Source: Bacteroidales bacterium
Lineage (GTDB): Bacteria > Bacteroidota > Bacteroidia > Bacteroidales > Tenuifilaceae
Direction: 5' to 3'
NCBI GenBank assembly: GCA_013376985.1
Contig: JACABB010000001.1
Coordinates: forward strand, 127,560-191,559
Length of the DNA: 64,000 bases
Part shown: positions 1 to 64,000 of the stretch, piece by piece
How positions within the stretch are numbered: the stretch's first letter is position 1
Layout: every line of letters begins with the position of its first letter
The notes under the pieces: model-generated
What the model saw: the letters and a program-made list of their open reading frames with translations, nothing else
The model's database searches: none
What the model was told of the DNA's origin: nothing
Position numbers and translations under genes: made by a program

Positions 1-32
1 GATGAGGCTTTTTTATAATTGTGATTTATATT

Positions 33-2144
33 CTATTTTTTAAGCATTTTCTTGATTGCTTCAAGTTCAGCCTTGAGGTCTTGAATCTCCTTAGCGTCGT
101 TTTTGAGTTGAGCATTCTCTGCTTTTAAAGCATCAATTTGCACCTGTTGTTCCTGCAATGCTTTTACCAAAGGGGCAATAAAATCTGTATATCGAAGACC
201 TAGAGTACGATCAGCATCACCACCAATGGTAAGCATACTATTATTAGTACCAATTAGTTTTTCAATATCTTGTGCAATGAAACCATAGTTTATTTTATCG
301 TCACCTTGTTTCATCTGAAACTCAACGGGGCGAAGTTTTAGAATAAAATCCAATCCGCTATTTAAATCTTTGATATTCTTTTTCAATCGCATATCCGATG
401 CAGAAGTAAACGCTACTTGACCTTCAATTACAGAAACGGCCGTATTTCCAATCCTAACTTTATTATTAGCATTTGCAATAGCACCATTACCAATAGCCGT
501 AGCATTGATTGCTGTGGCTTGAGCCTGATTACCTAAAGCTACGGAGTAATTAGAACTGGCTACACTTCGAGTACCTAAGGAAATGGAACTTTGCCCACCA
601 GAGTTAGCTGCATAGCCCACTGCAATTGAAGCTTGCCCAGTAGCGTAAGTAGTGTCCGGATTTGATCCGTTTGCCCCAATGGCGATTGAGACATATGCTG
701 TTGATTTAGTATTTGTACCAAAGGCTATAGCATCGTTATTTAACGCTCTGGCATGGCTGCCTAATGCATATGCACGCTGACCATAACATTCTGCATTATC
801 ACCAATAGCATAGCTTCCCCAGGCTGTATTAGAACCGTATGCAACTTTTGAATTGCTTCCTATAGCATAGCTGTTAAGACCCCCTGAAACTGATGCGTTT
901 GTCCCAAAAGCGTAACAGTCTGTTGATCCTGTAACTAATGATGTATTGCCCAAAGCATAGCTGTTTGTAGAATAAGAAAGTACCTGTGCTGAATTTCCAA
1001 AAGCATAGCTGTTGGAAGAATTCGATAAAACTTTTGCTAGTTTTCCAAAAGCATAGCAATCAGAAGAACCCGATGATTCTGTTTGATAACCTATTGCAAT
1101 ATTATTTGTGTTTGTAGCTTGAGCCTGCGAACCAAAGGCGAAGGAGTAAAGCCCACTAGCAAGACAGGATTCACCAATTGCTGTAGCATAGGTATTGGAT
1201 GCTACAGTGTTATATCCCATAGCCTGTGAGTAGTCACCTTTTGCTTTGGAGTGGTATCCTGAAGAAAAGGAGTTAAATCCAACATCAGCAGGATCAAGTA
1301 CTTGAACTCTGCCTACTAAAAATGCCTCTTTCAATGGATACCATAGTAGTTGTGCGTTATCATTAATTATAAGTGGTGTACTAACGGGAGAGACATTAAA
1401 ATAATCGTTATCAGTTAGTTTTTTATTGGAAAGTCCACCCACAGCAAATCCACCTTTTGCTCCTTTTATAGAAGGAACTTCTTTTATCCAAATACGCGCA
1501 CTATCTGGTGTAATACGGAAATACTCGGTTGATGCTTTTGCCTGATTTGAAAGTCCTCCTACAGCAAATCCTCCTTTAGCACCCTTAATCACAGCATCTT
1601 CAACGTAAACTCTTACGCCACCTTGATATACACCAAGAACAACATTCCCATCTTTATTTTTTACTTCGAAGATTGGATCATCAGGTCCAGCTGTAGCGCT
1701 GCTAGTTACAGTATGTGCTGATGCCCACGTGCCGTTAACAGCATACTGAGCGTAGGGAACAGATTGGAGTTGGGTCAAACCCATTGAAATATATCCAGCC
1801 CCATCTTTTTTATCAACCTCTACTTTAACCCAAATGTTTCCATCTTTCCATACCACATTATTAATATCTCCTTGATTTTGAGCAACTCCCGCCCCAATTG
1901 TTAGGTTAATAATTCCTTGAGGGGTAGTAGTTTTCGAGTGAGTTTCGCTGTAATAAACTGGAGTTCCAGTGTCATTTGTAAGCGTTATGCGAATGGATAC
2001 ATCTTGGCTTGCTAGCGGTTGACCGCTGGAATTACGTATCACAGTTTGGTAACTAAACCCTTTTGGAATCTGCGAGTTTGCAACTTGGCAGATAAATAAA
2101 AATGCAAAAGGGAGAATGATAAGTTGTGGAATTCGAAATTTCAT
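33..2144 (-). CDS. Secreted YadA-head-like repeat protein with C-terminal peptidase S74 (intramolecular chaperone) domain
   Basis: The start is taken at the ATG at 2142-2144 because it opens a clear signal peptide (MKFRIPQLIIL... ending near NSQ); an upstream in-frame start adds an unlikely leader. About 703 residues. After an N-terminal domain of about 130 residues there are two copies of an IKGAKGGFAVGGLSN block, then roughly 300 residues of short repeats of the form AxAxGxxS/YAxGxxA, as in trimeric YadA/collagen-like adhesin heads. Near residue 579 begins an S74 domain (SDMRLKKNI ... NYGFIAQDIE), followed by a C-terminal coiled coil (LKAENAQLKND...). S74 domains in phage tail fibres and some bacterial surface proteins trimerise and may self-cleave before the Ser of the SD motif. 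No T9SS sorting domain or YadA membrane anchor is visible, so export beyond the signal peptide is unclear. Domain calls are confident; the adhesive role is inference. Confidence 0.85.
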   Translation of the reverse strand: MKFRIPQLIILPFAFLFICQVANSQIPKGFSYQTVIRNSSGQPLASQDVSIRITLTNDTGTPVYYSETHSKTTTPQGIINLTIGAGVAQNQGDINNVVWKDGNIWVKVEVDKKDGAGYISMGLTQLQSVPYAQYAVNGTWASAHTVTSSATAGPDDPIFEVKNKDGNVVLGVYQGGVRVYVEDAVIKGAKGGFAVGGLSNQAKASTEYFRITPDSARIWIKEVPSIKGAKGGFAVGGLSNKKLTDNDYFNVSPVSTPLIINDNAQLLWYPLKEAFLVGRVQVLDPADVGFNSFSSGYHSKAKGDYSQAMGYNTVASNTYATAIGESCLASGLYSFAFGSQAQATNTNNIAIGYQTESSGSSDCYAFGKLAKVLSNSSNSYAFGNSAQVLSYSTNSYALGNTSLVTGSTDCYAFGTNASVSGGLNSYAIGSNSKVAYGSNTAWGSYAIGDNAECYGQRAYALGSHARALNNDAIAFGTNTKSTAYVSIAIGANGSNPDTTYATGQASIAVGYAANSGGQSSISLGTRSVASSNYSVALGNQAQATAINATAIGNGAIANANNKVRIGNTAVSVIEGQVAFTSASDMRLKKNIKDLNSGLDFILKLRPVEFQMKQGDDKINYGFIAQDIEKLIGTNNSMLTIGGDADRTLGLRYTDFIAPLVKALQEQQVQIDALKAENAQLKNDAKEIQDLKAELEAIKKMLKK

Positions 2145-2472
2145 AATCATTAATTTAGTGAGACATTTTGCTAAATTGGTGGTTGCAAAAAACATTACAA
2201 ATTACAAAAAATCCATTGAATCAAAATAAAATACCTGAAAATGCTTTTTATTCTAAAATATAAAAATTCAAGTGCGCTCATTTTTCTAAAACAACAACAG
2301 CTATAATTTGTTCTATATGATTGTTTATAAGAGCTGCAACAACAATAACTTAAAAGGAATTATTCCGAACTGTTTTAGATAAAATAACTAGGATTAAAAG
2401 TTTAAAAACAACAACAAAAAAGCAGATAAACGTTAATATTCATCTGCTTTAAAATAAGAGTAAAAGAGTAAA
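2145..2472. other. Gene-free AT-rich spacer
   Basis: This very AT-rich spacer separates two minus-strand genes. It holds the terminator of the T9SS cargo gene at its right end and an 18-nt stretch at 2309-2326 that recurs with one mismatch upstream of the OmpP1-type gene (26641-26658). No open reading frame or RNA gene is apparent. Confidence 0.5.
2413..2450 (-). terminator. Rho-independent terminator of the T9SS cargo gene
   Basis: A 9-bp perfect stem (2419-2427 with 2442-2450, AAAGCAGAT/ATCTGCTTT) is followed on the minus strand by a T-rich run. It lies 23 bp past the stop codon of the gene at 2473-2985. Confidence 0.75.
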
Positions 2473-2985
2473 TTATTCTTTAATAAGTTTAATCACATCG
2501 CTGTTATAATTGCCAATTCTAACCTTAACAAGATAAATCCCTGATCTTAACGTTGCAACCGAAAATTCCTTTAACGCTTGATCTTCGAATTGGCCAAGGT
2601 TTTGAGTAATCATCTTTCGGCCGGTAATATCATAAACTTCAACAAGGAAATCACCTTTTGCCTTTTGATTATTTACCTCAAACCATACTTTATTAATAGT
2701 TGGATTTGGATACATCCTAAAATTAAGTGAAGGTAAATCGGTATTAGGAACATCGGTGGTAAAAAGATTACCTTGTTGGAAACCTTGGGTAAGGATAACG
2801 GAATTATCAGCACTTTTTATTGTTTCGATCACTGGTTCTCCAATTGTCCAGCTAATATTTAACCCGGATGCTACATCCTTATAATATCCGCCAGCCGATG
2901 AAACTACCTGCATCACAATTGCAGGGGTTTGCCCAAATGCTTGCACTAGGGCTAAACTTAATATTAGTGTAAAAATCTTTTTCAT
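2473..2985 (-). CDS. Small secreted protein with type IX secretion C-terminal sorting domain
   Basis: 170 residues. An N-terminal signal peptide (MKKIFTLILSLALVQAFGQ) is followed by a short domain of about 70 residues and then a classical T9SS type A sorting domain from about residue 90: MYPNPTINKVWFEV, a YDITGRKM strand, LRSGIYLVKV and a final IKLIKE. Such domains direct proteins through the outer membrane by the Por/Spr machinery and are usually removed on export. The passenger portion (GGYYKDVASGLNISWTIGEPVIET) matches the short beta domain often found directly before such sorting domains in Bacteroidota; I recognise no enzyme in it. It is transcribed alone, with its own terminator. Confidence 0.85.
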   Translation of the reverse strand: MKKIFTLILSLALVQAFGQTPAIVMQVVSSAGGYYKDVASGLNISWTIGEPVIETIKSADNSVILTQGFQQGNLFTTDVPNTDLPSLNFRMYPNPTINKVWFEVNNQKAKGDFLVEVYDITGRKMITQNLGQFEDQALKEFSVATLRSGIYLVKVRIGNYNSDVIKLIKE

Positions 2986-3122
2986 AATTTAATTGTTTTA
3001 TCAAAATACAAAACTAGTTACTAAAACTCAAAATTAAACTATAAAACAAAATTACAGAGCGAAAGTTATGATTTTTATAAATAAAAAGCCAAATTTTTTG
3101 ATAGAACACAAACATTACTTTA

Positions 3123-3151
3123 TTGTTTAACTTCAAAAGTTAATATTTTTG
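3123..3151 (+). promoter_or_regulatory. Bacteroidota-type promoter for cysH
   Basis: A TTG at 3123-3125 and a perfect TAnnTTTG -7 element (TATTTTTG, 3144-3151) are separated by 18 bp, the spacing expected for the Bacteroidota primary sigma factor. The start codon follows 26 bp after the -7 box, giving a short leader. Confidence 0.6.
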
Positions 3152-3177
3152 CTGAATTTACTTACATAAATTGCACT

Positions 3178-3888
3178 ATGAATAAAAATGTATTTAATGA
3201 ATTAATTCTAAAACTTAATGGTAAAACCAATGATGAGATTCTTCGGTGGTTTTTATACGAGTTTAAAGGTAGAATTGTTTTATCGTCGAGTCTTGGGGCA
3301 GAGGATCAGGTGCTTACCGATATGGTTGTGAAAATTGCTCCCGGAACTAGAATTTTTACGCTAGATACAGGTCGTCTTTTTTATGAAACATACGAGTTGA
3401 TAGAAAAAACCTGCTTAAGGTATAAGATTAAAATGGAAATATATTCCCCAAATAGCGAGCAGGTAGAGACGATGGTCGCTCAAAAAGGGATCAATCTTTT
3501 TTACCATAGTATCGAGAACAGAAAAGAGTGCTGTAATATTCGTAAGATAGTTCCTCTAAAAAGAGCCTTTAACGGTGCCGAAGTTTGGATTTGCGGGCTT
3601 CGCAAGGATCAGTCTATTACTCGATCGGAGGCACAAATGGCTGAATGGGACGAAGTTAACGGAATGATCAAGTTAAGCCCTTTGATTGATTGGACTGAAA
3701 AACAGGTATGGGATTACATTAAGGAGAATGGCGTGCCGTATAATACTCTTCACGATAAAGGTTATCCGAGTATTGGGTGCCAACCATGCACACGTGAAAT
3801 CTTTCCTGGTGAAGATATAAGAGCAGGAAGATGGTGGTGGGAGAATGCGGATAGCAAAGAGTGTGGATTACATAAACGTGAAAAATAG
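3178..3888 (+). CDS. cysH: Phosphoadenylyl/adenylyl-sulfate reductase (CysH)
   Basis: 236 residues, the usual length. It reduces activated sulfate (APS, or PAPS) to sulfite with thioredoxin in assimilatory sulfate reduction. The nucleotide-binding loop SSSLGAEDQ is at residues 36-44. Cys118-Cys119 and Cys201/Cys204 (GCQPC) form the four-cysteine [4Fe-4S] signature, which favours APS over PAPS as substrate. The catalytic cysteine lies in the C-terminal KECGLH motif (Cys229). No sulfate adenylyltransferase or sulfite reductase gene is adjacent, so the rest of the pathway is elsewhere. It is followed immediately by a terminator shared with the convergent tRNA-Cys gene; the pairing of a cysteine-pathway gene with tRNA-Cys may be chance. 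Confidence 0.92.
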   Translation: MNKNVFNELILKLNGKTNDEILRWFLYEFKGRIVLSSSLGAEDQVLTDMVVKIAPGTRIFTLDTGRLFYETYELIEKTCLRYKIKMEIYSPNSEQVETMVAQKGINLFYHSIENRKECCNIRKIVPLKRAFNGAEVWICGLRKDQSITRSEAQMAEWDEVNGMIKLSPLIDWTEKQVWDYIKENGVPYNTLHDKGYPSIGCQPCTREIFPGEDIRAGRWWWENADSKECGLHKREK

Positions 3889-3890
3889 TA

Positions 3891-3914
3891 AAAGCCCCAA
3901 AACTGGGGCTTTTT
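3891..3914. terminator. Bidirectional terminator between cysH and tRNA-Cys
   Basis: An 8-bp stem (AAAGCCCC 3891-3898 with GGGGCTTT 3905-3912) is followed by a T-run on the plus strand and, by symmetry, on the minus strand. It can end both convergent units. Confidence 0.8.
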
Positions 3915-3915
3915 G

Positions 3916-3986
3916 AGGTATCGAGCGGAGTCGAACCGCTGTACGCGGTTTTGCAGACCGCTGCCTAGCCACTCGGCCACGATACC
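3916..3986 (-). tRNA. tRNA-Cys (GCA)
   Basis: Reading the minus strand gives a full cloverleaf with acceptor stem GGTATCG/CGATACC, D-arm, anticodon loop with GCA, and a T-arm ending GGTTCGACTCC. The discriminator base is U73, the identity base for tRNA-Cys. The 3' CCA is not encoded. Confidence 0.95.
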
Positions 3987-4046
3987 GTTCTAGGCAATTG
4001 GGAAGCAAAGATACTAAAAAAATCTTTCTAGCAAGCCCTATCACTT

Positions 4047-4406
4047 TTATTTTACCACTTTACTAAGCGTAACACTAACCTTTTCTATTTTACCACCCAT
4101 AGGTGGATTTACCTTTGATACTTTTATAGTTGCAATTTCAACACCAACTAGTTCATTAGTAATAGATTCAAGAATTCTATTGCCAACATGTTCTAGCAAG
4201 TGCGATTTTATAGCCATCTCCCTTTTAACTATTTCAAAGGCTTTTTGATAGTTTACGGTGTCCTTTAAATTATCGCTTTCTTGGGCTTTAAGGGAATTAT
4301 ATTCAATTCTTAGGTCAACTAAAAATGTATTACCAATTACTTGCTCCTCTGCGTAATGCCCGTGATTAGCGTGGAATTCTATATTTTCTATTTCGATGAT
4401 TGCCAT
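4047..4406 (-). CDS. folB: Dihydroneopterin aldolase (FolB)
   Basis: 119 residues from the ATG at 4404-4406, which fits the family's start (MAIIEIENIEFHANHGHY); the in-frame extension upstream is not conserved-looking. FolB converts 7,8-dihydroneopterin to 6-hydroxymethyl-dihydropterin plus glycolaldehyde in folate synthesis, as a cytosolic homo-octamer. Supporting features are the HANHGHYAEEQ segment with the substrate-binding Glu, the DTVNYQKAF segment and the KVNPPMGGKIEKVSV C-terminal motif. It is divergent from the ECF sigma operon and alone in its unit. Confidence 0.9.
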   Translation of the reverse strand: MAIIEIENIEFHANHGHYAEEQVIGNTFLVDLRIEYNSLKAQESDNLKDTVNYQKAFEIVKREMAIKSHLLEHVGNRILESITNELVGVEIATIKVSKVNPPMGGKIEKVSVTLSKVVK

Positions 4407-4527
4407 AAATAATCGATTTTTAAGAAATAAATTTAGGGTACGAATTTGCCCAAAGTTTTTCAAATAAAAATAAAATTATAGAAATATTCCGTCTTTTTCA
4501 TTTACTTGTGTCTCTTATAGTATAAAA

Positions 4528-5106
4528 TTGGATTTGGACATCGAAACAATTGATATCAATAAAAGGCTGATTGAACGAGCTCGTCAAGGCGATCAGCAGG
4601 CAATGTACAGGCTATATAAATCGCACGTGCAAGCAATGTACAACACCTGTGTTCGAATTGTGGTTAATCAGTACGATGCGGAGGATATTCTTCAGGAATC
4701 GTTTGTTAGCGCATTTAAGAGTTTGGATTTTTATAAGGGAGAATCGTCATTTGGTACATGGTTAAAACGGATTGTAATAAACAAATCGTTAAACCATTTA
4801 AGGCAAAAAAAGCAGGCTTTTACCGATTTAGACAATCTGCAGATAGCGTATGAGGAAACCGATGATGAAGAAATCCCCGAAGTTACCCCAGAGGCTATTC
4901 ACGAGGCAATTAAATCTTTACCAGAGAAGGCCAGAGTGATTTTAAACCTCTACCTGTTGGAAGGATACATGCATAAAGAGATTGCCGAGATGCTTGATAT
5001 TTCGGAGTCAACTTCTAAATCGCAGTACCAACGGGCAAGGAAACTTCTTCAGGAAAAACTTAAAGGCAATGAATTTGTGAGCAAATCAAACGAATTAAAA
5101 GTTTAG
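4528..5106 (+). CDS. ECF-type RNA polymerase sigma factor
   Basis: 192 residues. The start is a TTG at 4528; no ATG lies near the expected N-terminus, and the next Met would remove part of region 2. Sigma region 2 spans about residues 12-85 (YRLYKSHVQAMYNTC, DAEDILQESFV, GTWLKRIVINKSLNHLR) and region 4 about 120-180 (LPEKARVILNLYLLEGYMHKEIAEML, SQYQRARKLL). It directs transcription of an extracytoplasmic stress regulon. It is followed after 2 bp by a single-pass membrane protein and then an exported repeat protein, so these three probably form one operon in which the second product restrains this sigma factor. Confidence 0.93.
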   Translation: MDLDIETIDINKRLIERARQGDQQAMYRLYKSHVQAMYNTCVRIVVNQYDAEDILQESFVSAFKSLDFYKGESSFGTWLKRIVINKSLNHLRQKKQAFTDLDNLQIAYEETDDEEIPEVTPEAIHEAIKSLPEKARVILNLYLLEGYMHKEIAEMLDISESTSKSQYQRARKLLQEKLKGNEFVSKSNELKV

Positions 5107-5108
5107 GT

Positions 5109-5624
5109 ATGAATTTAGAATCGTACATAAAGGAGAATCGGAATAGTTTAGACATAGAAAAACCTGACGAGGAATATCTATGGAAAGGCATTATAAATGT
5201 TGGTAAAAAAAGCAAGCATATTTTGCTATTTAGAATTGTTGCTGCCGCGTCTATTCTGCTAATACTAACGTTCACTTTCACCTATTTCTTTAATAGGGAA
5301 GATAAGCAAACGTTATTATTTGCAAATATCAACCCATCCCTTGCCAACCAAGAGATTCGGCTAACAGGTCAAATTGAAGCTTATTCCAAACTGATAAAGC
5401 AATCATCCTACGATGCTAGTCAAGTTGTAACGGGGAGTAGGGAAATTCAGTATATCAACGATTTAATTAATTACTACTCAAAAGACTTAAAGCAGAATGG
5501 GCCAAATCCTAAACTGGTAAACTCGTTGATGGATTTATACCAAAAAAAGGTAATGCTTTTAGAGCGAATGTTAAACGAAATTGAAAAAAGTAAAGATCAT
5601 GAACAACACAAAATCAATATTTAG
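5109..5624 (+). CDS. Single-pass membrane protein, putative anti-sigma factor
   Basis: 171 residues: a cytosolic N-terminus of about 38 residues, one transmembrane helix at about residues 41-61 (FRIVAAASILLILTFTFTYFF), then a helical periplasmic part of about 110 residues. I see no recognisable ZAS zinc motif, so the anti-sigma assignment rests on gene order (2 bp after an ECF sigma gene), size and topology. Its 3' end overlaps the next gene by 26 bp, indicating translational coupling. Confidence 0.75.
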   Translation: MNLESYIKENRNSLDIEKPDEEYLWKGIINVGKKSKHILLFRIVAAASILLILTFTFTYFFNREDKQTLLFANINPSLANQEIRLTGQIEAYSKLIKQSSYDASQVVTGSREIQYINDLINYYSKDLKQNGPNPKLVNSLMDLYQKKVMLLERMLNEIEKSKDHEQHKINI

Positions 5625-6921
5625 AATACTCATTCTATTCGTACTCGTACTTTGCTTTGCAAATCATTCATTTGCAAATAGTGATGAGGTTAAAGATAAA
5701 TTCGAAAAAACCTTTAAAGTATCTCAATCCGATATACTTGACCTAAATATGTACGACTCCGATCTTCAAATAAATACGTGGAGCAATAACGAAATTAAAC
5801 TCGCTGGCGATATTTTAATTTCAGGCGGAGATAAGGATGATATTGATAAGATTCTCAACGTTTTTAAAAATCCTGAGGTAAGTCAGGAGGCAGGGAAAAT
5901 TGGAATCAATACAGTTTTCAGCGAAGGCGCAATCCAAATCATGGGATTCTACAAAAAAACAAAACTTTCTAATGGTGAGTGGGTTTCTGTATCATCTATT
6001 AAATCAAACTATACAATTTGGATTCCAGAAAGCATTGCCTTTAAGCTCCTTAGCAAATACAATAATGTGAAAGCCCCAAATTTACTGGGCAAACTCGATT
6101 TCGAGTTATATAATGCTAATCTCGAAATGGGTGATTTTGGCGATAATAGCAGCTTTGATGCAAAATACTCAACCATTCATATTGGCAAAGGGCAGAATGT
6201 TAAGTTTGATATTTATGATTGTAAGATTTTTACCGATGAGCTTAAAAAAGTGATAATTAATTCGAAGTATTCAAAACTTACAAGCAAGGCAATTACCCTG
6301 TTAGCGCTGGAATCCTATAACGATGAGTTTAGCATCGATAATCTTAATGGTATTGATATGAGTGCTAAGTATACGACGCTGAAAGCAAAAGGAAATTCAA
6401 ATCTCGGAAAATTTGATTTGTACGATTGTTCTATTGAGGTTGAGGATTTTACAAAAATTGAATATAATTCAAAGTACACAGGATTCATTGCAAATAAGGT
6501 TAGTACATTCGCCATCGAAACAAGCTATAATGATACTTATGACATAAAAGAGATTAGCGATTTTTCAAGCAAAGAGTCTAAGTATAATAAGGTAAATATT
6601 GGTATAGCTCAAACATCAATTAACCTCCCAAACACTTACGACTCGGAGTTTAAGATCGGTAAAGTGGGTGCTAATTTCTTAAGTTTTAAGGGAGATTTCA
6701 AGTATGGTTCGGTGAGTATGGTCATAGATCCAACCATTAATTACAGCCTTTCATTCGAAAACACATACGGAGATATTACCTTTCCGAAGGAACGTTTCTT
6801 GAAAAAACCAACAACCCTTATCGAAAAGGATAACATAACAAAATTTGAGGGTACTACAGATCCAAATGCAAAATGCGAAATCAGTTTTACATCATACGAT
6901 CTTAGTTTTACAATACAGTAA
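5599..6921 (+). CDS. Exported beta-repeat protein of ECF sigma operon (DUF4097-like)
   Basis: 440 residues from the ATG at 5599, chosen because it opens a signal peptide (MNNTKSIFRILILFVLVLCF ... FA); a TTG 18 bp upstream is the alternative. The mature part repeats a motif around [LF]xxYDxxxxI/F (LNMYDSDLQI, FELYNANLEM, FDIYDCKIFT, FDLYDCSIEV, LSFENTYGDI), alternating with SKYSKL/SAKYTTL/ESYNDEF segments every 20-30 residues, which predicts a right-handed beta-solenoid or stacked beta-sheet. Such DUF4097-like proteins are common in Bacteroidota sigma/anti-sigma operons, and their role is not known to me. It is probably periplasmic or outer-membrane associated. A terminator follows at 6951. 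Confidence 0.75.
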   Translation: MNNTKSIFRILILFVLVLCFANHSFANSDEVKDKFEKTFKVSQSDILDLNMYDSDLQINTWSNNEIKLAGDILISGGDKDDIDKILNVFKNPEVSQEAGKIGINTVFSEGAIQIMGFYKKTKLSNGEWVSVSSIKSNYTIWIPESIAFKLLSKYNNVKAPNLLGKLDFELYNANLEMGDFGDNSSFDAKYSTIHIGKGQNVKFDIYDCKIFTDELKKVIINSKYSKLTSKAITLLALESYNDEFSIDNLNGIDMSAKYTTLKAKGNSNLGKFDLYDCSIEVEDFTKIEYNSKYTGFIANKVSTFAIETSYNDTYDIKEISDFSSKESKYNKVNIGIAQTSINLPNTYDSEFKIGKVGANFLSFKGDFKYGSVSMVIDPTINYSLSFENTYGDITFPKERFLKKPTTLIEKDNITKFEGTTDPNAKCEISFTSYDLSFTIQ

Positions 6922-6950
6922 ATCATTGATTAGGTTAGGGCTTCAGAATG

Positions 6951-6987
6951 CCTGCTACTTTGAAATGGTAAAGTAGCAGGTTTTTTT
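6951..6987 (+). terminator. Terminator of the ECF sigma operon
   Basis: A perfect 10-bp stem (CCTGCTACTT 6951-6960 with AAGTAGCAGG 6971-6980) with a 10-nt loop is followed by seven Ts. Confidence 0.88.
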
Positions 6988-7535
6988 ACGCATAACTACC
7001 AGAATTCGTTTATTATAATTGCCCACAATAATATCTGGGGAAGAATAAAGAATCCAAATTGTCATCGCCTAACGGCGAACTCGCAAAATGCGCTCGGTTT
7101 CTGCGAACTGTTAGCTCATGAGCGAACCGAATAATGCAGGAACTAAGAAGGGAACTCAGCGAAACTAATCCCCTTCTTTATATCCAGATTCCGGAACTTC
7201 GCCCGAAACCGAGTTTACGAGTTCAGCCAATGACAGATAAGTTTGTTTATCGAAATAGTAATCTAAACGGATATTTATAATTTTTAATTTAAGTTCTGGG
7301 AGATAGAATTAACATTCACAGGTTTCAACTATTACTAACACTTCAAAATTCATATTTAACCTTTTCTTAACACCATCTTTCATTTAAGTTAACACTATAT
7401 CAATAGCTTTGTTTTGGGTGTTTTCCAACGTCCCAAACAGTTAACTCGCTGATTGTGTAAGCCATAGTAATCTTACAAACAATTTGAATATTTACAAGCA
7501 ACTAAGAACAAACAAACTAGGTTAATTCTATAGCT
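6988..7535. repeat. Gene-free spacer with degenerate interspersed repeat
   Basis: Between about 7036 and 7240 the sequence becomes distinctly more GC-rich than its surroundings and carries motifs seen in other spacers of the window: GAATCCAAATTGTCATC-like text, AACTCGCAAAAT (also at about 22909) and CGCTCGGTT (also in the tRNA-Val inserts near 37615 and 37857). It has no long ORF and looks like decayed short interspersed repeats. The rest (7241-7535) is AT-rich leader sequence of the next gene with nothing I can identify. Confidence 0.45.
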
Positions 7536-8060
7536 ATGAAAATTATCACTATACTTTTCACTTCTATTCTTGTCATTAATATACCCATAGCCCTATCGGC
7601 TCAGAGTTATAAGACAATCAAGGTTGAAAATAAAATTTGGATGACCGAAAACTTTGATGCCGAAGTCCCTGGTAGCTGGTGCTATGATAATAATCCTGAG
7701 AATTGCAAAAAATATGGTAGGCTATATACCTATGAAGCTGCGCTTAAAAATTGCCCAAAAGGTTGGCACCTACCATCGGATCAGGAGTGGACAGATCTAA
7801 TAAATTATTTTGGAGGAGAAGATATTGCAGGTAAAGCATTGAAAAAGGATGGAAAATCGGGCTTTAATGCAATACTAGGGGGAAGTCGAATACCAATGGG
7901 TTCCTTTGGTTTGATTGGAACATACGGTTGTTTTTGGACATCAACAAAATATGATAAAGCACATGCATGGTATCGTTATATTACAGATCAAAACGATTAT
8001 ATTATACGTACGTATTTTACAGTTTCTTATGGTTTCAGCGTTCGTTTTGTTAAAGACTGA
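7536..8060 (+). CDS. Secreted FISUMP-domain protein
   Basis: 174 residues. A signal peptide (MKIITILFTSILVINIPIALSAQ) precedes one Fibrobacter succinogenes major paralogous (FISUMP) domain: IWMTENFD, SWCYDNNPENCKKYGRLYTYEAA, CPKGWHLPSDQEWTDL, GFNAILGG, FWTSTKYDKAHAWYRY, and a closing GFSVRFVKD. These domains resemble formylglycine-generating-enzyme/lectin-type folds and are found in surface proteins of Bacteroidota and Fibrobacteres; the biochemical role is unknown. The four cysteines in the first half are family-typical. It ends 70 bp before the HAMP-SpoIIE sensor gene and may be co-transcribed with it. Confidence 0.85.
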   Translation: MKIITILFTSILVINIPIALSAQSYKTIKVENKIWMTENFDAEVPGSWCYDNNPENCKKYGRLYTYEAALKNCPKGWHLPSDQEWTDLINYFGGEDIAGKALKKDGKSGFNAILGGSRIPMGSFGLIGTYGCFWTSTKYDKAHAWYRYITDQNDYIIRTYFTVSYGFSVRFVKD

Positions 8061-8130
8061 AATTGCTCATGTAAATAAATCTCACACCACTGATTTATTG
8101 CTTACAAGTCACTCTTTCACAATTAAGTAA

Positions 8131-10095
8131 ATGTTTCAAAAACTTAGAGTACAAATATTATTTTGGTTTTTAGGTGTCACTCTTTTAGCAGCACTATTCA
8201 TATTAGTTAGCTCCTATTTTATTAATAAAAAGAATGATCTTGGTCGGATATGCCATGAATTACAGGATACACAGATAATGATTCTACAGGATATTAATGT
8301 GCAAAAAGATTTCTTCACCTACGATTTGATAAACCCCTTATTCTATAAAATGGGTACAAGCGAAATACTATTCGAACATCATACCATAAGCTCTGCAATT
8401 AAGCAAAAAATAGGTCAAATAGGTCAAATGCAAAGTATTGAAACATTTAATATGGACTCAATACTAAATGCCGTTACAAGTGATATAGCAAAATACAATT
8501 CAAAACTAGATACAGTTGTAAATCTTATAAAAAAGCGTGGATATAAAACAACAGGATTTGAAGGACAACTTCTAGGTACAATGAAAAAAATAGAAGGTTC
8601 AGGGTTGGTGACAAAAGAGGTTATATATAAGATTGATTTTTTTGAAAAAGAATATTTTATCAGAGGAGATAAGACTTATGTTGATAGTTTGAATTCGTTC
8701 ATCTCAAAAGTAATCACACAGTTTAATCGTTCATCTTACATTATCCCATTATTGAATAGCTATAAATTAACATTTAATCAGCTGATCTATCTTGATGAAA
8801 AGCTGGGCTTAAAGCATAAAGAGGGGTTAAGGGCAGGCCTTGACCAGCTGGCTCAGGAAATTGGAGTAAATTTTTCGCAACTTGTTGATAGTGCCGATTT
8901 TTATGAGCACAAACTAACAAAACAGCTTATATTGACCTATATCCTTGTCGGGCTATTTTTATTAACCATCTCTGTGTCAATATCTTTTATTGTGTCAAAA
9001 CGAATTTCAAAGCCAATTGTATACCTATCCGCTCAAATAAATGCATTTGTAGCAAGTAAATTCACATTGGTTGAAAAGATTCATACTTCAAATCCCAAAG
9101 GAGAAATTGGTCAACTGGGGCATAACTTCATAATTCTTAGAGATGAAATATTTGATTACCTGAACTATTTCAAAGAGAAAGTTGATGAGAGAACAGAGGA
9201 ATTACTTATCGAGAAAAATAGGGTTGAAAATCAAAAAGAGGAAATTGAAGCACAACGCGATGCATTAAATTGCCAAAACCAGCTAATCAGTGCACAAAAG
9301 AAAGAGGTTGAGAAACAGAAAGATAATGTTTTAAGTAGCATCCGATATGCAAGTCGTATTCAACATGCCCTATTAGCGGATGAGCAGCAATTAAGAAATT
9401 TAATTCCCAATTCATTCCTATTCCAAAAACCACGGGATATTGTTAGTGGCGATTTTTGTTTTGTAGAACGAATAAAAACCAGAAAAGGCGACTTTTCAGT
9501 AGTTATACTTGCGGATTGCACGGGACACGGTGTTCCTGGTGCTTTCATGAGTTTACTATGCTATACCTATCTCAATCAAATCATCAAAATAAATCAACAT
9601 ATCAACCCAATATACGTTCTGGCAACATTGAACAACATGATTTATAGCAACTTTCATAAAAAACAAAGCGATACCAAAATTTCCGATGGTATGGATATTT
9701 CATACCTACTAATGAACAATCAAACACTTAACTGCGAATATGCAGGAGCACATAATCCCTTATATTTATTCAGGAATAATGAATTGATAGTTTTCAAAGG
9801 GGATAGAATTTCTGTTGGCGATAAAAATAATATCATCCGTAAAATAACTAAGCACACTTTTCAGCTCGAACCTAATGACAATATTTTCCTCTTTACCGAT
9901 GGATACGTAGATCAGTCTGGCGGCATAAATCTTGAAAAGTTTAAATTTAAACGCTTCAGGGAACTTCTTATGAAAATTCACAGGCAAGATGTCGACTCAC
10001 AAAAGAAGGAACTTGAACAAACTCTAATCGACTGGAAAGGAAACAAAGATCAGATTGACGATATAACTGTACTTGGGTTCAAAGTTGAAAACTAA
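8131..10095 (+). CDS. Membrane sensor with HAMP, coiled coil and SpoIIE (PP2C) phosphatase domain
   Basis: 654 residues. Transmembrane helices lie near residues 10-30 and 268-289 and flank a periplasmic helical sensor of about 235 residues. A HAMP domain follows (SKRISKPIVYLSAQI...), then a long coiled coil of about 80 residues (RTEELLIEKNRVENQKEEIEAQ...), then a SpoIIE/PP2C-type serine phosphatase domain from about residue 400 (HALLADEQQL, SGDFCF near 441, LADCTGHGVPGAFMS, AGAHNPLY, FLFTDGYVDQSGG). The acidic metal-binding residues (GDF, ADCTGHG, TDG) are kept, so it should be active. Such proteins act in partner-switching with anti-sigma/anti-anti-sigma pairs; no STAS or anti-sigma kinase gene is adjacent, so the substrate is unknown. 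Confidence 0.9.
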   Translation: MFQKLRVQILFWFLGVTLLAALFILVSSYFINKKNDLGRICHELQDTQIMILQDINVQKDFFTYDLINPLFYKMGTSEILFEHHTISSAIKQKIGQIGQMQSIETFNMDSILNAVTSDIAKYNSKLDTVVNLIKKRGYKTTGFEGQLLGTMKKIEGSGLVTKEVIYKIDFFEKEYFIRGDKTYVDSLNSFISKVITQFNRSSYIIPLLNSYKLTFNQLIYLDEKLGLKHKEGLRAGLDQLAQEIGVNFSQLVDSADFYEHKLTKQLILTYILVGLFLLTISVSISFIVSKRISKPIVYLSAQINAFVASKFTLVEKIHTSNPKGEIGQLGHNFIILRDEIFDYLNYFKEKVDERTEELLIEKNRVENQKEEIEAQRDALNCQNQLISAQKKEVEKQKDNVLSSIRYASRIQHALLADEQQLRNLIPNSFLFQKPRDIVSGDFCFVERIKTRKGDFSVVILADCTGHGVPGAFMSLLCYTYLNQIIKINQHINPIYVLATLNNMIYSNFHKKQSDTKISDGMDISYLLMNNQTLNCEYAGAHNPLYLFRNNELIVFKGDRISVGDKNNIIRKITKHTFQLEPNDNIFLFTDGYVDQSGGINLEKFKFKRFRELLMKIHRQDVDSQKKELEQTLIDWKGNKDQIDDITVLGFKVEN

Positions 10096-10098
10096 AAA

Positions 10099-10863
10099 TC
10101 ATTCTGAGATTGATAAGTTGAAAGCAGGTCTTTCTGGTAATTCCGAGACATCAACCATTCCCTTCTTACCTATTTTAATAGTCTCATTTCTTAATGTTTC
10201 TGTATCAATAATCACCGCTTGAAATCGCCCTAAAGAGCATGTGCCAGTATTAAGATATATCTTTTTATTATTCAGGTAATATGTTTTATGGGATTCCAGT
10301 TTATGTGTGTGACTCAGGATAACAACATCATAACTCCTTAGTAATCGAAGGGCATACTTAAGGTATTTATAAGAGTTATATTTTCTGGGAACTCTATCTA
10401 CCTCATCATTATATTCAACTGCTTTGAAATATAATTTTTCGATCCATTTAAACCTAATTACTAACTTAAGAAGGTGAAAACCAACCCTGCTGATACCTCT
10501 TCCAAGAGTTGTGCCATTCAGAAAATCGGCATTATGCCCATGTTCAATGAAAATTTTCTTTCCTTGCGAATTAATAATTAAATGAAAATTTTTTGCAAAA
10601 GGGTTAAGTAAATCATGATTTCCTCTAATGTAGACACATCCCTTATGATTCAGGAAATCGATTAGTTCGAAGTTTTTGTCATATACCTCCTTAAAGCTAT
10701 ACTTGTAAAGATCGAAAACATCACCATTTAAAACAATCTGATCTATTTGATAGTAATCGACAATCTTCTTAAAAGTCTTTATAAATTTTTTCGTTTTCCA
10801 TCCAAAAGAACCGAAATTATCACCGTTGTCGATATGTAAATCCGATAAAACTAAAAGATTCAT
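10099..10863 (-). CDS. Calcineurin-like metallophosphoesterase
   Basis: 254 residues. The five metallophosphoesterase motifs are present in order: LSDLHID (residues 7-13), LNGDVFD, YIRGNHD, IEHGHNAD and LSHTHKLE, ending in LNTGTCS. It hydrolyses a phosphoester or pyrophosphate bond with two metal ions in the cytosol. It resembles the LpxH (UDP-2,3-diacylglucosamine diphosphatase) branch only loosely. It begins 4 bp after the stop of the upstream GT-B glycosyltransferase gene, so the two are translationally coupled, suggesting a lipid- or glycolipid-linked substrate; that is inference. Confidence 0.85.
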   Translation of the reverse strand: MNLLVLSDLHIDNGDNFGSFGWKTKKFIKTFKKIVDYYQIDQIVLNGDVFDLYKYSFKEVYDKNFELIDFLNHKGCVYIRGNHDLLNPFAKNFHLIINSQGKKIFIEHGHNADFLNGTTLGRGISRVGFHLLKLVIRFKWIEKLYFKAVEYNDEVDRVPRKYNSYKYLKYALRLLRSYDVVILSHTHKLESHKTYYLNNKKIYLNTGTCSLGRFQAVIIDTETLRNETIKIGKKGMVDVSELPERPAFNLSISE

Positions 10864-10867
10864 TGTA

Positions 10868-12004
10868 TTATGAGAATTGCAAAATAAATTCCGATACCTG
10901 TGATGTTCCGTTCATCAATCCCATTCGGTCTATATTACTTCTGTAAAAATCTAATTCTGTGCTGCTTTGCATTATGCTCTTGATTACAAACGGTATTCTA
11001 TTAACATTTTTCTCATACAGACCAAGCTGATTTTCGCAGATAAAATCAACATTCCCCTTTTCTTGCTCCCAAAGATAACTATTAATTATTGGGATCTTAC
11101 CACACATCAGCACCTCCATAAAGGTTGATGCTCCACATTTTGTAATCACTAAATCTGAAATGTTAAGCAATTCGTAAACATAATCAATAAAACCAAAAAC
11201 GCTTAGATTATTGGCATTATAAACTCTTTTAAGCTCAAGGGCTTTCTCAAAAAGATTACTATTCCTACCACATACTATCAATATATGCGCTTTAATATCG
11301 GAATTGAGTAGTTTTTTAAGAATTTTCCCACCTCGAGGTATACCATCGGCACCACCCATAATCATTATAACCTTTGATTTTGGGGGAATGTCATATTTTA
11401 TTCGAATGCTTTCTTTCATCTCATCTGCTAATCTTGATGAGAATTTTTCATTCAAGATGAATGGGAATGTATGGATTTTTTCGGGTGAAATATTATTCAC
11501 CGCTATTAGCCGATTCTTAAGCAGCTCACTAAAGACAATAAAGTTTTGTTGCTTATCTAAAAACCAAATTGGGTGTGCTGTAAAGGGATCTGTAACTACT
11601 ATTAGAACAGGAGTTTTCAGTTGGTGTTTCTTAATAATCTCGTTAACGGGTTTTATCAAAAAGAAGTGGAATATTACAATTTTATCAGGTTTATCACAAA
11701 GTATCTTTTTTTCAAGTAAAGGGCGAACAAATTTAGATACTAAAATTCCCGATAAATGGGCAATTAGCTTGATTTTGTGAATCGCATATAGTCCCTCAAA
11801 AACCCACCTTGCTTTCTCTTGCGACTTTCTATACCCATCCTCAACAATTAATTTCACAAGCGGTTGAACCCCATTAAAACCGTCAACCAAATCTACCTCA
11901 TTTGTATTGCCATAGTTCTTTTCCACCCATTGAGCCACAGATTTAGCAGGAGACAGGTGGCCTCCACCTGTTTTTAAGTAAAGAAACATTAACTTTTGCT
12001 TCAT
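10868..12004 (-). CDS. MGDG-synthase-like GT-B glycosyltransferase
   Basis: 378 residues. The N-terminal motif LKTGGGHLSPAKSVAQW and DLVDGF match the MGDG-synthase/UgtP N-terminal domain that binds the lipid acceptor, and the C-terminal half (IMIMGGADG, ILIVCGRN, FGFIDYVYELLNISDLVITKCGASTFMEVL) is the nucleotide-sugar-binding half of family 28-type GT-B enzymes. Family members move galactose or glucose onto diacylglycerol or a similar lipid at the inner face of the plasma membrane. It is coupled to the phosphoesterase and lies 131 bp downstream of a second glycosyltransferase-like gene. Confidence 0.82.
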   Translation of the reverse strand: MKQKLMFLYLKTGGGHLSPAKSVAQWVEKNYGNTNEVDLVDGFNGVQPLVKLIVEDGYRKSQEKARWVFEGLYAIHKIKLIAHLSGILVSKFVRPLLEKKILCDKPDKIVIFHFFLIKPVNEIIKKHQLKTPVLIVVTDPFTAHPIWFLDKQQNFIVFSELLKNRLIAVNNISPEKIHTFPFILNEKFSSRLADEMKESIRIKYDIPPKSKVIMIMGGADGIPRGGKILKKLLNSDIKAHILIVCGRNSNLFEKALELKRVYNANNLSVFGFIDYVYELLNISDLVITKCGASTFMEVLMCGKIPIINSYLWEQEKGNVDFICENQLGLYEKNVNRIPFVIKSIMQSSTELDFYRSNIDRMGLMNGTSQVSEFILQFS

Positions 12005-12135
12005 TCAGTTTTAATATTATCGGCAAAAGTAGATTCACAATATTAACCTAATATCAATTAATAGCTATGGTATTGTTATATTATTCCATCGAGTTCTCAA
12101 AACGGAATATATGTTGTAAGTGTTATTCTTACCGT

Positions 12136-13374
12136 TCAAATCATCCCATTTGATGTTTGCTTTATTATTTCGGGGATTTTGTACAGAGCAGTTCTAATAC
12201 CTTTTTCCCATCCAAAGCGAGCCATCTTAGCAAACTCACCTTTTCTTAACTTATCGATTACCCAAAGATTTGTGTATGTTTTGAAGGGTTCGTCTATTCC
12301 CATATTTGCTTCCAATACCCATTCACGGTTTGCCTCTTCCTGTGGACCTAAAGGATCGGTCATGATTATAGGAATTCCAAGAGCAGAGTAGAAAACAAGT
12401 TCACTTGGTTTTGTCCAGAGTATATGGATGTTAGAGACTAGCACTGTAAACTGTTGGAAGTACTCTGCCAAATTAGATGATTCAACTATTTGAATATTAT
12501 TTGAATTTGGGAAATTCTTTTCTTTGAATCTTTTATATTTAGATGCCACATTTCCTTTAATCCCTGCAACAAGGTAAAGAATAATCGTTCCGCTAATTAT
12601 TCCCTCCTTTAAACTAGTGGCTACTTTTAATCCTATATCCGAGTATGCGCCTGCACCGCCAACAATGTAAGTAATTTTTAATGGGAATTCGGAACTAATT
12701 ATTTTTGGATTTTCTAGAAGAATCATTCTTTTCTGGAAATTTCGTTTCGCCTTTTCCTGGTTTATTCCACCAACAAGTTCATCGGGAAAAGGAAAGCCCG
12801 TTAGGTGAATCTGCTCCAACCCTACCCCATAACTTAACAATCTTTCAGAGGCACTGCTACAAGGAACAAAGTAGTGCGTGCCATTATTATAGGGAACATC
12901 AGCCACCCAAACCCGACTTAAATCGGAATCGCATATTTGGCAGTAAACCTGAATATCCGTTCTTTTAGATAAAGCAATAACCGGGGCATAAAACGATGTA
13001 AATACAAGGGTGTGGCTATCTATAATCTCACTTATCAAACCCTTACATAGCCCCATTCCTATAAACCTTTCCAGCAGCCAAAAAGAGAAAGATTTCCTGT
13101 ATCTTTTCACTTCCTTCCCTCGTGGGGGAATACTTAAAAGATTATTCATTAACCCAAACACAAGCCAACCAAGCAAAGGGAAATTCTTAAACCTCGATAC
13201 TAACTCATATATTTTAAGAGTAAATTTCCAAAACCTCTTTTCAATGGGTTTAGAACAATCTGTTTGTCCAAGAATAACTAGCCTATATTCGGGAATTTCA
13301 GCAAATGGGTAAAGAGCTCTTAAGTGGCCATAGCCCATTTCGGCAGTTGTTAGCAATACTTGTTTCTTACTCAT
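12136..13374 (-). CDS. GT-B-fold glycosyltransferase-like protein of unknown specificity
   Basis: 412 residues from the ATG at 13372-13374 (MSKKQVLLTTAEMGYGH); eight extra upstream residues are unlikely. The N-terminal TTAEMGYGHLRA resembles the GGGH loop of MGDG-synthase/MurG-like GT-B enzymes. There is a central CDSDLSRVWV segment and a C-terminal YIVGGAGAYSD, SSNLAEYFQQFTVLVSNIHILWTKPSEL-type donor-side region. Length and architecture fit a soluble or membrane-associated glycosyltransferase, but I do not recognise a characterised family member. It lies in the same direction as the MGDG-synthase-like gene and phosphoesterase, with which it probably works. Confidence 0.65.
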   Translation of the reverse strand: MSKKQVLLTTAEMGYGHLRALYPFAEIPEYRLVILGQTDCSKPIEKRFWKFTLKIYELVSRFKNFPLLGWLVFGLMNNLLSIPPRGKEVKRYRKSFSFWLLERFIGMGLCKGLISEIIDSHTLVFTSFYAPVIALSKRTDIQVYCQICDSDLSRVWVADVPYNNGTHYFVPCSSASERLLSYGVGLEQIHLTGFPFPDELVGGINQEKAKRNFQKRMILLENPKIISSEFPLKITYIVGGAGAYSDIGLKVATSLKEGIISGTIILYLVAGIKGNVASKYKRFKEKNFPNSNNIQIVESSNLAEYFQQFTVLVSNIHILWTKPSELVFYSALGIPIIMTDPLGPQEEANREWVLEANMGIDEPFKTYTNLWVIDKLRKGEFAKMARFGWEKGIRTALYKIPEIIKQTSNGMI

Positions 13375-13529
13375 ATAAAAATATTTAATATTCCCCATAT
13401 TTTGGTTTACAAAATTCTATTTAAAAAGGATTGTGCTAATTAATAGAAACTTAATTTATTGTTATGTAATTATTAACAAACAGGTGAATTGTTTTCTGAA
13501 TAAAACTCGTTAAAAGAGCAATGATCGTA

Positions 13530-13558
13530 TTGTCAAAGATGGAATTCTTATACATTTG
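13530..13558 (+). promoter_or_regulatory. Promoter of phoU
   Basis: A TTG at 13530-13532 and a perfect -7 box TACATTTG (13551-13558) are spaced by 18 bp. The start codon is 28 bp downstream. Confidence 0.65.
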
Positions 13559-13586
13559 CTTTTTTAAAAATTAGAAGGTTTAAACT

Positions 13587-14258
13587 ATGACTCACTTAGA
13601 TACTGAACTCGTTAAACTTAAACAGCACCTATTTGAAATGTGGTCGTTGGTGATATCGCAGGTAGAAACAGCCAGAGATGCCCTAGTTAATTATGATAAG
13701 GGTGCTGCTGCTGAAATTGCGTTTAAAGAAAGAATGGTTGATACCTTTGAACTAAAACTCGATCGCGATTGCGAAAACATCATTGCACTCTACAACCCCG
13801 TTGCTACTGACCTTCGGCTAACTCTGGCTATTCTAAAAATAAATACTGATCTGGAACGAATAGGTGACTTTGCACGTGGTATTGCTAAGTTTGTTAAAAA
13901 ATGCCCCAAGGAGAGCATCAACCCTGAACTTTTGAAGGTTTGTCAGTTTGATGATCTTATAAAAAACGCTATTGAAATGCTTACTGATGCCAAAAAAGCT
14001 TTTGAGAACGAGAATTCAAGAATGGCTGTAAGTATTTTTTCTCACGATGATTTTCTGGATGATGTTCACAAACACTCCAATAAAATTATTGGGGATTATA
14101 TCCGAAATCATCCTGATGAGATTGATGAGGCCTTGAACATGCACAGCATCATCCGCAAAGTAGAAAGGATCGGCGACCATTGCAGCAATATTGCGGAAGA
14201 GATTGTCTTTTACCTCGAAGCCAAGGTTTTAAAGCATAGCGGAAAAATAAAAATCTAA
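13587..14258 (+). CDS. phoU: Phosphate signalling complex protein PhoU
   Basis: 223 residues made of two PhoU three-helix repeats with the typical acidic segments ERIGDFARGIAKF (first repeat) and ERIGDHCSNIAEEIVFY (second repeat). PhoU links phosphate uptake to the Pst transporter and the PhoR kinase and represses both at high phosphate; it sits on the cytosolic side of the membrane. No pstSCAB genes are next to it here. It has its own promoter and is followed after 140 bp by a cation transporter in the same direction, but an operon is uncertain. Confidence 0.93.
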   Translation: MTHLDTELVKLKQHLFEMWSLVISQVETARDALVNYDKGAAAEIAFKERMVDTFELKLDRDCENIIALYNPVATDLRLTLAILKINTDLERIGDFARGIAKFVKKCPKESINPELLKVCQFDDLIKNAIEMLTDAKKAFENENSRMAVSIFSHDDFLDDVHKHSNKIIGDYIRNHPDEIDEALNMHSIIRKVERIGDHCSNIAEEIVFYLEAKVLKHSGKIKI

Positions 14259-14398
14259 TAGACAGAGAGTTTATATTTTTTACTTTCGTACAAGCCATTA
14301 CCTTTAATGCACAATATGAACGGGTGTGTTATCGTGCCAGTTTTTATTATTTACCTGCTAACCAGCATTAATACTGTTAAAATTAATCGATCTAAAAG

Positions 14399-15245
14399 AT
14401 GAAAAAAGCAGAATGGCTTTTTTTCTGTTCTTGCTACAATCGTACTAACCTCTTTTGAAGTTATTGTTGGCGTTTTAACTAATAGTTTGGGTATACTATT
14501 CGAGGCGTTACATTCGGGGTTAGATCTTGTTGCCGCTGTTATTACTTTATTTGCTGTTCGGGTTGCTGATAAACCTGCCGACAAATCGCATAACTATGGT
14601 TATGGGAAAGTTGAAAATTTATCGGCATTGGTTGAAACGCTTCTTCTTTTCATTACTTGTTTCTGGATTATCTACGAAGCACTACATCGTCTAGCATCAG
14701 GGAAAACCGAAATTAAAGTAACCATTTGGAGTTTTATTGTTGTAATAGTATCAATTATTATAGATTATTCCCGATCAAAAGCATTATCAAGAGTTGCAAA
14801 AAAACATAATAGTCAGGCGCTCGAAGCTGATGCTCTTCATTTCTCTACAGATATATGGAGTTCAGGAGCGGTATTCCTTGGATTAATCTGTGCTTGCTTT
14901 GGCTTCTTCTTTGCCGATGCTATCGCAGCTCTTGTTGTTGCTTTAATTGTAATCTATGTATCTTATAAACTTGGTAAAAAAGCTGTTGATGCTCTGCTTG
15001 ATAAAAGCCCAAAGGATACCGTATCGAAAGTCGAAGAGGTCCTTCAATCTGCCCAACATATCACACGTTACCACGACTTAAAAGTTCGTACTATGGGAGC
15101 CGAAACACTTGTTGAAATGAATATCCACGTTAAACCGGGCATTACAATTGAAGCAGCGCATCAAATTTCGCATGAGGTGGAATATGAAATAAAGAAGTTT
15201 GTTGAACGGTGTGAGGTTCACATTCACATTGAACCAGAACAATAG
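14399..15245 (+). CDS. Cation diffusion facilitator transporter, frameshifted at its start
   Basis: The protein has the CDF fold: transmembrane helices with HSGLDLVAAVITL (helix 2 HxxxD zinc site), HNYGYGKVENLSALVE, DALHFSTDIWSSGAVFLGL (helix 5 HxxxD), and a C-terminal cytoplasmic domain (VRTMGAETLVEMNIHV ... VHIHIEP). It exports Zn2+ or similar metals in exchange for protons. Homologous-looking sequence (KKQNGFFSVLATIVLTSFEVIVGVLTNS, split here by one start site) begins directly after TGA at 14400-14402, while the natural ATG at 14399-14401 is one base out of frame. Removing one A from the run at 14402-14407 would give a clean 281-residue protein. The only in-frame standard start otherwise is TTG at 14487, which loses most of helix 1. 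Either a sequencing/assembly indel or a real early frameshift. Confidence 0.75.
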
Positions 15246-15449
15246 TTCGCAGATTAACTCTTCACCTAGAAAAAATATAAAGATCTAACAAATAGTAACG
15301 TGTATTTGTTACTTTAAGATGTAACAAATCATTGCTAATAAAAAACAGTATCTTTATATTTCCTATTTTCTCCAATAAAATTATTTTATTTGTTGGTATA
15401 ATACTATTGAACACATAGTTTAATAAACTAAAAATCAATTACTTAAATC

Positions 15450-17915
15450 ATGATAATAAATAACCAAGATATTAATAAATCTGCCATTATAGTAAAGAAT
15501 AAAAATGTGACCTATAGCGAACTATTTGTTAGCATTGAACAGTACGCACAATTTTTCAGAAACAAAAACTACAAAAAAGCAGCCATCTACTCCGAAAATC
15601 GTGTTGAATGGATTTACGCTTTCTATGCAGCATTGCAAAACGGATGTATTGTAATTCCTGTTGATTTTATGGCATCTACAGAAGATGTTGAGTATATATT
15701 GAATGACTGTAAACCTGAACTAATTTTCTCAAGTCGAGGGCAAAAAAAAGAACTTGACCGAATAAAAACGAATCTTAACTTTACTCCAGACACTCTAATT
15801 TTTGAGGAATTCGAATTACCCGCTGTTAGCTCTGTTAGCGAGTCATTTACCCCAAAAAATATTGAAAACACCGCCGTAATAATATATACATCAGGCACAA
15901 CAGGAACGCCTAAAGGGGTTATGCTATCATATAAAAGCATATTTGAAAACATTTATGGAGTATCAAAACATGTCAAGATATACACTCCCGAAAGAGAGGT
16001 GCTTTTACTTCTTCCATTGCATCATATATTTCCATTAGTTGGAACAATGATGGCACCGCTTTTTGTTGGGGGAACTATTGTTATGTCACCTTCCATGCAA
16101 TCAGCAGACTTGATGGAAACCTTTAAAAACAATCACATTGCAATAATAATTGGTGTTCCTCGTTTTTACGAGTTAATCTATAAGGGTATAAAGACTAAAA
16201 TTGATGAAAGCTTTGTTGCCCGTAGCTTATTCAAGTTTGTAGGAATGACGGGTAGTAAAACGTTAGGAAAAAGAATTTTCGGGAAAGTTCATCGGAGTTT
16301 TGGCGGTCAGCTACAATTTCTTGTTGCAGGTGGTGCCGCTCTAAACAAAGAGGTTGGTAGTTTTTTTAAAACCCTTGGATTTGAAGTTCTAGAGGGTTTT
16401 GGCATGACAGAAGCAGCCCCCATGATAACATTTACAAGACCGGGGAATGTGCTAATTGGCTCTCCTGGTCATCCGCTACCAGGTCTCTTAGTCGAAATTC
16501 GTGAAGGCGAGATTGTTGCAAAGGGTCCAAGCATTATGCAAGGTTACTACAATCGTCCCGAAGAAACAGATGAGGTGCTAAAGGACGGTTGGCTCTATAC
16601 CGGGGATCTGGGAAGAATTAATAAAAAAGGGTATCTTTTTATTACGGGGCGTAAGAAGGAAATAATTGTGCTCTCAAATGGAAAAAACATAAACCCTGTT
16701 GAGCTTGAAGCAAAACTCGAAAAATCATCATCCTGTATAAAAGAGGCCGGCGTATACACATTTAACGATGCGCTACATGCTGTTATTTACCCTGAATACA
16801 AAAACCTATCCGATTTAGGCGTAAAAGATCCCGAGGTTTACTTTAGAGAAACGGTAATGCCTGAGTTCAATAAAGAACTGAGTTCCTATAAGCGTATTAT
16901 GCATTTTACATTAGTAAAAGAAGAACTACCCCGTACACGATTAGGAAAAATTCAACGGTTCAAACTTGCTGAAATGGCCGATAAACCTAAACGAAAAAAG
17001 GGTAAATTTGAACATCCAAATACCGAAGAGTACCATGCAGTAAAATCTTTTATTGAGAGTCAGGTAGATATGGAGATATCGCCCGATGATCATTTAGAGT
17101 TTGATATCGCACTTGATTCGCTTGGGAGATTATCATTAATTGATTTTGTTGAAACAAGATTTGGAATTAAACTAGATAACGATAAACTCCTTCGATTTCC
17201 GTCCGTTAGAGCAATGGTAGAGCATATTAGGGAGTATAAGCTTTGGCATAAATCGGAAGGAACAAATTGGACAGAACTTCTCAAGGAAAAAGTTCATGTA
17301 AAATTGCCTAAAACATGGCCAACCCAAAATATTATTAAAAATTTTGCAAAGGGATTTTTCAAAATCTACTTTAACTTTAAAAGTGAAGGGGTTCAAAATA
17401 TTCCTGATGGGCCATGCATAATTGCCCCAAACCACCAGAGTTTTTTGGATGGGCTTTTTGTTGCATCTTTCATTAAACGGAGAACCTTTAAAACAACATA
17501 CTTTTACGCTAAGAAAAAGCATGTGAACAACTGGTTTTTACGTTTTTTGGCTAGCAAGAACAATGTAATCGTGATGGATATTAATAATGATCTTAAGGAG
17601 TCAATCCAAAAACTTGCGGAGATATTAAAGAGCGGTAAAAAGATTATCCTCTTCCCAGAGGGTACCCGAACTAAAACCGGAGAGATTGGTGAATTTAAAA
17701 AGACGTTTGCTATTCTAAGCCGCGAACTAAACGTTCCTATTGTACCTGTTGCAATTGCTGGTGCCTATTCAGCCTTTCCAAGGGGATCAAAAATACCAAG
17801 ACCTAGAACCCCAATCATGGTAAGTTTTTTAGCACCTATTTATCCGATTGAGTACGATTTAGAATCGCTTGTTGAAAAAGTCAAAGGGTTAATTGGCGAT
17901 AAAATTTCTAAATAA
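15450..17915 (+). CDS. Fused acyl-ACP synthetase / acyl carrier / 1-acylglycerol-phosphate acyltransferase
   Basis: 821 residues in three parts. Residues 1 to about 500 are an AMP-binding adenylating domain (YTSGTTGTPKG near 146, GFGMTEAAP, YTGDLG, GRKKEIIVLSNGKN). About 520-600 is an acyl-carrier domain with the phosphopantetheine serine in LDSLGRLSL near residue 557. About 625-821 is a PlsC acyltransferase with NHQSFLDG (NHx4D, near 659) and FPEGTRTKTGE near 735. The enzyme likely activates a free fatty acid, loads it on its own carrier and transfers it to a lysophospholipid, as in Aas-type lysophospholipid recycling. No major facilitator (LplT) domain is present. It acts at the cytoplasmic face of the inner membrane and is transcribed alone. 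Confidence 0.87.
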   Translation: MIINNQDINKSAIIVKNKNVTYSELFVSIEQYAQFFRNKNYKKAAIYSENRVEWIYAFYAALQNGCIVIPVDFMASTEDVEYILNDCKPELIFSSRGQKKELDRIKTNLNFTPDTLIFEEFELPAVSSVSESFTPKNIENTAVIIYTSGTTGTPKGVMLSYKSIFENIYGVSKHVKIYTPEREVLLLLPLHHIFPLVGTMMAPLFVGGTIVMSPSMQSADLMETFKNNHIAIIIGVPRFYELIYKGIKTKIDESFVARSLFKFVGMTGSKTLGKRIFGKVHRSFGGQLQFLVAGGAALNKEVGSFFKTLGFEVLEGFGMTEAAPMITFTRPGNVLIGSPGHPLPGLLVEIREGEIVAKGPSIMQGYYNRPEETDEVLKDGWLYTGDLGRINKKGYLFITGRKKEIIVLSNGKNINPVELEAKLEKSSSCIKEAGVYTFNDALHAVIYPEYKNLSDLGVKDPEVYFRETVMPEFNKELSSYKRIMHFTLVKEELPRTRLGKIQRFKLAEMADKPKRKKGKFEHPNTEEYHAVKSFIESQVDMEISPDDHLEFDIALDSLGRLSLIDFVETRFGIKLDNDKLLRFPSVRAMVEHIREYKLWHKSEGTNWTELLKEKVHVKLPKTWPTQNIIKNFAKGFFKIYFNFKSEGVQNIPDGPCIIAPNHQSFLDGLFVASFIKRRTFKTTYFYAKKKHVNNWFLRFLASKNNVIVMDINNDLKESIQKLAEILKSGKKIILFPEGTRTKTGEIGEFKKTFAILSRELNVPIVPVAIAGAYSAFPRGSKIPRPRTPIMVSFLAPIYPIEYDLESLVEKVKGLIGDKISK

Positions 17916-18395
17916 ACTGGCTTATCCGCACATAAGCAACAACTTCGGTTTTGGAAGTTTTTTTAAACCACTACTAACAGCCCATTTGAAACTAATTTCA
18001 TCTTAAATGGCGGAACTAGCATTATGCTTATTTATTATTGGATGTTATGTGGTTTGTTATCGCATTTTGCGATTATTTATTTTACACCAAATTGAAGTTG
18101 TAAATAGTCCAAAGGAGTTTACATCTTCTATCTTGGTTAATGACGGTTGGAAATATATCATATAATTATATATTGAATTTTAATTATTTGGATAATATAA
18201 ATGTTTGAAGTGTTACCATACTACATTTTTTCTTATTTAACGTCAGTTCGATGTAAGATGTCATCCTGAGTGAAACAAAGAATCTAATTATCTATAAAAC
18301 AGATACTTAACTCTGTTCGGCGTAACAAGGCAGTAATCTAAATATGAACTGATAATCAACATATTATATTTACATCGAATTCACGTTATAGTAAC
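17916..18395. repeat. Gene-free spacer with interspersed repeat fragment
   Basis: 480 bp between convergent genes. At about 18240-18330 lies text of the type CGTCAGTTCGATG ... GTCATCCTGAGTGAAAC, AAGAATCT, which resembles a short non-coding repeat widely scattered in Bacteroidota genomes (from memory, not searched). No ORF of note. The metG terminator lies at the right end. Confidence 0.4.
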
Positions 18396-18424
18396 AAAAA
18401 TCCCGACTAAAATCGGGATTTTTT
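18396..18424 (-). terminator. Terminator of metG
   Basis: An 11-bp stem (AAAAATCCCGA 18396-18406 with TCGGGATTTTT 18413-18423) ends 9 bp beyond the metG stop codon. It is symmetric and could act on both strands. Confidence 0.85.
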
Positions 18425-18432
18425 ATTTGCAT

Positions 18433-20466
18433 TTACTTCACTGTTGAGCCATTTTCTACCTTATCGCTTGGCTGTATAAAACGAAGTTTACCATCCGAAT
18501 CCTCCGCCATAAGTATCATACCGTGCGATTCTATTCCTTTTATTTTCCTTGGTTCAAGATTTACTAGAATTGATACCTGCCTGTTAATAACCTCTTCTGG
18601 GGTAAAATGCTCTGCAATTCCAGACACAACGGTTCTTTTATCAATTCCCGTATCAATAAGGAGTTTCATCAACTTTTGTGTTTTAGGAACACGCTCAGCC
18701 TCCAACACCGTACCTACACGAATATCCATCTTAGAAAATTCCTCGTAGGTAATATTAGGTTTTTGTGGCTCAACTTTAGCGTTCTTCTTCTCGTTTGCAA
18801 CTTTAGTTGCCTCTAATTTTGCAAGTTGAGTGTTTATAGCATCATCCTCAATCTTATCAAAAAGAAGTTCTGGTTGATTAAGAAGATGTCCAACAGCAAG
18901 AATATCGCTTGCACCTACCCTACCCCAATCACAACCATCAAGGTTAATCATTCGTCTAAGTTTCTCCGCAGAGAATGGAAGGAATGGCTGTAATAGAATC
19001 GATAGGTTTGCTGTTATTTGAAGTGATATATTAAGGATTGTTGCAACCCTCTCTGGCTGATCCTTAAACAGTTTCCAAGGTTCTGTATCTGCAAGATATT
19101 TATTTCCCAAGCGAGCTAAATTCATTGCCTCTTTAAGGGCTTCCCGGAAACGAAAGTTTTCGAGATTATACTCAACAGCATCCTTTATCTTCGGTATTTC
19201 AGCAAGGGTTTCTTTATCAAAGGGTGTTAGCTCTGAGCAAACGGGCAGTTTACTATCAAAATATTTTTGCGTAAGTACCATCGCCCTATTCACAAAGTTT
19301 CCTAGAATTGCAACCAACTCACTGTTATTCCTTGTTTGAAAATCCTTCCATGTAAAGTCGTTATCCTTTGTTTCGGGCATATTTGCAGTAAGTGTATATC
19401 TCAGCACATCCTGTTTATTGGGAAAATCAACTAAATACTCGTGTAACCAAACCGCCCAATTCCGTGAGGTTGATATTTTATCCCCTTCGAGGTTGAGAAA
19501 CTCATTTGCAGGAACATTTTCGGGTAAAATATAGCTACCCTCAGCCTTTAGCATCGCAGGGAATACAATACAATGGAAAACAATATTGTCCTTACCTATG
19601 AAGTGAATCATACGGGTTTCAGAATCCTTCCAATACTTCTCCCAATCGGGGGTCAACTCCTTTGTTGCAGAGATATAACCAATAGGCGCATCGAACCATA
19701 CATATAGAACTTTACCTATAGCACCATCAACAGGAACAGGAACACCCCAGTCCAAATCCCGACTAACTGCACGGGGCTGAAGGCCTTGATCCAGCCAACT
19801 CTTACACTGCCCGTACACGTTCGTTTTCCATTCTTTATGCTCCTCTAGTATCCACTTTTCAAGAAATCCTTGGTATTTATCTAATGGTAAAAACCAATGT
19901 TTTGTCTCCTTTAAAATTGGTTTTGACCCGCTAAGAGTAGAACTTGGGTTAATTAAATCCGTAGCATTTAAACTTGTTCCGCATTTCTCGCACTGATCGC
20001 CATAAGCGCGTTCGTTTGAGCAATGAGGACAAGTACCAGTGATATATCTATCCGCTAAAAATTGTCCAACCTCCTGATCGTAATACTGTTCCGTTGTTTT
20101 TTCGATAAATGCTCCATCATCGTAAAGCTTCCTGAAAAATTCTGAAGCCGTTTGGTAGTGAACTTTTGAAGAAGTTCGTGAGTATATATCGAATGCTATG
20201 CCAAAATCTTTAAATGATTGTTTGATGATATTGTTATACTTATCAACCACATCTTGAGGTAAAACGCCCTCTTGACGAGCCTTTATTGTTATTGGCACTC
20301 CATGTTCATCGGATCCACAAACCGAAATAACATCAATCCCTTTCATTCGTAAATATCTTGAATATATGTCCGAAGGAATGTATACACCAGCTAAATGTCC
20401 AATATGAATAGGTCCATTGGCGTATGGCAGGGCAGATGTGATTAGGTAACGTTTGTAGCTTTTCAT
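18433..20466 (-). CDS. metG: Methionyl-tRNA synthetase
   Basis: 677 residues, the standard long form. It charges tRNA-Met with methionine. The HIGH motif is at residues 21-24 (PIHIGH), the zinc-binding knuckle is [18 protein letters not shown], and the KMSKS loop appears as KISTS ([10 protein letters not shown]). A C-terminal EMAP-II/Trbp111-type tRNA-binding domain is present from about residue 575 ([20 protein letters not shown] ... [18 protein letters not shown]). The gene is preceded by a leader of over 100 nt with a terminator-like hairpin and is divergent from the LD-carboxypeptidase gene. Confidence 0.96.
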
Positions 20467-20491
20467 AACACGTAATTAAATAGTTAAACAC

Positions 20492-20518
20492 AAAAAAACA
20501 AGCCCGGTCAAACAGGCT
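20492..20518 (-). promoter_or_regulatory. Terminator-like hairpin in the metG leader (possible attenuator)
   Basis: On the minus strand AGCCTG (20518-20513), loop TTTGAC and CGGGCT (20506-20501) form a 6-bp stem followed by TTGTTTTTTTG. It lies between the -7 box at 20587-20594 and the metG start at 20466. No minus-strand gene upstream would need a terminator here, because the next gene is divergent. An ATG (20521-20519) directly precedes the stem and opens a 62-codon frame overlapping the metG start. Attenuation is inference. Confidence 0.4.
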
Positions 20519-20586
20519 CATATCAATTATCTTCTATCGAAGAAAAAATCAACGGAAATTATTACCTTTAAACTGTAATTAGCCAA

Positions 20587-20594
20587 CAAATATA
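20587..20594 (-). promoter_or_regulatory. -7 promoter box for metG
   Basis: The minus strand reads TATATTTG, a perfect TAnnTTTG box. I find no well-spaced TTG upstream, so the -33 part is weak. It would give a leader of about 115 nt. Confidence 0.4.
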
Positions 20595-20754
20595 ATAACT
20601 ATTTTCCTTCGCTTGATAAACCAATGTTGCCACTTTAAACAAAATGAGTTGAATCGAGTTTATAAGATTATGCATTTAATACTGTTTAAGTGTTCAATGG
20701 TTGAATTATCAGTAAAGGAAAAAACATCATTTTACCCGATTATATTTACTTAAA

Positions 20755-21708
20755 ATGGAAAATATAACACCACCTTTTATTAAACCAGGCGATTGTATTG
20801 GGATAATTGCACCCGCTCGCCGTGTTTTAGTACAGGAAATTAATCCTGCTATCAGGTTTTTAACAGGAAAAGGGTTTATAGTAAAAACTGCGCCACATCT
20901 ATTTGCTGGTTTTCATCAATTTGCAGGAACCGAAGAACAACGGGCAAGTGATTTTATAGGCATGATAGAAGATCCCACTGTTAAAGCCATTCTTTGTGCA
21001 AGAGGAGGTTATGGTTCCGTTCGTTTACTCGAGCATATGAACTTTCGCAAACTTCAACAAAATCCAAAGTGGATAGTTGGATATAGCGATATCACCGTAT
21101 TTCACAGCCTGCTGAACGGCTGGTATGGTCTCGAAACAATCCACGGACCTATGCCATTCAACTTTCAATCCGAAGGAGGAACTAATGAATCCCTCGATTG
21201 TTTAATAAATGTTTTAACAGGGGAAAACCCCAAATACACAGTTAATCCTCATCCGCTTAATAAACTAGGAAAAGCAGAGGGCATTTTAGTAGGAGGAAAT
21301 CTTTCTATTCTATACAGCCTCTCCGGAACAAATGCTGATATAAACCCCGATGGAAAAATTTTATTTATTGAGGATCTGGATGAATATCTATACCACATCG
21401 ATAGAATGATGATGAACCTAAAACATGGTGGGAAACTTACAAATATTGCTGGATTAATAGTTGGTGGTCTTACAGAGATGAAGGATAACCATATCCCGTT
21501 CGGATTCACTCCACACGAAATTGTTTCTAACGCCTTAAAGAATTTTAATATCCCCATTTGTTTTGATTTCCCTGCAGGGCACGTGGAACCAAACTATTCT
21601 TTAATCATGGGTAGACGAATTCGGTTAGAGGTAAATGATGATGGTGCAACAGTTTCTTTCGAAAAACCGTCTATTGTTCAATCTTTTGATAGCCAGAAGG
21701 AATTTTAA
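20755..21708 (+). CDS. LD-carboxypeptidase (peptidase S66, murein tetrapeptide carboxypeptidase)
   Basis: 317 residues. It removes the terminal D-Ala from murein tetrapeptides in the cytosol during peptidoglycan recycling. Key features are ARGGYGSVRLLEHM (residues 82-95), the nucleophile in GYSDIT (Ser111), GGNLSILYSLSGT and LFIEDLDEYLYHIDRMM carrying the catalytic Glu region, and a GHVEPNYSL segment with the His near the end. All parts of the Ser-Glu-His site appear kept. It overlaps the convergent DUF4412-like gene by 38 bp at its 3' end. Confidence 0.9.
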   Translation: MENITPPFIKPGDCIGIIAPARRVLVQEINPAIRFLTGKGFIVKTAPHLFAGFHQFAGTEEQRASDFIGMIEDPTVKAILCARGGYGSVRLLEHMNFRKLQQNPKWIVGYSDITVFHSLLNGWYGLETIHGPMPFNFQSEGGTNESLDCLINVLTGENPKYTVNPHPLNKLGKAEGILVGGNLSILYSLSGTNADINPDGKILFIEDLDEYLYHIDRMMMNLKHGGKLTNIAGLIVGGLTEMKDNHIPFGFTPHEIVSNALKNFNIPICFDFPAGHVEPNYSLIMGRRIRLEVNDDGATVSFEKPSIVQSFDSQKEF

Positions 21709-22324
21709 ACAGGTTCTCGCTTAACAATGTCTCGTTTATCTCTGTAACCGAAATCTTCATTTTTTCTTTCCGAAGGAGTGTTCTCTCAACGGTTAACATC
21801 GGAAACTGCCCGCTTATATCGGGGAAATATGAAAAAAGGTTAATCTCTGATTTTATATTTTGGAGAATTTTATTCAATGGTTTGAAAAATGGAAAGTTAC
21901 GCTCAGCAACCCAAAAGGCCGTTTCGGTATCATGCGAAATACTTTTAACTCTCAATAAACTACAATAATAGCCATTAAGCATCATTCTATTCTCTGTCTT
22001 TATTACTATTGTATCCTCTTTTGTAGTCTGATTAATTTTATTCGTTTTTAATTCATAAAACAATTTGCGCTTTGGTGAAAGTGCGAGAATTTTTTCGCTT
22101 TCAAGGTTGATAATTAAAATGCTTACAGAATTCATTTTGGAGTCAAACTCATCCATACGAACCAGTTTTCCCTTCACCTGTATTGTTAAAAAAGAGGTGT
22201 CGTAAATAGTTTTTCTCTCCAGATTGATGCTTCCCTCAAAATTTTGTAATTTTGGTTCTGCATAACCTGTAAAAGCAAGTAGTATATATAATTTGATTAA
22301 TATTAAATTCTTAGTCACCATCAT
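21671..22324 (-). CDS. Secreted DUF4412-like protein
   Basis: 217 residues from the ATG at 22322-22324, which begins an N-terminal hydrophobic signal segment (MMVTKNLILIKLYILLAFTGYA); a longer in-frame start adds a non-signal leader and would run into the divergent gene. The body has FEGSINLERKT, VKGKLVRMDEFD, ILIINLESEKILALSPKRKLFYEL, and a MLNGYYCSLLRVKS ... FWVAERNFPFF stretch, the pattern of DUF4412 proteins (periplasmic beta proteins of unknown role). It is convergent with and overlaps the LD-carboxypeptidase gene and is divergent from yraN with a gap of only 39 bp. Confidence 0.7.
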   Translation of the reverse strand: MMVTKNLILIKLYILLAFTGYAEPKLQNFEGSINLERKTIYDTSFLTIQVKGKLVRMDEFDSKMNSVSILIINLESEKILALSPKRKLFYELKTNKINQTTKEDTIVIKTENRMMLNGYYCSLLRVKSISHDTETAFWVAERNFPFFKPLNKILQNIKSEINLFSYFPDISGQFPMLTVERTLLRKEKMKISVTEINETLLSENLFKIPSGYQKIEQ

Positions 22325-22363
22325 GCTGTATAGCGTTTTTATACCCTTTTTGTTACATTGAAA

Positions 22364-22744
22364 ATGAAAAATGATAATGATCTTCGTCACTCTAAAGAAC
22401 TAGGCAAACGAGGAGAGGCAATTGCAGCAGATTATTTAGCTAAAAATGGATATAAAATTCGTCACAAGAATTGGCATTTTGGGCATAAAGAACTCGATAT
22501 TGTTGCAACTAATAATAGCACACTGGTTATTGTAGAGGTAAAAACTCGTTGGACCAACTACTGGGAGGAGCCTAAAGAATCTGTTCGACGTAAAAAGCAA
22601 AAATTTATAATTGAGGCAGCAGAAGCCTATGTACAAAACTTTAATCTAAATATGGATGTGCAATTCGATGTTATCTCAATAATTTTACAAGGAGAAATCT
22701 TTGAATTGGAACACATTCAAGATGCTTTTCAACCCACATTCTAA
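22364..22744 (+). CDS. YraN / UPF0102 family endonuclease-like protein
   Basis: 126 residues from the ATG at 22364 (a TTG 6 bp earlier is possible). The UPF0102 hallmarks are LGKRGEAIAADYLAKNGY, the restriction-endonuclease-like core ELDIVA ... LVIVEVKTR (D-x(n)-ExK), and the trailing FDVISI. The family adopts a RecB/Holliday-junction resolvase-like nuclease fold; the physiological role is not settled. It is usually next to rnhB or lepB in other bacteria, but not here. Confidence 0.9.
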   Translation: MKNDNDLRHSKELGKRGEAIAADYLAKNGYKIRHKNWHFGHKELDIVATNNSTLVIVEVKTRWTNYWEEPKESVRRKKQKFIIEAAEAYVQNFNLNMDVQFDVISIILQGEIFELEHIQDAFQPTF

Positions 22745-23013
22745 CCTGAGTTTGATTTAAAGAAATAAATAATGTGAGTTCGTTTGTAGATAGATATATT
22801 TATTGGGTGTGATGATGGAATGATGGAAAAATGGAGTATTGAAACTGAAGCGAAGTGACCCTCGACAAAGTCAAAACAAAAGATTATCTCCCACTTTTTA
22901 CTTCGTGGAACTCGCAAAATCGGTTACTTCGCAAAGAATGCTCGTAATAACTTCAAATGATGCATTTCATAATACCCAGCAACTTGTAGCCAGAAACTAG
23001 CAACTTAGGCTAT
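22745..23013. repeat. Spacer with short interspersed repeat fragments
   Basis: Between convergent genes. The section 22845-22960 is richer in GC and carries GAAGCGAAGTGACCCTCGAC, AACTCGCAAAATCGGTT and CTTCGCAAAGAATGCTCG, partly matching the 7077-7100 repeat. No ORF or RNA gene is visible. Confidence 0.4.
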
Positions 23014-24057
23014 TTATTCCTCTTTTAGCGCATTCCAACCCTGTGCTCTCAGCTCTATCTCATTTCCATCGGGAGTTACTAGGAATGCCCCTGTGTTTTC
23101 AGGAGTTATATGACCAATTACAGAAACTCCTTCAATTGCTAAAATTTTTTCATGAAATTCAATTGGAACAGTGAAAAGCAACTCATAATCCTCGCCGCCG
23201 TTAAGTGCTGCAACAATTGCATCAATATGCATCTCTTCTGCAATCTTAAAAGTCTGCTGATCGATAGGGAGTTTTTCCAAATAAATCCTACAACCAACCT
23301 TTGAATTTTTACAAATATGCATTGCTTCTGATGATAGTCCATCGGAAATATCAATCATTGCAGAGGGTTTAATACCTGCGATATGAAGTTCTTCAAGAAT
23401 TGTCTTTCGTACTTCTGGTTTAAGGAATCGTTCAAGAATATAATCCCACCCCTCGAATTGCGGTTTAATATTTGGATTTCCTTCAAATACTTTTTTTTCG
23501 CGTTCAAGTAGTTGAAGCCCCATATATGCAGCACCAAGGTTTCCCGTAACACAAAGTAAGTCGTTTAATTTTGCTCCGCTACGATAGCATAAATCTTCAT
23601 CTTTCGCTTCACCAATAGCAGTAATGCTTAATGTTAATCCTGTGTAGGAGGTTGATGTATCACCACCAACAAGGTCAACCCCATAACGTTCGCAAGCCAT
23701 ATATATACCGCTATATAGTTCGTCAAGATCTTCGAGGCAAAAACGCTTTGAAACTCCTATTGAGACCGTAATTTGCTTTGGCAAAGCATTCATGGCAAAT
23801 ACATCGCTAAGATTTACTATTACTGCTTTATAGCCCAAATGTCTAATAGGAAAATAGGTTAAATCGAAGTGAACCCCTTCTAGTAGCAAATCTGTTGTTA
23901 CTACCATCTTTTTACCGTCCATGTTAATCACTGCAGCATCATCTCCAACACCCTTTATCGTGGATTTGTTTATACTTTTTGCTCTTTCCGTGAGGTGATC
24001 AATTACTCTAAATTCACCTAACTCATGCAATTCGGTGCGCTTCGACTTATTTGTCAT
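23014..24057 (-). CDS. thiL: Thiamine-monophosphate kinase (ThiL)
   Basis: 347 residues. It phosphorylates thiamine monophosphate to thiamine diphosphate with ATP in the cytosol. The N-terminal AIRS-type half shows GVGDDAAVI, TTDLLLEGVHFDL and VNLSDVFAMNALPKQITVSIG, and the C-terminal half shows DISDGLSSEAMHICKNS and GGEDYELLFTV. Lone unit; no other thiamine gene or TPP riboswitch is visible nearby. A perfect TATATTTG -7 box lies 20 bp upstream of the start. Confidence 0.95.
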   Translation of the reverse strand: MTNKSKRTELHELGEFRVIDHLTERAKSINKSTIKGVGDDAAVINMDGKKMVVTTDLLLEGVHFDLTYFPIRHLGYKAVIVNLSDVFAMNALPKQITVSIGVSKRFCLEDLDELYSGIYMACERYGVDLVGGDTSTSYTGLTLSITAIGEAKDEDLCYRSGAKLNDLLCVTGNLGAAYMGLQLLEREKKVFEGNPNIKPQFEGWDYILERFLKPEVRKTILEELHIAGIKPSAMIDISDGLSSEAMHICKNSKVGCRIYLEKLPIDQQTFKIAEEMHIDAIVAALNGGEDYELLFTVPIEFHEKILAIEGVSVIGHITPENTGAFLVTPDGNEIELRAQGWNALKEE

Positions 24058-24076
24058 TGTTAAAAAAATTAAGTGG

Positions 24077-24084
24077 CAAATATA
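24077..24084 (-). promoter_or_regulatory. -7 promoter box for thiL
   Basis: The minus strand reads TATATTTG, a perfect TAnnTTTG box ending 19 bp before the start codon. The upstream TTG candidate (24098-24100) is only 13 bp away, shorter than usual. Confidence 0.4.
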
Positions 24085-24195
24085 AGTAGATTAGTGGCAA
24101 GATAAAAAGTTGATAAATTAATAATCAAAAACAAAATAGTAGTAACTTCAGTGATTACTAAGGGGTTTTATAAAATAATAGTCTAAATAAATCAA

Positions 24196-24900
24196 CTATT
24201 TAACTTGTATTCCCTCTTTCTTAAGCGAATTAATAAAATAGTCTTTGTCGGCTAGGTGTGATTTTTCGAGTTGATCGTACCAAAATCTGGCGGTTAGCTT
24301 ATCTCCCTTATTGAAATAAATTCGAATTAGGTTAAAGTAGGAATAACCATATACATGCGTGGGGAATTCTGGTATAACTTCTACAACTTTTGAAAAGCAA
24401 TCGATGGCATCATCTATTTTATTGGCGGCATATAAATCAACGCCCTGAGAATAAAGTCTTATATCCTTGTTTAACTTTTCGTCGAGTATTACTTCTGTAA
24501 ATTTAAAACATGATTTATCACAATCCTCAATCAAGTTAATTAACTTCGTTTCTACGGGTATTTTAGGGAAAACTAATGAAAATTTCAGTTTTTCACCAAT
24601 CTCCTTAAAACTATGAACGGAAGGGCAAGTTGGGATGCCCCTGGTTTTAATAAGTTTATACCGCTTATGATCTTTGGGGTTTTCAATGTATATGTTCTTA
24701 TCAGCACAAAACCACCCTCCTTGCACCAATTTGTTTTGAACTGAAAGATCGATAATAGTCGAATCCTTATATAAACCCACTCTTAATATTGTTAAATCCT
24801 GATGCGTTTGCTCGGCAGCAACAGGATTTTCTATTATTTGTTGAGCATCAACCAAAATAGAACAACAGAATACAGAATACAGGAGTATTGCTTTTTTCAT
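24196..24900 (-). CDS. Secreted TPR-like protein of unknown function
   Basis: 234 residues from the ATG at 24898-24900, which opens a signal peptide (MKKAILLYSVFCCSILVDAQQ); a 21-residue upstream extension is unlikely. The middle has paired cysteines (GGWFCAD, GIPTCPS, EDCDKSC), and the C-terminal 90 residues form TPR-like helix pairs (LYSQGVDLYAANKIDDAIDCFSKVVEV split across, then YFNLIRIYFNKGDKLTARFW). It lies 68 bp downstream of the OmpP1-type gene with a GC-rich hairpin in between, so it is probably the second gene of that operon and may be a periplasmic partner. Confidence 0.65.
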   Translation of the reverse strand: MKKAILLYSVFCCSILVDAQQIIENPVAAEQTHQDLTILRVGLYKDSTIIDLSVQNKLVQGGWFCADKNIYIENPKDHKRYKLIKTRGIPTCPSVHSFKEIGEKLKFSLVFPKIPVETKLINLIEDCDKSCFKFTEVILDEKLNKDIRLYSQGVDLYAANKIDDAIDCFSKVVEVIPEFPTHVYGYSYFNLIRIYFNKGDKLTARFWYDQLEKSHLADKDYFINSLKKEGIQVK

Positions 24901-24918
24901 AAATGTAAAAATTGACAA

Positions 24919-24938
24919 GGGTCGGAATAATCCGACCC
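24919..24938 (-). terminator. Intercistronic hairpin downstream of the OmpP1-type gene
   Basis: A perfect 8-bp GC-rich stem with a 4-nt loop (GGGTCGGA 24919-24926, TCCGACCC 24931-24938). The following minus-strand sequence is only moderately T-rich, so it may be a partial terminator or mRNA-stabilising hairpin rather than a full stop. Confidence 0.5.
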
Positions 24939-24968
24939 CTGCAAGATAATTATTTTTAATCAAACGAT

Positions 24969-26588
24969 TTAAAAATGATAATCTACTCCAATTGAGAAGT
25001 CTACGTTTGTTCTATTATAGGTTTCTTTAGCAGTAGGTACACCATAACTTGCGTAATTAATACTCTTATTATCTGATGAATACATGGTATAAAGCATACC
25101 AAGATTTAATACCATTTTCTCTGAAACCTTAATTGCTCCACCAAAACCTACAGAATTTGAGGATAAACTATGACTTAAATCGGTTTGATACCCTTGACCA
25201 ACACCTGTTTTACCGTAAAGATAACCAGCCGATATCAAAATTTTGTCAGTAATATCATACTCACCACCTAAAGCAACTTCGTATAAATTTCCATCAATTA
25301 TCTTCTTAACACCTGGTGCCGATTCAATAATAGCGTCTTTATCAAAATAGTAATGTAAACCAGCACTCATTCTCAGCTGAGGAAGAGCTTTATAGCCAAT
25401 ACCAACAGATAGAATTGCGGGGATATCACTTCTAATCTTATTACCATCAGTAAATAGACCTGTTCCATCAACCTTGGTTTTATTTGTAAGTGTAAGTTTG
25501 GTTCTAAATTCATACCTAATACCAATGTTTAATTTCTCTCCAAAGGTAAGGTTTGCACCAAAAATTGGGGTGTAGCCTGTGCCGGTTTGGTCTGCATCAA
25601 CATCTTTATCCGCAGTTGCAGCTGCATTTGCTGTCATTGTTGTAGCCTTCCCTGCATAAGTGGTTGAAGCACCAGATAAAAAAGCTTGAGTTTGTGCTAT
25701 TGTCATGCCTGTAGGGTTACCTCCTAAAGATGTAATAGTCCCTTGTAATGTTGCTACTTGAGTTGGTGTTAAACCAGCGGCAGTACCATTGGATAATAAA
25801 ACAGATCCCCCACCACCAGTAATAACTGGTTGCAATGATGTGGCTGATCCTGAGAGCTGATTTGAAACCCCTGTAAGGTAAGTAGCGCCATCAGTAAAGA
25901 ATTGGGTTGCCATGACCATTCCACCATTATACGAAGCACCAAACGCTGGGTAATTTGGATTAATCATTATGTTTTTCAGATACCCTTTATAGGTGTTTTT
26001 GGCAAAAATCATTCGTGCTCCTGCAGAAACGGAAATCATATCGTTAATGGCATAACTGGCATTGAGCTGAGCACCCCAGAATACACTTGTTCCTTTAAAA
26101 TTAATGTCCGCAGAATAATTGTTAGTAGGAATACTAGGTGTATTTGCATTCAGCATAGCAGGAATTGCCGAAACAGGAATTTCAAAACTTGGAAGACCGG
26201 TGTTATATTTTGCAGATCCTCCCCCTGAGTTTGGTTGAAAACCAAAACCAAAAGCAATTTTATTTTTCTTGTACACTGCATAAAGATCTGGGAATAGTGG
26301 TGCTACTACATCACCAATATATTTTGCCTCATGAAGTAAAGGAAACTTGTTTTCGATTGTTTTTTTCTGAAAAATTGATTGGTTGCTTAAAGATAGATGA
26401 AATCCATCAGCAAGTTTTGTTAATCCTGCTGGATTATAGTAAACCGCATCCAAACTTGTAGATGCATCACGTGCAAGCATGCGAACATATGATGCACTCT
26501 GATTTGCATTGGTTACAATACCACCTGCAAATGTTGCAATTGGTGATATAAATCCTGTAAATAGTAAAGCAATTAGTACTCTTTTCAT
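24969..26588 (-). CDS. OmpP1/FadL/TodX-family outer membrane transporter
   Basis: 539 residues from the ATG at 26586-26588, which starts the signal peptide MKRVLIALLFTGFISPIATFAGG. The mature N-terminus carries NANQSASYVRMLARDAS and the family's DAVYYNPAGL motif. Alternating beta-strands follow, ending in a C-terminal aromatic strand (VDFSIGVDYHF). The family forms 14-stranded barrels with an N-terminal hatch that admit long-chain fatty acids or other hydrophobic molecules. Residues of about 212-342 are a Gly/Ala/Thr-rich segment without strong strand pattern, longer than usual for the family, probably an extracellular loop. The downstream TPR-like gene seems co-transcribed. Confidence 0.88.
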   Translation of the reverse strand: MKRVLIALLFTGFISPIATFAGGIVTNANQSASYVRMLARDASTSLDAVYYNPAGLTKLADGFHLSLSNQSIFQKKTIENKFPLLHEAKYIGDVVAPLFPDLYAVYKKNKIAFGFGFQPNSGGGSAKYNTGLPSFEIPVSAIPAMLNANTPSIPTNNYSADINFKGTSVFWGAQLNASYAINDMISVSAGARMIFAKNTYKGYLKNIMINPNYPAFGASYNGGMVMATQFFTDGATYLTGVSNQLSGSATSLQPVITGGGGSVLLSNGTAAGLTPTQVATLQGTITSLGGNPTGMTIAQTQAFLSGASTTYAGKATTMTANAAATADKDVDADQTGTGYTPIFGANLTFGEKLNIGIRYEFRTKLTLTNKTKVDGTGLFTDGNKIRSDIPAILSVGIGYKALPQLRMSAGLHYYFDKDAIIESAPGVKKIIDGNLYEVALGGEYDITDKILISAGYLYGKTGVGQGYQTDLSHSLSSNSVGFGGAIKVSEKMVLNLGMLYTMYSSDNKSINYASYGVPTAKETYNRTNVDFSIGVDYHF

Positions 26589-27243
26589 AAACATTAATTT
26601 AAGGTTATTACTTTTTTTCATTTAGGTTAAATTGAACGTATGTTCTATACGATTGTTTGAAACAAAAAGATGCTTCACCTGCAATCTATTTAGATAAAAA
26701 AGAAAGAGATCAAATGATCAGAAATTGGGAAAAAAATCCTGTTTTTAGACCTATGTTACAGGAATCGTGATGAATAAAAAAATGATCGGGACGGTTAAAC
26801 TTAAGGATATGAAATTTTAGCGAATAGGCATCAACCGGGGTTTCGTTCAGATCTAAACCACCATAAAAGACAGCGTAAAGTGATTTTTTAATAAATCGCT
26901 TTACAAAAATATAATATCCTACAATTGCTAGAAATAATCTTGCCCTTTGCATCGAATCAGGGTGTCAATTTAAATGCTAATATAGGTATTTCTGAATAAC
27001 AATAAAACATTTTAAAAATGAAGTGATTAATTATAAAAGCCTTTTATCTTCCAATCACATATTTATCAGGTGTTTTACATGTTAAACAACATGAATAAAT
27101 TTTATTCTCTAAAAAATATGTGATCCTTGTTTTTTATTAACTTATCCGACAAATTAAACCGATGACTCACTTAATGAGTCAAATTGTTTTTAAATGCATT
27201 TTGAAAACAATGGTGGATACTAATTTGTTAATAAATTAAAAAT
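26589..27243. other. Long AT-rich spacer with one doubtful small ORF
   Basis: 655 bp between the OmpP1-type gene and the C1 peptidase gene. The segment 26710-26952 holds a possible 80-codon minus-strand frame (listed separately). The rest is very AT-rich. An 18-nt motif shared with 2309-2326 lies at 26641-26658, 53 bp upstream of the porin start. Confidence 0.4.
26710..26952 (-). CDS. Possible small protein, unknown
   Basis: 80 codons from ATG to stop, in a patch with higher GC than the surrounding spacer. The product is basic and hydrophobic at the N-terminus (RARLFLAIVGYYIFVKRFIKK) and has no motif I recognise. It could be a decayed fragment or chance ORF. Confidence 0.3.
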   Translation of the reverse strand: MQRARLFLAIVGYYIFVKRFIKKSLYAVFYGGLDLNETPVDAYSLKFHILKFNRPDHFFIHHDSCNIGLKTGFFSQFLII

Positions 27244-28473
27244 ATGAAATCACTTAGCGGATTATTAAAATTGAGCCTTATTGGTTTGATTTTGTTGATA
27301 TTTACTGGTGGGCTTCACTCTCAGGACAGCGGGAATGGGTATACTTTTACAATGCTTAAGCAAATTAAAACCACTCCTGTAAAAAATCAACAAAGCACAG
27401 GTACATGCTGGAGTTTTGCTACAACCTCTTTCATCGAAACAGAGTTAATCCGCTTAGGTCAACCCGAATATGATCTGTCGGAAATGTATTTTGTAAGGTG
27501 TGCATATTCCGACAAAGCCAATCTTTATGTCAGATATCAGGGTACAAATAATTTTGGTCAAGGGGGACAGGCTCATGATGTTTTGAACATGATGAGAAAT
27601 TATGGTATTGCCACCGAAGAATCTTATCCAGGCAAAAATTATGGTAGCAATGACCATGTTCACGGTGAACTGGAATCAGTACTAAAAGCTTTCCTTGACG
27701 CTGTTGTTAAAAATCCTAATAAAAAATTAACAACAGCTTGGGCTCCTGCATATGAATCAATTCTTGATGCATATCTAGGTAAGATTCCAACTGAAATAAA
27801 CGTTATTGGGAAAAAAATTACCCCTAAATCATTCCTGGAATCAACAGGTTTGAAATTAGATGATTATATTGAAATAACCTCATTCAACCACCACCCATTC
27901 TATCAAAACTTCATACTTGAGATTCCCGATAACTGGCATCGCGATATGTACTATAATGTTCCAATCAATGATCTTATGGCACTAATTGATAATGCTTTAA
28001 TGAATGGGTATTCCGTTTGCTGGGATGGAGATGTTAGCGAAAAAGGCTTTGCTTATAGAAAAGGGGTAGCCATTCTACCGGCAACAAAGATGGAAGATCT
28101 TAAAAACACCGATATGAGCAGATGGACCGAGGTTTCAGAAAAAGATCGAATTGCTCAAATGTTCACTTTTAATGGGCCAGTACCCGAAATAAATGTTACT
28201 CAAGAAAATCGTCAGTTAAGTTTTGATAATCAAACAACAACCGATGATCATTTAATGCATCTTGTGGGCATTGCAAAAGATCAGAATGGAACAAAGTACT
28301 ACTATACCAAAAATAGTTGGGGAACAGAAAATCATATTTATAACGGCTTTTTTTATATGTCTGAATCTTTTGTGAAAATGAAAGCCATTGCAATTCTTGT
28401 GCATAAAGATGCTATTCCTACTGAAATAGCTACTAAAATGGGGATTGTTAAGTTTAGAAATATTACTAAATAA
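27244..28473 (+). CDS. Secreted C1-family (bleomycin hydrolase/PepC-like) cysteine peptidase
   Basis: 409 residues. A signal sequence (MKSLSGLLKLSLIGLILLIFTGGLHSQ) is followed at once by the papain-type catalytic region. The oxyanion Gln and nucleophile are in VKNQQSTGTCWSFA (Gln50, Cys55), the catalytic His is His339 in DDHLMHLVGIA and the Asn is Asn357 in KNSWG. The long insert between Cys and His and the HLMH spacing resemble the C1B group (bleomycin hydrolase, aminopeptidase C). Those enzymes are normally cytosolic hexamers, so an exported version is notable but is known from other Bacteroidota. A terminator follows. All catalytic residues are intact. Confidence 0.9.
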   Translation: MKSLSGLLKLSLIGLILLIFTGGLHSQDSGNGYTFTMLKQIKTTPVKNQQSTGTCWSFATTSFIETELIRLGQPEYDLSEMYFVRCAYSDKANLYVRYQGTNNFGQGGQAHDVLNMMRNYGIATEESYPGKNYGSNDHVHGELESVLKAFLDAVVKNPNKKLTTAWAPAYESILDAYLGKIPTEINVIGKKITPKSFLESTGLKLDDYIEITSFNHHPFYQNFILEIPDNWHRDMYYNVPINDLMALIDNALMNGYSVCWDGDVSEKGFAYRKGVAILPATKMEDLKNTDMSRWTEVSEKDRIAQMFTFNGPVPEINVTQENRQLSFDNQTTTDDHLMHLVGIAKDQNGTKYYYTKNSWGTENHIYNGFFYMSESFVKMKAIAILVHKDAIPTEIATKMGIVKFRNITK

Positions 28474-28496
28474 TCGGCTTGTATAAAATGTCGTGG

Positions 28497-28530
28497 AAAC
28501 CTGATAGAAAACAAAACTATCAGGTTTTTT
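28497..28530. terminator. Terminator between the C1 peptidase and LuxE-like genes
   Basis: An 11-bp stem (AAACCTGATAG 28497-28507 with CTATCAGGTTT 28517-28527) followed by Ts. It can serve both convergent genes. Confidence 0.82.
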
Positions 28531-28534
28531 CGTT

Positions 28535-29518
28535 TCAATAAACCAAAAGATTACAACCTCTTAGCTGTGCTTCATTCATCCTTCCTAAAATTTCAAATGA
28601 GCCATCATCATAGGTTTTACCTAAGTCTTCAGTTTGAATAAATGAGCAGGAATAAATATTTGCAAGATCAATTATATTGATAGCACCAGCTTTTTGATGT
28701 GATAATGTTGTGAAGGGATCATATGGATCGCGAACTACTACCTTCATCCAATTTGGACATTTAAAAATACCCTTACCATCAGAATAGGCTTGCGATAAGA
28801 GTTCTGTCATTCCATATTCGGAATGAATCTCCTTTACACCGAAAGCATTACACAGCTGATGGTGTAACTCTTCCCTTATCATCTCTTTTCTTCGACCCTT
28901 CATACCCCCAGTCTCCATTACAATAGAGTTTTTCAACTTAAAGGTATGCTTTTCTGTAAAGTCAACAAGGGCAAATGAAACGCCTATCAATAAACACTTT
29001 TGTCCATTGGAATCCAAGCGATCAAGGATTTCTGTGAGATTATCAAATTCATTCAAAAAAAAACCGCTTTCAGGATGCTGGGATTGCTTGATTAAATTAT
29101 CCACCATAAAAACTAAAGACGATCCTTGGCGTTCAATATATGATGGAAGCAATGCTAGGATACAATAATCGGTAGGATTACCATAGAAATGGTTAAACGC
29201 TGAGGTGAAACTCTTTATATACAACTCAATATCAGTAACAAAATGCCTGCTCGTTTGATTTCCAGTTGTTCCACTACTTTCAAAAATTGCTTGAACTTCA
29301 ACCCCCAACGGCTTTATCTCTCTTGATTTAAAAAACTGAATAGGAAGAAATGGAATTTTTTCAAAATGGTTTATTTTTTCTGGGTTGATCTTAAGTCGTT
29401 CGATATACTCCTTATAAATAGGAATACTTTGAGCCTGATATCGAAAAACCTCAAGGGCAAACCTTTCAAACTCCTCTTTGCTGCTAATTTGAAAAATCTC
29501 TCCTCTTAAATTATCCAT
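28535..29518 (-). CDS. LuxE-like acyl-protein synthetase / adenylate-forming enzyme
   Basis: 327 residues from the ATG at 29516-29518 (a TTG 18 bp upstream is also in frame). It matches the LuxE acyl-protein synthetase family: IPFLPIQFFKSREI, the phosphate-binding loop FESSGTTGNQTSRH, FLNEFDNL, METGGMKGRRKEM and a SEYGMTELLSQAY segment, then FIQTEDLGKTYDDGSFEILGRMNEAQLRGC. Members activate fatty or other carboxylic acids as adenylates and hand them to an acceptor. No luxCD or carrier protein gene is near, so the acid and acceptor are unknown. In Bacteroidota similar genes stand alone beside cell-envelope genes. Convergent with the C1 peptidase gene. Confidence 0.82.
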   Translation of the reverse strand: MDNLRGEIFQISSKEEFERFALEVFRYQAQSIPIYKEYIERLKINPEKINHFEKIPFLPIQFFKSREIKPLGVEVQAIFESSGTTGNQTSRHFVTDIELYIKSFTSAFNHFYGNPTDYCILALLPSYIERQGSSLVFMVDNLIKQSQHPESGFFLNEFDNLTEILDRLDSNGQKCLLIGVSFALVDFTEKHTFKLKNSIVMETGGMKGRRKEMIREELHHQLCNAFGVKEIHSEYGMTELLSQAYSDGKGIFKCPNWMKVVVRDPYDPFTTLSHQKAGAINIIDLANIYSCSFIQTEDLGKTYDDGSFEILGRMNEAQLRGCNLLVY

Positions 29519-30018
29519 TCTGCAAAGATATGTCAAGAGTTTAATTTACTAAAAAAATAAGACTGGTATCTGATTGTGATCTAAAATGATTTTGATTTAA
29601 GCATAACATCATGAAACTAAACACTATTACAAAATTTTCATTTTAGAAAGCATTGTAGATTGTGCTTTTTATTCTACCTTTCTGTTAAATCAATTGTTTT
29701 GACGTATTAGTAATGATCTCAGTTTTTATAAATTGACTTCTTTTGATAAGCCTTATAAACATTAGTAAGTGCTTACAATTTCCTAATATTCAACATTGTA
29801 AAATATTAATTGTGTTTAGTTATTAGATTAAAAACTTTACAATTAATTTTATCAAAAATCTATTAAGAAAAACGCTTATCCCTGTGTGTTATTACAAAAA
29901 CTAACTCAAAGGCTTCTGCCAAAATCAATCAGTTTACGAAAAAGAGGATGGTGAGAAGAAAATAATGATAGTAAAGGATAGCTAATGTTTTAGTTCGTAT
30001 CTTTTAAAAAAGGAAATC
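29519..30018. other. AT-rich spacer upstream of the broken AlbA_2 gene
   Basis: 500 bp of very AT-rich sequence between divergent genes. No ORF, RNA gene, terminator or clear repeat is visible. It presumably holds both divergent promoters, but I find no perfect TTG/TAnnTTTG pair. Confidence 0.4.
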
Positions 30019-31473
30019 ATGAACCAACAAGAACTTGAAATGTTACTCAAAGACCTTCAAGCCCTACCTAAAGAATGCGAGTAGGTAGAATTCAAAGTTA
30101 ATAATTCGAATCCACAGGAGATCGGCGAGTATCTTTCAGCACTTAGTAACGGTGCATGTTATCATAAACAGCCTTATGGATATCTTGTATTTGGCGTTGA
30201 AGATACTTCTCATAGATTCATTGGAACTTCGTTTCGCCCTTTAACTGAAAAAAAAGGCAATCAGGAATTAGAAAATTGGCTAGCAACACAACTAAATCCA
30301 AGAATTGATTTAAACATATTCGAATTTGATTTCGGGAATATGCATTTTTCTATTCTTAGAATTGAAGCTACTCGTAATACTCCAGTAAGTTTTAAGGGTG
30401 AATTTTATATAAGAATTGGTAGTTACAAAAAACGTCTGGACGAATTTCCTGAAAGAGAAAGGAAGATATGGAATATTGAGAAACAACTTGTTTTTGAAAA
30501 TGAATTTGCCAAAGAAAATGTTTTTGAGGAAGAGGTTTTAACCCTGATCGATTACCCATCATTCTTTGAATTATTAAAACTTCCTCTTCCAGATAGTAGA
30601 ACTGCAATACTTGAACGATTAATACAAGAAAGAATAATTGTAAAAAATTCAAAAGGTTACAATGTTCGAAATATTGGTGCATTGCTGTTTGCCAAAGATA
30701 TTGAGATGTTTGACCTAATAGCCCGAAAAGCAATAAGAGTTGTATTTTACGATGGTAACAACAGGATAAAAACTAAAAAAGAGCAATTAGGAAAAAAGGG
30801 TTACGCTATAGGTTTTGAAGGATTAATCAAATATTTAGAAGATCAACTTCCCTCTAATGAAATTATTGATAAAGCATTAAGAAAAAAGGTTACGCTTTAT
30901 CCAATCCTTGCTCTTAGAGAATTAGTTGCGAATGCAATTATTCATCAAGACTTCAGTATAAAAGGAAGTTCTCCAATGGTTGAAATATTTGATAATAGAA
31001 TTGAAATAACAAATCCTGGCAAGCCACTAATAGATCCTCTTCGTTTTGTTGATCATAACCCCGAGAGTCGAAATGAAATACTTGCTCGATTTATGAGAAG
31101 AGTAAATATCTGCGAAGAACGAGGAAGCGGTATTGATAAAGTTGTTTTTGAATGCGAATTCAATCAACTTCCTGCCCCTGAAATAATTGTTGGGGATAAT
31201 TATACTAGGGTTATTTTATTTAGCCACAAGGGTCTCAAAAATATGGATAAGCAAGATAAAGTTCGTGCTTGTTACCTTCATGCTTGTTTAAAATATGTCT
31301 CCGGCGAATATATGACCAATCAAAGTTTACGAGAAAGATTTGGAATTGAAGAACACAATTATTCTATTGCTTCCCGAATTATTTCAGACACAAAAGATGC
31401 CAAATTAATAAAAGATTATGATCCTGATAATAAATCAAGAACATATGCTAAATATGTTCCTTATTGGCTTTAA
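30019..31473 (+). pseudogene. AlbA_2/Schlafen-type ATP-binding transcriptional regulator interrupted by an in-frame TAG
   Basis: A good ribosome site (AAAGGAAATC) precedes the ATG at 30019. After 21 codons the frame meets TAG at 30082-30084 within KECE-stop-VEFK, where the family has a Trp (EWxEFK), so a single G-to-A change of TGG explains the stop. The frame then stays open for 463 codons. The downstream part has the AlbA_2 core (YLSALSNGACYHKQ, YGYLVFGVED), a YIRIGSYKKRL strand and, further on, a GHKL-like ATP-binding region (LRELVANAIIHQDF, IEITNPGKP, ERGSGIDKVVFECE). ATG 30340 could restart a 377-residue protein that keeps the ATPase half but loses AlbA_2. TAG is a normal stop elsewhere in the window, so it is probably inactivated. 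Confidence 0.8.
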
Positions 31474-31854
31474 TTTCATGTGATTGCTTTGTTGCAACAT
31501 CTGTTAATTAACTTGCAAATTACTACATATCAATGTGTTTGGTCATGTGATGGTCATGTGACAATAAAAATAGTAGGCTCAAAATTGATGTCATCTAACC
31601 TTTTAAGTAAGAATTACATTCCTGTTTGAAAATTAGGAGAATTCAACACTGTATTCTATCTAATTCTTAAAATAACACATGTCTCGAAACAAAATAATCC
31701 CGAAATCCTCCTCTAGGTTGACTCTTTAAACAATCAGTATAATACTTAGATAAATTCAGAAATACTCGTACTGTTTTTACCTTAAAATCTATTGTTAATA
31801 CCTTCAACTTATCCTACTTTTACTCGTTCTTCTTGCACAAAACCCTTAAAAATT
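31474..31854. promoter_or_regulatory. Spacer upstream of pnt with repeated TCATGTGA octamers
   Basis: The octamer TCATGTGA occurs at 31476-31483, 31543-31550 and 31554-31561; the last two are in back-to-back copies of the 11-bp unit TGGTCATGTGA (31540-31561), a spacing of about one helical turn. This could be an operator for the pnt operon, but the repeats lie almost 300 bp before it. The rest is AT-rich with no ORF. Confidence 0.35.
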
Positions 31855-32982
31855 ATGGTATTAGGAATATTAAAAGAGACAAAAGACGAACGCAGGGTTG
31901 CCATGCTACCCGAAAGCGTTGCTGCTTTAGTTAAAATGAATGTGTCCGTAATTGTTGAGAATGATGCCGGATTAAGCGCATTTGCCAGCAATGCCGATTA
32001 TGAAGCGGTCGGTGCAAAACTGGATACAAAAGAGAATGTCATTAACCAATCAGAAGTATTGGTGAAAATCAATCCCCCTACTGATGAAGAGAAAGGGTTG
32101 TTGAAAGAGGGGAAAGTTTTTCTTGCCGTGTTAAATCCATACTTTAACACCAGTCTAGTAAAAGATTTGGCTGCAAAAAACATCACAAGCTTTAGCCTTG
32201 ATGTAATCCCACGAACTTCGCGCGCACAAGCAATGGACATCCTATCGTCAATGGCAACCGTTGCGGGATACAAAGCAGTGCTAACAGCAGCCAATACTCT
32301 ACCAAAATTCTTCCCAATGTTCATGACTGCCGCAGGAACAATTACTCCCGCTAAAGTGCTGATACTCGGTGCTGGTGTTGCAGGTCTTCAGGCCATTGCC
32401 ACATCACGTAAACTGGGAGCAGTAGTAGAAGTATTCGATGTACGTGCAGCCGTTAAAGAGGAAGTAACTGGAATAGGCGGAAAATTTATTGAGGTTGAAG
32501 GTGCTTCAGATGATAAAGCCGCTGGTGGCTACGCCGTTGAGCAATCCGAGGAGTTTAAGCAAAGGCAGGCACAAGCCATACACGACCATGCTATAAAATC
32601 CGATGTTGTAATTTGTACCGCTCAGATTCCTGGTAAAAAAGCACCGCTATTACTCAGAAAAACTACAGTGGAAGCCATGAAACCCGGTGCTGTAATTATA
32701 GATATTGCCGCCTCAACAGGAGGAAACTGCGAAGTAACCAAAAACAACGAAACTTATGTTTACAGTGGAGTTACGGTTATTGGTAATTCATTCTTTGCTG
32801 TTGATATGCCTTCGGATGCTAGCAAGATGTTTGGAAAGAACGTGATCAACTTCCTAAAACTTATCATAACCAAAGAGGGTAACTTAAACCTTAACTGGGA
32901 CGATGATATTGTTAAAGGTACTGCTGTTACTCACAACAAAGAGATTGTTCACGAAAGAATTAAATCAGTCATCAATAATTAA
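31855..32982 (+). CDS. pntA: NAD(P) transhydrogenase subunit alpha part 1 (PntA-type, NAD-binding)
   Basis: 375 residues from the ATG at 31855 (VLGILKETKDERRVAMLPE); 21 upstream in-frame codons are not family-like. This soluble domain I binds NAD(H) and passes hydride to the NADP-binding domain III of the beta subunit. Typical parts are the alanine-dehydrogenase-like N-terminus, FSLDVIPRTSRAQAMDILSSMAT, the Rossmann loop LGAGVAGLQAIATSRKLGAVVEVFDVR, and AAVKEEVTG. The transmembrane part of subunit alpha is a separate gene 14 bp downstream, as in many bacteria with a three-gene pnt operon. Confidence 0.93.
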   Translation: MVLGILKETKDERRVAMLPESVAALVKMNVSVIVENDAGLSAFASNADYEAVGAKLDTKENVINQSEVLVKINPPTDEEKGLLKEGKVFLAVLNPYFNTSLVKDLAAKNITSFSLDVIPRTSRAQAMDILSSMATVAGYKAVLTAANTLPKFFPMFMTAAGTITPAKVLILGAGVAGLQAIATSRKLGAVVEVFDVRAAVKEEVTGIGGKFIEVEGASDDKAAGGYAVEQSEEFKQRQAQAIHDHAIKSDVVICTAQIPGKKAPLLLRKTTVEAMKPGAVIIDIAASTGGNCEVTKNNETYVYSGVTVIGNSFFAVDMPSDASKMFGKNVINFLKLIITKEGNLNLNWDDDIVKGTAVTHNKEIVHERIKSVINN

Positions 32983-32996
32983 AAAAGATAATTGCA

Positions 32997-33302
32997 ATGG
33001 AAGAAGTATTGAAATTCTTTGTAGAATATAAGGAAATGATCTTCATTATTATCCTATCTATATTTCTTGGGATTGAAGTCATCTCGCATGTTCCAGCGGT
33101 TATGCATACTCCCCTTATGTCTGGTAGTAATGCTATCCATGGGGTTGTAATCATTGGTGCTATTATCGTGATGGGTCACGCACATGATACCCTCTCTCTT
33201 ATCTTTGGTTTCCTTGCTGTGATACTTGGGACACTGAACGTTGTTGGGGGCTTTGTAGTTACCGACCGTATGCTCGAAATGTTTAAGAAAAAGAAAAAAT
33301 AG
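32997..33302 (+). CDS. NAD(P) transhydrogenase subunit alpha part 2 (membrane)
   Basis: 101 residues with three or four transmembrane helices (MIFIIILSIFLGIEVI, AIHGVVIIGAIIVMG, LSLIFGFLAVILGTLNVVGGF). The motif VPAVMHTPLMSGSNAIHG is diagnostic for the alpha-subunit membrane segment (domain II). It sits between pntA part 1 and pntB in one operon with 13-14 bp spacings. Together with PntB it forms the proton channel. Confidence 0.93.
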   Translation: MEEVLKFFVEYKEMIFIIILSIFLGIEVISHVPAVMHTPLMSGSNAIHGVVIIGAIIVMGHAHDTLSLIFGFLAVILGTLNVVGGFVVTDRMLEMFKKKKK

Positions 33303-33315
33303 GGAGGATTAAATA

Positions 33316-34764
33316 ATGGAACAACTTACAAAAATCATTGAATTTACCAACGAGATTTCCATTCTGGAGATTTCCTATTTGGTTGCATCGGTTCTATTTA
33401 TTTTTGGTTTGAAAAAACTAAGTCATCCCGATACTGCACGTACTGGTAATTTATGGGCTGCGGCTGGTATGGCTGCGGCTATCCTTTTTACTATCCTCTT
33501 TCATAAAAAAGGTGGTGAATCCATTGGGAATATCCCTTGGATTATAACCGCGTTAGCCATTGGCACATTTATTGGCTGGTATGCTTCAAAAAAGGTGAAG
33601 ATGACCGCCATGCCACAAATGGTTTCGCTGTTTAATGGAATGGGGGGCGCTTGCGCTGCGCTAATATCCATGATGGAATTTCCAAGAATGCAGACTATGT
33701 TAGCCGCAGAAGGTGCGCAGAACATGCTAAATGGTGAAGCCATAGCAATTCTCCTTGCCCTAATGATTGGTGGTGTGTCGTTTGCTGGAAGTATGATTGC
33801 TTTCGGTAAACTCGATGGTCGCATAGGCGATATCAAACACCCCATTTTACGAATTGTCAATCTTTCTTTCTTGATTATTCTGCTTGTTGCACTGGTTCTT
33901 ATAATGACTCTTAAACCAGAAGCAGGGAATAATCTTGTAATTTATCTGTTTGCAGGTGCGGCCCTTATTTATGGCATAACCTTCGTTATGCCAATTGGTG
34001 GTGCCGATATGCCGGTAGTTATATCTCTTCTAAACTCATTTACAGGTGTAGCCGCGGCAATGGGCGGTTTTCTTTACCATAACCAAGCAATGCTCACTGG
34101 AGGTATTCTTGTTGGATCATCGGGAACTATTCTTACCATTCTGATGTGTAAGGCTATGAACCGTTCCTTAATGAATGTAATTATTGGTGCCTTTGGCGGA
34201 AATGCTGCTGGTGGTGCTGGCAGTGGAGACAAAACCGTAAAAGAGATTACCCTCAGCGACGCTGCAATTCTTCTCAGCTACTCACAAAAAGTATATATAA
34301 TCCCCGGTTATGGACTTGCTGTTGCCCAAGCACAGCATCTTTGTCACGAACTCGATGTTCTACTTGCTAGTAAAGGGGTTGAAGTTAAGTATGGAATTCA
34401 CCCAGTAGCAGGCCGTATGCCCGGACACATGAACGTTCTTCTCGCAGAGGCTGATGTTCCCTACGAAAAACTTGTTGAGATGGAGGATGCCAACAATGAG
34501 ATGTCCAATACCGATGTAGTAATGGTAATTGGGGCAAATGATGTGGTTAACCCTGCTGCAGAAACAGATCCTGCAAGCCCAATTTACGGAATGCCTGTAA
34601 TCAAAGCATGGGATGCTAAAAACATTATTGTAATGAAACGCTCTATGGCTCAAGGGTATGCCGCAATTGAAAACGATCTTTTCTATCATCAAAAGAACCG
34701 TATGCTTTTTGGCGATGCCAAAGCAACGATGCAGAAATTAGTTGCTGAGATTAAGGCTTTATAG
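33316..34764 (+). CDS. pntB: NAD(P) transhydrogenase subunit beta
   Basis: 482 residues. The N-terminal two thirds hold eight to nine membrane helices of domain II (with MVSLFNGMGGACAALISMMEF and VMPIGGADMPVVISLLNSFTGVAAAMGGF, both diagnostic). The C-terminal 180 residues are the NADP(H)-binding domain III (IIPGYGLAVAQAQH, HPVAGRMPGHMNVLLAEA, VMVIGANDVVNPAA, MKRSMAQGYAAIEN). It drives NADP+ reduction by NADH with the proton gradient. A terminator follows at 34797. Confidence 0.95.
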   Translation: MEQLTKIIEFTNEISILEISYLVASVLFIFGLKKLSHPDTARTGNLWAAAGMAAAILFTILFHKKGGESIGNIPWIITALAIGTFIGWYASKKVKMTAMPQMVSLFNGMGGACAALISMMEFPRMQTMLAAEGAQNMLNGEAIAILLALMIGGVSFAGSMIAFGKLDGRIGDIKHPILRIVNLSFLIILLVALVLIMTLKPEAGNNLVIYLFAGAALIYGITFVMPIGGADMPVVISLLNSFTGVAAAMGGFLYHNQAMLTGGILVGSSGTILTILMCKAMNRSLMNVIIGAFGGNAAGGAGSGDKTVKEITLSDAAILLSYSQKVYIIPGYGLAVAQAQHLCHELDVLLASKGVEVKYGIHPVAGRMPGHMNVLLAEADVPYEKLVEMEDANNEMSNTDVVMVIGANDVVNPAAETDPASPIYGMPVIKAWDAKNIIVMKRSMAQGYAAIENDLFYHQKNRMLFGDAKATMQKLVAEIKAL

Positions 34765-34796
34765 AAATCAACTATAAGTATTAATTCTATTTATTA

Positions 34797-34828
34797 GAAA
34801 AGACCATCGTTTCTGGTGGTCTTTTCGT
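34797..34828. terminator. Terminator of the pnt operon
   Basis: A 12-bp stem with one G-U pair (GAAAAGACCATC 34797-34808 with GGTGGTCTTTTC 34815-34826) and a 6-nt loop. The stem carries A-rich and T-rich ends, so it can also end the convergent membrane-protein gene. Confidence 0.8.
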
Positions 34829-34849
34829 TTATATTAATGCTGTTGCTTG

Positions 34850-35230
34850 CTAGTGCATTGCGCCAAATATCATCCCAGATATCATGGGTACTAACCATAT
34901 TACCCATACAACGATACTGAATCGATGAAAGTTTACAATCATTTTTTCATTCTTCTTTGCTAATACCACAATTGCCCATATAGCATGGAATAACATTAGG
35001 AGAATGGCTATGTTGCCAGTAATTCCATGAAATGTAAGTCTAAATAGCGATCCAGAGATAAGGCTCATAGCAGTAGTGCCTACTGTGTCGCAAATAAAAC
35101 CAAAGATGAAGAAGTAAGTGTGCCACCATTTAAGTCGTCGCTGAAATCGTTCTGACCAAACTCCAATTGTATAAAGAACGCACGCTAAATTGATAAACAC
35201 TATTGCGTAAACTAACGTTGTTGAATTCAT
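34850..35230 (-). CDS. Small four-helix membrane protein (TIGR03987/HsmA-like)
   Basis: 126 residues with four predicted transmembrane helices (STTLVYAIVFINLACVLYTI, YFFIFGFICDTVGTTAMSL, ITGNIAILLMLFHAIWAIVVL, FSIVVWVIWLVPMISGMI). Conserved-looking polar residues are in WHTYFFIFGFICDTVGT, FHGITGN and HAIWA; the several His residues suggest haem or metal binding, but this is inference. It resembles the TIGR03987 family of unknown function. Transcribed alone on the minus strand. Confidence 0.7.
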   Translation of the reverse strand: MNSTTLVYAIVFINLACVLYTIGVWSERFQRRLKWWHTYFFIFGFICDTVGTTAMSLISGSLFRLTFHGITGNIAILLMLFHAIWAIVVLAKKNEKMIVNFHRFSIVVWVIWLVPMISGMIFGAMH

Positions 35231-35454
35231 CGCTTTGATAATAAGGTTGAAATCCGTGCTGGAAAAGTAGTAAAAAGTATTACTCGTTCACTGTTGTATC
35301 AAGAAAATCTTGGATAGATATCTTACTAATCCTATTGGTGTCCGCCAATAACCTTGAATTACCTACTGAAAAATAACCCAGATACGGCAATTAGTAAAAG
35401 TAATAATTGAAGAGGTAAAAATGGGGTTTCTTTTGAATTAGCTTAGGCAAACAA

Positions 35455-36171
35455 TTATTTTACTTCCACTAATTCATTCGTAACCAACGATCCATCTTTC
35501 CCCTTTTCTTCATACCTGATAAACTGGTGTGGTACATTTACATCAAAGTACAAGTAAAACTTATTGCGAGCGACTAAAGACCACCAACCCGCAACTGAAA
35601 GTTCCAACTTATAACACTCAAAATTGCCAGCTTTCACCTGAACCTTTAGCCTATCAACACAGATTAACTTCATGGGTACTTCATCATCGATTTCATACAT
35701 AAACGTTTTAAAGTAAACGATATTCCCTACATCAAAAGGAAATCCACGAAACGAGATAAAATAGGCGTACCTTGAGTAAATATTATTGTCACTGACATCA
35801 AACTCTTTCCCAGAACTCTTTTCGTAGTAAAAATAAAATGCTTTATGGTTTCCCTCATAGATATAATTTTCGTCCAGTTTCTTGCTTTTAAGATCTGTCC
35901 TCTTTTCAGAAATCGAAGTGAGGTCATCATAATTCATTAAGATTTCATTCAAAAAAGCATCACCTTCCTTTATCACAATACTATAGTAATTTTTACCCAT
36001 ATTATCAACCAACGAAATTTGAAAATCGGCGGTAACTAGCCTACCATCATCCAAATGGTCTGAAATAGTAAAGTGCTCTTTCGAGGGTATGCCAGGATTT
36101 TTGAATACTGGGGTTTGAGCATGAATCGAAAACTCAAAAAAAACTAAAATCAATGTAAAAATTGGTTTCAT
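35455..36171 (-). CDS. Secreted DUF3108-like protein
   Basis: 238 residues. A signal peptide (MKPIFTLILVFFEFSIHAQ) precedes an all-beta body with YYSIVIKEGDAFLNEI, FKTFMYEIDDEVPMKLIC and a C-terminal KVQVKAGNFECYKLEL ... VPHQFIRYEEKG, the pattern of DUF3108 periplasmic proteins. Function unknown. It starts 17 bp after the stop of the upstream Omp85-like gene and so forms a two-gene operon with it, which suggests a role in the outer membrane. Confidence 0.72.
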   Translation of the reverse strand: MKPIFTLILVFFEFSIHAQTPVFKNPGIPSKEHFTISDHLDDGRLVTADFQISLVDNMGKNYYSIVIKEGDAFLNEILMNYDDLTSISEKRTDLKSKKLDENYIYEGNHKAFYFYYEKSSGKEFDVSDNNIYSRYAYFISFRGFPFDVGNIVYFKTFMYEIDDEVPMKLICVDRLKVQVKAGNFECYKLELSVAGWWSLVARNKFYLYFDVNVPHQFIRYEEKGKDGSLVTNELVEVK

Positions 36172-36188
36172 ATAGCATCTATATTTAT

Positions 36189-37409
36189 TTAAAATAACTC
36201 ACCTAAATTAAAGGAGAGTCCCTGCGAACCCTGAATTCCAAAACCATAATCAATCGCCAGATTAACCTTTGAATGTTTATTCAATTTTAATCGAATTCCA
36301 AAACCATAACCTGGAATTACATCATTGAAATTATTTGTTAGCCATTCAGAAACTGATTCTTCATTTAGGAAGACCACTCCGCCTAATAATCCATTTGATG
36401 TAAGCGTAAAGCGATATTCACCCTCAAGATAAACTAAATTCGGCCCTCTGAATCGACCCTGAGCATAACCTCTCCCCGTATTGTTATATGCGTCCCAACC
36501 TATACTTGGTAAATCGAGATATGGTGGTTTGCCTGAAAAAGTAAAATAATTGTAACTCCAAAAAGCGAGTATATTGCTTGTATTCAATGGAAAATTAAAG
36601 TATTTACGTGCATCTAAAATGATGGATTGCCAGTTGGAATCGCTTCCAAAAATAGTTCTATTCACCCGGTATTGAAAGCTTAAATAGTTCCCCTTGTCGG
36701 GATTAATTGAGTTTGTTCTGTCGTCATATAAAAAATCTAACGAAACACCTGATGAACTTGAGCGTTTCGTAATGCCATACTTTTGAAAATCAGATATAAC
36801 TGATATGCGTGGAAATTCTCTGATTTTCCAATAATAATCAAGGTTGTATCCTATTCCTAAAAAAGTGTTTTTGCAAAACTCGTGTTGCAGTAGCTGATGA
36901 ATTCTAACATTATAATAATTGATCTTTTCCGCTTGTGATGTGTTGGTTTCACTTCCTAAACCATATGTCTTGGTTGGAAATCTATATATCCTCCAATCCC
37001 CAACCAAGTTCAGTTTTAATCTTTTTAAAAATATATTTGAATTGATAGTAGTCCAATATTGATGATACAGGGTATAAAAGCAACTGGTTTGCACTGATGA
37101 TAATTTCTCAATATAGTTTCTGTTATAAAAAGAAAGATTATTAATTAACACAGCCGTTAATCCTGTTGATTGTGAATAGCCAACCGCAGGAACAAATGAT
37201 AAAAATGGTCCTGAACCGATGTTATGTATAGTGTCTTGGGAAAATAATTTGGCGTTTCCTAAACCCATAACATCAAATAGATCTTTCGAATTATGCTGTT
37301 GAAACTTTAATGAATCCTGTTTTGTTTGGCTATATATTCCGCTATTCGATCCGGAAATTAGGATTATGATTGGTACAATTAACCATTTTCTTATGAGAGG
37401 ATCAATCAT
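36189..37409 (-). CDS. BamA/TamA (Omp85)-like outer membrane barrel protein without POTRA domains
   Basis: 406 residues. An N-terminal signal anchor (WLIVPIIILISGSNSGIYSQ) is followed by about 370 residues of alternating beta-strands. Near the C-terminus are RGRFRGPN (with AQ before it), LVYLEGEYRF and the ending PGYGFGIRLKLN ... LAIDYGFG ... GLSFNLGELF; the first resembles the conserved VRGF/Y-type loop and the last the final strands of surface-antigen D15 domains. No POTRA domain fits before the barrel. These short proteins occur in Bacteroidota with unknown clients. It is upstream of the DUF3108-like gene in the same unit. Confidence 0.75.
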   Translation of the reverse strand: MIDPLIRKWLIVPIIILISGSNSGIYSQTKQDSLKFQQHNSKDLFDVMGLGNAKLFSQDTIHNIGSGPFLSFVPAVGYSQSTGLTAVLINNLSFYNRNYIEKLSSVQTSCFYTLYHQYWTTINSNIFLKRLKLNLVGDWRIYRFPTKTYGLGSETNTSQAEKINYYNVRIHQLLQHEFCKNTFLGIGYNLDYYWKIREFPRISVISDFQKYGITKRSSSSGVSLDFLYDDRTNSINPDKGNYLSFQYRVNRTIFGSDSNWQSIILDARKYFNFPLNTSNILAFWSYNYFTFSGKPPYLDLPSIGWDAYNNTGRGYAQGRFRGPNLVYLEGEYRFTLTSNGLLGGVVFLNEESVSEWLTNNFNDVIPGYGFGIRLKLNKHSKVNLAIDYGFGIQGSQGLSFNLGELF

Positions 37410-37538
37410 TCCTGAATAATTTCATTCTATAAAGTAAGACAAATTTTTGTCGGAATTGTTCGTCAAGTTAGAACTATTTAACCCTCTTTATTCCCCAGTA
37501 ATATGAGATTTCCTTATTTGCACAACCTTATAAAAGCA

Positions 37539-37567
37539 AGAAACCACTCCTCCGAGTGGTTTCTTTC
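37539..37567 (-). terminator. Hairpin at the left end of the tRNA island
   Basis: An 11-bp perfect stem (AGAAACCACTC 37539-37549, GAGTGGTTTCT 37554-37564) with a 4-nt loop. The poly-T side is short on either strand, so orientation is uncertain; it most likely ends transcripts coming leftward from the tRNA genes. Confidence 0.5.
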
Positions 37568-37571
37568 TATA

Positions 37572-37632
37572 TGCCTTACCGGATTACTCCCTTCGATCGT
37601 GAACTCGTTCCGCTCGGTTAGAACCAGTGACC
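37572..37632 (-). pseudogene. 3' remnant of a tRNA-Val gene carrying a T-loop insert
   Basis: The plus strand here reads GCCTTACCGGA, a 33-nt insert (TTACTCCC ... CGCTCGG) and AACCAGTGACC. This equals the acceptor 3' strand and T-arm of tRNA-Val interrupted by a diverged copy of the insert seen at 37830-37863. The anticodon, D-arm and 5' half are absent. Confidence 0.65.
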
Positions 37633-37641
37633 TTAAAAAAG

Positions 37642-37670
37642 AAAGTCCATCGGTTAGAATGGACTTTTTT
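37642..37670. terminator. Terminator next to intact tRNA-Val
   Basis: A 9-bp stem (AAAGTCCAT 37642-37650, ATGGACTTT 37659-37667) flanked by A-run and T-run on the two sides. On the minus strand it lies 9 bp after the intact tRNA-Val and would end its transcript. Confidence 0.75.
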
Positions 37671-37678
37671 GTGTTTTG

Positions 37679-37753
37679 TGTGCCTTACTGGATTCGAACC
37701 AGTGGCCCCTACCCTGTCAAGGTAATGCTCTAAACCAACTGAGCTAAAGGCAC
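37679..37753 (-). tRNA. tRNA-Val (GAC)
   Basis: The minus strand folds as a complete cloverleaf: acceptor GTGCCTT/AAGGCAC, D-arm with AGTTGGTTTAGAGC, anticodon loop TTGACAG (GAC), T-arm ACTGG-TTCGAAT-CCAGT, discriminator A. The 3' CCA is not encoded. It is the intact one of two tRNA-Val(GAC) copies here. Confidence 0.92.
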
Positions 37754-37815
37754 ATTAATTCAAAATTGATAAATCAATATCTTTAAGTAAAAAATAAAAA
37801 ATTTAAAAAGAACAG

Positions 37816-37924
37816 TGTGCCTTACTGGATTACTCCCTCCGGTCGTGAGCTCGCTCCGCTCGGTTCGAACCAGTGACCCCTACCCTGTCAAGGTAATGCT
37901 CTAAACCAACTGAGCTAAAGGCAC
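37816..37924 (-). pseudogene. tRNA-Val (GAC) copy interrupted by a 34-nt T-loop insert
   Basis: This copy equals the intact tRNA-Val apart from one base in the variable region, except that 34 nt (37830-37863) sit inside the T-loop after TTCGAA, before the last loop base and the 3' half of the T-stem. The acceptor, D-arm and anticodon arm are all intact. Without removal of the insert the T-loop could not form its normal tertiary contacts with the D-loop. I call it a pseudo-tRNA; RNA processing of the insert cannot be excluded from sequence. Confidence 0.8.
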
Positions 37925-37930
37925 ATTTGA

Positions 37931-37964
37931 AAAATAAGCCACATACGTTGTTCTGTAAGTGGCT
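37931..37964 (-). terminator. Hairpin between tRNA-Met and interrupted tRNA-Val
   Basis: A stem pairs 37936-37942 (AAGCCAC) with 37958-37964 (GTGGCTT), extended by further partial pairing, and is followed on the minus strand by ATTTTT. It lies just after the CAU tRNA on its own strand. Confidence 0.55.
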
Positions 37965-37972
37965 TTACTTGG

Positions 37973-38046
37973 TGGGCCCAGCTGGTATCGAACCAGCGAC
38001 CCTCTGATTATGAGTCAGATGCTCTAACCGACTGAGCTATGGGCCC
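37973..38046 (-). tRNA. tRNA with CAT anticodon (Met elongator, or Ile2)
   Basis: The minus strand gives acceptor GGGCCCA/TGGGCCC, D-arm, anticodon loop CTCATAA and T-arm GCTGG-TTCGATA-CCAGC, discriminator A. The next three bases happen to be CCA (37972-37970), unlike the other tRNAs in the window. A CAU tRNA may be elongator Met or, if modified to lysidine, Ile for AUA codons; sequence alone does not settle this. Confidence 0.88.
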
Positions 38047-38130
38047 GAAAAAAAACCGCAAAGGGTTTTTTAATTGGACTGCAATATTACATATTTGTAC
38101 CCGAAATTTCAACAGCTTATACCGTTTTTT

Positions 38131-38796
38131 ATGCAAAAACTTATTTTCATTCCAGCCAAGCACCTGAATATCAAAAATATCATATTCGATTTAGGTGGCG
38201 TTATTCTTAATATTGACTACAATCTTACTTTTCAAGAATTTAAACGTTTAGGGTTCGAAAACTTTGATGATGTGTTTAAATTGGCAAAACAAACAGGGCT
38301 TTTCAATAATCTTGATAAAGGTCTTATATCTCCCCAAGAGTTTAGAAATGAGATTCGTTTGCTGGCTAAAAAACCATTAACCGATCAACAAATCGATAAG
38401 GCGTGGAATTCTCTTCTCCTTGATTTTCCAATTCCCAGACTAAAAGTGTTAGAAAGTGTTCACAAATCCTATCGAACCTTTTTATTAAGTAATACAAATC
38501 AGATCCACTGTGAAGTTTACAATCGTGACCTGCAAAAAACTTATGGGGTAAATGATCTCTCATACTTTTTCGATAAAATATACTACTCTCATGAAATTCA
38601 TATTATAAAACCCGATAGGCAAGCATTTCAAATTATTTTAGACCAGAACCAATTACTGCCAGAGGAAACACTATTTATCGATGATACAGAACAGCATGTA
38701 GAAGGTGCAAAAGCCACTGGGATTAATGCTTACCATTTAAAATTAAAGGAGGGCGAGACAATCGAGGGGCTATTCGAAGTACTTAAAGTGAACTAG
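38131..38796 (+). CDS. HAD-IA family phosphatase-like hydrolase
   Basis: 221 residues from the ATG at 38131; an upstream in-frame TTG start is less likely as it overlaps the tRNA promoter area. Motifs of haloacid dehalogenase enzymes appear in order: nucleophile Asp in IIFDLGGVILNID, FLLSNTN (motif II), IIKPDRQAF (motif III Lys) and FIDDTEQHVEGA (motif IV acidic pair). The second Asp of motif I is Gly, as is usual in the YihX/epoxide-hydrolase N-terminal-like group. The probable substrate is a sugar phosphate or other small phosphoester; not determinable here. Confidence 0.85.
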   Translation: MQKLIFIPAKHLNIKNIIFDLGGVILNIDYNLTFQEFKRLGFENFDDVFKLAKQTGLFNNLDKGLISPQEFRNEIRLLAKKPLTDQQIDKAWNSLLLDFPIPRLKVLESVHKSYRTFLLSNTNQIHCEVYNRDLQKTYGVNDLSYFFDKIYYSHEIHIIKPDRQAFQIILDQNQLLPEETLFIDDTEQHVEGAKATGINAYHLKLKEGETIEGLFEVLKVN

Positions 38797-38849
38797 AGTA
38801 CTTAAAGTTTAGAGTTCTTGTACAGTAGATTCTAGACATTTGAAGATCT

Positions 38850-39950
38850 TCATTCTTTTTCAATTAATGCTAAGCACTCCACATGGATTGTCTGTGGAAA
38901 AAAATCGTACGGAATAAGTCTTGTAACCTTGTATCCATTATTTGTCAATGCAACTAGGTTTTTCGAAAGAGTCCCTGCGCTGCAAGAGAGGTAAGCAATT
39001 CTTTGTGGTTTTCCCTCGCCAATAATCCAATCTAGCACCTCCTGCTCTATTCCTGTTCTTGGAGGGTTGATGTAAAGGTATACTTCTCTCCCAACATCCC
39101 GTTGCTTATTCACCCACTCCCGAATCTGCGGAACTCTTTGTCTACAAGCACCTCTTAGCACGGTTGCATCTGGTATATTGAGTTTTGCACATTCAACAGC
39201 CTCTTTGCCAAGTTCAACACCTATAACATTAGCACCTGCTTTTACCCATCGAGTCATGGATGTGCCTGTGCCACAGTAAAGATCTGCAACGGAATGTTTG
39301 TTGAGAGGGCTAAAAAAGTTTAGTGCTTCATCCAATGAGCTATTGTATAAACTAGGAATTAGCTGCTGAAATGCTCCTGGACTATACCAAAGACCATTAA
39401 AATCTAATGATCTTTCTTGCCCAAATAGTAATTTCCACTCTGCTTTTTCAAATAAACGCCTGCCAGCTGAAGGATTATGGTGAATCCAAAAACCCTGAAC
39501 CCCATTCTGTCGAAGTGCGGTAATGGCATCTTCCGTTAACCAAGAATCATTAAGAACCTTCTTCGCCTTAACAATCAACACAATTTGGGCAGATGTTTGA
39601 ACATAGAATCCTAATGGAAACTCAATACCTGTGGGCAAAAACTTCTTAAGAACGCTGAGAATCTCGTTTACTTCCAGCTTATGAAGAGGACAATCTGGGA
39701 TATCAATTAGCTCATCTCTCGATATCATCCCAAAATGCCAACCATTTTGATCCCTGCGGACATTTAGAGTGGTTTTATGCCTATAGCCCCATCGATTTTC
39801 ATTGGGAACAGAAACAACAGGTTCTAGGATATCGCTCCAAGTTGATAGTTTGCTTGATAGAAATGTGTACTTCTGCTGAAGGCTATCCTCCATAGTCCAT
39901 TCACGATGCTTACAACCTCTACATTCAGAAATACATCCTTTGGGTAACAT
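38850..39950 (-). CDS. TrmA/RlmD-like RNA m5-uridine methyltransferase
   Basis: 366 residues. An N-terminal cysteine cluster (CISECRGCKHREW) is typical of the [4Fe-4S] centre of RlmD-like enzymes, although the usual leading TRAM domain is missing. The C-terminal Rossmann part has DLYCGTGTSM (SAM binding), NPPRTGIEQEVL (substrate motif) and AYLSCSAGTLSKNL, where the Cys is the nucleophile on uridine C6. It methylates a uridine at C5 in rRNA or tRNA; the exact target is uncertain. Single gene. Confidence 0.85.
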   Translation of the reverse strand: MLPKGCISECRGCKHREWTMEDSLQQKYTFLSSKLSTWSDILEPVVSVPNENRWGYRHKTTLNVRRDQNGWHFGMISRDELIDIPDCPLHKLEVNEILSVLKKFLPTGIEFPLGFYVQTSAQIVLIVKAKKVLNDSWLTEDAITALRQNGVQGFWIHHNPSAGRRLFEKAEWKLLFGQERSLDFNGLWYSPGAFQQLIPSLYNSSLDEALNFFSPLNKHSVADLYCGTGTSMTRWVKAGANVIGVELGKEAVECAKLNIPDATVLRGACRQRVPQIREWVNKQRDVGREVYLYINPPRTGIEQEVLDWIIGEGKPQRIAYLSCSAGTLSKNLVALTNNGYKVTRLIPYDFFPQTIHVECLALIEKE

Positions 39951-40090
39951 CTGTCTTTAGAATAAAAATCTTACAAATTGTTCGTCAAATTTATTAATAG
40001 CAAAAGTATCAAATATCCGTACCTGTTAAAACAAGTTAATAATGTTCGCTAAATTTGTGTCCTAAACAACCACTAAACCAACCAACATCA

Positions 40091-40924
40091 ATGAAACAAC
40101 TATTAACCATTACTTTTTTTTGTATTTCATCATTTTATGTTTTTGCCCAGCCCACAATTGAAGTTTATTTAACAAATCGTCCATTCCCAACCAAGGGATC
40201 AATGATTGAAAGTGTTGAGGATAAATACGAACTGATGATTAACGAAGTTCCTCCTCGACCATTTAAAATTACTATGGGTTTTAATAAAGAAGGCTATATA
40301 ATCAATGAATCGCGATTTGGGAATGCAGGAGGCAAACTCAGCGAAACAATCTATGATTATAACCAGAATCGTAAGTTAACAAAGAAAACTCATCGATACT
40401 TTGTGAATATGCTTGGCTGGAAGATAGATGAAACCCAACTAACATACAATGATACAACAGGATACATCTCGGAAATTATCTCTTTTAAGAATAAGGTTCT
40501 CGAATCCACAAGCATGGTTTTTTGCGATAGTACAGGCAAGCCTATTGAGGTAAGAGTTTTAGACGATAAGGGCGGCTTTTCGATGATCGAAAAGATTGGT
40601 TACTCCCCAAACGCCAACATTATACGGGTAATGGTACTAAAATCGACAAATCAATTTGTTGGTCGTTGGCTTTACCCTATAGATCCGTTGAAACCCTACC
40701 AATCTGGTCAAATTGAAAAACAATATTATCCAAATGGTGAGATAATGCTTGAGTCGCTGGAGGATCAAACTAAGATTGATCAAGGATATTTCTACGAGTA
40801 TAATTATGACGGGCAAGGGAATTGGATCGAAAAAGAGACTTACCAAGTAACTCTTGGGAAGAATAATAAAATCAAGGATAAAAAACTTGAGCATAAGATT
40901 TCTAGAACCATTAAGTATTACTAA
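40091..40924 (+). CDS. Secreted protein of unknown function with RHS/toxin-like YDxxG segments
   Basis: 277 residues from the ATG at 40091, which opens a signal peptide (MKQLLTITFFCISSFYVFAQ). The body has recurrent short beta repeats (SETIYDYNQNRKLTKKTHRY, DETQLTYNDTTGYISEI, YEYNYDGQGNWIEKETYQV), a pattern like the YD-type repeats of cell-surface RHS-like proteins, but too few to define the family. The next gene begins 1 bp after its stop, so the two share a message. Confidence 0.6.
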   Translation: MKQLLTITFFCISSFYVFAQPTIEVYLTNRPFPTKGSMIESVEDKYELMINEVPPRPFKITMGFNKEGYIINESRFGNAGGKLSETIYDYNQNRKLTKKTHRYFVNMLGWKIDETQLTYNDTTGYISEIISFKNKVLESTSMVFCDSTGKPIEVRVLDDKGGFSMIEKIGYSPNANIIRVMVLKSTNQFVGRWLYPIDPLKPYQSGQIEKQYYPNGEIMLESLEDQTKIDQGYFYEYNYDGQGNWIEKETYQVTLGKNNKIKDKKLEHKISRTIKYY

Positions 40925-40925
40925 A

Positions 40926-41444
40926 ATGAATATTATCCTTAGACCTTTCGAATTAGCCGATTGCAAATCGATTGCAAAGCATGCAAATAATCGATTAATC
41001 GCTGATAATTTAAGGGATCGATTCCCTTACCCCTACACCGAAATGGATGCCATTCAGTTTATTCAAATAGTTTCGAATAATCATCCGACAACCGAGTTTG
41101 CTATTGATATCGATGGCGAAGCCATTGGCTCAGCAGGAATAGTGCTGAAGGAGGATATTTATAGACAGAATGGGGAAATTGGGTATTGGCTTAGCCAAGA
41201 TTACTGGGGGAAAGGAATTGGAACATGGGTTGTTGGAGAATTAGTTCGCAAGGCCTTTGATAGGTTTAAACTACATAGGGTATACGCTGAGGTATTCGAA
41301 AAGAATATAGCATCGGCTCGTATTCTTGAGAAGAATGGATTTGTAAAAGAGGCAACGCTGAAAAATGCGATAATCAAAAATGGAAAACACCAAAATGTCA
41401 ATATTTTTTCGGCCTTAACAAAAGGCCCACTAAATAATGAATGA
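40926..41444 (+). CDS. GNAT-family N-acetyltransferase (RimJ/RimL-like)
   Basis: 172 residues from the ATG at 40926; the longer in-frame start overlaps the previous gene. The RimJ/RimL type fold is indicated by IILRPFELADCKSIAKHANN, GEIGYWLSQDYWGKGIGTWVVGELVRKAF (the acetyl-CoA-binding loop with QDYWGKGIGT) and EVFEKNIASARILEKNGF. It transfers acetyl from CoA to an amino group on a protein N-terminus or small molecule; the target is unknown. Coupled to the upstream secreted-protein gene by a 1-bp gap. Confidence 0.88.
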   Translation: MNIILRPFELADCKSIAKHANNRLIADNLRDRFPYPYTEMDAIQFIQIVSNNHPTTEFAIDIDGEAIGSAGIVLKEDIYRQNGEIGYWLSQDYWGKGIGTWVVGELVRKAFDRFKLHRVYAEVFEKNIASARILEKNGFVKEATLKNAIIKNGKHQNVNIFSALTKGPLNNE

Positions 41445-41478
41445 GGCCTTAAGTCATTAACAATTTATCAACCCTTAA

Positions 41479-41778
41479 TTATTGTATTATCGAAAAAGCA
41501 ACCATGAAGGTAATGGCAAAAACAAAGAATAATGCCACAACAAAAATATTGTCTGCTAGTTTCTCATATCCAATACTTAATACCTCCGTTCTTGCTCGAA
41601 TAGATAAAAAAGAAAACAAACTACTACCTGCCAATAAAATACATGCCACACCCGTAAACTCGTCAATCAATGATGCTTCGCTATATTTTGAAATTTTAAG
41701 TGATGTTAAAACAACAAGACAAAATCCCAATAAATTGGTTGATGTATTTAAGATATGATAACAATTGCTATTTGTCAT
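41479..41778 (-). CDS. Small membrane protein of unknown function
   Basis: 99 residues with three hydrophobic helices (LLGFCLVVLTSLKI, FTGVACILLAGSSLFSFLSI, IFVVALFFVFAITFMVAF). The codon pattern and hydrophobicity favour this strand over the competing plus-strand frame. I do not recognise a family. Alone between the GNAT and DUF2461 genes. Confidence 0.6.
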   Translation of the reverse strand: MTNSNCYHILNTSTNLLGFCLVVLTSLKISKYSEASLIDEFTGVACILLAGSSLFSFLSIRARTEVLSIGYEKLADNIFVVALFFVFAITFMVAFSIIQ

Positions 41779-41835
41779 AAATAAGTCATTATAAGATTAT
41801 TTTTACTAAGAAAGGTGTACTTATTAATTTATCCT

Positions 41836-42498
41836 TCATTCGTTTAACCCTTTAATTGATCGGTTTAAGAAATCAACAAGCGGTTTCATCTCTTTGAATA
41901 CTGCGAGGGTGTTTTTAAGGAGATTTTTATCCGTTATATCCTTTTCGCTTAGGCTATGGTAAGGGGTTATATGCTTAAATTTGAAATATTCAGCCACTGG
42001 CGAATCTTTATCGAAACCTTGAGGTACTCGCTTTAACTTATCTTCATCAAAAAACTGAAAGGTTTCCTTAAATTTTTTGCTTTCTACAATTGTCAGAAAA
42101 TCATCTGGGTAAAGATCAATGTCCTCACGAATTCGTTTCATAACATTAGGTTCTGCCATGTAAATTCCTCCCGATGCGAATGAACTTTCAGTATCTAGGT
42201 GGAAATAGTAACCTGCAAAAGGGCTCTTCCTACCTCCTCTGGCGATGTATGCACCAAAATTTGTCTTGTATGGGGCTTTATTTGCCGAAAATCGCACATC
42301 GCGATATACCCTAAAAATACAATCCTTAGGATCAATCGATCCCACAAAATCATCAAACTCATTAATTCCTAGGATTAGGGAATTGGTAAACTCCTTAAAT
42401 TCTTCCGCCGATTTTTGAAACCATTCCTTATTGGCATTGAACCAATCGCGATCGTTATTAGCTTTAAGGGCTACCAGAAAATCTAATGCTGATTTCAT
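41836..42498 (-). CDS. DUF2461 family protein
   Basis: 220 residues. The family signature is present: FLVALKANNDRDWFNANKEWFQKSAEEFKEF at the start (given in part), VGSIDPKDCIFRVYRDVRFSANKAPYKTNFGAYIARGGRK in the middle, and GGIYMAEPN with a later PQGFDKDSPVAEYFK segment. DUF2461 (TIGR02453) proteins are soluble and widespread; no activity is established to my knowledge. Confidence 0.88.
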   Translation of the reverse strand: MKSALDFLVALKANNDRDWFNANKEWFQKSAEEFKEFTNSLILGINEFDDFVGSIDPKDCIFRVYRDVRFSANKAPYKTNFGAYIARGGRKSPFAGYYFHLDTESSFASGGIYMAEPNVMKRIREDIDLYPDDFLTIVESKKFKETFQFFDEDKLKRVPQGFDKDSPVAEYFKFKHITPYHSLSEKDITDKNLLKNTLAVFKEMKPLVDFLNRSIKGLNE

Positions 42499-43056
42499 AT
42501 CGTTTTTTTCTCAAAATTACACGAATAATTCTTTCTCTATAACCACTCAGGTTTATATTTTTGCAAACACTTTCTTTGAAAGTAAAGATTACAAGTTAAG
42601 GTAATCATTTAAACTTAATTTCGTTGAGCCCTGTATGGTTCACGCAAGGGCGCAATGCACGATCTAAAAAGATTTTTTCACGCAAAGAACGCCAAGTTTT
42701 CGCAAAGTTCGCAAGGTATTTATTCATTATTTCAACACTTTGCGATCTCTGCGTTTTTTCTTTGTGGGCTTTGCGAGAACTAATTTTGACTTTTCCTTTT
42801 TGAACAATCTGTAAATACAATTTAACCATTATCTTTCAATTGATTTTAACATTGTTCCTCATCTCTCTTATTTTCTTTGCGGCTTAGCGACTTTGCGTGA
42901 GATTTTTTATAACTGTGTTTTAAATCATTTCATTAAAAACATCTTATTTACTATGTTCTACCTATCTTTGATTCTTCTTTTGCATAATTCTTTTCAAAAG
43001 TAAACCAAACGCATTACAGAGTATCAAACTCAAACTTTATCAAACTTACACACAAT
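42499..43056. repeat. Spacer with ACGCAAAG-type interspersed inverted repeats
   Basis: The plus strand has many ACGCAAAG-like octamers at 42638-42716 (CACGCAAGGGCGCAA, TTCACGCAAAGAACGCC, TCGCAAAGTTCGCAAGG) and their reverse complement at 42738-42780 and 42876-42912 (CACTTTGCGATC, CTTTGCGGCTTAGCGACTTTGCGTGA). The opposing arms can pair into a long imperfect hairpin. Similar clusters recur in many Bacteroidota genomes (from memory). The 74-codon frame within it is repeat sequence, not a gene. Confidence 0.65.
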
Positions 43057-44106
43057 ATGAATCGATTTGTATACATAATTCTCATTGCATTTGCAGGTTT
43101 TTCCTTTGTATCATGCGGGAAAAAGAAGGTAAATGAACCCAGTAAAGGGCAAAGTGGACGAGGTCAAATAAAAGTAGATGCTATAATTACTAAACCTACT
43201 TTACTTACGAATCAAATTACCATTTCTGGGTCATTATTGGCCCTTGAAGAGGTTGCTTTGATGAGCGAAATGGCAGGAAGAGTTGTTCAGATTAATTTAC
43301 CCGAAGGGAAGTTAGTACGGAAGGGAACTCTACTCGTTCAACTTTATAATGATGACCTCCTAGCCAATCTAAAAAAATTACAGGCTCAATTGGACGTTCA
43401 GGAAAAGATATACCAAAGACAATCTGATCTATTGAAAGTAGATGGTATTAGCCAATCCGACTTTGATCAAACCTCTTTGGATGTTAACACGATAAAGGCT
43501 GGAATTGAAGTTCAACAAACCTTAATTCGAAAATCACAGATTTTGGCTCCTTTCGATGGAATTATCGGGCTACGTAATATAAGTGTTGGGGCTCAAATCA
43601 GCCCTTCAACTCAAATAGCAACAATCCGAATGGAGGATAAGCTAAAATTAGATTTTAGTGTTCCCGAAAAATATAGTAGCGAAATTAAGCCCGGATTGAA
43701 TGTAAAATTCACTGTTTACGGAAAAGATACAGAATACGATGCAACAGTAATAGCAACCGAGGGTGGAATTGATGCAACCACCCGAAATATTAAGGTTAGA
43801 GCGTTAGTCAACAGTAAATCAGAAGAATTAGTACCTGGAGCGTTTACAAACGTACAACTTACTCTTGGCGAAAATAAAGATGCAATTCTTATTCCTACAC
43901 AAGCCATCATTCCACAGGAAAGAAATAAAAGTGTAATAGTTTCGAAAAAGGGAAAGGCTCATTTTGTTTTGGTTAAGACTGGGGTAAGGAAAGAGTCGAT
44001 GGTTGAAATTACCGATGGAATCAATGTTGGCGATACGGTTGTGACCAATGGTCTTCTGTTTTTAAAAGAGGGTGCGAAACTATCATTTTCAAATGTAAAA
44101 AACTGA
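43057..44106 (+). CDS. RND efflux periplasmic adaptor (membrane fusion) lipoprotein
   Basis: 349 residues. A lipoprotein-type signal (MNRFVYIILIAFAGFSFVSCG) is followed by a lipoyl/barrel-sandwich region split around an alpha hairpin (LQAQLDVQEKIYQRQSDLLKV), then RSQILAPFDGIIGLRNIS-like second half, a beta barrel and a membrane-proximal domain (ILIPTQAIIPQERNKSVIVSKKGKA). It bridges the inner-membrane RND pump and the outer-membrane TolC-like duct. First gene of the operon; the pump follows after 6 bp. Confidence 0.93.
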   Translation: MNRFVYIILIAFAGFSFVSCGKKKVNEPSKGQSGRGQIKVDAIITKPTLLTNQITISGSLLALEEVALMSEMAGRVVQINLPEGKLVRKGTLLVQLYNDDLLANLKKLQAQLDVQEKIYQRQSDLLKVDGISQSDFDQTSLDVNTIKAGIEVQQTLIRKSQILAPFDGIIGLRNISVGAQISPSTQIATIRMEDKLKLDFSVPEKYSSEIKPGLNVKFTVYGKDTEYDATVIATEGGIDATTRNIKVRALVNSKSEELVPGAFTNVQLTLGENKDAILIPTQAIIPQERNKSVIVSKKGKAHFVLVKTGVRKESMVEITDGINVGDTVVTNGLLFLKEGAKLSFSNVKN

Positions 44107-44112
44107 TAAACT

Positions 44113-47100
44113 ATGCTTATTTCAGATCTTGCATTGAAACGCCCTGTAGGCTCTATTGTATTGAGTCTTATGATTATCCTTTTTGGTGTAGTTGGTTTAT
44201 CGTTTCTTGGAGTGCGTTTATATCCAGCAATTGACCCACCAATAATAACTGTTCAAACATCATATACCGGGGCTAACTCCGAAATAATTGAGTCGCAAAT
44301 TACCGAGCCTCTTGAAAAATCAATTAATGGGATTGAAGGGGTTAAATCAATATCATCCTCATCATCAGTTGGTTCCAGCAATATAACCGTTGAGTTTAAC
44401 TTGGATGCCGACTTAGAGAAAGCCGCAAATGATGTTCGCGATAAGGTTTCACAAGCCTCTAGGAGTCTACCCCAGGACTTGGATGCACCACCAACTGTTA
44501 CCAAATCCGATGCTAATTCCGATCCTATCCTTTTCCTGATTGTTCGAAGCACCACGATGAATTCGCTTGAACTTAGCGATTATGCTGAAAACATCTTGAT
44601 GGAGAAGTTTCAAACCATTCCGGGTATAAGTTCAGTTGGTATTTATGGGCAACAACGCCCGGCAATGCGCTTATGGCTTGACCCAGATAAAATGGCTGCA
44701 CGAGGCATTACAGCATCGGATGTTGCATCGGCTCTATCAAAAGAGAATGTGGAAATGCCCGGAGGGAAAATTAGGGGTTATGGAACAGAGTTAATTGTTA
44801 AAACCTACGGTAGATTATCAACCGAAGATGAATTTAATAATCTGATAATACGACAAACAAATAATCAAGTAGTAAGATTTAGGGATATTGGTGAGGCTGT
44901 TTTAGGCCCTCAAAACGATGAGTCTGCTGCTAGTATTAATGGAGCCACGGGTCTATCGATGGTTTTAATTCCACTGCCCGGTGCAAATAGTATTCAGATT
45001 TCAGACGAGTTCAACAAAAGGTTAGACCAGGTTAAAAAGATTTTGCCTGAAGGTATGAAACTTGATGTTGGTCGTGATAGGTCAGTATTTGTAAGGCAAT
45101 CGGTTCGTGATGTTGTTGAAACATTGGCAATTGCTATCTCGCTTGTTGTTCTTATCATATTCCTGTTTTTCAGGAATTGGGTAATTGCATTACGACCTCT
45201 AATTGATATTCCAGTTTCGCTCATTGGAACTTTCTTCGTAATGTATCTTTTGGGTTATTCTGTCAATGTGCTAACACTACTAGGAATTGTACTAGCCACG
45301 GGACTTGTAGTTGACGATGGAATTGTGGTAACAGAAAATATCTTTAAGCGAATTGAACGGGGAATGGATAAAATGCAAGCAGCTATTGAAGGAACCCGCG
45401 AAATATTTTTTGCTGTTATATCAACATCAATAACTCTGGCTATTGTTTTTATTCCTGTTGTATTTCTACAAGGCTTTACAGGTAGGTTGTTCAGAGAATT
45501 TGGGATTGTTGTTGCCACTGCTGTGCTTATATCAGCATTAGTATCCCTAACGCTTACTCCTGTACTTAATGTTTTCCTTGGTGGTTCTGCATCACATCAT
45601 TCACGGTTTTATTTGGCAACTGAAGAGTTTTATGAAAACTTAGAAAATGGATATCGAAGAATACTAAGTTTTTTTATCGCCCGTAAATGGATATCCTTTG
45701 TGATATTGATATCTTGTATTGGTTTGATATTTTTGATTTCTAAACAGTTGAAGTCAGAACTTGCACCCCTTGAAGATCATAGTTTTATTAGAACTTCCTT
45801 AACGGCTCCAGAAGGAACTGAGTATAGTGCAATGCAAAAAATCATTGATAAAGTTGCAAAAAAACAAATTGATTCAATCCCAGAAGCTGACTTTATTCTT
45901 GCTCGATATGGAGGTGGGATGGGGAGCTCGGGAGCGAACTCTGGAAACGTTATGACTTTCCTGTTAGATCCAAGTTTACGCAAGACTACTCAACAACAAA
46001 TTTATGATAAACTAACAAAAATGTATAGGTCAATTCCTGATGCACGAATTATTGCTAGTCAGGAAGCGACTATAAGTGCCGCATCATCGGGTGGACTGCC
46101 AGTTCAGTTTGTGTTGCAAAATCTAAATTTTAATAAGATTAGAGAAGTACTGCCAAAATTCTTAGATGAGGCTCAAAGCAGTCCCTTTTTCAGTAGTGTT
46201 GATGTAAACCTAAAGTTTAATAAACCTGAAATAAACATTACTGTTGATCGATTGAAAGCCACAAGCCTTGGGGTAAGCGAAAAGGATGTTTCGGATGCAT
46301 TAAACCTAGCATTAAGCGGCGGAAGGTATGGTTACTTTTTAAAGAACAATAAACAGTATTTTATTATTGGACAAGTTGATAGGGAAAATAGAAATAAACC
46401 AGCTGATATTTCATCACTTTATGTAAGAAACAATGTTGGTACTATGATACAACTAGATAACCTAGTATCAATAGAAGAGAACAGCAACCCTCCCTCATTG
46501 TACCATTTTAACAGGTATAAATCAGCCATAATATCTGCAAACCTTGCCCCTGGAAAAACTGTTGGAGAGGGAATTGAGGAGATGCAAAGAATAGCCGCTA
46601 AACTTCTGGATGATTCATTCAGCACCGACCTTGCAGGTCCTTCTAGGGATTTCGCCGAAAGTAGTTCCAATATTTCATTCGCTTTAATACTGGCTTTAGT
46701 GCTAATATATTTGATTCTTGCTGCTCAATTTGAGAGTTTTCGTGATCCTTTTATTATAATGCTCACAGTGCCAATGGCAATAACAGGAGCCATGCTTTCC
46801 CTTTGGGTCTTTGGACAAACCCTAAATATCTTTTCCGAAATTGGGATGATTCTCCTTATTGGGATTGTTACCAAAAACGGGATTCTAATTGTAGAGTTTG
46901 CAAACCAGAAATGTAAAAGCGGTTTGGGTAAAAAAGTTGCAGCGTTTGAAGCCGCTTCTGCTCGTTTTCGTCCTATTGTGATGACTTCACTGGCAACAAT
47001 TTTTGGTGCTCTTCCAATTGCTTTGGCTATTGGTGCTGGTGCATCAAGCCGTGTTTCGCTTGGTATTGTTGTAGTAGGGGGTTTGCTCTTTGCCTTAATA

Positions 47101-47160
47101 TTAACCCTATTTGTTATTCCAGTTATGTATATACTTTTTTCAAGCAAAAAAGAGATATAA
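44113..47160 (+). CDS. RND-family (AcrB-like) multidrug efflux permease
   Basis: 1015 residues, the usual HAE1 length. The first helix and porter domain begin LKRPVGSIVLSLMIILFGVVGL. The proton-relay helix TM4 has GIVLATGLVVDDGIVVTENI with the paired Asp residues (VVDD). The second membrane half carries ILLIGIVTKNGILIVEFANQ. Both large periplasmic loops are full length. It exports hydrophobic drugs, detergents or envelope components by the proton gradient. Operon with the adaptor (6 bp) and TolC-like gene (33 bp). Confidence 0.96.
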   Translation: MLISDLALKRPVGSIVLSLMIILFGVVGLSFLGVRLYPAIDPPIITVQTSYTGANSEIIESQITEPLEKSINGIEGVKSISSSSSVGSSNITVEFNLDADLEKAANDVRDKVSQASRSLPQDLDAPPTVTKSDANSDPILFLIVRSTTMNSLELSDYAENILMEKFQTIPGISSVGIYGQQRPAMRLWLDPDKMAARGITASDVASALSKENVEMPGGKIRGYGTELIVKTYGRLSTEDEFNNLIIRQTNNQVVRFRDIGEAVLGPQNDESAASINGATGLSMVLIPLPGANSIQISDEFNKRLDQVKKILPEGMKLDVGRDRSVFVRQSVRDVVETLAIAISLVVLIIFLFFRNWVIALRPLIDIPVSLIGTFFVMYLLGYSVNVLTLLGIVLATGLVVDDGIVVTENIFKRIERGMDKMQAAIEGTREIFFAVISTSITLAIVFIPVVFLQGFTGRLFREFGIVVATAVLISALVSLTLTPVLNVFLGGSASHHSRFYLATEEFYENLENGYRRILSFFIARKWISFVILISCIGLIFLISKQLKSELAPLEDHSFIRTSLTAPEGTEYSAMQKIIDKVAKKQIDSIPEADFILARYGGGMGSSGANSGNVMTFLLDPSLRKTTQQQIYDKLTKMYRSIPDARIIASQEATISAASSGGLPVQFVLQNLNFNKIREVLPKFLDEAQSSPFFSSVDVNLKFNKPEINITVDRLKATSLGVSEKDVSDALNLALSGGRYGYFLKNNKQYFIIGQVDRENRNKPADISSLYVRNNVGTMIQLDNLVSIEENSNPPSLYHFNRYKSAIISANLAPGKTVGEGIEEMQRIAAKLLDDSFSTDLAGPSRDFAESSSNISFALILALVLIYLILAAQFESFRDPFIIMLTVPMAITGAMLSLWVFGQTLNIFSEIGMILLIGIVTKNGILIVEFANQKCKSGLGKKVAAFEAASARFRPIVMTSLATIFGALPIALAIGAGASSRVSLGIVVVGGLLFALILTLFVIPVMYILFSSKKEI

Positions 47161-47193
47161 ATACCTGACTGTTAAATATTAATATCGAAATAA

Positions 47194-48426
47194 ATGAAAT
47201 CATTTTTCGTTCTTATATTCCTAACTATTTTTTCAATTGCTAATGCCCAAACCATAATGACTGTGGAGGATGCATTAAATATTGCCTTGAAAAATAATTA
47301 CGGAATTCTTGTAGCCCATAATGATGCTGCGGTTTCAAAAGCAAATAATACACTTGGCAATGCTGGCATGATGCCAAATGTCTCACTTACAGGAAGCAGC
47401 AATTTTGCACCAAACAATGCAAAATCCTATAAAACGCTCAGCACAGGGGTTGAATTATCGTGGACACTATTCGATGGTGGTAAAATGTTTGTTACAAAGA
47501 ATAAATTGAGTGAAATTCAATCTCTTGGCGAAATTCAGTTCAAGGAAAAAGTATTACAAACTCAGTATAGCGTTGTTTCCGCCTATTTTGATGTTGTGAG
47601 ACAAAAACAGCAGCTGAATTCAATAAACGAAATAATAGCTTACAACAAGACTCTCGTTAAGATTCTACAAACCTCTTTTGATGGCGGTTTTGCTCGAAAA
47701 TCCAGTTTGCTTCAGGCTAAAATTGATTTGAATGTTTATACTGAAAACGCAATCAACCAACAGTTTACAATTGATGCAGCAAAAAAGTATCTAAACGAAC
47801 TTCTAGCAATAAGCCCTGATTCTTTATTTGAGGTTTCAGATTCTATTCCAATCAACTTTTCGTTCAGCAAAGATGAATTGCTACAAAAGTTAAGCTCAAC
47901 GAATACCAGCATATTATCGTTTCAAAAACAAACGGAAATTGCCAAATTGGGTTTAAAAGAATTTAGTAGATCACGTTTCCCTCAAATCAATTTTAGGGCT
48001 GGATATTACATGTCGCAAATCGATAATTCATCGAGTAATTATGGCCCTCAATTTGGTGGTTCGATTTCAATACCACTCTATCAATCAGGAAAAATCCGTA
48101 GACAAGTTTCAATCGCAAAACTTGATGTTCAATCGGCAGAATATGATCTTGAGAACATCAAACTCCAAGTAAAAAACGATTTGCTGAACGCAATTACCCA
48201 ATTCGAGAATCAGCAACGTTTACAAGCAATTGAAAAGGAAAATAATGCGCTAACCAAAGAAAGTCTGGAAATAAGCATGCAGCGGATGAAACTTGGGGAG
48301 ACAACTGCATTGGAGGTGCACCAAGCCCAAGAAAATTATGTTCAATCTTGCACAAGACTTACTAACTTTGAATACAATCTTAAAATTGCTGAAACAAAAC
48401 TAAAGCAACTTTTGGCTTCGATGTAA
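47194..48426 (+). CDS. TolC-family outer membrane efflux protein
   Basis: 410 residues. A signal peptide (MKSFFVLIFLTIFSIANA) is followed by two internally similar halves with long helical hairpins (MTVEDALNIALKNNYGILVAHND, LLQAKIDLNVYTENAINQQF, and KDLLNAITQFENQQRLQAI-type second half). A typical ending is EVHQAQENYVQSCTRLTNFEYNLKIAETKLKQLL. It is the outer-membrane and periplasmic tunnel for the pump upstream. A strong terminator follows at 48480. Confidence 0.93.
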   Translation: MKSFFVLIFLTIFSIANAQTIMTVEDALNIALKNNYGILVAHNDAAVSKANNTLGNAGMMPNVSLTGSSNFAPNNAKSYKTLSTGVELSWTLFDGGKMFVTKNKLSEIQSLGEIQFKEKVLQTQYSVVSAYFDVVRQKQQLNSINEIIAYNKTLVKILQTSFDGGFARKSSLLQAKIDLNVYTENAINQQFTIDAAKKYLNELLAISPDSLFEVSDSIPINFSFSKDELLQKLSSTNTSILSFQKQTEIAKLGLKEFSRSRFPQINFRAGYYMSQIDNSSSNYGPQFGGSISIPLYQSGKIRRQVSIAKLDVQSAEYDLENIKLQVKNDLLNAITQFENQQRLQAIEKENNALTKESLEISMQRMKLGETTALEVHQAQENYVQSCTRLTNFEYNLKIAETKLKQLLASM

Positions 48427-48479
48427 TTTCATGAAGATACAATCATGTGACTCAGTATTGTTCTAAAGATCATAAATAG

Positions 48480-48501
48480 AAGCGGGTATTTTCCCGCTTT
48501 T
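48480..48501 (+). terminator. Terminator of the RND efflux operon
   Basis: A 7-bp GC-rich stem (AAGCGGG 48480-48486, CCCGCTT 48493-48499) with a 6-nt loop, followed by a short T-rich run. Confidence 0.8.
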
Positions 48502-48535
48502 ACTATTTTTATAAAAATTTTTGAGATCAATCTCT

Positions 48536-49957
48536 ATGGTGTTCAGCAGTATTGTTTTCTTACTTTACTTCCTACCAGCATTTTTAATTACTTACTACGC
48601 TGTTAGCCAGAAATATAAAAACATTGTAATTCTTCTATTCAGCATTATATTTTATAGCTGGGGCGCGCCAAAGTTTATTTTTGTAATCCTCGGTACAACA
48701 TTTCTCGACTTCCATCTGGTGAAATGGATGTCACAAACCCAAAACACCCTTCAACGAAGGTTGATGCTCACGCTCTCTGTTTCTGTCAATCTTGGTCTCC
48801 TGTTTTACTTCAAGTACTCAAACTTTTTTATCGAGAATTTTAACACTCTTCTCTCATCCTTTGGTGTTAATGCAATTCAATGGACAAAATTAGTTCTACC
48901 TATTGGGATATCATTTTACACCTTCGAAACAATTACCTATGTTGTTGATGTTTACAGAAGGGTTCACAAACCCTTAGATAATTTCTGGGATTATCAACTC
49001 TATATCATTTTATTCCCAAAACTGATTGCTGGGCCAATTATTCGCTATCATGATTTAGCCGATCAAATTACAGATCGTTCTCAAAATGATACCATAGATA
49101 ATAGATTAACAGGATTTTATCGCTTTGCCATTGGCCTTGCAAAAAAGGTTTTAATAGCCAACCACTTAGGGCAACAGGCTGATGTAATATTCTCGATGAA
49201 CTATAGCGGAATGGACACCTACACAGCATGGGTTGGTATTCTTGCCTACGCTTTTCAAATATATTTTGACTTCTCGGGCTACTCCGATATGGCTATAGGC
49301 CTTGGCAAAATGATTGGCTTTAGGTTTCTCGAAAATTTTAATAATCCCTACATATCGCAAAGTATAACTGAATTTTGGCGGCGTTGGCATATCTCGCTAG
49401 GAAACTGGATGCGAAGCTATCTCTATATACCATTGGGCGGAAATAGAGTAAGCAAGTTTCGTTTATACTTTAACCTTTGGTTGGTTTTTCTTGCCTCGGG
49501 TTTCTGGCACGGAGCATCGTGGAGTTTCGTACTATGGGGTGCTTATCACGGATTATTTTTAGTGCTTGAGAGGGGATTCCTGCTAAAATTCTATCAACTG
49601 ATAGGGAAATTTCCAAGCACCGTTATTACATTTCTAATAGTTGTAATTGGGTGGGTATTTTTCAGAATCGAAAAAATTGCGGATGCCATCACATACCTTA
49701 AACGAATGTTTGCCTTTAACTTTAACACCGCCCCGACCTTTGGTTATGAGTTTTACACCTATTTCGGTATCGCGGTAATCTTCGCCTTTTTTGCATACTC
49801 CAAATTTGGTCAAGTTATTCAGGATAGAGTTTATACCGAAACCTATAACCTCAAGCGACATATTGCAGTATCAACATTATCAGTTGTTTTGCTTCTTGTT
49901 TCAATTAGTTTAATAACGGCATTCGGGTTCAACCCATTTATATATTTTAGGTTTTAG
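48536..49957 (+). CDS. MBOAT-family membrane O-acyltransferase (AlgI-like)
   Basis: 473 residues from the ATG at 48536, which begins the usual MVFSSIVFLLYFLP; an upstream TTG is the alternative. Ten or so transmembrane helices. The MBOAT catalytic region is present: FWRRWHISLGNWMRSYLYIPLGGNR and, later, FLASGFWHGASWSFVLWGAYHG with the active His. LPIGISFYTFETITYVVDVYR is also diagnostic. It moves acetyl groups across or within the membrane to a secreted polysaccharide or lipid. It is 2 bp before an AlgX/AlgJ-like gene, so the two form an O-acetylation module. Confidence 0.93.
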   Translation: MVFSSIVFLLYFLPAFLITYYAVSQKYKNIVILLFSIIFYSWGAPKFIFVILGTTFLDFHLVKWMSQTQNTLQRRLMLTLSVSVNLGLLFYFKYSNFFIENFNTLLSSFGVNAIQWTKLVLPIGISFYTFETITYVVDVYRRVHKPLDNFWDYQLYIILFPKLIAGPIIRYHDLADQITDRSQNDTIDNRLTGFYRFAIGLAKKVLIANHLGQQADVIFSMNYSGMDTYTAWVGILAYAFQIYFDFSGYSDMAIGLGKMIGFRFLENFNNPYISQSITEFWRRWHISLGNWMRSYLYIPLGGNRVSKFRLYFNLWLVFLASGFWHGASWSFVLWGAYHGLFLVLERGFLLKFYQLIGKFPSTVITFLIVVIGWVFFRIEKIADAITYLKRMFAFNFNTAPTFGYEFYTYFGIAVIFAFFAYSKFGQVIQDRVYTETYNLKRHIAVSTLSVVLLLVSISLITAFGFNPFIYFRF

Positions 49958-49959
49958 CG

Positions 49960-51096
49960 ATGAAAAGAACTTCGAAAAAATTACGTGTGATATTGCTTCT
50001 ACTGGCTATTCTTGCTTTTCTGACATTTATTCTTCAGGGTAAGTATAAAATCATCTCTATCAAACCTTTATGGGGAAGTGTTATTCTTGCTGAGAAAGGA
50101 AATCTTACCATTAAAAATTGGTTTACTGGAGATTATCAACAGCAAGAAGAAAAGTACTTAAATGACAACTTTGGTTTCAGAAGTTTCTTTGTTAGAATGA
50201 ATAATCAAATTGAATTCAGCCTATTTGATAAAGCCAAGGCCAACGGGGTTATTATTGGTAAAGACATGTATTTATATGAGGAGAACTATATAAAAGCATA
50301 TAATGGAACCGATTTTATTGGTATTGATAGCATAAGACATCGTTTACAAAAAGTTAAGGTTTTGCAGGATACCCTTTCAAAATATAACAAGGATGTAATA
50401 GTTGTATTTGCTGCCGGAAAGGGTTCCTTCTACCCAGAATATTTCCCTGAGAACTACAGAGTTAAAAGGGGAACAACAAACTATGAGTGCTATATAAAAG
50501 AGGCAAAGGAACTTGGGTTAAATTATATCGACTTTAATAAATATTTTGTTGATAATAAATTTACATCAAAATATAAACTTTACCCAAAGCAAGGCATACA
50601 CTGGAGTTTTTATGGGATGTGCATTGCCTCCGATTCAATCATTAAATATATTGAATTCAAAAGAAAAATCGATATGCCTAATATCTACTGGAAAGATATT
50701 GAAATTGATTATACCCGAAAGGATGATTACGATATAGGCAATGGGCTCAACCTCCTTTTTAAACTGAAAAGGGAAAAAATGGGATATCCAAAGGTGTTAA
50801 TAGAATCAGATTCTGGCAAAGTTAAGCCATCGGTACTAGTTGTAAGCGATAGCTTTTACTGGGGGTTATATAACCTTGGAATATGGAAAACTTTCTCAAG
50901 CAACCATTTTTGGTTTTATAATCAACAAATATATTCGCCTGATTTGCATGAAACCTTGGAGGTTTCGCAAGTTAACCTACGAAACGAGATTATGAATCAC
51001 GATGTAATTATAATTCTTGCAACCGAAGCAACATTGCCGAATCTGGGTTGGGGGTTTATTGAAAGTGCTTATAATGAATTTAAAAACCATTCATAG
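49960..51096 (+). CDS. AlgX/AlgJ-like SGNH-type O-acetylation protein
   Basis: 378 residues. One N-terminal membrane anchor (LRVILLLLAILAFLTFIL) leads to a periplasmic SGNH-like domain. Markers are KANGVIIGKDMYLYEENYI, VVFAAGKGSFYPEYFP, KQGIHWSFYG (the His motif of the group) and VLVVSDSFYWGL (the Ser motif). It likely completes the acetyl transfer begun by the MBOAT partner onto a surface glycan. No polysaccharide synthesis genes are next to the pair, so the acceptor is unknown. Confidence 0.82.
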   Translation: MKRTSKKLRVILLLLAILAFLTFILQGKYKIISIKPLWGSVILAEKGNLTIKNWFTGDYQQQEEKYLNDNFGFRSFFVRMNNQIEFSLFDKAKANGVIIGKDMYLYEENYIKAYNGTDFIGIDSIRHRLQKVKVLQDTLSKYNKDVIVVFAAGKGSFYPEYFPENYRVKRGTTNYECYIKEAKELGLNYIDFNKYFVDNKFTSKYKLYPKQGIHWSFYGMCIASDSIIKYIEFKRKIDMPNIYWKDIEIDYTRKDDYDIGNGLNLLFKLKREKMGYPKVLIESDSGKVKPSVLVVSDSFYWGLYNLGIWKTFSSNHFWFYNQQIYSPDLHETLEVSQVNLRNEIMNHDVIIILATEATLPNLGWGFIESAYNEFKNHS

Positions 51097-51164
51097 TTTT
51101 CGGTTTTCTTGTCACCTCGCTCATTAAAAATCTTTTACTAATTCACTTTCTAATCTTTGGCGTA

Positions 51165-51203
51165 AATAAAAAAGCACTTACAAACATAAAGTCCATAAGT
51201 GCT
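51165..51203 (-). terminator. Terminator of tRNA-Lys
   Basis: An 8-bp stem (AGCACTTA 51173-51180, TAAGTGCT 51196-51203) with a 15-nt loop; the minus strand then reads TTTTTATTTACG. It starts 5 bp beyond the tRNA. Confidence 0.75.
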
Positions 51204-51207
51204 AATG

Positions 51208-51280
51208 TCGGCTCGGAGAGGATCGAACTCTCGACCCCATGATTAAGAGTCACGTGCTCTACCAGCTGAGCTACGAGCCG
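51208..51280 (-). tRNA. tRNA-Lys (CTT)
   Basis: The minus strand folds with acceptor CGGCTCG/CGAGCCG, anticodon loop CTCTTAA (CTT) and T-arm GAGAG-TTCGATC-CTCTC, discriminator A. The CCA end is not encoded. CTT lysine tRNAs often coexist with a TTT one elsewhere. Confidence 0.93.
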
Positions 51281-51378
51281 ATTTTTTAAATAGGGTGCAA
51301 ATGTAATCTTTTTACGTTATTTTTAAAAGATTTTTTGTGTTTCTTTGCACTTGATTAAAACACTTATAGATAAATTCA

Positions 51379-52434
51379 ATGAAGAAATCAATTCTAATTA
51401 CTGGAGGTGCTGGATTTATTGGCTCCCATGTTATTCGGAGATTTGTAAATAAGTATCCCGATTACCAGATTATCAACCTAGATGTTTTAACCTATGCTGG
51501 TAACCTCGAGAATCTTACTGATATTGAAACAAAACCGAACTATAAGTTCATCAAGGCAGATATAACAGATGAAACTGCAATAGATAAAGTTTTTGCTGAT
51601 AATAAGATTGAAGGAGTAGTTCATTTAGCGGCAGAATCCCATGTAGATCGGTCTATTTCTGATCCTATGGCATTCATAAAAACCAATATCCTTGGAACAG
51701 TTGTGCTGCTAAATGCTGCTAAAAAATATTGGAAAGATAACTACGATGGAAAACTTTTCTACCATATCTCAACCGATGAGGTTTATGGTAGTTTAGGTGA
51801 AGAAGGTTTATTCACGGAGGAAACCTCTTATGATCCCAGAAGTCCCTACTCGGCATCTAAAGCATCATCTGATCATTTGGTTAGAGCCTACCATCATACC
51901 TATGGATTACCTGTTGTAATCTCAAATTGTTCAAATAACTATGGAGGCAACCAGTTTCCTGAGAAACTTATACCACTTGCAATTAATAATATCAAAAACA
52001 GCAAACCAATTCCTGTTTATGGAAAAGGCGAGAATGTAAGGGATTGGCTATTCGTTGAAGATCACGCTTCGGCTATCGATCTTATTTTCCATAAAGGAAA
52101 ACATGGCGATACTTATAATATTGGTGGAAATAACGAGTGGAAGAATATCGATCTAATCAAACTACTTTGCAAGATTATGGACGATAAACTCCAGAGACCG
52201 AATGGAGAATCAGAAAAACTTATCACGTATGTAAAAGATCGTGCAGGTCATGATCTCCGTTACGCAATTGATTCAACAAAACTGCAAAAGGAATTGGGTT
52301 GGTCTCCATCATTGCAATTCGAAGAGGGGTTAACCAAAACTGTTGAATGGTATCTTAAAAACCAGAAATGGTTGGATGATATAGTTTCAGGAGGTTACCA
52401 GCAGTATTACCAAAAGCAGTATGTAACTCGATAA
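51379..52434 (+). CDS. rfbB: dTDP-glucose 4,6-dehydratase (RfbB)
   Basis: 351 residues. The short-chain dehydrogenase Rossmann motif TGGAGFIGSHVI binds NAD, the active-site triad is in HISTDEVYGSLG (Thr/Asp/Glu) and the YSASKASSDHLVRAYHHTYGLP segment carries YxxxK. The typical NNYGGNQFPEKLIPLAI and GRGENVRDWLFVEDHA-like (here GKGENVRDWLFVEDHA) are present. It makes dTDP-4-keto-6-deoxyglucose for rhamnose and related surface sugars. RfbA/C/D are not adjacent. Terminator-like hairpin after the stop. Confidence 0.95.
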   Translation: MKKSILITGGAGFIGSHVIRRFVNKYPDYQIINLDVLTYAGNLENLTDIETKPNYKFIKADITDETAIDKVFADNKIEGVVHLAAESHVDRSISDPMAFIKTNILGTVVLLNAAKKYWKDNYDGKLFYHISTDEVYGSLGEEGLFTEETSYDPRSPYSASKASSDHLVRAYHHTYGLPVVISNCSNNYGGNQFPEKLIPLAINNIKNSKPIPVYGKGENVRDWLFVEDHASAIDLIFHKGKHGDTYNIGGNNEWKNIDLIKLLCKIMDDKLQRPNGESEKLITYVKDRAGHDLRYAIDSTKLQKELGWSPSLQFEEGLTKTVEWYLKNQKWLDDIVSGGYQQYYQKQYVTR

Positions 52435-52443
52435 AAATGAAAT

Positions 52444-52478
52444 AGGGAGCGAATTGCTCCCTTTCTTATATTTTTTAA
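52444..52478. terminator. Terminator between rfbB and glmS
   Basis: A 7-bp GC-rich stem (AGGGAGC 52444-52450, GCTCCCT 52456-52462) with a 5-nt loop, then TTCTTATATTTTTT. It lies between the stops of two convergent genes. Confidence 0.72.
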
Positions 52479-52482
52479 TTGC

Positions 52483-54318
52483 TTATTCAACGGTAACCGA
52501 TTTAGCCAAATTCCTTGGTTGATCAACATTGCAACCCCGCATTAATGCGATATGGTAAGCAAGTAGTTGTAAAGGAACAACAGCAAGAAGTGACTCAACA
52601 ATCTCATGCGCTTTTGGAATCTCCAAAACATAATCCGACATTTCTCTAATCAATGTGTCACCTTCTGTTACAATGGAAATAACAACCCCTTTCCGAGCCT
52701 TAACCTCTTGAACATTACTAACCACTTTTTCGTAACTACCGTCCTTGGCAGCAATCACAACAACAGGCATTTTTTCATCGATTAAAGCGATAGGTCCATG
52801 TTTCATCTCAGCAGCAGGATAACCCTCGGCATGTATATACGAGATCTCTTTGAGTTTTAAAGCACCCTCTAGGGCAACTGGAAAAAAGTACCCTCGTCCT
52901 AAATAGAGAAAATTAGTCGTTTTACTGAATATCTCTGCAATTTTAATAACCTTATCATTCGATCCCAGAATTTTCTCAATCTTTTCTGGCACTAAAGTAA
53001 TCTCTTTAATAAGCTCCTTATATTTTTCTGGACTCAAATAACCTTTTCTCCAACCTAATAAAAGAGCAATCATGGTTAAAATAGTCACCTGAGCAGTAAA
53101 AGCCTTGGTTGAGGCAACACCAATTTCTGGTCCTGCATGGGTATAAACACCGGCATCCGTTTCACGAGGAATACTTGCTCCCACAACATTACAGATACCT
53201 AATACAAGAGCTCCTGCTTTTCGTGCTAAACGGATTGCAGCAAGCGTATCGGCTGTTTCTCCACTTTGGCTAATTGCAATAACAACATCGTCCTTATAAA
53301 TAATCGGATTGCGATATCTAAATTCAGAAGCATATTCCACCTCGACAGGCACTCGTGCTAATTCCTCTAATAAATATTCACCCACCAAACCAGCATGCCA
53401 AGACGTTCCACAACCAATTATTATTATTCTTTTTGCTTCAATTAATCGAGGTAAAACATGGTATAAACCACCCAAATGAATTTCATCTAAATGTGGAGAT
53501 ATTCGTCCTCTAAATGTGTCGTGAATACTTCTGGGTTGTTCAAAAATCTCCTTAAGCATGAAATGATCAAAACCACCTTTTTCAATTTCTTCTATATCTA
53601 AATCAAGGGTTTGAATGTTGGGTTGTAACGATTCGTTGTATATAGTCTTTAGAGTAAGTTCTCCTCGTTTAATTACCGCAACGTCGTTATCATTAAGGTA
53701 TATTACACTATTGGTATACTCCACGATAGGAGTTGCATCTGACGCTACAAAATATTCATCTTCACCAACACCAATAACTAATGGGCTTCCCTTTCGTGCA
53801 GCAATCAACGTATTGGGCTCATTATGACATAAAATAGCAAGCCCATAGGCTCCAACAACCTTTGTTAATGCAAGCCGAACGGCTATCTCGGCAGTAACAT
53901 TACCCTTCTCATATATATACTCTATAAGATTAACCAGTACTTCGGTATCTGTCTCAGATGTAAATTTATAGCCTCTGTTTTCGAGTTTTGTTTTAAGTTG
54001 ACTGTAATTTTCAATTATTCCATTATGAATTAACGTAAATATCCCATTCATCGAAACGTGTGGGTGTGCATTAACATCATTGGGTTCTCCATGTGTAGCC
54101 CAACGGGTATGGCCAATTCCAATAGTTCCTTCAAGGGGCTTTCCTTTAATATGATTCTCTAAATCAGAAACCTTTCCTTTACACTTAAATAGTTGTGAAC
54201 TACCATTCAATACGCATATTCCTGCTGAATCATACCCACGATACTCTAATCTTTTTAGTCCATTAATTATTACATTGTATGCTTGCCGATGACCAATATA
54301 TCCAACAATACCACACAT
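52483..54318 (-). CDS. glmS: Glutamine-fructose-6-phosphate aminotransferase (isomerizing)
   Basis: 611 residues. Cys2 in MCGIVGYIG is the N-terminal nucleophile of the class II glutaminase; RGYDSAGI, GHTRWATHG and HNGIIENY are the other glutaminase motifs. Two SIS domains follow (CGTSWHAGL ... SQSGETADTL, and GRGYFFPVALEGALKLKEISYIHAEGYPAAEMKHGPIALI in part), ending in the typical NLAKSVTVE. It makes glucosamine-6-phosphate, the entry to peptidoglycan and LPS amino sugars. The DUF4270 gene lies 4 bp upstream on the same strand, an arrangement seen in other Bacteroidota (from memory). Confidence 0.97.
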   Translation of the reverse strand: MCGIVGYIGHRQAYNVIINGLKRLEYRGYDSAGICVLNGSSQLFKCKGKVSDLENHIKGKPLEGTIGIGHTRWATHGEPNDVNAHPHVSMNGIFTLIHNGIIENYSQLKTKLENRGYKFTSETDTEVLVNLIEYIYEKGNVTAEIAVRLALTKVVGAYGLAILCHNEPNTLIAARKGSPLVIGVGEDEYFVASDATPIVEYTNSVIYLNDNDVAVIKRGELTLKTIYNESLQPNIQTLDLDIEEIEKGGFDHFMLKEIFEQPRSIHDTFRGRISPHLDEIHLGGLYHVLPRLIEAKRIIIIGCGTSWHAGLVGEYLLEELARVPVEVEYASEFRYRNPIIYKDDVVIAISQSGETADTLAAIRLARKAGALVLGICNVVGASIPRETDAGVYTHAGPEIGVASTKAFTAQVTILTMIALLLGWRKGYLSPEKYKELIKEITLVPEKIEKILGSNDKVIKIAEIFSKTTNFLYLGRGYFFPVALEGALKLKEISYIHAEGYPAAEMKHGPIALIDEKMPVVVIAAKDGSYEKVVSNVQEVKARKGVVISIVTEGDTLIREMSDYVLEIPKAHEIVESLLAVVPLQLLAYHIALMRGCNVDQPRNLAKSVTVE

Positions 54319-54322
54319 ATTT

Positions 54323-55678
54323 TTATAGTTTTGAGTAAGTTATAATAAGTTTCATTCGATTACTGCTTTTTCCCGTTCTAAAAATGCCTTCTTTATAGTT
54401 AACCTTAAAATCGCTTGGCTCTAAATAGAAATAATTTCTTTTAATTTTTCCTTTCAGCAAATTCTGGAGGTGAAAAGTTATATCAATACTATAGTAATGT
54501 TTGGGTTTATAGTATTTAGAAGATTGAATTTGTGTTAATGAATAATCATATAAGTTTATTACATCATTTGTTGAAGTGGCTCTATAGCCTTTTATTGAAG
54601 AGGTATCATTATCTCTATTATAGTAATATAGAAGAGGGCTAATTATTGAGTCTTTAGAAATATCTTCTTGTATATCAACACGTAGTTCAGCACGATTTAT
54701 TGCAATAGGCATTTTTTTAGCCCACTCACCAAACCCATCAAGCTTAATAAGACCTCTTGCCCCGCCAAGTCCAGATATATAAAATACCGTATCTTGATGG
54801 GTGGTATCATCTAGATTTTTAATTTTAAAATCAGGTTCTGCCGAATCAAAATTATGGATGAAATGATTATATCGCCCCGATCCCGTTCCATAGGTAAATA
54901 GCGTATCGTGCTTAACTCCTCCTTGATGTGAATTGTAGAATAATCTCATTAACATTCCATTCTTGAAAAAATATAAGACCCCATCACTCCCGCTATATTC
55001 ATCACTAGTGATGTACAGCCCACGCATAAACTTTAAAAATTGGGTATTTGAGGTTAATATCGTTGTATCCGCATTAATGAGTTTACGTGCAAATTCATTA
55101 GTAAATCGAATTTTTAAAGTGTCCTCTCCTTTATATATTGTGGGCATATTTATTTGGGTGGGGTAATATTTCCCATCTAAAGTTTTTTCTAACCCATTAT
55201 AGTAGATCGAATAATTTAAAGTGTCTTTTAATTCAAATACCTTTATATTTATTTCTTTATTCTTAGTCCCCCATGATCTAGATAATGGCACATAAAGAAT
55301 TAAAGAATCAGGTTCTGGTCTGGGTGACATCTTTTTCAATATTGTATCCGTTGTTTTCATTATAAGAAGTTGCACAAGGAAATCTGATTTTGTTCTTCCA
55401 AATATCTTACTATTATAACAACCCAGAACAGCCGTACTATATACGCCAGTAGGAATTGAATCGGTTTTAACAGTATAGGCAGATACTTTAAAAGAAGTAT
55501 CAATTTTTACCGATTTTAAATCGCTTGTTGGTATTAAGTTTTTTCCTATAAATTCTGGTTCGTTATAGCAAGAACTTAAGCTTAATGCAATTGCAATTAA
55601 TGTTACGAAAAACTGATAGGCTACAATTCTATGAAAAGAACTCAAAACCCTTCTAAAACTAATTCTTCTTTTGACCAT
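54323..55678 (-). CDS. DUF4270-family lipoprotein
   Basis: 451 residues. A lipoprotein signal (VTLIAIALSLSSCYNEPEF with Cys37) is followed by the DUF4270 body: GKNLIPTSDLKSVKIDTSF, DSIPTGVYSTAVLGCYNSKIFG, LVQL, and many beta-strands ending KLIITYSKL. DUF4270 is found only in Bacteroidota and is usually next to a glycogen-synthase-like gene and panC, as here; function unknown, likely an outer-membrane surface or periplasmic lipoprotein. It overlaps the upstream gene by 20 bp. Confidence 0.85.
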   Translation of the reverse strand: MVKRRISFRRVLSSFHRIVAYQFFVTLIAIALSLSSCYNEPEFIGKNLIPTSDLKSVKIDTSFKVSAYTVKTDSIPTGVYSTAVLGCYNSKIFGRTKSDFLVQLLIMKTTDTILKKMSPRPEPDSLILYVPLSRSWGTKNKEINIKVFELKDTLNYSIYYNGLEKTLDGKYYPTQINMPTIYKGEDTLKIRFTNEFARKLINADTTILTSNTQFLKFMRGLYITSDEYSGSDGVLYFFKNGMLMRLFYNSHQGGVKHDTLFTYGTGSGRYNHFIHNFDSAEPDFKIKNLDDTTHQDTVFYISGLGGARGLIKLDGFGEWAKKMPIAINRAELRVDIQEDISKDSIISPLLYYYNRDNDTSSIKGYRATSTNDVINLYDYSLTQIQSSKYYKPKHYYSIDITFHLQNLLKGKIKRNYFYLEPSDFKVNYKEGIFRTGKSSNRMKLIITYSKL

Positions 55679-56492
55679 CTATTGAGTTGTTTAAAATCTG
55701 ATCGTAAAAATTATTAAATGATTCGATATAATGTTCTGGATCTTGGTATGGTAAAACGACTTTGTTAATGGTTTTAATATACTCGTCAACATCTTTATTT
55801 ATTTCAGCACTACCATAGATTATCCCATCGGAAAAGTTTATGGCTAATTTTGTGAGATTTAGATAATCGGGGGTCTTTAAAAGGTCAACATCTTTTTTTG
55901 TAACCCCATCAATAAGAATCTTATTCCTAACATTTGACCTTAAACTCTTATTAAATTCATCGTTGTATATGGAGTAAATAACCTTAGATTTTGCAAATAA
56001 CGGATCGTCGCTATACCCTTTCTTTATAAGTAAAGGTACAAATGCAGAAATCCAACCATGACAGTGAATCAGATCTGGTGCCCAGCGTAATTTTTTTACT
56101 GTTTCTAAAACGCCTCGTGCAAAAAAAATCAACCTTTCATCATTATCCTCGAAAAAATTCTTGTCCTCATCATACAAGGTAAACTTTCTATGAAAATAGT
56201 CCTCGTTATCGATAAAGTAAACCTGCATCCTAGCACTTTGGATTGAGGCAACTTTAATGATTAATGGATGATCGGTGTCGTCGATTACTAAATTCATCCC
56301 CGAAAGGCGAATAACCTCATGAAGCTGGTTTCGTCTTTCGTTTATGCATCCGTATCGCGGCATGAACGTTCGTATCTCCTTCCCTTTCTCTTGAATTCCT
56401 TGAGGGAGATTACGTCCAATTAATGCCATTTCGCTTTCTGGCAAATACGGCGTAATTTCTTGTGAGATAAATAGAACCTTTGTGCTCTTCAT
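55659..56492 (-). CDS. Glycogen/starch synthase-like protein (catalytic GT5 N-terminal domain only)
   Basis: 277 residues from the ATG at 56490-56492 (KSTKVLFISQEITPYLPES); a longer start is unlikely. It matches the N-terminal Rossmann half of GT5 glycogen synthase: VLFISQEITPYLPESEMA, LPQGIQEKGKEIRTFMPRYGCINERRNQLHEV, VYFIDNEDYF and LIHCHGWISAFVPL. The C-terminal ADP-glucose-binding half (KTGGLxD ... GRLxxQKG) is missing, so it cannot be a complete synthase. The normal KxGGLGD loop near the start is also altered to PESEMA. It is adjacent to DUF4270 and divergent from panC. A regulatory or structural role is likelier than catalysis; this is inference. Confidence 0.78.
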   Translation of the reverse strand: MKSTKVLFISQEITPYLPESEMALIGRNLPQGIQEKGKEIRTFMPRYGCINERRNQLHEVIRLSGMNLVIDDTDHPLIIKVASIQSARMQVYFIDNEDYFHRKFTLYDEDKNFFEDNDERLIFFARGVLETVKKLRWAPDLIHCHGWISAFVPLLIKKGYSDDPLFAKSKVIYSIYNDEFNKSLRSNVRNKILIDGVTKKDVDLLKTPDYLNLTKLAINFSDGIIYGSAEINKDVDEYIKTINKVVLPYQDPEHYIESFNNFYDQILNNSIDGQKKN

Positions 56493-56800
56493 TAGTATTT
56501 CAGGTTTCTGATATGAAAGATCAGAGGTAAAACCCGGATTCAGCATCACGTTATTTGTAAATCCGTATCCGGGTAGTTTTTAATTTTACAAAAGTATAAA
56601 AAATAATTCAGATTTATCATTGGCTTATTCTCTGATTTTCAGTATATCTTAGATAATGCTCTTTTAATTAGTTCATTTTTTTTCTTGGATGACATTAGTT
56701 TTTAAATTTTTACGACCTTTGCATCGTTTTATTCACCTTTTATAAATTTGTTTATTAAGCTTTATTTAACTTTATTTCCCTCAAATTGCTTTCGCTAATT
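56493..56800. promoter_or_regulatory. Divergent spacer upstream of panC
   Basis: 308 bp of AT-rich sequence with no ORF. A near-consensus -7 box GACCTTTG (56711-56718) occurs, one mismatch from TAnnTTTG, but a well-spaced TTG is not evident. Nothing else is seen. Confidence 0.3.
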
Positions 56801-57640
56801 ATGGTAATCTCCACAATATCTGAAACAAAAAAAGTCCTTGAAAATCATCGATCGACTGGTAAAACAATTGGTTTCGTTCCTACAATGGGGGCTCTTCACC
56901 AAGGTCATATTTCATTGGTTAATAGAGCGGTAAACGAAAATGATACTGTTATTGTAAGTTTATTTGTTAATCCAACCCAATTCAACGATAAATCCGATCT
57001 TAAGAATTACCCCAGAACACCAGAGAGTGATATTAAGCTATTAAAAGAATCAGGCGTTCACTATATATTTATGCCCTCAGAGCAAGAGATATACCCAGAA
57101 AAGGACACCCGTGTCTTTGATTTTGGGTTACTTGATAAGGTAATGGAAGGAGAGCATCGTCCTGGGCATTTCAATGGTGTTGCTCAGGTTGTATCAAGGC
57201 TTTTTGATATAGTGGAGCCTCATCGCGCCTATTTTGGACAAAAAGATTTTCAGCAATTAGCAATAATACGTTATCTTGTAAAACAACTAAAATTAAAAAT
57301 CGAAATAATTGCCTGTCCAATTCTGCGCGAATCGGATGGACTAGCAATGAGTTCTAGGAATTTACTGCTAGAACCAGATAAAAGGAAAAGTGCGCCCATT
57401 ATTTACAAAACACTATCTGAAGCACGCAACAAAGTAAACGAATTATCCGTAAAAGATTTAATATACTGGGTGATTGCAAACATTAATAAAGATCCTAACC
57501 TTGCAGTTGAATATTTTTCTTTAGTTGATAGCGAAACTTTACAACCAATATCAAATTGGGAAGATTCAAGTTCAGTAATTGGCTGCATTGCTGTTAAGGC
57601 AGGAAATGTAAGATTAATTGATAATACGTTTTATAAATAA
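56801..57640 (+). CDS. panC: Pantothenate synthetase (PanC)
   Basis: 279 residues from the ATG at 56801. It condenses pantoate and beta-alanine with ATP. The HxGH-type loop is in FVPTMGALHQGHISLVNRA, and other signatures are VSLFVNPTQFN, FRPGHFNGV-like (here HRPGHFNGVAQVV), FGQKDFQQLAIIR and MSSRN. It forms an operon with panD 15 bp downstream, which supplies the beta-alanine. Confidence 0.95.
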   Translation: MVISTISETKKVLENHRSTGKTIGFVPTMGALHQGHISLVNRAVNENDTVIVSLFVNPTQFNDKSDLKNYPRTPESDIKLLKESGVHYIFMPSEQEIYPEKDTRVFDFGLLDKVMEGEHRPGHFNGVAQVVSRLFDIVEPHRAYFGQKDFQQLAIIRYLVKQLKLKIEIIACPILRESDGLAMSSRNLLLEPDKRKSAPIIYKTLSEARNKVNELSVKDLIYWVIANINKDPNLAVEYFSLVDSETLQPISNWEDSSSVIGCIAVKAGNVRLIDNTFYK

Positions 57641-57655
57641 ATATCTATAAGCAAA

Positions 57656-58006
57656 ATGTTTATCGAAATTGTAAAATCAAAGATCCATCAGGTTTCCATC
57701 ACCGAAGCTAACCTTCATTATGTTGGGAGTATTACTATTGATGAAGATTTAATGGATGCTTCAAATCTGATTGAAAATGAAAAAGTCCAAATTGTTAATA
57801 TTAACAATGGTGAAAGGCTTGAGACTTATGTAATTAAAGGAGAGCGTGGTTCTGGGCAAATTTGCCTTAATGGCCCTGCGGCTCGAAAATGTGCTGTAGG
57901 TGATGTTATTATCATTATGTCGTATGCAACAATGGACTTTGAAGAGGCAAAAAAATTTAAACCTTCCATTATTTTTCCCGATACCCTTACAAATAAACTT
58001 GTATAA
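57656..58006 (+). CDS. panD: Aspartate 1-decarboxylase (PanD)
   Basis: 116 residues, the usual proenzyme length. The self-cleavage site Gly24-Ser25 is exactly in [16 protein letters not shown], and the pyruvoyl group forms on Ser25. Other parts: [11 protein letters not shown]-like (here [13 protein letters not shown]), [14 protein letters not shown] and [10 protein letters not shown]. It makes beta-alanine for pantothenate. Operon with panC; the next gene starts 12 bp on. Confidence 0.95.
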
Positions 58007-58018
58007 TCCCTACTATAG

Positions 58019-59023
58019 TTGAACAACTCCATTAAAAAGATACTAAATTACTCTGTCTTTTTTGCCCTAGCGGTTCTTTTACTATATTTTGCATTCCGTA
58101 AAGTGGAAATAAATACTATTATTAGTGGCTTTAAGGATGCAAACTATATTTGGGTTGCTTTTTCCATAATTGTTGCAATATTTGCGAACTTAGTTAGGGC
58201 GCTGCGTTGGCGGCTATTAATTGAGCCTCTGGGTGTAAAACCGTCTATTAAAAATGTTTTTGGTGCTGTAATGATTGGTTACCTTGCAAACTTCGCTTTC
58301 CCTCGATTAGGTGAAATTACCAAATGTGGAGTAATCAAAAGAACAGATAATGCATCTTTTGAATCACTAATAGGAACCGTTTTGGTTGAAAGAGCATCAG
58401 ACATGGTTATGCTACTGTTCTGTGTTATTTTGGTTTTTTTTATCAAAATAGATTTTTTCGGGGATTTTCTTCTCAATAAAATATTTAAACCCGTATTCTT
58501 TAAGGCTTCTGGGTTTTCGTATATGTCAATTATAATATTCGTTTCATTCTTGGTTATTATATATTTATTACTCCATCTTGTTCGAAAAAATGTCTTTGGG
58601 CATAAAGTTAAATCACGCGTAAAAAGCATGTACTACGGTATAATTGATGGATTAAAATCTGTATCAAGAATGAATAGGAGGGGACTATTTATATTCTATT
58701 CCTTCCTGCTGTGGGGTTTATACCTATTAATGACATGGTTGCTGATTTTTTCAACCAGTGCCACCAGTGGTTTAAGTTTAATCGATAGCCTATTTGTTAT
58801 GGTAGTTGGTTCCTTTGGAATGATTATTCCTGTCCAAGGGGGATTTGGTGCTTTCCATATTATCACTGCAACTGGGTTGGGTCTTTTTGGAATTTCATAC
58901 GAGGATGGACTTGTGTTTGCCACAATTGCCCACGAATCGCAAACAATTCTCCTTATTACTTTAGGAACAATATCTTTGGCCGTTTTGTTTTTGAAGAAAA
59001 AGCCAAATCCTATAAATCCTTAA
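58019..59023 (+). CDS. Lysylphosphatidylglycerol-synthase-type transmembrane protein (UPF0104)
   Basis: 334 residues with about eight transmembrane helices. The start is a TTG at 58019, because no ATG lies near the conserved beginning (NNSIKKILNYSVFFALAVLLLYFAF). The family's VRALRWRLLIEPLG and GYLANFAFPRLGEITKCGVIKR segments are clear, and a PVQGGFGAFHIITATGLGL motif lies near the C-terminus. Such proteins move or modify lipid at the membrane; without the soluble aminoacyl-transferase domain this one is likely a flippase-like member. Downstream of panD and upstream of radA in one direction. Confidence 0.82.
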   Translation: MNNSIKKILNYSVFFALAVLLLYFAFRKVEINTIISGFKDANYIWVAFSIIVAIFANLVRALRWRLLIEPLGVKPSIKNVFGAVMIGYLANFAFPRLGEITKCGVIKRTDNASFESLIGTVLVERASDMVMLLFCVILVFFIKIDFFGDFLLNKIFKPVFFKASGFSYMSIIIFVSFLVIIYLLLHLVRKNVFGHKVKSRVKSMYYGIIDGLKSVSRMNRRGLFIFYSFLLWGLYLLMTWLLIFSTSATSGLSLIDSLFVMVVGSFGMIIPVQGGFGAFHIITATGLGLFGISYEDGLVFATIAHESQTILLITLGTISLAVLFLKKKPNPINP

Positions 59024-59044
59024 TAAACTCTAAACCCATAGCTA

Positions 59045-60409
59045 ATGGCTAAAACTCAAAGTACGTATGTTTGCCAAAACTGTGGTGCTGAGTCTGTAAA
59101 ATGGCTTGGTCGTTGTCCTGCTTGCGGGGAATGGAATACCTATGTTGAAGAAAGGGTAAGCAAAGATAAATCGAGACCCGGACTAGTTGATGTTTCTAGA
59201 AATGCAACACCTAAGCCTCTTAAGGAAATTGACTCAAATAACGAAAAACGTTTAGATACAGGAATAGGTGAGGTAAACAGGATATTGGGAGGTGGTATTG
59301 TAACTGGATCGTTGATTCTGCTGGCAGGTGAACCCGGTATTGGAAAATCAACACTGGCATTACAACTTGCCCTCGGATTAAGAGATTTGAAAATCCTTTA
59401 CATCTCAGGAGAAGAGAGTGCTAAACAGGTAAAGCTAAGGGCAGATAGAATAAATCCGAATAATCAGGAGTGCTTAATATTAAACGAAACGCTTCTTGAA
59501 AATATCATCACTCAAGCAGAAAATGTTAAACCAGATCTAATTGTAATTGATTCTATTCAAACGCTTTATACCGATAGTATTGAATCATCGCCGGGGAGTG
59601 TTTCACAGGTAAGAGAATCAACAGCAGCATTACTTCGGTATTCTAAAACAACAGGGACTCCAATTATTCTTATCGGTCATATAACAAAGGATGGAAGTAT
59701 TGCAGGGCCCAAAGTTCTTGAGCATATTGTTGATGTTGTTTTACAGTTCGAAGGGGATAGCAATTTTATTTATCGTATACTCCGCTCGGCAAAAAATCGT
59801 TTTGGCTCAACTTCGGAACTTGGAATATTTGAAATGCAAAGCAGTGGACTGGTTGAAGTTACAAATCCTTCGGAAATACTTCTTTCGCATCGTGACGAGG
59901 CTTTAAGTGGTATAGCCATTTCTGCTGCAATTGATGGTACTAGACCTTTCCTAATAGAAATACAAGCACTTGTAAGTTCTGCTGCTTATGGAACGCCACA
60001 ACGATCAACAACTGGATTTGATACTCGTAGATTGAATATGCTTTTAGCGGTTCTGGAAAAAAGGGCCGGTTTTAAACTGGCAACAAAAGATGTTTTTCTA
60101 AATATCGCAGGTGGGTTAAAGGTTACTGATCCTGCCATTGATTTAGCTGTTATATCATCAATTCTTTCATCCGCATTCGACTCTTCCATTCCAAGCACTA
60201 CATGCTTTGCGGCAGAAATAGGCCTTTCAGGTGAAATTAGGCCAGTTAGTCGGCTTGAACAAAGAATTGCCGAAGCAAAAAAACTTGGAATGCAAAAAGT
60301 CTTTGTCTCCAAATACAACAAAGGTATAGAACAACGTACTGACGGGATTGACCTTGTACAAATATCAAAGGTTGAGGAACTGGTTAGGCATCTTTTTGGA
60401 AAAAATTAA
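59045..60409 (+). CDS. radA: DNA repair protein RadA
   Basis: 454 residues. A C4 zinc finger with CQNCGAES and GRCPACGEW (Cys10, 13, 24, 27), a RecA-like ATPase with Walker A GEPGIGKST, the RadA-specific KNRFG motif (AKNRFGSTSELG) and a C-terminal Lon-protease-like domain (GLSGEIRPVSRLEQRIAEAKKLG). It drives branch migration in recombination. It starts 21 bp after the upstream membrane-protein gene. Confidence 0.96.
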   Translation: MAKTQSTYVCQNCGAESVKWLGRCPACGEWNTYVEERVSKDKSRPGLVDVSRNATPKPLKEIDSNNEKRLDTGIGEVNRILGGGIVTGSLILLAGEPGIGKSTLALQLALGLRDLKILYISGEESAKQVKLRADRINPNNQECLILNETLLENIITQAENVKPDLIVIDSIQTLYTDSIESSPGSVSQVRESTAALLRYSKTTGTPIILIGHITKDGSIAGPKVLEHIVDVVLQFEGDSNFIYRILRSAKNRFGSTSELGIFEMQSSGLVEVTNPSEILLSHRDEALSGIAISAAIDGTRPFLIEIQALVSSAAYGTPQRSTTGFDTRRLNMLLAVLEKRAGFKLATKDVFLNIAGGLKVTDPAIDLAVISSILSSAFDSSIPSTTCFAAEIGLSGEIRPVSRLEQRIAEAKKLGMQKVFVSKYNKGIEQRTDGIDLVQISKVEELVRHLFGKN

Positions 60410-60507
60410 ATTCCACCTTTCGTCTATTATTTACAATATCTAAGTTTTATTCTCTTGCACTATCGATTTTTGTTTTCGATATTTGAACCTGATTTATTAA
60501 AAATACT

Positions 60508-61779
60508 ATGAAAATTGCTATTGTTGGTTTTGGGGCTGCTGCTATTGGCCTTCTTGAAAAATTAAAAGAATCATCGCATGAAATTCATGTCTTTGAGAAA
60601 AGCAAAGATGTTTATTCATCAAGTATTTCGGGGATAAGAGCCGATGGAAAACTGTTCGTTTCTACAGAAATGGGAGGCGATATTTTTATAGATCCAATGC
60701 TTCAAAAAAAACTTGTAGATTACTATATAAATTTCACTGATAACAAACTTGTTGAAACAGGTAAATCGTTTGGAAATCATCATTACTATAAACTTTTCTA
60801 CGAAAAAGGATTTCTTCCCATCAGCTCTGATTTTTACCACATTGGAACGGATCAACTAAAAGAGGTTCTTTTCAATATTTACAACGATTTTTCATCACAT
60901 CCAAATATCCATTTTCACTTCAATTACGAAGTAATTGATATTGATGAAGAGAAAAATGGCGCTAAAATTAATGGGGATGGATTATTTGATATTGCTATAA
61001 TAACGGTTGGTCGAAGCGGTCATAAATTGGTTAACCGAATGATGTCCAAGTTTCCCAAATTAGTGCTTGATAATACAAGGGTTGATATGGGAATTCGATT
61101 CGAACTCCCCAACCATGTTGTTGATGAGATAAATAAGGAGATGTACGAGTTTAAGGTTAAATACCGAAGCAAAACAGGGTATATGGTGCGTACATTTTGT
61201 AATAATCCTTCTGGCTTTGTTGTAACTGAAAACTATGGCGATTTTTTGACCGTGAATGGTCATGCTAAAATGTTGGAAAAAAGCAATAACACCAACTTTG
61301 CAATTTTAACCTCACTTAAATTTACAGAACCATTCAACGATCCTATCGGATATGGCTCTTATATAGCAAAACTATCGAATTTATTGGCTGGGGAGGATAA
61401 GGTAATCCTACAAACCTACAGTCACTTTAAAGAATCAAGAAGAACAAAAAATCTATATAGAGTTTTACCAACTCTCGATCCTAAAAGTTTTATTCTTGGA
61501 GATGTAAATCTTGTATTTCCTCGAAGGATTATTGAAAGTATAATCGACTTTGTTGAAAATCTCGATAAGGTTATTCCTGGAGTTGCAAATAATGATAATC
61601 TGGTCTACGCACCTGAAATTAAATTTTACTCAAATCGCCTGAATAACAAATCTATGCAGCATATAAAATTCGCTGGTGATTGTTCTGGTGCCACTCGTTC
61701 AATAATTTATGCTACTGCTCATGGATATTTAATTGGCGAAGCTATTCTTACAAATCAATTCTCAAACGCTGAATTATAA
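60508..61779 (+). CDS. FAD-dependent oxidoreductase-like protein
   Basis: 423 residues. The N-terminal FAD/NAD dinucleotide-binding loop is IAIVGFGAAAIGLLEKL with the acidic end of the second strand (HEIHVFEKSK). A middle segment ISGIRADGKLFVS and a later VGRSGHKLVN and FAGDCSGATRSIIYATAHGYLIGEAIL at the C-terminus fit the NAD(P)/FAD oxidoreductase of the BaiN/HI0933 or FAD-dependent dehydrogenase type. Substrate unknown. Its stop TAA shares a base with the ATG of the following ABC ATPase gene, so they are translationally coupled, an unusual pairing. Confidence 0.78.
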   Translation: MKIAIVGFGAAAIGLLEKLKESSHEIHVFEKSKDVYSSSISGIRADGKLFVSTEMGGDIFIDPMLQKKLVDYYINFTDNKLVETGKSFGNHHYYKLFYEKGFLPISSDFYHIGTDQLKEVLFNIYNDFSSHPNIHFHFNYEVIDIDEEKNGAKINGDGLFDIAIITVGRSGHKLVNRMMSKFPKLVLDNTRVDMGIRFELPNHVVDEINKEMYEFKVKYRSKTGYMVRTFCNNPSGFVVTENYGDFLTVNGHAKMLEKSNNTNFAILTSLKFTEPFNDPIGYGSYIAKLSNLLAGEDKVILQTYSHFKESRRTKNLYRVLPTLDPKSFILGDVNLVFPRRIIESIIDFVENLDKVIPGVANNDNLVYAPEIKFYSNRLNNKSMQHIKFAGDCSGATRSIIYATAHGYLIGEAILTNQFSNAEL

Positions 61780-63455
61780 TGCTTAAGGTCGAAAACCTTA
61801 GTGTGAAATTTGGGAATATCAATGTCCTCAGCCAAGTATCCTTCCTGTTAGAAAAGGGTGAAATATTGGGTGTTGTAGGAGAATCGGGATCAGGAAAAAC
61901 TATTACCTCTCTGTGCTTAATGGGGCTGTTACCACCACAAGCCATAATTGAAAGTGGTACCTCGGAATTTTTGTTGAAAGGCAATGATACTATAAACCTC
62001 CTTGCCCTCACCGAAAAAAAATTTCAAACTATTCGAGGTAAACACATCGCAATGATTTTTCAGGAACCCCAAACCTGCCTTAATCCATCGATGCCATGCG
62101 GAAAACAACTTCTCGAGGCGGTTCTTCTCAACTCTGATCTACGGGGAAATGCTGCGAAGAAAAGGTGCTTTGATCTCCTAACCGAAATGCAACTTCCAAA
62201 TCCAGAAAAAGTATACAATAGTTATCCTCATCAACTTAGTGGCGGGCAAAAACAGAGGGTTATGATTGCCATGGCTTTATCGGGAAATCCTGAACTGCTG
62301 ATAGCCGATGAGCCAACCACGGCCCTAGATGTTACTGTTCAGAAGGGATTGTTACAATTATTAAAGTCCCTTCGGGATAAATATCAAATGGGAATGATAT
62401 TTATAAGCCATGATTTAGGTTTAATCCGTGAAATTGCAGACAAAGTAATTGTTCTTCAGTATGGGAAAGTGGTAGAACAGGGCTCTGTGAAACAAATATT
62501 TTCCTCGCCTCAAAATCCTTATACAAAAGGATTGCTGGCAAGTAGACCTCCATTAAATCAAAAACCATATCGCCTTTTGACCGTTGAGGATTTTATTAAT
62601 GGAAAACACACACAAGATCAATCATCAATCAAAAAATCATCAACAAATACTTATATTAATATACTCTATTCTGCAAAAAGCATTGTTACCAGTTTTATCA
62701 CCAAAAAAAATCTTTGGGGAAACGCTATTAAAAGATTCAATGCGGTTGATAATGTTAGCCTTGAACTATTTGAAGGTGAGATTCTTGGTGTTGTTGGTGA
62801 ATCAGGATCTGGGAAAACAACCCTTGGTAGAACTCTACTCAATTTAATTCAAAATCAATCAGGTACGATTACCTATAAAGGAATAGATCTTAGGGAAATG
62901 GATAGAAATTCCAGATCTCAGTTTAGGAAAGAGGTCCAGCTAATATTTCAAGATCCCTATTCATCCTTAAATCCCAGAAAGACAATTGGTCAAGCAATTT
63001 CCGAACCCTTGAGGGTGAATCATATTTATCGAAACGAAAAGGATCGAAAACAGCGAGTTCTCGATTTGTTAAGAAATGTAGCCCTACCCCCCGAAAGTTA
63101 CTACAGATATCCTCATGAGTTCTCTGGCGGTCAACGACAACGTATTGTTATTGCCCGTGCTTTAGCGGTCAATCCCAAAGTGATTATTTGCGATGAAATT
63201 GTGTCAGCACTTGATGTTTCGGTTCAAGCTCAAGTACTAAATCTAATTAAAGATCTAAAAGAAAAGTTTGACCTGACGTTACTTTTTATATCGCATGATC
63301 TATCTGTAGTAAAATACATTAGTGATAGAATCATTGTGCTAAAAAATGGCGCTTTGATCGAAACCGGATCTTCCGATGAAATATTCAATTCCCCAAAAAC
63401 AGAGTACACAAAAAACCTGATTAACTCAATCCCTTGCAGGGAAATCATCAATTAG
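61779..63455 (+). CDS. Double-domain ABC transporter ATPase (oligopeptide/nickel type)
   Basis: 558 residues with two complete ABC ATPase halves. Each has Walker A (GESGSGKT, near residues 34 and 337), Q-loop (IFQEPQTCLNPS, IFQDPYSSLNPR), signature (LSGGQKQR, FSGGQRQR) and Walker B (LLIADEPTTALDV, VIICDEIVSALDV), and the oligopeptide-type linker. It is the DppD-DppF-like fused form of GsiA/YejF. It energises peptide import; membrane subunits and binding protein are not in the window. The second Walker B has EIVSALDV rather than EPTSALDV. Overlaps the FAD-protein gene by 1 bp. Confidence 0.93.
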   Translation: MLKVENLSVKFGNINVLSQVSFLLEKGEILGVVGESGSGKTITSLCLMGLLPPQAIIESGTSEFLLKGNDTINLLALTEKKFQTIRGKHIAMIFQEPQTCLNPSMPCGKQLLEAVLLNSDLRGNAAKKRCFDLLTEMQLPNPEKVYNSYPHQLSGGQKQRVMIAMALSGNPELLIADEPTTALDVTVQKGLLQLLKSLRDKYQMGMIFISHDLGLIREIADKVIVLQYGKVVEQGSVKQIFSSPQNPYTKGLLASRPPLNQKPYRLLTVEDFINGKHTQDQSSIKKSSTNTYINILYSAKSIVTSFITKKNLWGNAIKRFNAVDNVSLELFEGEILGVVGESGSGKTTLGRTLLNLIQNQSGTITYKGIDLREMDRNSRSQFRKEVQLIFQDPYSSLNPRKTIGQAISEPLRVNHIYRNEKDRKQRVLDLLRNVALPPESYYRYPHEFSGGQRQRIVIARALAVNPKVIICDEIVSALDVSVQAQVLNLIKDLKEKFDLTLLFISHDLSVVKYISDRIIVLKNGALIETGSSDEIFNSPKTEYTKNLINSIPCREIIN

Positions 63456-63457
63456 AT

Positions 63458-64000
63458 TTAGAAAAAATCATCCTCGTTTACCTCTTTTTTTACTTTCTTC
63501 TTTCCCTTTGCCTCCTCACAATCAGTATCAAAATATTTAGTCACTAAAGGTTTCTCCCACTGATCGTTTGGGGAAATACCTAAGCGAGAATCTTTGTAAA
63601 CTTTTTGAAGGAAAAGAGCATAAATGGGTAAAGCCATGGTTGCTCCTTGACCAAAATACAATTCCTGAAAATGAACAGAACGATCCTCTGCCCCCACCCA
63701 TGTGCCAGTTACTAAATTGGGGAGCATTCCCATAAACCATCCATCGGAGTGATTTTGGGTAGTTCCCGTTTTCCCTGCAATTGGACCAAGAAGCTCATAC
63801 GTTAGTCTTAATCGAACACCTGTTCCACTATTTATCACACCCTCAAGCAGATTGATCATAAGATATGCCGTTTGTTCACTTATCGCTTCGCTTTTTTGAG
63901 GGGTGAAACTTGCTAAAACGTTCCCGTTCTTATCCTCAATTTTAGTAACCATCAATGGTTCAACATGAACACCTTTATTAGCAAAAGTACTATACGCTCC
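63458..64000 (-). CDS. Class A penicillin-binding protein, C-terminal fragment (window edge)
   Basis: About 180 residues visible; the gene continues beyond the right edge of the window. The frame reads straight to 64000 (GAYSTFANKGVHVEP before the displayed Met). The KTG box of the transpeptidase is at GPIAGKTGTTQNHSDGWFMG, with the downstream TGTWVGAED and YFGQGATMALPIY segments typical of PBP1A. The C-terminus is acidic/basic (KKKVKKEVNEDDFF). It polymerises and cross-links peptidoglycan in the periplasm. Convergent with the ABC ATPase gene, with only 2 bp between stops. Confidence 0.9.
   Translation of the reverse strand, partial: GAYSTFANKGVHVEPLMVTKIEDKNGNVLASFTPQKSEAISEQTAYLMINLLEGVINSGTGVRLRLTYELLGPIAGKTGTTQNHSDGWFMGMLPNLVTGTWVGAEDRSVHFQELYFGQGATMALPIYALFLQKVYKDSRLGISPNDQWEKPLVTKYFDTDCEEAKGKKKVKKEVNEDDFF

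Follow-up and report, generated by a model that had tools for sequence, protein, structure and literature searches.

The second tRNA-Val(GAC) gene of a Bacteroidales genome carries 34 nt inside its T-loop. From the sequence of the window (the whole stretch of 64,000 nucleotides that was analysed), an earlier note proposed that such a gene could be dead, could house a small element that targets the T-loop, or could be a precursor that is processed. Which of these readings holds depends on the anatomy of the locus, on the relatives of the insert and on how it compares with known tRNA-associated repeats.

A tRNA array with two interrupted T-loops

The features of the locus, all on the minus strand, are:

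37970..38046 (-), intact tRNA-Met(CAT), first in the array (ARAGORN and Rfam)
37816..37924 (-), full-length tRNA-Val(GAC) copy with T-loop insert (by comparison with the intact gene)
37830..37863 (-), equivalently 37831-37864 owing to a shared A, T-loop insert of 34 nt
37850..37862 (-), insert hairpin 1, CGA-GC-GGA-GC-GAG, a GNA triloop in a tandem G-A frame
37833..37845 (-), insert hairpin 2, CGA-CC-GGA-GG-GAG, whose framing C-G covaries with T-A in relatives
37678..37753 (-), intact tRNA-Val(GAC) (ARAGORN and Rfam)
37642..37667 (-), terminator-like hairpin 3' of the intact tRNA-Val(GAC)
37572..37632 (-), third tRNA-Val copy, 3'-partial, comprising variable region, T-arm, insert and acceptor 3' strand
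37585..37618 (-), insert inside the third Val copy, with 4 differences from the first insert
37538..37565 (-), terminator-like hairpin 3' of the third Val copy

Read along the minus strand, tRNA-Met is followed by the insert-bearing Val, the intact Val and the 3'-partial Val with its own insert. The 34-nt insert that the earlier note had placed in the T-loop of the second tRNA-Val(GAC) is indeed there, at 37863-37830. Up to the T-loop this copy matches the intact gene at 60/61 positions, and 3' of the T-loop the two are identical; the sole mismatch, a T in place of the intact gene's C, lies in the variable region, as had been noted. Both T-stem strands are retained around the insert, again in line with the first description, and the anticodon arm and acceptor stem are intact. 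The insert, CCGAGCGGAGCGAGCTCACGACCGGAGGGAGTAA, stands after TTCGAA and before the final T-loop base. Because one A is common to both borders, its edges are ambiguous by one base, and TTCGA/A...TA/ATCC and TTCGAA/.../TCC are equivalent descriptions. The chance expectation of the 34-mer was 0.00 in 100 shuffles.

The third Val copy, which the earlier note overlooked, lies downstream of the intact gene, and the full-length insert copy upstream of it. From the T-loop onward it has ~2 mismatches in 16 to the 3' end of the intact Val, it encodes no CCA, and it resembles a tRNA-linked repeat. Neither ARAGORN nor Rfam at its gathering threshold reports the full-length insert copy; cmscan, the Infernal check that had been proposed, gives no more than a partial tRNA match of 22 bits. 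Annotators should be aware that ARAGORN and Rfam overlook insert-bearing tRNA copies of this kind. Sigma-70 promoter matches at the array are close to background level, and the RNA folding z-score is -2.2 for the insert copy versus -1.9 for the intact gene, values that do not tell the two apart. A PF05958 gene of the tRNA (uracil-5-)-methyltransferase family lies ~0.8 kb from the array (window 38850-39950, minus strand). TrmA members of this family modify T-loop U54; the closeness is probably a coincidence.

The array in close relatives

Species G002, of the same genus, has the same array with an insert identical at 34/34 positions. Since this independent congener assembly carries the array, the assembly error that could have undone the observation is excluded, and since the insert predates the split from G002, the suggestion that the change is recent does not hold. 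Random decay, the other possible refutation, does not fit either, because the insert is shared 34/34 and recurs at the same T-loop site in other tRNAs. In the G002 copy the anticodon loop is replaced by a palindrome, TCCGGCAACTGCCGGA, and insert, T-stem and acceptor are unchanged. G003 has a single, intact, insert-free Val at the position of the window's insert copy, with the same variable-region T; thus the insert copy, judged by this correspondence, may occupy the ancestral Val site.

The congener G004 contains a tRNA-Pro(TGG) copy with a 34-nt insert at the same T-loop site, and an intact Pro(TGG) on another contig. It also has an intact Val and a spare Val copy with palindromes in the D and anticodon arms (CTGCCTGCCGGTAGGCAGG and TCCGGCAATTGTCGGA, respectively, at ~860-1000 of L054, G004:C87). 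Other palindromes thus also enter tRNA hairpin loops and, as G002 and G004 together indicate, spare copies collect them. Between G000 and G002, substitutions number 0/34 in the insert and 0/15 in the T-stem 3' strand plus acceptor, versus 13/155 in the spacers. This identity weakly hints at constraint on the 3' module, weakly because 0/34 at the spacer rate has a chance of ~0.05. Elsewhere in the window, at 7070-7140, GCGAACTGTTAGCTCATGAGCGAACCGAATAATGC is a weak (17 bits), possibly truncated relative of the insert element.

Recurrence in spare tRNA copies and between genes

A degenerate pattern of 27 bases, run over 84,980 species genomes, matched 3' copies of tRNA-Arg(TCT) in two Bacteroidales-type genomes, the Pro copy, and two tRNA-Ser-linked loci in a Lysobacterales MAG. 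The first, stricter pattern, applied phylum-wide, returned mostly unrelated GNA repeats and was discarded. A covariance model (R1), built from five Bacteroidales inserts with the T-arm included, found matches in 93/393 genomes of the order at E 0.01; the genomes searched are mostly drafts or MAGs, and E-values of such home-made models are rough. Inspection of 30 R1 loci, one per genome, gave 14 tRNA copies or remnants (Val, Arg, Ser, Pro, Cys and unassigned tRNA remnants), 1 ambiguous locus and 15 dispersed copies without tRNA, a tRNA share inflated by the T-arm contained in R1. In redundant tRNA copies the two-hairpin element has its recurrent home in the T-loop, where it follows nucleotide 58 and precedes 59 or 60; this site preference is in part a product of the search patterns, which contained the T-loop. 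Among the three options first considered, a small element targeting the T-loop is therefore the best supported, as it recurs in Val, Pro, Arg, Ser and Cys T-loops and in dispersed copies.

In most assigned cases an intact gene of the same kind adjoins the insert copy or sits elsewhere in the genome, and two layouts are seen. A full-length or near-full-length insert copy lies upstream of the intact gene for Val in the window and G002, for Cys in G717, G542 and G033, and for Ser in G820, G821, G817 and G823; several of these have no acceptor strand or no CCA, which rules them out as working tRNAs. A 3'-partial insert copy lies downstream of the intact gene for Val in the window, for Arg, for Ser in G009, G011 and G808, and for Pro in G734. 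In G052 (L016), of the window's order, an intact tRNA-Val is followed by three tandem 158-bp repeats, each made up of the 3' end of tRNA-Val and a terminator, the tRNA 3' end being repeated exactly.

Dispersed copies without tRNA score 21-26 bits in the window's own genome and 43-47 bits in other genomes; GAACTTAGCGAAGCGATCTCACGAACGAAGTGAGTAAT is an example. The sequence GAACCGAACGnAGTGAGCTCACGA occurs as multicopy dispersed repeats in G585 (L103, L111, L114, L116-L118) and G778 (L101, L102, L110, L115), some of them a few dozen bases ahead of a short ATGAGTAA reading start. Searches of phages and viral contigs gave no match to the insert, and the single plasmid match was weak and attributed to chance. 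Literature searches confined to open-access papers turned up no account of bacterial tRNAs with inserts in the T-loop.

A covarying two-hairpin module

The inserts share the framework ACYNA-hairpin1-GAKYTCAYGA-hairpin2-GARTA, within which the stems vary freely (GC-GC, AC-GT, CC-GG, and up to seven pairs in GAACGGC-GCCGTTC). In tRNA-borne copies the outer pairs of the two hairpins are kept in 27/30 and 29/30 cases, versus 18.9 and 20.7 on shuffling, and in dispersed copies in 22/22 and 22/22, also above shuffled partners; both comparisons ignore sequence kinship. As the pair framing the tandem G-A in hairpin 2, 17 copies have C-G, 11 have T-A, 2 have T-G and 0 have C-A (Fisher 1.4e-6, likewise ignoring kinship), and in the five-sequence alignment the pair counts exceed all or nearly all shuffles. 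A covarying helix that frames tandem GA is thus found in the insert module, in agreement with the framing helix described for the tyrT-operon RNA in a 2021 review (PMC8250186).

Relation to Lysobacterales inserts and tRNA-linked repeats

In E. coli, the processing of tRNA transcripts gives rise to RtT RNAs. Each annotated RtT unit of E. coli tyrT, AAGGTTCGA[...GAGTA]ATCCTTCCCCCACCACCA, with GAATA in one unit, consists of the T-loop and 3' end of tRNA-Tyr with a 68-nt insert between them. Read from this unit, the arrangement of tRNA-linked repeats (TLRs), a hairpin-rich body joined to a tRNA 3' end in the T-loop, is also that of the window copies. In both, a copied tRNA 3' end adjoins an intact tRNA, and an insert rich in hairpins, with GNA and tandem-GA forms among them, follows TTCGA, ends in GAGTA and is succeeded by ATCC; the window's relative G052 also has tandem repetition in the style of tyrT. 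Differences lie in the insert length (68 nt in E. coli versus 34 nt in the window), in one window host, which departs from classical TLRs in being a full-length tRNA that precedes the intact gene, in the lack of the GGATGAGAACC 5' arm of RtT, and in the phyla concerned, Gammaproteobacteria versus Bacteroidota.

Lysobacterales carry longer versions of the module in the T-loop of extra tRNA-Ser copies. Two of these score 43.8 and 41.9 bits against the Rfam RtT family (RF00391), close to its gathering threshold of 45; the window insert scores 14.9 bits and so falls outside formal RtT membership. R1, built from Bacteroidales inserts alone, gives E ~1e-9 for the T-loop inserts of Lysobacterales and E 0.007 for E. 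coli. A second model with the T-arm removed (R2) retains the Lysobacterales copies at E 3e-5 to 2e-4, and this insert-only model does not recognize E. coli RtT (8.9 bits). The R1 and R2 E-values and the near-gathering RtT scores support homology of the Bacteroidales with the Lysobacterales inserts and of the latter with RtT. The link to E. coli runs through these intermediates and a common anatomy, so that GNA hairpins may have arisen by convergence; common origin is our inference.

TLRs, whose record goes back to 1978 (Egan and Landy 1978; Rudd 1999; both as cited in PMC8144298), are defined by an 18-19-bp 3' end in common with the upstream tRNA (PMC8144298). The earlier remark that inserts in the T-loop are no standard form should be revised, since the E. 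coli RtT repeats, described in the same source as having 18-19 bp in common with the 3' end of the tRNA, take such a form. That account (2021) lists TLRs as without known function and reports in vitro binding of both Hfq and CsrA by three TLRs located at rRNA operons; a claimed role of RtT in starvation was set aside, its retraction being reported in the same source. By standard tRNA numbering, position 59, the T-loop insertion point, should lie 18 nt from the CCA end, which suggests that the 18-19-bp TLR tail is the part of the tRNA 3' of this point. New here are the Bacteroidota members, the full-length hosts and this T-loop explanation of the tail; with them and the dispersed copies, the TLR kind would extend beyond its classical form.

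Other palindromic elements resemble the module in part. Like REP sequences, it is a short palindromic module dispersed between genes (as judged from ORF context) in many copies per genome in relatives; it differs in its recurrent T-loop location. No REP-associated Y1 transposase stands beside the detectable element copies of the window's own genome, and the six Y1 transposases in that genome have no insert-like flanks within ~1.5 kb. Placozoan mitochondrial small inverted repeats are likewise hairpin elements that enter tRNA genes, including a variable-loop hairpin in trnS (PMC7813641), but they differ from the insert in sequence, organelle and tRNA position. Group I tRNA introns have a catalytic core and an anticodon-arm position; the insert is 34 nt long and lies in the T-loop, and an Rfam search of the insert copy gave no intron match.

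Origin and fate of the insert copies

Anatomy, redundancy and recurrence, together with structural covariation and dispersed copies, are matters of observation, and the reading of them that we favour, as reasonably likely, is that a redundant tRNA copy, dead for translation, houses a T-loop element of the TLR type and perhaps yields an RtT-like RNA. The option of a dead gene, as far as translation goes, thus probably stands alongside that of a T-loop element, with 'recent' dropped: the copy is redundant and its G002 counterpart has no anticodon loop. It is unlikely, if still conceivable, that the copy is an ordinary pseudogene, a redundant tRNA that received a REP-like palindrome by chance with neither T-loop targeting nor any relation to TLRs. 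The palindromes in the D and anticodon arms of the G004 spare Val and in the anticodon loop of the G002 copy would be expected on such a reading, as would selection removing insertions from sole copies; the recurrence of one module at exactly one T-loop position across five tRNA isotypes and two phyla would not, nor would an insert unchanged between species next to diverged spacers. The attachment-site remnant of a phage or island that integrated through the T-loop is a very doubtful alternative. T-loops are known integrase targets (PMC1762012), and the 3'-partial third Val copy does resemble an att repeat, but the nine neighbouring ORFs contain no integrase domain, the copies lie ~50-65 bp apart without cargo, the phage and viral-contig searches were negative, and insert and full-length upstream copies would be left unexplained.

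Archaeal tRNAs are known to have non-canonical introns in the T-arm, and every arm of the window copy is intact around the insert. A functional tRNA from whose transcript the insert is removed, that is, a new tRNA intron, is nevertheless extremely unlikely, since the same insert is also present in copies that consist of the 3' part alone or that have no anticodon or no acceptor strand, fragments that were never able to form a tRNA. The insert is also far below group I size, and a redundant intact Val gene adjoins it. In the Lysobacterales MAG SP244, the one tRNA-Ser(GCT) that a search turned up has its D loop and its T loop each interrupted by a large hairpin insert (L120, 4762-5120). Many other tRNAs are missing from the MAG as well, so it cannot prove an insert-bearing tRNA functional, and most relatives have an intact Ser-GCT. 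The insert copy is thus probably a dead tRNA that bears a widespread hairpin element, and not a spliced gene.

For this dead-copy reading we propose that tRNA-Val(GAC) was duplicated in tandem, and that one copy received the element and ceased to be a working tRNA as its neighbour kept the job. One more copy that bears the element, reduced to the 3' part, lies downstream. The element would most likely occupy T-loops of spare copies; sole copies would not tolerate it, hence the adjoining intact gene. Nothing would then prevent the spare copy from decaying, as it has in G002 and G004. If transcribed, it could at most give an RtT-like processed RNA that combines T-stem and hairpins with the acceptor 3' strand, and no spliced tRNA. 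Candidate routes of insertion are a transposase, hairpin-prompted template switching, or a tandem duplication whose junction falls within the T-loop. More tentatively, and as a rather unlikely extension, an ancient hairpin family in at least Bacteroidota and Gammaproteobacteria might enter tRNAs at T-loop 58/59 and spread from there, E. coli TLRs, inserts and dispersed repeats being stages of one mobile cycle in which an enzyme or hairpin-based replication events would do the moving. The site, borders and covarying hairpins provide a concrete model with which to seek the mobilizing activity and test function.
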